In this document: positions 1 to 25,206 of the stretch, piece after piece
Position numbering within the stretch: position 1 is the stretch's first letter
Layout: each line of letters begins with the position of its first letter
IMG/VR virus record: IMGVR_UViG_3300030061_002297
Span: 1 to 25,206 of that record
DNA: 25,206 bases
Origin: a virus
Strand: one strand, 5' to 3'
The notes under the pieces: model-generated
The model's input: only the letters and a program-made list of their open reading frames with translations
Told to the model about the DNA's origin: nothing
Databases searched by the model: none
Made by a program: the position numbers and the translations under genes

Positions 1-233
1 TTAATGAAAACTTTGCTTTACTTGTATCTAAATGTAGAGGTGTAACTCCTGCAAGAGATAACACTAGACCAGCTGACTCTCAAAGTTTGTGGGATGATAT
101 GAAAGATGAGTATAAAAAAGAGAATCCAGAGGTCAATTTAATGAATGATAAGTTTATAGAACCTAGCAAGAGCAAATTGAAAATACCACCAAAAGGGTAT
201 ATACTACCATTACCAAAACCAAAAGATGAGTAA
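1..233 (+). CDS. C-terminal end of an unrecognised phage protein (5' partial)
   Basis: An open frame enters from the left edge and ends at the TAA at 231-233, giving about 76 residues of a C-terminus. The stretch is hydrophilic, with many Asp, Glu and Lys, and finishes in a proline/lysine tail (PLPKPKDE). I do not recognise the family. The next gene starts inside its last codons (8-base overlap), so it belongs to the same late operon. By position ahead of the lysis-like and neck genes it could be the end of a packaging or portal-region protein, but nothing visible proves that. Confidence 0.7.
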   Translation, partial: NENFALLVSKCRGVTPARDNTRPADSQSLWDDMKDEYKKENPEVNLMNDKFIEPSKSKLKIPPKGYILPLPKPKDE

Positions 234-624
234 ACCATTAAAAATATCTGAAGAAGCAGCAGTGCAAATGCCGATGAAAACGGTAGCCTCACTAATTATG
301 ATGGTTGCAATTGGGACCTGGGCATACTTCGGTTTACATGAAATGCTGAACAACCACGCTACAAAAATAGAATTAATGCAAAAAGATTTAGAACAAAACT
401 CAGAATTTAGAATTAAATATCCAAGAGGAGAACTTGGTCAATCAAGTGGAGAGGCAGAGCTCTTCATGTTGGTCGAGCACATAAGTGGATTATTAGAAGA
501 TATAGATTCAGAAGTTAAGAGTATGAGAAACAATGCAGTCAATATAGAATTTTTACAAGAGAGAACAAAGAAACTTACAGAAGATGTAGAAAAATTAATT
601 AGAAATGGTAACGGAGATCACTAA
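226..624 (+). CDS. Membrane-anchored coiled-coil protein, holin- or spanin-like candidate
   Basis: This 132-residue protein has a short polar N-terminus, one likely membrane helix at about residues 18-40 (core SLIMMVAIGTWAYFGL), then a long charged helical region with heptad-like spacing (about 41-128). The body therefore should sit outside the membrane as a coiled coil. The ATG lies within the preceding gene (8-base overlap), and the stop shares one base with the next start (TAATG). One anchor plus a coiled coil, two genes ahead of a peptidoglycan peptidase, suits a holin or inner-membrane spanin subunit. That role is inferred from architecture and position; no family motif was recognised. 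Confidence 0.8.
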   Translation: MSKPLKISEEAAVQMPMKTVASLIMMVAIGTWAYFGLHEMLNNHATKIELMQKDLEQNSEFRIKYPRGELGQSSGEAELFMLVEHISGLLEDIDSEVKSMRNNAVNIEFLQERTKKLTEDVEKLIRNGNGDH

Positions 625-839
625 TGGTAGAATTAGTTTTTGCACTTTTATTAATACAAGACCATAAAATTGTAGAGCACTTACATATGGACAGTCTTTC
701 AAAATGTCTCAAGGCTAAGCGTTATGCTATGAAGGACAAAAGTCCTGGTGATAGGGTTGTCTACAAATGCTTACAATCTAAAGCAAACGTAGAAATATAT
801 ATGGGCGAAAAGAAAATAACTTCTTTAATATTGGAGTAA
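624..839 (+). CDS. Small phage protein with a hydrophobic N-terminus
   Basis: This 71-residue protein begins with a short hydrophobic run (VELVFALLLIQ), then becomes basic, with two cysteines at about residues 28 and 49 (SKCLKAKR and YKCLQSK). The hydrophobic run is too short for a confident membrane helix and has no lipobox, so it may be a weak signal or a membrane-associating helix. It is linked to both neighbours: the start overlaps the previous stop by one base, and the endolysin-like gene starts two bases after its stop. It could be an accessory lysis protein or a small structural protein. The function is not recognised. Confidence 0.7.
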   Translation: MVELVFALLLIQDHKIVEHLHMDSLSKCLKAKRYAMKDKSPGDRVVYKCLQSKANVEIYMGEKKITSLILE

Positions 840-841
840 TT

Positions 842-1318
842 ATGGAACTTACACGAAATTTTACTCTTCAAGAGTTGACCAAATCAGATACAGCAATTAG
901 ACATGGGATTGATAATAATCCTAATGCTGATCAAATAGAAAAATTAAAAACACTTTGTGAAAAAATTTTACAACCCGTACGTGACCACTTTGGCAGGGTT
1001 AAGGTGACTAGCGGGTTCCGTAGTCCACAGCTGTGCCAAAAAATAAATAGCTCACCTAATTCGCAGCACGCGCGTGCGGAAGCGGCAGATTTCGAAGTAG
1101 TAGGAGTAGACAATGCAGAACTTGCTGATTGGATACACAGAGAGCTAGAATGGGATCAATTGATCCTCGAGTTCTATACTCCTGGCGAACCCAATTCGGG
1201 ATGGATACACTGCAGTGTTACGGAGGGAACACCAAGAAAACAATTCTTGCACGCTTTTAGAGAAGAAGGTAAAACAAAATACAAACCTATTATAGGAAAA
1301 GCAAAGGATATATTATAA
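842..1318 (+). CDS. M15-family peptidase, likely endolysin (peptidoglycan-cutting)
   Basis: This 158-residue single-domain protein matches the zinc D-Ala-D-Ala carboxypeptidase/endopeptidase family (peptidase M15, Hedgehog/DD-peptidase fold). The substrate-side SGFRS motif is at residues 57-61. The zinc site is visible as SQHARAEAAD (His76, Asp83) and GWIHCS (His123), and Glu110 in QLILEF is a candidate general base. The Gly usual after the first zinc His is Glu80 here, but all three metal ligands are kept. There is no signal peptide, so export would need a holin, consistent with the membrane protein at 226-624. It likely cuts peptide crosslinks at lysis; a virion-borne role in cell entry is the alternative. 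Confidence 0.93.
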   Translation: MELTRNFTLQELTKSDTAIRHGIDNNPNADQIEKLKTLCEKILQPVRDHFGRVKVTSGFRSPQLCQKINSSPNSQHARAEAADFEVVGVDNAELADWIHRELEWDQLILEFYTPGEPNSGWIHCSVTEGTPRKQFLHAFREEGKTKYKPIIGKAKDIL

Positions 1319-1449
1319 TGGCAATAGGACGTGGACAAATAAGAGCACAAATTGATGGTAAGCTAAGAGGTGCAAGAGGTGAAAAAAAGAAAAAAGTACA
1401 AGCAAAAAACAAACTTAATCGCAAAAAAGCTAAGGTCTTCAAAGTTTAG
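1318..1449 (+). CDS. Very basic 43-residue protein
   Basis: The frame starts at the ATG that shares one base with the endolysin-like stop (TAATG) and ends at TAG 1447-1449. It starts MAIGRGQIRAQIDGKLRGAR and ends in a lysine-rich tail containing KKKK and NRKKAK. Lys plus Arg make up well over a third of the protein and there are only two acidic residues, so it should bind nucleic acid or another polyanion. The overlapping start and the full open frame support it as a real gene. A DNA-condensing, packaged or RNA-binding role is inferred from charge only. Confidence 0.75.
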   Translation: MAIGRGQIRAQIDGKLRGARGEKKKKVQAKNKLNRKKAKVFKV

Positions 1450-1459
1450 TCAAAAAGTG

Positions 1460-1480
1460 ATACAATCCAAGAAATTGTAT
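1460..1480 (+). other. AT-rich hairpin in the 50-base gap before the neck genes
   Basis: A perfect 7-base inverted repeat (atacaat at 1460-1466, attgtat at 1474-1480) flanks a 7-base loop. It is not followed by a T-run, so it is not a classical intrinsic terminator. It lies between the lysis-like block and the neck genes and may be an mRNA processing or stability element, or chance in AT-rich DNA. Confidence 0.35.
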
Positions 1481-1499
1481 AACCGTAAAAAGGATAATA

Positions 1500-2195
1500 A
1501 TGGCAACTTCGGGAACAGTAGCATTTAATTTAAATATTGATGAAATAATTGACGAGGGTTATGAAAGATGTGGACTCTCAACAAACGCGGGATATGATTT
1601 AAAATCAGCAAGAAGAAGTCTTAACTTATTATTTGCTGAATGGGGTAATAGAGGCATTCACTTGTGGAAAGTAGATTTGAATGAAGTAGCATTAGTAAGT
1701 GGGCAAGCAGAATATAGTGTAGCTTCAAACGTCAGTGATGTGCTTGAAGCATTTGTATCTTCAACTTTAACTGCTGCGGACAATGCAAACACTCAAGACG
1801 TTGCTCTTACTAAAATAGATAGATCAGCTTATTCAGCCTTACCTAATAAGTTAGCAGTTGGTCAGCCATCTCAATATTATGTAGAGAGACTGACAACACC
1901 AAAAATTTATCTATATCAGGCACCAGATTTAAACACATACACAGCTTTGAAATATTATGTAATAAAAAGAATTGAGGATGCTGGAGTTTATACTAATGAT
2001 GCAGATGTTGCTTACAGATTTTTACCATGTATGTGTGCAGGACTTGCATATTATTTATCAATGAAAAAAGCACCACAACTTGTGCAACAAACAAAATTAG
2101 TTTACGAGGACGAACTTAAAAGAGCACTGGATGAAGATGGTCAAAGAACGTCAACTTATATAACTCCACAATCATTCTACCCACAAGGATTATAA
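1500..2195 (+). CDS. Head-tail adaptor / tail tubular protein A-like neck protein
   Basis: This 231-residue protein carries the pattern of short-tailed-phage adaptors (T7 gp11 / P22 gp4 type): an N-terminal helical part with a conserved ARRSLNLLFAEWGNRGI stretch (about residues 37-53), a beta-rich centre, and a C-terminal helical part (RFLPCMCAGLAYYLS, about 174-188). Such proteins form a ring under the portal to which the nozzle binds. A purine-rich AAAGGAT lies just upstream of the ATG. The next gene begins one base after the stop region. The family call rests on recognised pattern, not a search; the exact ring position is inferred. Confidence 0.75.
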   Translation: MATSGTVAFNLNIDEIIDEGYERCGLSTNAGYDLKSARRSLNLLFAEWGNRGIHLWKVDLNEVALVSGQAEYSVASNVSDVLEAFVSSTLTAADNANTQDVALTKIDRSAYSALPNKLAVGQPSQYYVERLTTPKIYLYQAPDLNTYTALKYYVIKRIEDAGVYTNDADVAYRFLPCMCAGLAYYLSMKKAPQLVQQTKLVYEDELKRALDEDGQRTSTYITPQSFYPQGL

Positions 2196-2196
2196 T

Positions 2197-2604
2197 ATGG
2201 GAAAATTTGCAACAGGTAAAAGATCATTAGCTATTTCAGACAGATCTGGACAAGCTTTTCCTTATCAAGAAATGGTTAAAGAGTGGACAGGAGCTTTAGT
2301 TCATATATCTGAATTTGAACCAAAACATCCACAGATAAGAAGAAAGACAATTGTAGGAGATGCGATTGCTTTACAAAATACAAGACCACAAAGATTTCAA
2401 CAACCAACAACGGTAGCATCAAATGATATTGTATTAGCAGATTCAGGAGGAACTATGGTTGGTGTAGCAAATTTAACATTACCTGGTGACTTTGGATTTT
2501 TAACGCAAGGTACATCTGCAATGGTGCCTGCTGATCCATCTTTACAAAACAGAAGAAGAGAGATAAACGCAACAATTGGTAATGCGGAGGTTAGTATAAC
2601 ATAA
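2197..2604 (+). CDS. Conserved phage structural protein of the neck region
   Basis: This 135-residue protein has a basic N-terminus (MGKFATGKRSLAISDRSG), a motif KEWTGALVHISEFEPKHPQ at about residues 28-46 and a beta-rich C-terminal half. Proteins of this style recur next to adaptor genes in uncultured marine phages. It lies between two neck-type genes, one base from the previous stop and overlapping the next start by one base, so a virion connector or head-tail joining role is likely. No catalytic motif is visible, and the exact function is not known to me. Confidence 0.7.
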   Translation: MGKFATGKRSLAISDRSGQAFPYQEMVKEWTGALVHISEFEPKHPQIRRKTIVGDAIALQNTRPQRFQQPTTVASNDIVLADSGGTMVGVANLTLPGDFGFLTQGTSAMVPADPSLQNRRREINATIGNAEVSIT

Positions 2605-3287
2605 TGGCCATAACTCATGCAAATTTCTTAACACAAGTAAGAAACTATACTGAAGTAAGTAGCACTGTTTTAACTGATGCAATTATTCAAGATTTTATTA
2701 AATCTGTAGAATTAGATGTAGCAGGTAGAGTTGATTATGATGATTTAAGAAAGTACGTTACTTCGAATTTTACTGCAGGAAATAGATATGTAATTTTACC
2801 TGGAGATGCCTTAGTTGTTAGATCTGTACAAATAATAGACAGTAGTAATAATAGAATTTTTTTAGAAAAAAGAGATACAAGTTTTATTTCTGAATTTGCA
2901 CCCAATGACAATACAACAGGCACTCCTAAATATTATGCTAATTGGGAAGACAATGTTCAACAAGGACCTGTTATTTTAGTTGCTCCAACTCCTGCATCAG
3001 CAGATACAGTTCAAGTTAATTACATAAAAAGTCCACCTGAATTCACTAGTACAACAAATACATACTTATCTACAAATCAAGAATCTATGTTATTACATGG
3101 GGTATTAGCTGAAGCTTTTAGATTTTTAAAAGGCCCCATGGATATGTACAATTTGTACGAAAAGAAGTACAATGAGGAAATACAAAATTTTGCCCTACAA
3201 CAAATGGGCAGAAGAAGACGTGCGGAGTATGACGATGGAGTTCCAAGAGTAAAAATTCCTAGTCCAACTCCAAACACAACTTATTAA
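2604..3287 (+). CDS. Second phage adaptor-like neck protein
   Basis: This 227-residue protein starts with a helical segment (about residues 18-45, IIQDFIKSVELDVAGRVDY), passes into a beta-rich middle with a TGTPKYYANWE motif near residue 105, and ends in a helical part with LLHGVLAEAFRFLKGP (about 163-178) and a basic patch MGRRRRAEY. The layout is that of phage adaptor/connector proteins. Its ATG overlaps the preceding stop (TAATG). With the protein at 1500-2195 it gives two connector-type proteins, plausibly stacked rings of the neck. The stacking is inference. Confidence 0.72.
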   Translation: MAITHANFLTQVRNYTEVSSTVLTDAIIQDFIKSVELDVAGRVDYDDLRKYVTSNFTAGNRYVILPGDALVVRSVQIIDSSNNRIFLEKRDTSFISEFAPNDNTTGTPKYYANWEDNVQQGPVILVAPTPASADTVQVNYIKSPPEFTSTTNTYLSTNQESMLLHGVLAEAFRFLKGPMDMYNLYEKKYNEEIQNFALQQMGRRRRAEYDDGVPRVKIPSPTPNTTY

Positions 3288-3291
3288 GGAG
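3286..3291 (+). promoter_or_regulatory. Strong Shine-Dalgarno site (AAGGAG) for the gene at 3299
   Basis: AAGGAG sits 7 bases before the ATG at 3299 and overlaps the TAA stop of the preceding gene. It sets the start of the 147-residue protein and implies higher independent translation than for the TAATG-coupled genes before it. Confidence 0.7.
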
Positions 3292-3298
3292 AACAATT

Positions 3299-3742
3299 AT
3301 GGCTATAACAACAAATGCAATATGTGATTCTTTCAAAAAAGAATTACTTCAAGGTAAGCATGATTTTGATACATCGTCTGATACATATAAATTAGCGATG
3401 TACACAAACTCAGCTACATTAGGAAAATCAACTGAGAACTATTCGACAGGTAATGAAGTATCATCATCTGGATACTCAGCTGGTGGAAAAGCTTTGGTCA
3501 ACCAAGGTGTTAAAGTTTCATCATCAGTAGCGATTACTGATTTTGCTGATCTATCTTTTGTCGGAGTAACTTTGACTGCAAGAGGAGCTTTAATTTATAA
3601 CACAACTACAGATGGTGGTTCTAATACTACTGATGCTGTTGCTGTTTTAGATTTTGGCGCAGATAAAACTGCAACATCTGGAACTTTTACAATTCAGTTT
3701 CCTGCATTCACAACTGCTGCCGCTATTTTAAGATTAGCATAA
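3299..3742 (+). CDS. Beta-rich virion structural protein, possible decoration or fibre protein
   Basis: This 147-residue protein is rich in Thr, Ser, Ala and Gly with alternating polar/hydrophobic stretches typical of beta-sheet virion proteins. It begins with a short helix (AICDSFKKELLQGKHDF) that is common in this group of marine phage proteins, then runs into beta strands such as LSFVGVTLTARGALIYN (about residues 85-101). A near-ideal ribosome binding site precedes it, which suits an abundant virion component. No enzyme motif is visible. Capsid decoration, tail or fibre base protein all remain possible. Confidence 0.7.
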   Translation: MAITTNAICDSFKKELLQGKHDFDTSSDTYKLAMYTNSATLGKSTENYSTGNEVSSSGYSAGGKALVNQGVKVSSSVAITDFADLSFVGVTLTARGALIYNTTTDGGSNTTDAVAVLDFGADKTATSGTFTIQFPAFTTAAAILRLA

Positions 3743-3754
3743 GGATTATAATGA

Positions 3755-4861
3755 ATGTCAAATACATGGGGTGCACTTACTTGGAATCAAGGTAGTTGGG
3801 CAGCACAAGGTGATGTCACAGTTACTGCAACTGGAATAAGTGCATCCTATAGTATTGGCAATGTAGTAGCCACCGGTATTATTCAAATTGGATGGGGTGG
3901 AGATACTTGGGGTGAAAATGAATGGGGTAGGTTATCTGGATCACAACCATTAGCTGTTGGATCACAAGCATCATTTTCAATAGGTTCATTATCTATTTCT
4001 GGTAATGCAGATGTAGATGTAACCGGAAGTCAATTAACCTCTTCTCTTGGTGAGGAAGTAGCAGGAATATCATTCACATTTAGCGCAACAGGTTTACAAT
4101 TAACATCATCAATAGGTAGTAATGTTATTGAAATAGGAGTTCCAGTGACTGGAATTTCTGCAACTTCAAGTATTGGAGCTGCAACAGTCGATGAATCTAC
4201 ATTAACAGGAATAGGATGGGGCAGACGAGCTTGGGGTAATCTTGCCTGGGGAGAGGCTTTTTCAGTTGCTGCCACAGGACAACAATTAACTTCGACTATT
4301 AATTTTCCAGCTGCTAATGCTTTTACTGATGTAACAATTGCAGTATCAGGTCAACAAATTACTGCAACATATGCAGATCCGTCTTTCTCTATACAAATAG
4401 ATCAGGATTTAACTATCCTAGCAAACGAGCATGGTATGACTTTTAGTTTAGGGTCTTCAACACAAACTGGACATGCAAACGTTGATGTAACAGGCACATC
4501 TTTGACTGGGTCAATGGGAGATACTATAGCTGGATTAAAAACACCAGTTGATGTATCTGGTATACAGGCTGCATTTACTCTTGGAACTTTTACTTTAGTA
4601 CAAACCACGAATGAAACAGCGACTGGCCAACAATTAGCTTCAAGTATTGGCACCCCTACAGAAATACCGAGTCAAACAGTGGGGGTATCAGGTCAACAAT
4701 TATCTAGCTCAATAGGATCAGTTACCGTCACAGGTATTGCAAATATTAGTGTAACTGGCATACAATTGACAGCAAATTTAGGCTCTGTTAATATAACAAG
4801 CTGGCAAGAAATTGATCCAGGTGTAACAAATAATTGGACAGAGGTTGATTTAGCAGCTTAG
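3755..4861 (+). CDS. Repeat-rich structural protein with Trp-Gly motifs
   Basis: This 368-residue protein is built from about a dozen copies of a short unit approximated by V-T/S-G-x-Q-L-T-S-S-I-G, separated by variable spacers. Three tryptophan/glycine motifs are interspersed: WGALTWNQGSW (residues 5-15), GWGGDTWGENEWG (46-58) and GWGRRAWGNLAWGE (154-167). It ends in a third kind of Trp segment (SWQEIDPG, NNWTEVDL). Low charge and high Ser/Thr/Gly point to an extended beta structure such as a fibre or shaft. I chose the ATG at 3755: the ATG four bases earlier (3751) opens only a 14-codon frame. It lies directly before the tail fibre. The exact role is inferred. Confidence 0.75.
   Translation: MSNTWGALTWNQGSWAAQGDVTVTATGISASYSIGNVVATGIIQIGWGGDTWGENEWGRLSGSQPLAVGSQASFSIGSLSISGNADVDVTGSQLTSSLGEEVAGISFTFSATGLQLTSSIGSNVIEIGVPVTGISATSSIGAATVDESTLTGIGWGRRAWGNLAWGEAFSVAATGQQLTSTINFPAANAFTDVTIAVSGQQITATYADPSFSIQIDQDLTILANEHGMTFSLGSSTQTGHANVDVTGTSLTGSMGDTIAGLKTPVDVSGIQAAFTLGTFTLVQTTNETATGQQLASSIGTPTEIPSQTVGVSGQQLSSSIGSVTVTGIANISVTGIQLTANLGSVNITSWQEIDPGVTNNWTEVDLAA
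3815..4800 (+). repeat. Degenerate coding repeats (G-x-Q-L-T-S-S-I-G unit)
   Basis: Within the gene at 3755-4861 the unit recurs about a dozen times, for example GSQLTSSLG (about 4027), GLQLTSSIG (4090), GQQLTSTIN (4276), GQQITATYA (4350), GQQLASSIG (4624), GQQLSSSIG (4690) and GIQLTANLG (4758). The DNA copies share a core like ggtcaacaatta but have drifted, so this is an old protein-level repeat rather than a fresh tandem duplication. Confidence 0.7.
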
Positions 4862-4884
4862 GTATTGTAATATGAATATTATTT

Positions 4885-4890
4885 AAGGAG
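4885..4890 (+). promoter_or_regulatory. Shine-Dalgarno site (AAGGAG) for the tail fibre gene
   Basis: AAGGAG lies 10 bases before the ATG at 4901, inside a 39-base gap that also holds a small AT-only inverted repeat (taatat/atatta, 4868-4881). It fixes the tail fibre start and suggests strong translation. Confidence 0.6.
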
Positions 4891-4900
4891 ATAAAAATTT

Positions 4901-6196
4901 ATGACATCAGCATATTCAACGGATTTAAAACTCGAACTTATGGTAACTGGCGAAAACGCTGGTACTTGGGGAGATAACACAAATAATAATTTAAATTTAA
5001 TTCAACAAGCAATTGCAGGATTTGAACAAGTAACACTTTCAAGTGGTTCAACTTTAGCTTTAGCAATGACTGATAAAGCAATTTCTAATGCTAGAAATAT
5101 GGTAATTAAATTTGCTTCTGCATCAATCGCAGCTAGCACAATTTGTACTATTCCAGATAGTATAGAAAAATTTTATATTTTTGATGTTTCAGCAATAACA
5201 AACCCAACAAATCTAACAATTAAAACTGCATCAGGCACTGGGTTCACTTGTGATCAAGCAAAAATTTACGCAGCATATTCTGATGGTACAAACCTAAACG
5301 AAATTTCATTAGACACTCTTGGTGGAACTGTTGCAGCAGCAAATATTTCAGGAACGATAGCGACAGCTCAAATTGCTGATGACGCTGTGACTTTTGCAAA
5401 AATGCAGGACACTACAACTAACAACAGAGTTTTAGGAGCTGCAACTGCTGGAACTGTTGGTGAAGTACAAGTTGCTACAGACATGATTGCAGATGACGCT
5501 GTTACTGCTGACAAATTAGCAAACACTGCTGTAACTGCAGGATCTTACACAGCATCATCAATAACAGTAGATGCTCAAGGACGATTAACAGCTGCCGCAA
5601 GTGGATCAGGGGGAGCTCAAGGTTATCAATTAACAGAATTTAGACAAGGTTCAGATAGTTTTACTTATGGTGCAGTCGACACAAACGCAACCAAAGGTGC
5701 TGGAATAATTTCTGGCGGTGGCGGAGGTGGCGGCCGTTCAAACCAAGGGGCAGGTGCTAGACCTGGTGGCCATGGATTTTTCGGTGTATGGGGAGTCGAT
5801 CTTTCTCCAGGAACTATGAATGGACAATCAGTTCAAGTTGGAGCTGCCGGAAGCGGTGGCGGAAGTGGGCAAGCTGGTCAAGCGGGCGGAGCCTCGAATT
5901 TTGGAAACGTAGTTAACGCTGGTGGCGGAGGCGGTGGATCTTCTCCACATACTCCTAATAGTCCAAGACCATCTGCTGGAACTACTAATACACCATCAGT
6001 ATTTAATTACAGCACAACAGATTTTTCTGACACAACTAACATAGCTCCTCCTGCTGCAGGAACCGGAGGAAATGAAAGTAATGGCCCTAACTCTGTAAGA
6101 AATTCATTTACAGTTGGAGGTTCAGGTGGTAGCTCAAGCTCTGGATCAGGAACGGGTGGGGCTGGTTATATTTATATTTTTGAACAAGTAACATAG
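4901..6196 (+). CDS. Tail fibre with a polyglycine-rich C-terminal tip (receptor-binding candidate)
   Basis: This 431-residue protein has three parts. Residues 1-45 contain LMVTGENAGTWGDNTNNNLN, a recurrent N-terminal signature of marine phage fibres. Residues about 150-235 carry shaft-like repeats (IADDAVTFAKM, IADDAVTADKLANTAV) followed by SSITVDAQGRLTAA, common in phage fibres. Residues about 268-431 are extremely Gly/Ser rich with two polyglycine runs (about 272-278 and 341-346), ending in the hydrophobic GYIYIFEQV. This tip resembles the glycine-rich adhesin domains of T-even gp38-type proteins, which fold as packed polyglycine II helices. It therefore probably recognises the host surface. 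The family resemblance is recognised; the fold is inferred. Confidence 0.85.
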   Translation: MTSAYSTDLKLELMVTGENAGTWGDNTNNNLNLIQQAIAGFEQVTLSSGSTLALAMTDKAISNARNMVIKFASASIAASTICTIPDSIEKFYIFDVSAITNPTNLTIKTASGTGFTCDQAKIYAAYSDGTNLNEISLDTLGGTVAAANISGTIATAQIADDAVTFAKMQDTTTNNRVLGAATAGTVGEVQVATDMIADDAVTADKLANTAVTAGSYTASSITVDAQGRLTAAASGSGGAQGYQLTEFRQGSDSFTYGAVDTNATKGAGIISGGGGGGGRSNQGAGARPGGHGFFGVWGVDLSPGTMNGQSVQVGAAGSGGGSGQAGQAGGASNFGNVVNAGGGGGGSSPHTPNSPRPSAGTTNTPSVFNYSTTDFSDTTNIAPPAAGTGGNESNGPNSVRNSFTVGGSGGSSSSGSGTGGAGYIYIFEQVT

Positions 6197-6206
6197 GATT
6201 AAAAAA

Positions 6207-6665
6207 ATGCCAAATATATTTTTTAGACAAGATAATCAAGTTTGGAGAGTAGCAAAAGATGACTCTGATGCCGCTTCTGTAGAAGCAAACTCTGGAGATA
6301 CTTTAGTTAAAAAAACATTAAGTCAAGAAGATTATGATGCAATAGTTGGAAACACAAAAACATTTGCAGAAAATTCTACGGCAGATAATATTACTTTAGT
6401 AGATTTAGTTTCACCCACACAATCAAAATCATTGTTTATTGAAGATTGTCAAAGAGAATTTAGAGTTATAGATAATTTTGTAAGTAGTGGAAGAACTTCT
6501 ACTATGAAAGAAAGAATGACAACTTACAAGACTCTTTTAAATGTAGCGATTGAAACAGCACAACAAACAGCAGACGATACAACTTTTTCAGGATATCCTC
6601 CACAATACGTAGCCTCTTTAAATCCTGGAGCAGAGGTATTTCATATATTGCAAATACCTAATTAA
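6207..6665 (+). CDS. Unknown protein directly behind the tail fibre, possible fibre partner
   Basis: This 152-residue acidic protein starts MPNIFFRQDNQVWRV and has a mixed beta then helical make-up. A helical stretch spans about residues 98-122 (TMKERMTTYKTLLNVAIETAQQ) and the protein ends with a Gly/Pro-containing tail. No family was recognised. The gene lies 10 bases after the fibre gene and is co-oriented. Many phages keep a fibre-assembly chaperone or a distal fibre subunit at this position, which is the best guess from context. Only a weak purine-rich site (AGGA) lies upstream. Confidence 0.65.
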   Translation: MPNIFFRQDNQVWRVAKDDSDAASVEANSGDTLVKKTLSQEDYDAIVGNTKTFAENSTADNITLVDLVSPTQSKSLFIEDCQREFRVIDNFVSSGRTSTMKERMTTYKTLLNVAIETAQQTADDTTFSGYPPQYVASLNPGAEVFHILQIPN

Positions 6666-6684
6666 ATTATATATTGTGTCTTTT

Positions 6685-7431
6685 ATGAAAGACATAAAAT
6701 TTATTGCTCCTAAAGTCTACATTGATGATTTTGATGACAGACCAGTTCCCTCTTTAAATCATTTACCAGACTGGTACAAAAAACTTAAACATCATCCTAA
6801 TCGAACAACTATTAAAGGTTGTAAGCCATTCTTGGATTCCATGACAGCAGGGTATGTTTTAAAATTACCTCAAGAATATTACATTGAAATAACGACTGTA
6901 GAAAAAGACAAATATAAAATTCATGTTAGATCATGTTATGGAGATTTTGCTGGATTTCCAAAATACCAATTTTTAAATTTAAATGAAGATATGGAAACCT
7001 CTATACATCCTACTTATCAAATAGAAGGTTCACCACAACTTGAAAAAAACTTTAATTTTCCTGTAATGAAGTTTTATAACCCTTGGAAAATAAAAACTCC
7101 TGATGGTTATTCATGCTTATTTACACCTCCTTTAAATAGGGTTGATGAAAGGTTTGAAATTATTAACGGTATTGTAGATACAGATTCATTTACAGAATGT
7201 ATTAATTTTCCGTTTATTTTAAAAAAAGATTATTTGTTCAAAAATATTAAAGATGGAAAATATTTTTCTATCTTAAAAAAAGGAACTCCTTATTGTCAAA
7301 TTTTTCCATTTAAAAGAGAAGGTTGGAAAATGAAAATACAAGAAAGTGATTCAAAGATTCCAGGGAGTATGTTTACAGAAAAGTTTAATTGGTACAGAAA
7401 TAAAATTTGGCACCGTAAAAGTTATAAATAA
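6685..7431 (+). CDS. Protein of an unknown-function family seen in marine phages
   Basis: From the ATG at 6685 this is 248 residues starting MKDIKFIAPK; a GTG at 6676 in the same frame would add three residues. Neither start has a clear Shine-Dalgarno site. Recognisable blocks are LPDWYKKL near residue 29, an IKGCKPFLDSMTAGYVLKLP block at about residues 43-62, and a PWKIKTPDGYSCLF block near 134-147. I associate these blocks with proteins of unknown function in marine myo- and podoviruses, from memory rather than a search. No nucleotide-binding or metal motif stands out. It is the last plus-strand gene before the antisense halogenase operon and shares its low GC and missing ribosome site, so it may have arrived with that cassette. 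Confidence 0.75.
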   Translation: MKDIKFIAPKVYIDDFDDRPVPSLNHLPDWYKKLKHHPNRTTIKGCKPFLDSMTAGYVLKLPQEYYIEITTVEKDKYKIHVRSCYGDFAGFPKYQFLNLNEDMETSIHPTYQIEGSPQLEKNFNFPVMKFYNPWKIKTPDGYSCLFTPPLNRVDERFEIINGIVDTDSFTECINFPFILKKDYLFKNIKDGKYFSILKKGTPYCQIFPFKREGWKMKIQESDSKIPGSMFTEKFNWYRNKIWHRKSYK

Positions 7432-7437
7432 TTATTT
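7426..7437. other. 12-base palindrome spanning two abutting stop codons
   Basis: The perfect palindrome aaataattattt covers the TAA of the plus-strand gene (7429-7431) and the TAA of the minus-strand gene (7432-7434 read in reverse). There is no loop and no GC-rich stem, so it is unlikely to be an intrinsic terminator by itself. It marks the exact point where opposing transcripts meet. Confidence 0.5.
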
Positions 7438-7656
7438 TTTATTTAAATCAATTTTAGTGTTTTCATCACTCAATTTGTTTTGATATTTTTCTGGTAAGTT
7501 TGTATTAAAAGTTACAATGGTATGAACAAAACTATTTATAAAATTTTTAGATGTATCGAAACTTAAAAGCATCCCACCCTTAAAAAATATTTTAAGTCTT
7601 TCTTTCCAAGAAAAATTAAATTTTATATTTCCTGCTTTAATTTGTTTTATTTCCAT
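7432..7656 (-). CDS. Small unknown protein, last gene of the halogenase operon
   Basis: This 74-residue protein is Lys/Phe rich with an amphipathic stretch FSWKERLKIFFKGGMLLSF at about residues 15-33 and a polar, charged C-terminus. No family was recognised. It is co-directional with the oxygenase upstream of it, 13 bases away, and its stop codon abuts the stop of the converging gene. It is probably a real gene because the frame is complete, fills the remaining space exactly and follows the operon. The function is open: an accessory or partner protein of the enzymes is one guess. Confidence 0.55.
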   Translation of the reverse strand: MEIKQIKAGNIKFNFSWKERLKIFFKGGMLLSFDTSKNFINSFVHTIVTFNTNLPEKYQNKLSDENTKIDLNKK

Positions 7657-7669
7657 AAAAACTTATATC

Positions 7670-8272
7670 TTATAATTTTAAATTATCCAAGCTTTCATAA
7701 TATCCAACCTCTCCTTTAAACCATGTATTAAAAGATAAAGTTGTTCTTACTTTGTCACTTGGGTTTGGTTCTACCTCATGAGCTAAACTAGAAGGAAAAA
7801 TAATTAAATTACCTTTAGAGGCAGTCACAGTTAAATCTTGTTCTAAGTATGGAGTGGTTTTATTTTTTTGAAAAATTACTTGTTGATTTAATTTAGTCGG
7901 GCTATGAAATTTTGTCTGTGTATGTTCTCCAGTTAAATAATAAACACCACTATAAATACTATTCGGATGACGGTGTAAATGATGTCCTTCACCAGGTCTA
8001 CTCATAGTCAGCCAAGATTGGGTAATATATAGTTTTGCTCTGTAATCATAGCCCAAAATATTATGGTGATAATTATGTAAATGTCTTAAAATAAATTCCT
8101 TAAAATTTTTAAGTTCATATTTATCTAAGTAAAAATGATTCAAGCTTGTAGAATTTAACATGTTTAAATGAGCCTCGACATTTTTAAAACATTTTTTTTC
8201 TTCATCGTTAATTTCATATTTATCTTCTGATACATAAACAGGTTGTGAAAATAATTCTAAAATTTGACTCAT
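7670..8272 (-). CDS. 2OG/Fe(II) oxygenase-like protein, HxH type
   Basis: This 200-residue protein resembles the putative 2OG-Fe(II) oxygenase family with the signature HxHPNS..SGVYYL: here LHRHPNSIYSGVYYLTG (residues 99-115, His100 and His102). Next comes IIFPSSLAHEVEPN (157-170) with distal His165, then Arg176 and SFN (180-182), where the family binds the 2-oxoglutarate carboxylate. The usual HxD aspartate is replaced by His. Enzymes of this superfamily hydroxylate or otherwise oxidise C-H bonds while splitting 2-oxoglutarate. The start overlaps the preceding stop (ATGA). No Shine-Dalgarno site is visible, so translation is probably coupled. The substrate is unknown. Confidence 0.85.
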   Translation of the reverse strand: MSQILELFSQPVYVSEDKYEINDEEKKCFKNVEAHLNMLNSTSLNHFYLDKYELKNFKEFILRHLHNYHHNILGYDYRAKLYITQSWLTMSRPGEGHHLHRHPNSIYSGVYYLTGEHTQTKFHSPTKLNQQVIFQKNKTTPYLEQDLTVTASKGNLIIFPSSLAHEVEPNPSDKVRTTLSFNTWFKGEVGYYESLDNLKL

Positions 8273-8781
8273 TTTATTTCTTTATATATAATATTTAAAT
8301 TTATTCTTACTTTGTCTACATTACAAGAAATTCCTTTATGTAATAAATTACTTTCAAAAACTTTTGCTTGTCCCATTTTATCTTTGTATATTTTCCCATC
8401 TATGTCAGTTCCTCCATCTGTTGTATGTAAGTTATAGACTATGGTTTTACATTTATTTGGGATTGGCCAATCTCTATGATATTTTGACAAACTAGGTGTG
8501 TAATATAGATTCCAAAAAAATCTGTGAGGTTCTGTTTTTACTTTTAATCTTTCACTGACTTTATCTAATATTAATTGTGCATAATCATTCAATTCTTTAT
8601 ACTCACTACCATCTTTTCCCTCTTGATAAGTTATATTTTGTAAACCAGTGTTATATGACATTAATGTTTCTAGTTGAGATAAATGCATTTCATCTCTAGA
8701 TATAAACCATTCATGTCTTGTAACTAAATCAAGTATTTTTAAATTAGTATCTGGAGGTAGTATTTTATCAAAAATTTTCAT
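8269..8781 (-). CDS. 2OG/Fe(II) oxygenase-like protein, HxD type
   Basis: This 170-residue protein carries the iron-binding facial triad in order: His102 and Asp104 in KYHRDWP, distal His148 in ESNLLHKGIS, and an arginine (Arg159 in KVRINLNI) suited to bind 2-oxoglutarate. A TDGGTDIDGK turn (121-130) precedes the last strands, like the GG turn of prolyl-hydroxylase-type double-stranded beta-helix proteins. The first 90 residues are helical. It is smaller than typical cellular members but similar to phage ones. The start overlaps the previous gene by one base, and the stop overlaps the next start (ATGA). The substrate is unknown. Confidence 0.8.
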   Translation of the reverse strand: MKIFDKILPPDTNLKILDLVTRHEWFISRDEMHLSQLETLMSYNTGLQNITYQEGKDGSEYKELNDYAQLILDKVSERLKVKTEPHRFFWNLYYTPSLSKYHRDWPIPNKCKTIVYNLHTTDGGTDIDGKIYKDKMGQAKVFESNLLHKGISCNVDKVRINLNIIYKEIK

Positions 8782-9329
8782 TAAAATCCCCAGCTTACAT
8801 AAGAGTATCTAATACCTTCTTTAATATCATTTACTCTATGTGCGTATATAAAATTACTAGGAAATAATAAAATATCCCCTTGCTTTAATTTAACAGTGTG
8901 TTCATCATTAAAAATAAATTCTCCACCAGAAAAATTATCATTTAACAAACCAACGACAGAAATTATAGGAACACCTTTATTTTCCCCATCAAATATAGAA
9001 TGAATATGATCTACATGATTTTTCATGTTTGTTCCTTCTTTGTATCGATTGAAACGTATTTTTGTCATTGCTGTAATCCAGGAATGAATATTATGTTTTG
9101 CTCTATAGTTTTCACAACATTTAATAATAACATCTTGTAATATTTTATGGTTGTCTCCAGCAGGTAGAACCTCTAATTCTTTATCGGTTCTTGCACCAAC
9201 AACTTGGCCTTTTTCATTAGACCAGGAATGAGAATCCCATTTTTTTTGGTTGAGTAAATTAATTAAATTATTACAGAAATTTTTGTCAAGGGCGTTTTGA
9301 ACTTCTATGTAATCATATATTTTTTTCAT
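8781..9329 (-). CDS. Prolyl 4-hydroxylase-like 2OG/Fe(II) oxygenase
   Basis: This 182-residue protein is the clearest prolyl-4-hydroxylase-type member of the operon. It shows HVD (His105, Asp107), the LLNDNFSGGEFIF core (128-140), QGDILLFPSNFIYAHRV (150-166) with distal His164, and Arg174 before the last strand. The N-terminal 30 residues form a helix-rich cap (LDKNFCNNLINLLNQKKW). Relatives hydroxylate proline or other residues in proteins, but phage members have been found without known targets. It overlaps the halogenase by four bases (ATGA), which suggests matched production of the two enzymes. Substrate assignment is not possible from sequence. Confidence 0.88.
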   Translation of the reverse strand: MKKIYDYIEVQNALDKNFCNNLINLLNQKKWDSHSWSNEKGQVVGARTDKELEVLPAGDNHKILQDVIIKCCENYRAKHNIHSWITAMTKIRFNRYKEGTNMKNHVDHIHSIFDGENKGVPIISVVGLLNDNFSGGEFIFNDEHTVKLKQGDILLFPSNFIYAHRVNDIKEGIRYSYVSWGF

Positions 9330-10738
9330 CTTATACTTTCTATTACTTTGTTATGTGTAATATATTCTTTTGTAAAATTAAATAAGTCTTTATGTTGTTG
9401 TAGTGCAAAAGCTTTTAAAGGGGAGGCTGCATCTAATTCTTTTTTTATGTTTGATATATTAAATTTATCTAAAGCGTGTAATACAATAATCCAGTTTGGA
9501 GCTCTAAACATATGCCAACCAATTTTAAAATCGCTATTTCTAATCATTCTTATTTTTGAAATTTCTAGTTTTTCTTGTACTCCATCAAGTATAGGTAACT
9601 CTTGCATGTCTTTCCAAAAAGAAGTGTTTTGTTTTTTAGTCAAATAATGCAGTTGAACAAATTCAATTAAATTTGTGAATAAATACTCATTATGTTTATT
9701 AAAAGATTTTTTATCTAGCGATGGTAAAAATTGATTCAAACAAAAAGCTTGTTGAATTATACTGCCAATTGAAGTTGCTTCTAGTGGTTCTACAAACCCA
9801 GCCGACAAACCAATAGCTACAACATTTTTATACCAAAAAGTTTTAACTCTACCTGCTTCAAATTTAAAAGAACGGGTTGGTTTAATTTTTTGTTGATATA
9901 CAGATTCTACTTCTTTAATTGCTTCTTCCTCTGTAGTGTGGTTTGAACTATAAACATATCCATTGCCATACCTTTCTTGAGTTGGAATCTTCCAATTCCA
10001 ACCATAATTAAATGCTCTTGATAATGTCCAAGCATTAAATTCTTTTTCTTTTGCTGTAGGAAAAGCAAATGCGCTGTCTAAAGGTAAATATTTTTTATAA
10101 GAAATATAAGGCACCTCTAATTGTTTCTTTATTAAAAAACCTGTAAAGCCACTACAATCAATAAATAAATCTGCAATATAATTTTGTTTTTGTCCTTCTA
10201 AATGTTTTATGTTACCTAAATCGTTTTTAAAGATGTTTGTAATTTTATCTTCTATAATAAGTATATTCTTTTCAATACATACTTTGTTTAAAAAAGAATT
10301 TAATTTAAAAGTATCAAAATGGTATTGTAATACTAAATCTTTGTAATCTCTTTTAATAAATTTATTATGGTATAAATTTTGATGAGACATTTGTTTTGCA
10401 TTTATGTTTTTAGATATTAGATTTGCATATAAATAATAATAATCCCCACTCTCTTGACTAAAGTCAGAATTTACTGAATGAAGAAAAGGTTCTTTAGTCC
10501 AACCTTCAAACATGATTCCTGATTTTAAAGTTGCTCCAGTTTCTTTTATTAAGTCTTTAAATTCAATTCCAATATAACTCATAAACTCAGCCCAATGTTC
10601 TGTGGATCCTTCACCTACTCCAACTATACCTATGTCATCTGATTTAATAATATTTATCTTATAATTTGGAAATTTAGTTTTTAATATTAATGCAGTTACA
10701 AGTCCTGCAGTACCGGCTCCTAAAATATTAATTTTCAT
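9326..10738 (-). CDS. Flavin-dependent halogenase (tryptophan-halogenase family)
   Basis: This 470-residue protein carries the family hallmarks. The FAD-binding GAGTAG is at residues 7-12, GVGEGST at 40-46 and the halogenase signature WNWKIP at 247-252. Lys72 in LKSGIMFEGW aligns with the catalytic lysine of PrnA (Lys79). The SAGFVEPLEATSIGSI block at 312-327 includes Glu320, matching the Glu of the PLES motif in bacterial enzymes; the Ser after it is Ala321 here. The reaction uses FADH2, oxygen and halide to make hypohalous acid, passed to the lysine for electrophilic halogenation. It is shorter than PrnA or RebH (about 530), so the substrate cap probably differs. A cyanophage relative, VirX1, halogenates diverse small substrates. 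No flavin reductase gene is in the window, so the host likely supplies FADH2. Confidence 0.95.
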   Translation of the reverse strand: MKINILGAGTAGLVTALILKTKFPNYKINIIKSDDIGIVGVGEGSTEHWAEFMSYIGIEFKDLIKETGATLKSGIMFEGWTKEPFLHSVNSDFSQESGDYYYLYANLISKNINAKQMSHQNLYHNKFIKRDYKDLVLQYHFDTFKLNSFLNKVCIEKNILIIEDKITNIFKNDLGNIKHLEGQKQNYIADLFIDCSGFTGFLIKKQLEVPYISYKKYLPLDSAFAFPTAKEKEFNAWTLSRAFNYGWNWKIPTQERYGNGYVYSSNHTTEEEAIKEVESVYQQKIKPTRSFKFEAGRVKTFWYKNVVAIGLSAGFVEPLEATSIGSIIQQAFCLNQFLPSLDKKSFNKHNEYLFTNLIEFVQLHYLTKKQNTSFWKDMQELPILDGVQEKLEISKIRMIRNSDFKIGWHMFRAPNWIIVLHALDKFNISNIKKELDAASPLKAFALQQHKDLFNFTKEYITHNKVIESIR

Positions 10739-11271
10739 ATTTTTATTGGAATATTAGTATTGTCCCAACTTTTTACATCAGTCATATTAAAAGCTAAACT
10801 AAATCTTTGTTTTATTTTTGACTGAGCAACAAGATGTTTCATGATAGGATTGAATAAAATAAACCTACCTTTTACAGAATTAATTACTTGTTTAATTTCT
10901 GGAAAACTAGTACCCGGGCCACCAGTAGTCAAATATAGAATGCCACAAAATGCTGTAGCTTCTCCTTCATGAGAGTGATAATCTGTTGAATCTCCTTCAT
11001 TCATTATAACACCCCATGAGTCTTTTATGATAAAAGATTTTTCCCATATCTTTTTTATATCAGGTTGAATTAATTTTAAAAAATTATGAAAATCTGGATC
11101 ACCATTAAATCTTTCAAAAGAAGTCATGTGAGGCACATTTGTTTTATAACTTAAGGTTGGGTCTATATTAAGTTTTATTTTTTCAATTAATTTATCGCAA
11201 AGGCTCATGTCTGTTATATCATTTGAAACTATTTTAACTTTTTTTTCTATGGTAAATTCTAAATCTTGCAT
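10735..11271 (-). CDS. 2OG/Fe(II) oxygenase-like protein, HxH type (second copy)
   Basis: This 178-residue protein shows DYHSHEGE (His99, His101, Glu102), the strand AFCGILYLTTGGPGTSF (107-123), GRFILFNPIMKHLVAQ (135-150) with distal His146, and RFSLAFN (156-162) with Arg156. The spacing and the HxH pattern match the 200-residue protein at 7670-8272, so the two are distant relatives within this operon. The metal-binding aspartate is absent; His101 or Glu102 could replace it. It overlaps the halogenase by four bases and the upstream methyltransferase-like gene by 13 bases. The role is probably oxidation of a substrate handled by the same pathway, which is inference. Confidence 0.8.
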   Translation of the reverse strand: MQDLEFTIEKKVKIVSNDITDMSLCDKLIEKIKLNIDPTLSYKTNVPHMTSFERFNGDPDFHNFLKLIQPDIKKIWEKSFIIKDSWGVIMNEGDSTDYHSHEGEATAFCGILYLTTGGPGTSFPEIKQVINSVKGRFILFNPIMKHLVAQSKIKQRFSLAFNMTDVKSWDNTNIPIKI

Positions 11272-11762
11272 TCTATTCTATCTGCAAATACTGTTGTAAT
11301 TGTTTCATCATTTTTTATATTACGCCAGCCGAAGTCATAAGCGTTTTTATATTTTCTTTTAAGATAAAAATAAGCCTCTGGATTCCAATTTCCATTATCA
11401 AGTATTAAAATATTTTTATAATTATAAATTTCTATAAGATTTTTTGCAATCACCTCTCTTGAAATATTTTTGTAATTATTATCGATTAATATACAGTGCG
11501 CTTCTTCTATTGATTCTTTAAATTTTGGCTTTGAAATAGTGTCAAAATTAAAGGGAAATATTTCTACGTTATCTAACCTCATTTTTTTTATGTGTTCTAG
11601 ATAATCAGGATCATCTTCATAAGTAGTCACTTTTTTAAAAAATTTATTAAAATAAATTGTTGAATTACCACAACCAAATTCAACTAAATTAAAATTTTTT
11701 GTATCTTGTTTTTTAAACCATTCCAAAAAACTAAAAGTAAGTAAAGGAGTTGGATCTAACAT
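11259..11762 (-). CDS. Methyltransferase-like protein (class I SAM fold)
   Basis: This 167-residue protein has the start of a Rossmann fold: FNLVEFGCGNST (residues 24-35) is a good motif I, VTTYEDDPDYL (45-55) gives the acidic end of strand 2, CILIDNNYKN (90-99) fits strand 4, and ILILDNGNW (118-126) fits strand 5. It is short for a stand-alone methyltransferase (usually over 200) and lacks an obvious target-binding insert, so it may act on a small molecule or be catalytically reduced. It shares one base with the upstream stop and overlaps the next gene by 13 bases. A methyl group could be added to a halogenated or hydroxylated product; that coupling is inferred. Confidence 0.7.
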   Translation of the reverse strand: MLDPTPLLTFSFLEWFKKQDTKNFNLVEFGCGNSTIYFNKFFKKVTTYEDDPDYLEHIKKMRLDNVEIFPFNFDTISKPKFKESIEEAHCILIDNNYKNISREVIAKNLIEIYNYKNILILDNGNWNPEAYFYLKRKYKNAYDFGWRNIKNDETITTVFADRIECKI

Positions 11763-12247
11763 TAGACGTAATTAATATTAATATTTAAACGTATATCTTG
11801 GTCAGTACAAGTAGTGCTTTGATGAGGTTTACTAGTATCAAAAAACACTGCTCTGTTTGCAATACTTTCGATTTTAGTTCCGTCTTTTAAAATAGTATAT
11901 CCATTACTGCTATTTATATGAAATATTAAACCCCTGTGTGGCACTGGTAAATCAGTATGCAAGGCATGTGTGAATTGTGTTTCAGTAGATGGATAGCAAT
12001 TAGCTTTTGCTCTTATTAGAGAATAGTAAGTAAAATTACTCATTATAGGAATTATTACTTGTTTAAAAAAATCACTACATACAGAATTGTCTTGGTAAAA
12101 ATAATGCACAAAATGATACAAATCATTAGAATTTGGAGTTGCGGTTCCTAGTTTATAATAATAGGGTAGTTGAAAAGTAACAATATCTTGTATTTTCTTA
12201 AATACCTCATTGTCGAGAAAGTTATCTACTATTTTAAGGTCGTTCAT
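11762..12247 (-). CDS. 2OG/Fe(II) oxygenase-like protein, HxD type, first gene of the operon
   Basis: This 161-residue protein has the facial triad HTD (His97, Asp99), His142 in DTSKPHQSTTC, and Arg153 in DIRLNINI. The segment LIFHINSSNGYTILKDGTKI (107-126) before the distal His is a pattern common in marine-phage oxygenases. The N-terminal half is helical and carries KANCYPST just before the iron motif. It is the promoter-proximal gene of the minus-strand operon, with its ATG 51 bases from the divergent nozzle-like gene. No Shine-Dalgarno site is visible before the ATG. The substrate is unknown. Confidence 0.83.
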   Translation of the reverse strand: MNDLKIVDNFLDNEVFKKIQDIVTFQLPYYYKLGTATPNSNDLYHFVHYFYQDNSVCSDFFKQVIIPIMSNFTYYSLIRAKANCYPSTETQFTHALHTDLPVPHRGLIFHINSSNGYTILKDGTKIESIANRAVFFDTSKPHQSTTCTDQDIRLNININYV

Positions 12248-12298
12248 GTTATTTATTCTGATACTATACTATAGTATAATAATCTAGTAAAATTAGTT
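12248..12298. promoter_or_regulatory. Divergent promoter/operator region with a 14-base palindrome
   Basis: This 51-base gap separates the minus-strand operon from the plus-strand nozzle-like gene. It contains the perfect palindrome tatactatagtata (12265-12278). A consensus -10 box TATAAT (12275-12280) overlaps its right arm and has a weak -35 (tttatt, 12252-12257) 17 bases upstream, pointing to the plus strand. On the minus strand the same palindrome offers TATACT. A palindrome over two outward promoters could be an operator controlling both directions. No Shine-Dalgarno site is seen for either first gene. Promoter activity is inferred from sequence match only. Confidence 0.55.
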
Positions 12299-14452
12299 AT
12301 GCCTTTAACAAACGTACAGATACAACCAGGATTTAATAAACAAGTCACAGAAGTAGGAGCAGAAGGTCAATGGACTGATGGTGACTTTGTTAGGTTTAGA
12401 TATGGTCTGCCTGAAAAAATTGGTGGTTGGGAACAAATTACTTCTTCTACTTTAGTAGGAGCTGCAAGAGATCAACTAGTTTGGGCTGATTTAGATGGTA
12501 GAAGATACGCAGCCATAGGTACTAACAAGGCTTTAATTATTTATTTTGAAGGTGCATTCTATGATGTCTCACCATTAGGTGCTGCAATTACTGGAGCATC
12601 TTTTACGACAGCTAACACTAGTCCAACCGTTACAGTAAACAAAATTGCTCATGGTTTATCTGCGGGGGATTTGTTTACATTTACCTCAGTTACACCTCCG
12701 GTAGGAGCTGGTTATTCTGTTGCAGATTTTACTACAAATACTTTTGAAGTTGTAACTGTGCCAAGTCAAGATACATTTACTATAACTATGTCATCTAATG
12801 CTGGAACAACCGTAGCAGCTAGTGGTTCTGCTATAATTAATCCTTACGTAAAAGTAGGTCCCTTAAGTCAAACTTCTGGTTTTGGTTATGGTACTTCTGG
12901 GTGGGGTGGATCGTCAGGAGTAATATCAACATTAAATGGTTTATTACAAGATGACACTGCAGGAACTGGAGGATCAGGAACTTCAATTACATTATCCTCA
13001 GTGGTTGGTTTTCCAACATCAGGAACAATTAAAGTTGGAACTGAATTTATTTCTTATACTGGAATTTCATCAAACGATTTAACTGGAATAACTAGAGCAG
13101 TAGCAGGTACAAGATCAGCTCATGGAAGTGGGGCTTCTGTTGAAGTTTACCTTGGATGGGGTTCAGCATCATTAACTGGTGGAGTAACTCTAGAATCTGC
13201 GTCATGGTCATTAGATCACTTTGGTTCAAAATTAATTGCAACAATAAAGGACGGACAAACATTTGAGTGGAACACTATTAGTTCAACCGCTGCAGCCTTA
13301 ACTACTAGAGCAGCAGTCATTAGTGGAGCTCCAACAAAATCTGTCATGTCAATTGTTTCTGAAAGAGATAGACATTTAGTAATTCTTGGAACAGAAACTA
13401 CAATCGGCACTTCAGGCACACAAGATAAAATGTTTATTAGATTTTCGGATCAAGAAGATATATCTGATTATGCTCCAACTTCAGTTAATACTGCGGGTAC
13501 ATTTAGAATAGATTCAGGAACTAAAATTATGGGAGCTGTAAGAGGTAAAGATTATATACTGATTCTTACTGATACATCTGCATATGTCATGCAGTTTGTT
13601 GGTCCTCCATTTACATTTTCAATAAGACAAGTTGGTTCTAATTGTGGGGCTATAGGACAACATGCTATTAAGTATGCGAATGGAGCTGTTTACTGGATGG
13701 GCCAAGCTGGAGGTTTTTTTGTTTACGATGGTACTGTAAAATCTTTACCATGTTTAGTTGAAGATTTTGTATTTACAAATAAGGGAAATAATCTTGGTTT
13801 AAGTTATGCAAATGGCGAACAAATTTATGCAGGACAAAACCATCTATACGAAGAAATCAGTTGGTTCTACCCTAAAGATGGTTCAACATTAATTGATAGA
13901 GTTGTTACTTATAATTATGCCGGACAAACTTGGACTACTGGTTCATTGTCAAGGACTACTTGGTTTGATGCAACATTATATGATAACCCCTATGCAACTG
14001 AATATGGAGCAACTGGAACTCCAACATTTCCTACTATCCAAGGTGTAACAAATCAAAACGGTGCATCAACTTATTATGCTCATGAAGTTGGTAATAATCA
14101 GGTAGATTCTGCTGGTAATAAAACAGCTATTCCGGCTTTTATTCAATCTGGTGATTTTGATTTAAGTCAAGGAGGAGATGGTCAGTTGTTTATGAGTATG
14201 AGAAGATTTGTTCCTGATTTTAAATTAATTACAGGTAATGCACAAATCACTATTAACTTAAAAGACTTTCCATCAGATGCCTCCGTATCATCTCCTTTAG
14301 GTCCATTTACAATTGATAGCACAACTGGTAAAGTAGATACCCGTGCACGAACAAGGTTTGCAAGTTTAAAAATTGCAAATACATCTACAGACGAAGAATG
14401 GAGATACGGCACATTTAGAGCAGATATACAACCAGACGGAATGAGGGGATAA
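12299..14452 (+). CDS. Large nozzle-like tail protein (gp12/gp10-type) with two inserted small domains
   Basis: This 717-residue beta-rich protein starts MPLTNVQIQPGFNKQVTE, followed by WTDGDFVRFRYGLPEKIGGW (about residues 26-45), a widespread start for marine podovirus nozzle-like proteins. Two insert domains are visible. Residues about 105-180 are a beta domain (VNKIAHGLSAGDLFTF ... VPSQDTFTITMSS). Residues about 218-285 are a phage beta domain with FPTSGTIKVGTEFISYTG and ITRAVAGTRSAHGSGA. The rest shows beta-propeller-like strands (YWMGQAGGFFVYDG). A T7 gp12 or P22 gp10 type role, closing the tail channel below the adaptor, is the best fit. It ends one base into the next gene. Confidence 0.75.
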   Translation: MPLTNVQIQPGFNKQVTEVGAEGQWTDGDFVRFRYGLPEKIGGWEQITSSTLVGAARDQLVWADLDGRRYAAIGTNKALIIYFEGAFYDVSPLGAAITGASFTTANTSPTVTVNKIAHGLSAGDLFTFTSVTPPVGAGYSVADFTTNTFEVVTVPSQDTFTITMSSNAGTTVAASGSAIINPYVKVGPLSQTSGFGYGTSGWGGSSGVISTLNGLLQDDTAGTGGSGTSITLSSVVGFPTSGTIKVGTEFISYTGISSNDLTGITRAVAGTRSAHGSGASVEVYLGWGSASLTGGVTLESASWSLDHFGSKLIATIKDGQTFEWNTISSTAAALTTRAAVISGAPTKSVMSIVSERDRHLVILGTETTIGTSGTQDKMFIRFSDQEDISDYAPTSVNTAGTFRIDSGTKIMGAVRGKDYILILTDTSAYVMQFVGPPFTFSIRQVGSNCGAIGQHAIKYANGAVYWMGQAGGFFVYDGTVKSLPCLVEDFVFTNKGNNLGLSYANGEQIYAGQNHLYEEISWFYPKDGSTLIDRVVTYNYAGQTWTTGSLSRTTWFDATLYDNPYATEYGATGTPTFPTIQGVTNQNGASTYYAHEVGNNQVDSAGNKTAIPAFIQSGDFDLSQGGDGQLFMSMRRFVPDFKLITGNAQITINLKDFPSDASVSSPLGPFTIDSTTGKVDTRARTRFASLKIANTSTDEEWRYGTFRADIQPDGMRG

Positions 14453-15003
14453 TGGATCCAATAGAAGCACAGATACAAGCTCAATTACAATCAATTCAGA
14501 ACAACCCTAACTTTTCTACTTATCAACCATCTTTTGCTGATGTTGGAATTGCACCACTTCAAACATTAGGTATGTCAAATAATCTTGTAGCAGAGCCTAC
14601 TCCTAATATTCAAGATATGGTTAAAACAGCAGGAGCTAATATTTTAAAAAATAAAGCAGCAGAACTTTTTTCAAAAAAAATGGGAATACAAACAATACCG
14701 CAAGGAAGTTTTTTTGGAAGCTCTATGCTTACTGGCGCAGCAGCTCCGGTAGCTTTATTTTCTGGTATATCTGCAATCAAAAATAAAATAGCTAACAGAA
14801 ACTTAAATGCTATGACTATGGCAGCTATAAATAGAGAATCTACAAACGAGTTACAAAGACAGATTGATGCCGGCACATATGGATCAAATACACCAACACC
14901 TCAAGATGCTGGGAGAGGTGGTCAATATGGCGGAGGAGCAGGTATGTCTTCAAACCAAAGCACTGGCACTTCAGCAGAAAGAGGAGCAGCTTTACATGGC
15001 TAG
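14452..15003 (+). CDS. Small internal virion-type protein with a Gly-rich tail
   Basis: This 183-residue protein has a Gln/Asn-rich N-terminus, one hydrophobic stretch at about residues 91-110 (MLTGAAAPVALFSGISAI), a helical segment (IANRNLNAMTMAAINRES) and a Gly/Ser-rich end (GRGGQYGGGAGMSSNQ). No family was recognised. The start overlaps the nozzle-like stop (TAATG), and the next gene starts inside its last codons. A single hydrophobic helix plus low-complexity tail is typical of small virion proteins delivered with DNA, but the role is inferred from position. Confidence 0.65.
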   Translation: MDPIEAQIQAQLQSIQNNPNFSTYQPSFADVGIAPLQTLGMSNNLVAEPTPNIQDMVKTAGANILKNKAAELFSKKMGIQTIPQGSFFGSSMLTGAAAPVALFSGISAIKNKIANRNLNAMTMAAINRESTNELQRQIDAGTYGSNTPTPQDAGRGGQYGGGAGMSSNQSTGTSAERGAALHG

Positions 15004-15160
15004 AGTAGATATAGTAATTCCAGAACCAAGCCCAACTTATACAGAAGAAAACCAAAGACAAGTTTCTCAATCTTTACAAACATTAAAAGATAAGTTAAAC
15101 ACTTCTTATCAACAAGAATTAAAAAATGAACAAGATATGTTTAATTATTTTTTATCATGA
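14996..15160 (+). CDS. 54-residue helical phage protein
   Basis: The ATG at 14996 gives a 54-residue protein starting MARVDIVIPEPSPTYTEENQ, then a long charged helix (SLQTLKDKLNTSYQQELKNE) ending in FNYFLS. A GAGGAG ribosome site lies 9 bases upstream (14981-14986). The same frame is open back to an ATG at 14864, but that longer version would overlap the previous gene by 140 bases, has no ribosome site and would add low-quality sequence. It overlaps the previous stop by eight bases and the next start by four (ATGA). The function is unknown. Confidence 0.72.
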   Translation: MARVDIVIPEPSPTYTEENQRQVSQSLQTLKDKLNTSYQQELKNEQDMFNYFLS

Positions 15161-15498
15161 CCATACAATATAAAAACGCTGGAATAAATTTAACAACTAC
15201 TGACACAACTTCTGTTTTAACATCCCCTGCTGGAGCAAGATGTCTTGTTAAACAAATACAAATAGATAATTCTTCTGGTAGTCCTGTAAATCTTTCAGTA
15301 CAAGTTACTGATAGTTCAGCTTCCTCTACTTTTGCAATCCATAGAAAAGCTATACCAGCAAACTCAACTGAAAACATAATTTCACAAACTTTAGTTTTAG
15401 AAGAAAGTGATATTTTAAAAATGACAGCGGGAACTGCTAATGAGATCCAAGGCATAATTAGTTATGCTCAGATTGATAGATCTCAAGAAAATGGTTAA
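15157..15498 (+). CDS. Small beta-sandwich virion protein
   Basis: This 113-residue protein shows the regular strand pattern of small phage structural proteins: MTIQYKNAGINLTTTDTTSV, then VKQIQIDNSSGSPVNLSVQV (about residues 32-51), FAIHRKAIPANSTENII and LVLEESDILKMTAG. No catalytic residues stand out. This pattern recurs in many marine phage virion regions next to nozzle-type genes; decoration or fibre-attachment roles are possible. It begins within the previous stop (ATGA) and is overlapped by eight bases by the next gene. Confidence 0.72.
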   Translation: MTIQYKNAGINLTTTDTTSVLTSPAGARCLVKQIQIDNSSGSPVNLSVQVTDSSASSTFAIHRKAIPANSTENIISQTLVLEESDILKMTAGTANEIQGIISYAQIDRSQENG

Positions 15499-15628
15499 AC
15501 AAAAATTTACACATTTCGTACCTAGAGACAAACCTAAGAAAAGGCCTCGAAGACACACAAAAAATTTGAATAAAAAAAAGAAGTTGCAACATAATAAAAA
15601 ATACAATAGACAAGGAAGGAGACCATAA
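15491..15628 (+). CDS. Very basic 45-residue protein
   Basis: The frame runs from the ATG at 15491 to TAA 15626-15628. The protein reads MVKQKFTHFVPRDKPKKRPR at the start and ends KKYNRQGRRP; roughly half of its residues are Lys, Arg or His, with a single Asp and no Glu. It overlaps the previous gene by eight bases and the next by one, so it is tightly embedded in the operon and likely real. The charge indicates nucleic-acid or membrane-phosphate binding. Whether it is packaged with the genome or acts in the host is unknown. It is the second such tiny basic gene in the window (compare 1318-1449). Confidence 0.72.
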   Translation: MVKQKFTHFVPRDKPKKRPRRHTKNLNKKKKLQHNKKYNRQGRRP

Positions 15629-15825
15629 TGAGTGATATACCAAAAATCCCTGCTGAAGCGAAAGAGATAGTTAAACACAAGAGGACAGGAAAAATTTATA
15701 CGGACAAGGCTGAGTTTGATGCCGATGTTGCAGATCCAAATACTGATACTACTGTAGATGATTTTAGACAAGATTTAGAAATTAAGGTAACTAAAGTTTC
15801 AATAATAAGTAAAACTAAAAAATAA
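15628..15825 (+). CDS. Small acidic conserved phage protein
   Basis: This 65-residue protein has a recognisable centre, KHKRTGKIYTDKAEFDADVADP (shown here as KHKRTGKIY and KAEFDADVADP, about residues 16-37), followed by TTVDDFRQDLEIKV. It is acidic overall, in contrast to the basic protein just before it, so the two could pair. A strong AAGGAG site (15616-15621) six bases upstream fixes the start. It overlaps both neighbours by one base. The function is unknown. Confidence 0.72.
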   Translation: MSDIPKIPAEAKEIVKHKRTGKIYTDKAEFDADVADPNTDTTVDDFRQDLEIKVTKVSIISKTKK

Positions 15826-16754
15826 TGAAACCAAGAGGTGCAACCGAGCTACAACATGAATTGTTGGAAAAATACGTGTCTAAAGATTTATTAGATAATT
15901 TTCAAATTTGTACATCTATACCAGGGAAAGTGCCTTTAAATCCAAATAAGATAAATATTCTTTGGCAAAAAAATTCTTATGATCAACCAAACCTACAAAG
16001 TTTTTTTAAAAACAAAGACAGATTTGATGAATATGATTGGTATGTATTTAATTCTCATTGGAACTATGAAAAATTTCGGTATTTTTTTCAAGTACCAGAA
16101 GATAAGTGTATTGTAATTAAAAATGGCACTGATCATTTTCCTCAAAGAAAAATATATAAACAGGGTGACCCTATAAGAATTATACATCATTGTACTCCTT
16201 GGAGAGGATTAAACGTTTTATTACTTGCAATGCAAATGATTAAAAACCCTAATGTAACATTAGATGTTTATAGTTCATGTCAAATTTATGGCAGTGAATT
16301 TGAAGAATCCTGTGGACCAGATTTTGAAAATTTATTTAAACAAGCTAATTCTTTATTGAATGTAAATTACATTGGTTACAAACCTAATGAATACATATTA
16401 GAACATATGACTGATTATGATCTATTTGTATACCCATCTATATTTGAAGAAACTTTTTGTGTAACTGCCTTAGAGGCTTTTTCATCAGGGCTGCATGTTA
16501 TCACTACAAATTTTGGTGCACTTCCTGAAACTTGTGCTGAGTGGCCTATATATGTTAATTATACAAAAAACTTAAATCTTTTAGCTGAGGCTACAGCTCA
16601 AGCAATTGATGTTGCTTCAGGATATTTACATACAGATACGATACAAAATCATTTAGAAGAACAACAAAAGTTTTATAAGAGATTCTATAGTTGGGATAAA
16701 AAAGGAAACGAATGGGAAAACTTTTTAAAAGGAGCTTTAAGTGTCAAACGATAA
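15825..16754 (+). CDS. GT4-type glycosyltransferase (GT-B fold)
   Basis: This 309-residue protein has a C-terminal GT-B donor-binding half of the group-1 family: IRIIHHCTPWRGLNVLLLAM (about residues 117-136), strands DVYSSCQIYG and YIGYKP, then the hallmark E-x7-E (EETFCVTALE, Glu209 and Glu217) and GLHVITTNFGALPE. It would transfer a sugar from a nucleotide-sugar donor. The N-terminal acceptor half is short, so the protein is smaller than many bacterial members (about 360-400). It starts at the TAATG junction without a ribosome site. It pairs with a second glycosyltransferase downstream. Targets could be virion proteins, phage DNA or host surface glycans. Confidence 0.88.
   Translation: MKPRGATELQHELLEKYVSKDLLDNFQICTSIPGKVPLNPNKINILWQKNSYDQPNLQSFFKNKDRFDEYDWYVFNSHWNYEKFRYFFQVPEDKCIVIKNGTDHFPQRKIYKQGDPIRIIHHCTPWRGLNVLLLAMQMIKNPNVTLDVYSSCQIYGSEFEESCGPDFENLFKQANSLLNVNYIGYKPNEYILEHMTDYDLFVYPSIFEETFCVTALEAFSSGLHVITTNFGALPETCAEWPIYVNYTKNLNLLAEATAQAIDVASGYLHTDTIQNHLEEQQKFYKRFYSWDKKGNEWENFLKGALSVKR
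16729..16734 (+). promoter_or_regulatory. Ribosome binding site deciding a GTG start
   Basis: AAGGAG lies 6 bases before the GTG at 16741 and inside the end of the previous gene. It supports the GTG as the true start of the second glycosyltransferase, since no in-frame ATG lies nearby. Confidence 0.7.
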
Positions 16755-17619
16755 ATATGTAAATGAAGATACCTATCAAACACTTCAAGACGTTAAGATA
16801 GAATCTCAATCTGATTACACTACAGCCATTACACCACTTTGGAAAACGGACACCGGACAAACAAAGTCACCGCATTCTATATTTGTAGGCACTCCCGTAC
16901 ACAGCGAAGTATCAATACATTACACTCAAGCCTTAATTGAATTCCAGCAAATGTGTTTTAAAAAAAAGACACCTGTTTCATTTCACTTAATGAAATCATC
17001 TCTAGTCACTCAAGGTAGGAATCTTTGTGTATCAGGGTTTTTAGAAAGTGATGCTACTCATTTGTTATTTATTGATTCAGATATTTATTTTCAAGCTAAA
17101 TCTATTTTTACTATGTTGGCTGCAGACAAGGATATAATATCTGTGCCCTACCCAGTCAAAACTCTAATGTGGGATAAAGCTTTTGATAAATTACAGGAAG
17201 GTAAATTAAAAAGTCCTGATGATATTAGAAAAGCTCTGCATACCTACCCAATGAAAGTTCCAAATACTGAAGATATAATAGTAAACAAAGGAGTTATGGA
17301 AGTAACTGATTCTCCAACAGGATGTATGTTAATTAAAAGAGGTGTCATAGAAAAAATGATTGAAAAGTATCCTGAAAAAAAGATAGTTCAAAAGACTATT
17401 ATTAACGGTCAATATGTAGACAAACCTCATATGTGGAATTTTTTTGATACATTACATGACCCTGTAGAAAAAGTCTTTCTAGGAGAAGATTTTGCGTTTT
17501 GTAAGCTTTGGAGAGATCTAGGGGGTAAATGCTATGCTTATGTGAGTGACTCAATTGTCCATGTAGGAGAACATCAGTATCAAGGTCGATTCTACGATGA
17601 GTTGATAAACACTAAGTAA
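16741..17619 (+). CDS. GT-A fold glycosyltransferase
   Basis: This 292-residue protein has the GT-A metal/nucleotide motif DSD at residues 112-114 within HLLFIDSDIYF, preceded by a helix with VTQGRNLCVSGFLES. A GED motif (248-250, LGEDFAFCKLWRDLGGKCY) supplies the likely catalytic acid side, and a late VHVGEH (about 272-277) offers the metal-binding His. It begins at a GTG, 14 bases inside the previous gene, with a strong ribosome site. The fold differs from the GT4-type partner, so the pair could add two sugars in sequence. The acceptor is unknown. Confidence 0.85.
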   Translation: MSNDKYVNEDTYQTLQDVKIESQSDYTTAITPLWKTDTGQTKSPHSIFVGTPVHSEVSIHYTQALIEFQQMCFKKKTPVSFHLMKSSLVTQGRNLCVSGFLESDATHLLFIDSDIYFQAKSIFTMLAADKDIISVPYPVKTLMWDKAFDKLQEGKLKSPDDIRKALHTYPMKVPNTEDIIVNKGVMEVTDSPTGCMLIKRGVIEKMIEKYPEKKIVQKTIINGQYVDKPHMWNFFDTLHDPVEKVFLGEDFAFCKLWRDLGGKCYAYVSDSIVHVGEHQYQGRFYDELINTK

Positions 17620-17630
17620 AATGATAGTAT
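17602..17630 (+). promoter_or_regulatory. Possible promoter before the ejection-protein block
   Basis: TTGATA (17602-17607, five of six to the -35 consensus) and TAGTAT (17625-17630, four of six to -10) are separated by 17 bases. They sit at the end of the glycosyltransferase gene and the start of a 45-base gap. The match is suggestive only, since AT-rich DNA yields such pairs by chance. Confidence 0.3.
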
Positions 17631-17636
17631 TATTAT

Positions 17637-17648
17637 TTTAGATCTAAA
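17637..17648. other. 12-base palindrome next to a ribosome site
   Basis: The perfect palindrome tttagatctaaa runs into the AAAGGAG ribosome site (17646-17652) of the gene at 17665. It lies just behind the possible promoter, where an operator or small RNA structure could act. The spacing from the ribosome site to the ATG is long (12 bases). Confidence 0.35.
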
Positions 17649-17664
17649 GGAGAATTAATATAGA

Positions 17665-18639
17665 ATGCTACAATTTTTACCCTACGCACTAGCAGCCTAC
17701 GGAGGTTATCAAGGATATAAATCAGCCAAAGATCAAGGAGCATCTGGTATAGGAAGATTACTAGGAGGTGCTACTGGGGCTTATGCTGGTTACAATTTAG
17801 GGCAAGTAGGTGGCTTTGCACAAAACGCTGGTTTTAAACCAGCATCTTCATTATTTGCTTCTGCGAAACCTGTAGCAGATATGTCAATGTCACAATATGG
17901 AATGTCAGCTGCAGAGATAGCAAAACAAGAAGCTGCTAATGCAGCGGTTAATAAATCAAAAAGTAGTCTTGCTGATATATTATTTAGAAGAGAAGTTGAT
18001 GGTCAAATGCAAAATGATCCGTTAAAGATTGCAGCACTTGCGGGAGCTGTACCATTTGCTTTAGGAGCTTTTGATAATAAGCCTACAGATATTTACCAAC
18101 CAACATATAATTTAGCATATGCAGATTTTGCTGAACAAAGACCAAACTATTCTTATATTGATCCACAAACAGGACAAGAGAAAGCCTATGAAAAAGTTTA
18201 CATACCAGAGGCAGATCCAAAAAATCAAGGTACAATGAGAATGGGTCCATATGCAATGGAAAGAACAAAATTAAGAACAGGCGGACTTGCAGAAATAAAA
18301 AAATTTAACGAAGGTGGAATAAATTATTTACCATCAAAAGTTTCCCATGATGAAGACGATGCAACAAATTATGTTAGAGCTCATGGGTATGTTGAAGACG
18401 GAGCCGGAGTAGGTGACAAAGACGAGGATACAATGTTAGCTCAATTAGCAGACGGAGAGTTTGTAACAAGAGCAGATGGAGTATTAGGTGCTGGTATCAT
18501 AGCTGGAGGAAATCCAAATAGCATGAAAGATATGAGAGAAAAAGGTGCCAAATACTTCTATGAACAACAAGCACGATATAAACGTGTATTTGATTTATTG
18601 AAGGAGAAAAATGGCGGAAGCAAACAAAAAACGAATTAA
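17665..18639 (+). CDS. Internal virion (ejection) protein with glycine-zipper N-terminus
   Basis: This 324-residue protein opens with small-residue hydrophobic sequence (ALAAYGGYQGYKSA) and a glycine-zipper-like LLGGATGAYAGYNLGQVGG at about residues 32-50; a second hydrophobic run is AALAGAVPFALGAF (about 119-132). The C-terminal third holds DGEFVTRADGVLGAGI (263-278) and YFYEQQARYKRVFDLL, a motif recurring in marine phage internal virion proteins. These properties suit a protein packaged in the head and injected to help DNA cross the membrane. It overlaps the next gene by 29 bases. The role is inferred from family pattern and position. Confidence 0.72.
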   Translation: MLQFLPYALAAYGGYQGYKSAKDQGASGIGRLLGGATGAYAGYNLGQVGGFAQNAGFKPASSLFASAKPVADMSMSQYGMSAAEIAKQEAANAAVNKSKSSLADILFRREVDGQMQNDPLKIAALAGAVPFALGAFDNKPTDIYQPTYNLAYADFAEQRPNYSYIDPQTGQEKAYEKVYIPEADPKNQGTMRMGPYAMERTKLRTGGLAEIKKFNEGGINYLPSKVSHDEDDATNYVRAHGYVEDGAGVGDKDEDTMLAQLADGEFVTRADGVLGAGIIAGGNPNSMKDMREKGAKYFYEQQARYKRVFDLLKEKNGGSKQKTN

Positions 18640-19072
18640 ACCACTTGTAAGTGTTTTACCAATAGAACCAAAAGACATTGATAGGTTTTGGCCATTGATG
18701 GAATTCATGGTTACAGAAGCATTGGCTTTTTCAGGCAAGTATGCAGATTCAGATTGGATATTTAAAGAATTAAAAAAAGATTTAATGCAATGTTGGTTAA
18801 TGTTTGGTTCAGATGAGCAAGAGGAAAATAAAGTATTTGGTGTTTGTATTGGTCGTATAGCAATATTACCAAATTATTCTCAATATGAAATTATAATTTG
18901 CACAGGTAAAAGAAGAGAATTATGGGAGAACACATTAGTAGATGCAATTACTAATTTTGCAAAACATAATGAATGTAAAAGAATGAGTATAATGGCTAGA
19001 CCAGGTTGGGAAAAAGTTTCTAAAAAATGGGGCTGGCAAAAAAAACACGTACAATTAGAGAAATGGATATAA
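18611..19072 (+). CDS. GNAT-like protein within the ejection-protein block
   Basis: This 153-residue protein starts at an ATG four bases after AAGGAG (18601-18606). It shows an acetyltransferase-like order: helical N-terminus (IDRFWPLMEFMVTEAL), strand FGVCIGRIAIL (about 76-86), strand YEIIICTGKR (about 93-102), helix, and the end RPGWEKVSKKWGWQ (about 130-143). The classical Q/R-x-x-G-x-G/A acetyl-CoA motif is not clear, so it may be a non-catalytic relative. As I recall, T7 gp13, an internal virion protein, has a comparable GNAT-like pattern; this gene lies in the matching place. The family call is moderate and activity is doubtful. Confidence 0.65.
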   Translation: MAEANKKRIKPLVSVLPIEPKDIDRFWPLMEFMVTEALAFSGKYADSDWIFKELKKDLMQCWLMFGSDEQEENKVFGVCIGRIAILPNYSQYEIIICTGKRRELWENTLVDAITNFAKHNECKRMSIMARPGWEKVSKKWGWQKKHVQLEKWI

Positions 19073-19073
19073 T

Positions 19074-19919
19074 ATGAGTTTTTTTGGAGGAGGAAGATCA
19101 TCAGGAGGAGCACCACCAGCTTCACAAACACAATTTGTAAGAGAGGCTCCTGGGATAGAAGAACGAAAAATAGAGTTGATGGACATTGCTAGACAAGTCG
19201 CACAACAACCTATTAACTTACCCGCAGTTCAATCAGCAGGTCTTAGTGCTTTAGAACAACAAGCGATGGGTCTTGCAGGACAAACTGGTGTTGGTGCTGG
19301 AACAGTTCAACAAGGTATAAATCAAATTACAAGTGCAGCGGCACCTATTGGTCAACAACAAATAAATCAATATTTAAATCCATTTCAATCTTACGTCACT
19401 GACGAAATTGCAAGACAAGGTCAAATGATGCAAAATAAATTAGCTGCTCAATCAATAGGTTCAGGTGCTTTTGGTGGTGGAAGAGAAGGTGTTCAACAAG
19501 CAGAGTTGCAAGGTAGAACTTTAGAAACTATGGGTAGAGCAAACCAAGCAGGTTTTAGTACAGCATTAGGAGCAGCTCAAAGACAACAACAAGTTGGTTT
19601 AGCTGCTGGTCAACAGCTTGGTGCTTTAGGTGCGGGTCAACAACAAATGGCTCAGAGAGATATTCAATCATTAATGGGTGCTGGAGGAGTTCAAAGACAA
19701 CTTGCTCAGCAAGCATTAGATGCACAAAGAGCTACTACTTTACAACAACAATATGAGCCTTACCAAAGAGCAGAATTTTTAGCTAATCTTTATGCTTCAG
19801 GACCTAAAACACAATCAAGTGTTACGATGGGTACACAACCAACAACTAGTCCATTAGCACAAGCAGTAGGAACAGGTATAGGAGCATTCGCAGCTTATCA
19901 AGGCGCACAACAAACTTAG
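19074..19919 (+). CDS. Gln/Ala/Gly-rich internal virion protein
   Basis: This 281-residue protein is low complexity and helical. It starts MSFFGGGRSSGGAPPASQ, then QFVREAPGIEERKIELMDIA (about residues 20-39), a conserved opening in marine phages. A GSGAFGGGREGV block lies near 129-140, followed by long Ala/Gln/Gly segments (AAQRQQQVGLAAGQQLGALG). Acid content is low, and the C-terminus is Gly/Ala rich. Such proteins are typically packaged in the head and ejected before DNA. It lies between a GNAT-like gene and the two largest ejection-type proteins, one base after the former's stop. The role comes from pattern and context. Confidence 0.72.
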   Translation: MSFFGGGRSSGGAPPASQTQFVREAPGIEERKIELMDIARQVAQQPINLPAVQSAGLSALEQQAMGLAGQTGVGAGTVQQGINQITSAAAPIGQQQINQYLNPFQSYVTDEIARQGQMMQNKLAAQSIGSGAFGGGREGVQQAELQGRTLETMGRANQAGFSTALGAAQRQQQVGLAAGQQLGALGAGQQQMAQRDIQSLMGAGGVQRQLAQQALDAQRATTLQQQYEPYQRAEFLANLYASGPKTQSSVTMGTQPTTSPLAQAVGTGIGAFAAYQGAQQT

Positions 19920-19926
19920 GAGAAAC

Positions 19927-22038
19927 ATGTCTATAAATAAAGTTTTAAACAGACCTATGTTTCGACAAACTGCACTTAAAAGAGGTCATTTAAAACCAGT
20001 AAAACTTTTTTTAGGAGGATCTAGCACACCAGCATTACCAAATCCAATGTTTGGCCCTCCTCCACCAAATATGATGCAAAGGTTTAACGCCAGACCTTCT
20101 GTGAGAATGGTAAAAGGATTAACCAAAGGTATTGTGGGTATACCCCAATTAGGTGGCTATTACGCTGGAGATAAAGTTGGACAAGCTTTGGGAATTGAAA
20201 GTGAGCTAGCACGAATGCCTTTTGGATTAACAGGAGCTTATGCTGCAACTAAGGCCTTACCTGGATTAGCAGCTTTACCTGCTGCAACTTCTGCAGCCAT
20301 AATCGCAGGTCCAGCATACCTAACTATTGCAGGTAAAATGGAAAGGGACAGAATTAAGGCAATGTCTCCAGCAGAAAGAGAAGCTCATAAAAGAAAAAGT
20401 ATGCAATTTGGATCATCTTACTTAGATGATGAACAATTCAATGAGCAGTTTGGTAACTTTAAACCAAAAACTATAGCAGAATTAAATGCAGGAATAAAAC
20501 GTCCAGACAGCAGAAGACCGGGACCAAGAAGATTTAACACAGATAGATTAACAGAGACAGGTAATGAATCGGAAGTTGTAAAAGGTTCAGTTGATATTGA
20601 TAAGGTTGTGAAAAACAATGATCCCAATACACCAGTCACAATTGGTGCTGCAGATACAGTTGAAGAAAAAAGTTTTAAGGATGAAGTAAAAGTTGCTAAA
20701 GAAGAAAAAATTACGAATAAACAAGCAAATACAAAAGTAGTTAATTCAGGAACAAATAAATTAGATAAACCAGGTACATATAAGGCAGCAGATGGTACTG
20801 AAATTACTTCTCCTGTAATTGAATTAGCTAGAAAATATAGAAAAGAATTAATGGCTGGACAAAAATCACAAGCTGGTCTTGTGTTTTTATCTAACTTAGC
20901 ATCTGGTTTGTTATCTGGTAAATCAATGCAAGGTGGATTAGGTGGTGCTCTTGAAATATTTGGTAAGGCACTTGGCCCTGCAGTAAATAATTATGCAACA
21001 ATAAAATTAAAAGAGAATGAACTTGAAAATGAGTTTATGTCAGATGCATTAGAGTTAGCATCAGATGAAATTGATGCAAGAAACGCTGTGCTTGAAACTC
21101 CATCACTTGATTTTCAAAAATATGGAATTGTTCAATTTACTGATAAAAACGGAAGACTAAGAAATGTTACTGGAGGTATGCTAAAAAATGGAACATATGT
21201 AATAGCTCAACCAGGACAACTTGATCAGAATGGTCAACAAATATTTTCACCAGTTGCAGCAGGTACTTTTGATAGATTTTTAGAATCAGAATATGCAACA
21301 AAAGAACAAGGACAAACTCTCAGAAATTTATCTGGTAAATATAAAGCTCTTAACTTAGGTCAATCTACAATTGACATTTTATCAACAGCAGAAGCTCAAG
21401 ATAAAAAATTTGCAGGACCAGTCGGTAGATTTAATTTATTTACAACTAGATTAGGCGATGCAATGGCTGACTTAAATTTAAATTTATTTAGTTCAAAAGA
21501 AGATGGTGAAAGATATATTCAAGATCTAAAGAATCAATATACACAAGAACTCATAGAAGATGGTATGTCTGAAAAAGAAGCTAAAAAATTCCTTGAGAAA
21601 AATTTTGGAAGTACAGATAAATTATTTAAAGATACTTTGAAATCTTTAGGTGTATACAAAGACCAAACAGATGCAGCTAACTTAGAAAGATTAGCTATTA
21701 ATGAAACAGTATTAACTTATGCATTAGCTAACTCATTGAAAGATAAAGATAGACTTACACAAAAAGATATTCAAATGGCAAAAGAACTTGTTAATGTATT
21801 CCCATTATTAAGAGGACAAAAACAAGTAATTAAATCTTTAGAAGCTGTTAATGAAACAATTCTTGCAGACATTAAAAGACTTGAAGATGATTATCAGTTT
21901 GCTTTTGGTGGTGACTCAAGCACAATTGACAGATACAGAATTCAATATGGAGTTTTAGAAAAAAATGCAGAACCAGGTATAGATCTTACAAATCCTTTTG
22001 CTGACGAAAGCACACAAGATTTACTGGAGAGGTACTAA
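19927..22038 (+). CDS. Large internal virion protein (703 residues)
   Basis: An AGGAG ribosome site overlapping the previous stop precedes the ATG. The N-terminal part is Pro/Arg rich, then a hydrophobic Ala/Gly segment spans about residues 99-137 (LTGAYAATKALPGLAALPAA and on). A charged, probably disordered linker follows (about 150-275), and then a mostly helical domain (from about 290: SPVIELARKYRKELMAGQKS). This order, membrane-active segment then long helical body, fits an ejection protein analogous to T7 gp15. No lytic transglycosylase motif is visible. It overlaps the next start by one base (TAATG). Function inferred. Confidence 0.72.
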   Translation: MSINKVLNRPMFRQTALKRGHLKPVKLFLGGSSTPALPNPMFGPPPPNMMQRFNARPSVRMVKGLTKGIVGIPQLGGYYAGDKVGQALGIESELARMPFGLTGAYAATKALPGLAALPAATSAAIIAGPAYLTIAGKMERDRIKAMSPAEREAHKRKSMQFGSSYLDDEQFNEQFGNFKPKTIAELNAGIKRPDSRRPGPRRFNTDRLTETGNESEVVKGSVDIDKVVKNNDPNTPVTIGAADTVEEKSFKDEVKVAKEEKITNKQANTKVVNSGTNKLDKPGTYKAADGTEITSPVIELARKYRKELMAGQKSQAGLVFLSNLASGLLSGKSMQGGLGGALEIFGKALGPAVNNYATIKLKENELENEFMSDALELASDEIDARNAVLETPSLDFQKYGIVQFTDKNGRLRNVTGGMLKNGTYVIAQPGQLDQNGQQIFSPVAAGTFDRFLESEYATKEQGQTLRNLSGKYKALNLGQSTIDILSTAEAQDKKFAGPVGRFNLFTTRLGDAMADLNLNLFSSKEDGERYIQDLKNQYTQELIEDGMSEKEAKKFLEKNFGSTDKLFKDTLKSLGVYKDQTDAANLERLAINETVLTYALANSLKDKDRLTQKDIQMAKELVNVFPLLRGQKQVIKSLEAVNETILADIKRLEDDYQFAFGGDSSTIDRYRIQYGVLEKNAEPGIDLTNPFADESTQDLLERY

Positions 22039-25000
22039 TGGCTACAACTTTAAAAGATTTGCAAAAACAATTAGATAACAGATCTTTAGATCCATCAAAA
22101 TTATCCAGAGAACAAAGAGCTATTATTGATGAATTAATTAAAAGAGGTGAGTTAACAGGACCAACAACATCGGATCTAGGCATGCAAAGAGATAAAGCTC
22201 AAAAAGATATTGCAAGAGCTGATCAGTTTTATGCAGATCCAATAGGTAGTGCTTTACAAGCAGAAGATTCTTTTTTTAAAGGTAGACCAACTGCAGAACT
22301 TGCAGGTGACTTATCAGGATCTATTGCACCATATGTTGTAATGAGAAAAAAAATATTTGGTGCTGCAAAAAATGGAACACTTTGGCAAAAAGGACCAGGT
22401 AAGATGTTACAAGCTGCAACTAAGGTAGCAGATAGATTACCCGGACGTTTTAAAATATTAGGTGGTGCATTAAAATTACTTGCAAGAACAGCAGATGTGC
22501 CTGCAAAAGTTATAGCTAGTCCTGTTGGTAGAGCAGAAATCTATTCAGTGTTGGGTGGATCTACAGCAGCGGGTGCAGGTTCAATTACTTATGATATGTT
22601 AAATGAACAAGCTGGAATAACTATTGCAAATGCAATTACAGATGAGTTTAGAGATCTACCTGAAAAAGAAATAGATCAAGATATATTAGCTAATTCCTTT
22701 AGAGCAACTAAGAATGCTGCGTACTGGAACGCAGGCGCGGCAGCTCTTACTCCATTTATTTTTGGTCCTCTAGGAAAACTTACAACTAAATTATTTGGAG
22801 GTAAATCAGAGAAAGCATTAAGATTATCTGAGTTTGCAAAAGAGAAAGGATTACCATTACCTTTAATGACAGGTATTGAAGATGGTGTATTATCTGATCT
22901 TGGTAAAAACTATTTTAAAACAGTTGGTGTATTTCCATTTGTATCAGGTATTGGAAGAGAAGCATTACAAGTTGCAGAACAAGAAGCTGGTAAACAATAT
23001 TTAGATGGTCTTGTAAAATTTGCACCATTAATGAAAACAGCAGCATTGTCCTCATCAATATATAATCAAGCATCTAAAACATTTGCTGAAAGAGCAGCCG
23101 TAATAGGATCTAAATATCAAGCTTTCGAATCATTTGCTGAGGCTCTTGGTAATCCTAGAGTTATAGGTTTAGAGGCAACAAACAAATATGCCAAAGAATT
23201 ATTTGAATCAAACAGACAAATGTTCCCTGATATTCCGGCCTATGCACCAGGTATAGGTGATCTTGATATTAAGAATATAGATAAATTTTTAAAAAATGCA
23301 GGAGATCCTTTAAATTTATTTATTAAATCCATGGCAGCTATTGGAGACAACTTAGTTACTCCAAAAGAATATAGTGGAATTATGAAAATGTTGAATAGAG
23401 CAATTGAAGGCACTCAATTAAATTTACCTACTGGTATGGTCTGGACTATGCGAGAAAAACTTGAACAAGATTTTGCTGCTTTTGGTGGTAAATTAACAAA
23501 AGATAATCTTTTAAGAGATGAAACTATTAAAGAAGGTTATGATGCAATGGTTACTCAAAGTGGAAAAGAGTTTGCTGATGCAGACATTGCTTTTAAAATA
23601 GCTCAAGGAGAACAATTAAATGCAAAACTACTTGATGCTAATAGTACGTTTTCAGCAACTATGGGTTTTTTAGATAAGTCAATAACAAAGTCATTTAGAA
23701 AATTCGATTCTAGTTTATTTACTCAAAGAGGTATTAATGGAATTAAAGGTATTGAAAGTATGGCAAGAGATAGAATGTTTCAAACTATGGAAAGAGATGT
23801 GTTTGCATCAAACTCTCCCGAAGCTATAGAACAATTTAAAATAATAATTGGAGCTGCAGGAAAAGGCTCAACACCAAATGGTAAAGCACTATATGAAGCC
23901 TCAAAAGCTAGATATATGTTTAATGCATTTTTAAAATCATTTGATACAGCAGGAAGTCCACAAGCAAAATCAATCTTTAACGATGTAGCAATGGAAGCTG
24001 GTGTAAAATCTGGCAACAAATATATGGCAGATGCTATGGAAGAAATTGGAACAGATGCAATTGCAAGACAAAGAGGTTTTAGTATTGATGATGTAAGATT
24101 AAATAATGGTATCTATGATGTTTCAAAAATAAGATTTGGACCAAAAGACTTTGCAGAATTTAATATAAATAAATTTATGGATAACCTTGGTATTGGTAAG
24201 GCGACAGAGGATCTTGGTAGAGATAAAATGCAGGTACTATTAGGCAAAGGTGGATCTGATGATTTTTATAAATTTACTGATTACATGAAAGCTATATCAG
24301 ATGTAGCAATATCGGACACGTCAACTTTCCTACAAAGAAGATTTACATTATCCGGAGGTAGAGGTGTACTATCTGGTGTTGTAATTGGTGGTGGTATGGC
24401 TGCTGTAAATCCTTTAGCTCCATTAGTATTCTTAGCTTTAGCAAGAAAAGCTGGTTCAGTTTTATCTGATCCTGTAGCCTTAAGATTGATGAATGATGCA
24501 TTGGGTGTTGATGAACAACTTAAAATTTTAAGTGGTAAAAAAATTAGAGGTAAAAAATATGGGACAGGTGCTTATAGAAATGTGACACCTAAATTGACTG
24601 CTGCAGGTTTAACACAAAAGCGTGAAGCTTTTGCAAGATTTATGAATTATTTAAATGATGAAGATGAAGATATGCCAAGAATTAATCCTAAAACAATTGA
24701 TCCTGTAAGAATACAAGAACAATTACTTGGTACACCTTTTGAAAATCCTAAACCAAGATATGACGAAAAAAATTTACCAAAAGAAACTGTAGAATCTATG
24801 TTTGCACAAGATTTTACTCCAGGTTCAGGTAATGTTGAAACAGATAATCAGTTAGTCGATTACATACAATCAACAGTGCGTGCTTCAGATGAAGCAGATA
24901 TTGACCAGGAGTCAAGAAACGTTGAAGCTGAAAGAGCTAGTGTAATGGGTGACGTTGAGTTAGAGAGCCCTGTACAACAAACACCGGCTACCGGACAACA

Positions 25001-25082
25001 AGTCAATGCTCAACAATTTTCTGCGTTATTTCCAAATGATCCAACGGGAACTGCAATAGCCCAAAGGAGAAAAAATGCCTAA
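22038..25082 (+). CDS. Very large internal virion protein (1014 residues), ejection-channel candidate
   Basis: This 1014-residue protein is helical and Lys/Ala rich, with several hydrophobic small-residue segments: about residues 170-190 (YSVLGGSTAAGAGSITYDML), about 228-250 (AYWNAGAAALTPFIFGPLGK), and about 773-808 (GGRGVLSGVVIGGGMAAVNP and LAPLVFLALARKAG). The end (from about 880) is acidic and Gln rich. The size, position as last of the block and hydrophobic patches match the largest ejection protein of podoviruses (T7 gp16), though no lytic transglycosylase domain is seen; wall digestion may fall to the M15 peptidase. GGAG eight bases before the ATG supports the start. Confidence 0.72.
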   Translation: MATTLKDLQKQLDNRSLDPSKLSREQRAIIDELIKRGELTGPTTSDLGMQRDKAQKDIARADQFYADPIGSALQAEDSFFKGRPTAELAGDLSGSIAPYVVMRKKIFGAAKNGTLWQKGPGKMLQAATKVADRLPGRFKILGGALKLLARTADVPAKVIASPVGRAEIYSVLGGSTAAGAGSITYDMLNEQAGITIANAITDEFRDLPEKEIDQDILANSFRATKNAAYWNAGAAALTPFIFGPLGKLTTKLFGGKSEKALRLSEFAKEKGLPLPLMTGIEDGVLSDLGKNYFKTVGVFPFVSGIGREALQVAEQEAGKQYLDGLVKFAPLMKTAALSSSIYNQASKTFAERAAVIGSKYQAFESFAEALGNPRVIGLEATNKYAKELFESNRQMFPDIPAYAPGIGDLDIKNIDKFLKNAGDPLNLFIKSMAAIGDNLVTPKEYSGIMKMLNRAIEGTQLNLPTGMVWTMREKLEQDFAAFGGKLTKDNLLRDETIKEGYDAMVTQSGKEFADADIAFKIAQGEQLNAKLLDANSTFSATMGFLDKSITKSFRKFDSSLFTQRGINGIKGIESMARDRMFQTMERDVFASNSPEAIEQFKIIIGAAGKGSTPNGKALYEASKARYMFNAFLKSFDTAGSPQAKSIFNDVAMEAGVKSGNKYMADAMEEIGTDAIARQRGFSIDDVRLNNGIYDVSKIRFGPKDFAEFNINKFMDNLGIGKATEDLGRDKMQVLLGKGGSDDFYKFTDYMKAISDVAISDTSTFLQRRFTLSGGRGVLSGVVIGGGMAAVNPLAPLVFLALARKAGSVLSDPVALRLMNDALGVDEQLKILSGKKIRGKKYGTGAYRNVTPKLTAAGLTQKREAFARFMNYLNDEDEDMPRINPKTIDPVRIQEQLLGTPFENPKPRYDEKNLPKETVESMFAQDFTPGSGNVETDNQLVDYIQSTVRASDEADIDQESRNVEAERASVMGDVELESPVQQTPATGQQVNAQQFSALFPNDPTGTAIAQRRKNA

Positions 25083-25206
25083 GTCTGATCAAGCACTTCA
25101 CAAAATTGAAGCTCACGAGAAATTATGCAGAATCATGCAGAAACAAACACACGATAAGATCCACAATTTAGAAAAGACAATCGACAGAATTGAAAAAATT
25201 ATGTTG
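25075..25206 (+). CDS. N-terminus of a coiled-coil protein (3' partial), possibly holin-associated
   Basis: The ATG at 25075 follows AAAGGAG by about five bases and overlaps the previous gene by eight bases; the frame is open to the window edge. The 44 visible residues form a charged amphipathic helix (KIEAHEKLCRIMQKQTHDKI, then NLEKTIDRIEKIML). Phage proteins with this kind of start often continue into a membrane helix (XhlA-like hemolysin/holin partners), but that part is outside the window, so the call is a guess from style. Confidence 0.7.
   Translation, partial: MPKSDQALHKIEAHEKLCRIMQKQTHDKIHNLEKTIDRIEKIML

Follow-up and report, generated by a model that had tools for sequence, protein, structure and literature searches.

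The antisense halogenase cassette of the 25.2-kb virus contig analysed here (25,206 nucleotides, referred to as the window) belongs, as judged from gene-by-gene identities with related contigs, to a host-recognition module that is exchangeable among HTVC023P-type pelagiphages and whose fibre tip is predicted to bind the receptor. By the same comparisons, the unit that is inherited as a whole comprises a glycine-rich fibre tip, a tip partner gene, a phrog_7084 gene and the antisense cassette.

The structural genes of the window match those of HTVC023P-type pelagiphages, ocean viruses of the SAR11-phage type. Its nozzle-type gene (12299-14452, plus strand, phrog_3287) is 63% identical to that of HTVC023P over the aligned pieces, and in both, fibre, nozzle, a pair of glycosyltransferases and the genes after them come in the same order; judging from this, the window represents part of an HTVC023P-type pelagiphage genome, its structural region being homologous and collinear. 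Between the fibre gene (4901-6196, plus strand) and the nozzle/stabilisation-type gene lie eight antisense ORFs (7432-12247; Table 1), joined by overlaps of 1, 13, 4, 4, 1 and 4 bases and separated once by a 13-base gap, so that the ORF coordinates confirm the arrangement described in an earlier, sequence-only reading of this DNA. Profile searches of the cassette against Pfam, PHROGs and NCBIfam recognised one halogenase, five 2OG/Fe(II)-type proteins, one weakly methyltransferase-like protein and one protein of 74 aa. Every cassette gene shows a dN/dS of 0.03-0.24 (window versus two relatives), and because all of them are thus under purifying selection and the same order recurs in other contigs, these ORFs are not chance occurrences. 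Predictions of promoters and terminators were no better than the shuffle level, and a sigma-70-like site in the 51-bp gap (minus strand, 12291-12263, 9/12) was at chance level. A mobile or invertible element was considered as well and rejected, the boundary repeats being AT-rich and chance-like only.

Table 1. Features of the exchanged unit and their positions in the window
Feature	Position	Strand	Remark
Fibre tip domain, glycine-rich (residues 237-431 of fibre gene 4901-6196)	5609..6196	+	left end of exchanged unit
Tip-associated gene, 152 aa, fibre partner/chaperone-like position	6207..6665	+	family tied to tip
phrog_7084 / DUF6065-like protein	6676..7431	+	phrog_7084 match E 5e-39
74-aa conserved small protein, last gene of antisense operon	7432..7656	-	homologues in ordinary slots
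OG_A, 2OG-FeII_Oxy_5-type oxygenase, HxH...H	7670..8272	-	PF13759 E 7.6e-22
OG_B, 2OG-type oxygenase, HxD...H, optional	8269..8781	-	phrog_274 E 5e-15
OG_C, 2OG/Fe(II) oxygenase, HxD...H...R	8781..9329	-	PF13640 E 1.6e-11
Flavin-dependent tryptophan-halogenase-family protein, 470 aa	9326..10738	-	PF04820 E 1.6e-98
OG_D, 2OG-FeII_Oxy_5-like oxygenase, HxH...H	10735..11271	-	phrog_81 E 4.6e-13
Methyltransferase-like gene (weak), optional	11259..11762	-	RrnaAD 0.003, Methyltransf_15 0.0044, both sub-threshold
OG_E, 2OG-type oxygenase, HxD...H...R, first gene of antisense operon	11762..12247	-	phrog_274 E 8e-39
Divergent gap, 51 bp, between antisense operon and nozzle gene; right end of exchanged unit	12248..12298	.	

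Both profile matches and conserved motifs bear out the presence of a halogenase and five 2OG/Fe(II)-type genes, as had been proposed from the sequence. The halogenase scores 330.9 bits with PF04820 (cut-off 21), and in an alignment of 16 phage halogenases G7/G9/G12 of the GxGxxG FAD motif, the WxWxIP motif (WNWKIP), the catalytic Lys72 and Glu317 (EPL) are conserved. The window enzyme is, by these residues, a member of the FADH2-type tryptophan halogenase family with its catalytic residues kept, and it is predicted to be active; its best match in the PDB is a tryptophan 5-halogenase, the match to VirX1 being weaker. The HxD...H iron-ligand pattern of the 2OG/Fe(II) superfamily is conserved in the families of OG_B (H102, D104, H148, R159), OG_C (H105, D107, H164, R174) and OG_E (H97, D99, H142, R153), which rules out for OG_B and OG_E the label 'DNA endonuclease V' attached to phrog_274. 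OG_A and OG_D show an invariant HxH...H in place of HxD/E...H (H100, H102 and H165 in 120/120 homologues of OG_A; H99, H101 and H146 in 37 homologues of OG_D), and the PF13759 match is strong for OG_A and just below the cut-off for OG_D.

The remaining genes of the unit are less easily assigned. An ORF is present where a methyltransferase-like gene had been read, but methyltransferase profiles match it below cut-off only (E 0.003-0.004); its product contains a motif-I-like VEFGCGNST, a search for PDB relatives found none and the AlphaFold model is poor. The family of the 152-aa tip partner was seen only in contigs with a window-type tip (identities of 84% in L002, 69% in L004 and 48% in L277), with a dN/dS of 0.46-0.48 against two relatives. 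For the phrog_7084 protein, AlphaFold gave a model with a pLDDT of 86, whose fold has no confident match in the PDB and resembles only, and weakly, a dUTPase-like beta fold and phage relatives; a literature search for DUF6065 returned no papers. Across the HTVC023P-type group the association between phrog_7084 and a glycine-rich tip is weak (p 0.027 only), because most slots between fibre and nozzle have a glycine-rich tip anyway.

The extent of the exchanged unit follows from a comparison of the fibre shaft (residues 1-200), the fibre tip (residues 237-431; glycine peak in the window, max Gly 0.36 per 100 aa) and the nozzle among related contigs. The window and L002 are 27-51% identical in upstream genes and 35% in the shaft, whereas identity reaches 89% in the tip and, gene by gene in the order after it, 84, 74, 97, 88, 89, 91, 89 (halogenase), 97, 87 and 89%, before dropping to 46% in the nozzle. 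With L004 the values are 66% for the shaft, 72% for the tip, 72-85% for the cassette and 37% for the nozzle; across divergent phages, tip and cassette thus share 72-97% identity, the shaft 35-66% and the nozzle 37-49%. The backbone-close L018 presents the mirror image, with 82% in the shaft, 28% in the tip, 90% in the nozzle and the cassette absent, and in backbone-close relatives generally the tip is only 28-37% identical. The jump of identity at the tip and its drop at the nozzle indicate that the exchanged unit extends from within the fibre gene to the 51-bp gap that precedes the nozzle gene. The earlier questions whether the set moves together and whether it is absent from otherwise syntenic relatives are both answered in the affirmative: the cassette genes are linked in the same way in the window, L001-L005, L277 and L278, and in relatives with nozzles 85-91% identical the cassette is replaced and the halogenase missing. 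The set is, however, no independent cargo, as had been supposed, since the moving unit also takes in the fibre tip and two plus-strand genes.

To examine this tie by a test able to fail, the tip by itself served as query against viral contigs, and the search was repeated for a second halogenase type. The window-type tip recovered L002, L004 and L005 together with the new contigs L277, L278, L281 and L282, and a halogenase was found in 5/5 contigs reaching the halogenase region (L281 stops within the cassette and L282 within the tip). The constant set of this type consists of the 74-aa gene, OG_A, OG_C, the halogenase, OG_D and OG_E; OG_B is missing in L003-L005, L277 and L278, and the methyltransferase-like gene in L277/L278. 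The second type (L186 and relatives) combines a distantly related halogenase with a different and more glycine-rich tip, again with an antisense cassette. Here, the matching cassette is present in 9/9 contigs whose tip reaches at least 60% identity and whose sequence extends far enough, with halogenases 77-100% and nozzles 45-100% identical; L186 and L190, for example, share 93% in the tip, 95% in the halogenase, 61% in the shaft and 47% in the nozzle. For both types combined, a matching halogenase cassette is present in 14/14 contigs long enough past the tip, which represent perhaps 8-10 separate lineages, some being near copies; seven of the 14 (L277, L278, L287, L288, L289, L296, L306) came to light solely through the tip search. 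Among about 190 loci fetched before the tip search, no other tips more than 37% identical were found.

The base composition of the cassette had been taken as a sign of separate origin, a proposal that our analysis does not support. GC content is indeed 21-29% in the cassette genes versus mostly 30-43% in structural genes, and a drop thus exists; it does not start at 7432, though, as had been assumed, but already at about 6.2-6.7 kb, in the plus-strand genes beginning at 6207 and 6676. GC3 is similar in cassette (0.13-0.20) and other genes (0.12-0.31), the step being confined to the first and second codon positions, and the slot GC of 42 halogenase-free relatives is equally low (0.272 versus 0.367 in their nozzle genes). 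Because of the similar GC3 and the low GC of halogenase-free slots, the step is no sign of foreign origin; it reflects protein composition.

Slots between fibre and nozzle are rich in 2OG genes throughout the HTVC023P-type group. At least one is found in the slot of 89 out of 94 distinct loci with a visible fibre, with a mean of three, and such genes are present elsewhere in these genomes too. Most often the slot contains, all on the plus strand, phrog_7084, an OG_C-like gene, another protein with HxD...H and a homologue of the 74-aa gene, which in these ordinary slots immediately precedes the nozzle gene. The window type has its 74-aa gene at the far end of the slot on the minus strand, the stop codon abutting that of the phrog_7084 gene; since the usual order reappears when the cassette is reversed, it may represent an inverted block. 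In a partial Mantel analysis of 25 ordinary slots, phrog_7084, the first 2OG gene and the tip partner track the tip given the nozzle (about 0.2, p 0.001-0.02); this signal is small, persists without the halogenase loci and does not extend to shaft identity.

In a tree of 65 halogenases, the window type groups with P-SSM2, S-H38 and large uncultured phages in a clade made up of phages only. Halogenases occupy the fibre-nozzle slot in at least six arrangements, and the label 'slot' requires at least six changes on the tree; most likely, the slot recruited halogenases several times and from distant branches. A recent bacterial origin was considered and discarded, the closest bacterial halogenases found being only 29-35% identical; their neighbourhoods lack phrog_7084, and 2OG genes are rare in them.

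The analysis suggests that the cassette enzymes act on the fibre tip or in host recognition rather than making a separate natural product. The reading that we prefer, with a probability of roughly 0.45, is that of a tip-locked module whose halogenase and 2OG enzymes modify the matching fibre tip. During virion production, the host would supply FADH2, halide and O2 to the halogenase as well as 2OG, Fe and O2 to the 2OG/Fe(II) enzymes, and halogen and hydroxyl groups would be put post-translationally on residues of the glycine-rich adhesin tip. A separate enzyme set would be required for each tip type, folding or presentation of the tip may be aided by its partner and the phrog_7084 protein, and the methyltransferase-like gene and OG_B would be optional extras. 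The substrate, the reaction on protein and the benefit, be it adhesin fit or stability, are what we infer from this arrangement. Some observations speak against modification of the tip: L004 has a tyrosine in place of the tryptophan in the window's tip, so that no conserved target tryptophan is visible, and phage halogenases are not universally close to poly-Gly genes, those of P-SSM2, Syn1 and S-SCSM2R lying far away from them, with 2OG genes also occurring elsewhere.

The main rival explanation, which we consider rather unlikely, is passive co-transfer, in which shaft and nozzle serve as recombination anchors, the block is swapped along with the tip and the enzymes are auxiliary metabolic genes directed at unrelated host targets. 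The slot is indeed situated between conserved genes and highly variable in content, tip and cassette adjoin, so that joint transfer by itself would yield their linkage, 2OG genes are not confined to the slot, and published proposals for phage 2OG proteins are metabolic, namely 2OG/nitrogen signalling and DNA repair (PMC3037559) or a role suggested by iron-related partner genes (PMC9599517). However, OG_A, OG_B and the methyltransferase-like gene vary within the block, whereas the halogenase stays with the tip in all 14 contigs (tip 60-100%, halogenase 75-100% identical); two distantly related halogenases behave alike, and Syn9/Syn10, which belong to an unrelated phage family, have the same layout. 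The constancy of the halogenase and the parallel second type speak against passive co-transfer, weakening rather than refuting it. Modification of the host surface or receptor by the cassette during infection, for superinfection exclusion or progeny release, with tip and cassette fitted to the same receptor, would explain the matching of tip and cassette equally well, yet the cassette offers no hint of an action at the envelope and we regard this as improbable. Least likely, and very doubtful indeed, is the earlier idea of a complete halogenate-hydroxylate-methylate pathway for a diffusible compound. In its favour, the enzyme classes resemble tailoring enzymes, and the solved structures closest to the window halogenase are those of enzymes acting on free tryptophan. 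Against it, the Pfam, PHROGs and NCBIfam matches of the cassette include neither a scaffold-forming enzyme, carrier or precursor nor a recognisable flavin reductase, both OG_B and the methyltransferase-like gene are dispensable, and the cassette is locked to the fibre tip.

Phage halogenases, 2OG clusters and the exchange of fibre modules (PMC10579305) are each already known; what is new is the linkage of tip and cassette, and a search of openly accessible papers found none linking halogenase or 2OG sets to fibre-tip type. Published ideas on the targets of phage halogenases and 2OG enzymes are metabolic or antibiotic-related (PMC2984593, PMC3037559, PMC9599517), and the strict tie of halogenase cassette and fibre tip, repeated with a second type, provides a concrete candidate substrate. 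As a tentative and bolder generalisation of tip modification, many marine phages might finish their receptor-binding tips in this way, flavin halogenases and batteries of 2OG/Fe(II) enzymes modifying glycine-rich adhesins with an own set per tip type. If true, phage halogenases, among them VirX1, and some of the 2OG oxygenases that are widespread in marine phages would have a function in common.

Among the closest known systems are the cultured phages HTVC023P and HTVC027P and the environmental genome 023Pt_psg01, which share with the window the genome layout and a cluster of 2OG genes in the fibre-nozzle slot, each with its own set, but differ in having no halogenase there. Wittmers et al. 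(2022) described the 2OG clusters of these pelagiphages, with halogenases and tail fibres unmentioned in the main text (PMC9599517). In the Alteromonas phages A5/V22, fibre and cognate chaperone moved between distantly related phages, a transfer resembling that of our unit, although modifying enzymes are absent from the module as the abstract presents it (PMC10579305). The SAR11 phage HTVC008M has a tryptophan halogenase and, lying between structural genes, an array of antisense 2OG genes at a distance of 2 kb from the only poly-Gly cluster of the genome; unlike in the window, this halogenase is located apart, beside the terminase genes, and the phage is T4-like (Kyanoviridae). In archaeal Hafunaviridae, phrog_7084 adjoins a glycine-rich adhesin without 2OG genes. 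A similar arrangement outside the pelagiphages compared here is that of the cyanophages Syn9/Syn10 (VirX1, PDB 6QGM): two halogenases come directly after glycine-rich fibre-tip genes, one of which contains PF21722, and a phrog_7084 homologue and a series of 2OG genes lie behind them; the glycine-rich tip proteins of Syn9 are gp36, gp38 and gp39. The same layout was seen in L008. Syn9/Syn10 differ from the window in being T4-like, in carrying these genes on the sense strand and in possessing two halogenases, to which the window enzyme, a member of another clade, is about 26-27% identical. No poly-Gly site of the Syn10 genome is more than about 6 kb from the halogenases, and the shortest distance is 1 kb.

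In pelagiphage proteins labelled 'ferrochelatase' through phrog_2954 and phrog_3531, an HxD...H pattern is invariant and no Pfam ferrochelatase match was found; the phrog_3531 profile, over its second half, matches OG_C, a 2OG oxygenase of the window's antisense halogenase cassette. The 'ferrochelatase partner' described for 2OG genes (PMC9599517) may be a wrongly named oxygenase-like protein. X2OG, a protein family of the fibre-nozzle slot, was grouped with the two tabulated proteins under the same label.

Locations of the features discussed
Feature	Location
'Ferrochelatase'-labelled protein (phrog_2954/phrog_3531)	L047:4273-4821
'Ferrochelatase'-labelled protein, HTVC023P gp67 (phrog_2954/phrog_3531)	L013:8295-8915
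Oxygenase OG_A	window 7670-8272
Oxygenase OG_D	window 10735-11271
Glycosyltransferase-like tandem pair	window 15825-17619
Archaeal tailed viruses, phrog_7084/DUF6065 beside glycine-rich adhesin gene	L274 (HF2), L275 (HRTV-10)

In OG_A and OG_D, also cassette oxygenases, the first iron-ligand motif is HxH, not HxD/E, and is invariant within both families. Large uncultured phages (L006, L008 and L011) combine arrays of multiple divergent halogenases (five in L006, four in L008) with eight to nine 2OG genes within a single stretch.

In the slot before the nozzle gene, phrog_7084 is absent from those phages of the window's group whose fibre tip is of the tail-collar type (L032 and L049); their OG_C/OG_D genes are antisense, and some have a separate 177-aa 2OG gene. 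Glycine-rich adhesin genes adjoin phrog_7084/DUF6065 in archaeal tailed viruses, cyanophages and pelagiphages. The window also contains a tandem pair of glycosyltransferase-like genes, which is conserved at the same position in HTVC023P and HTVC027P.
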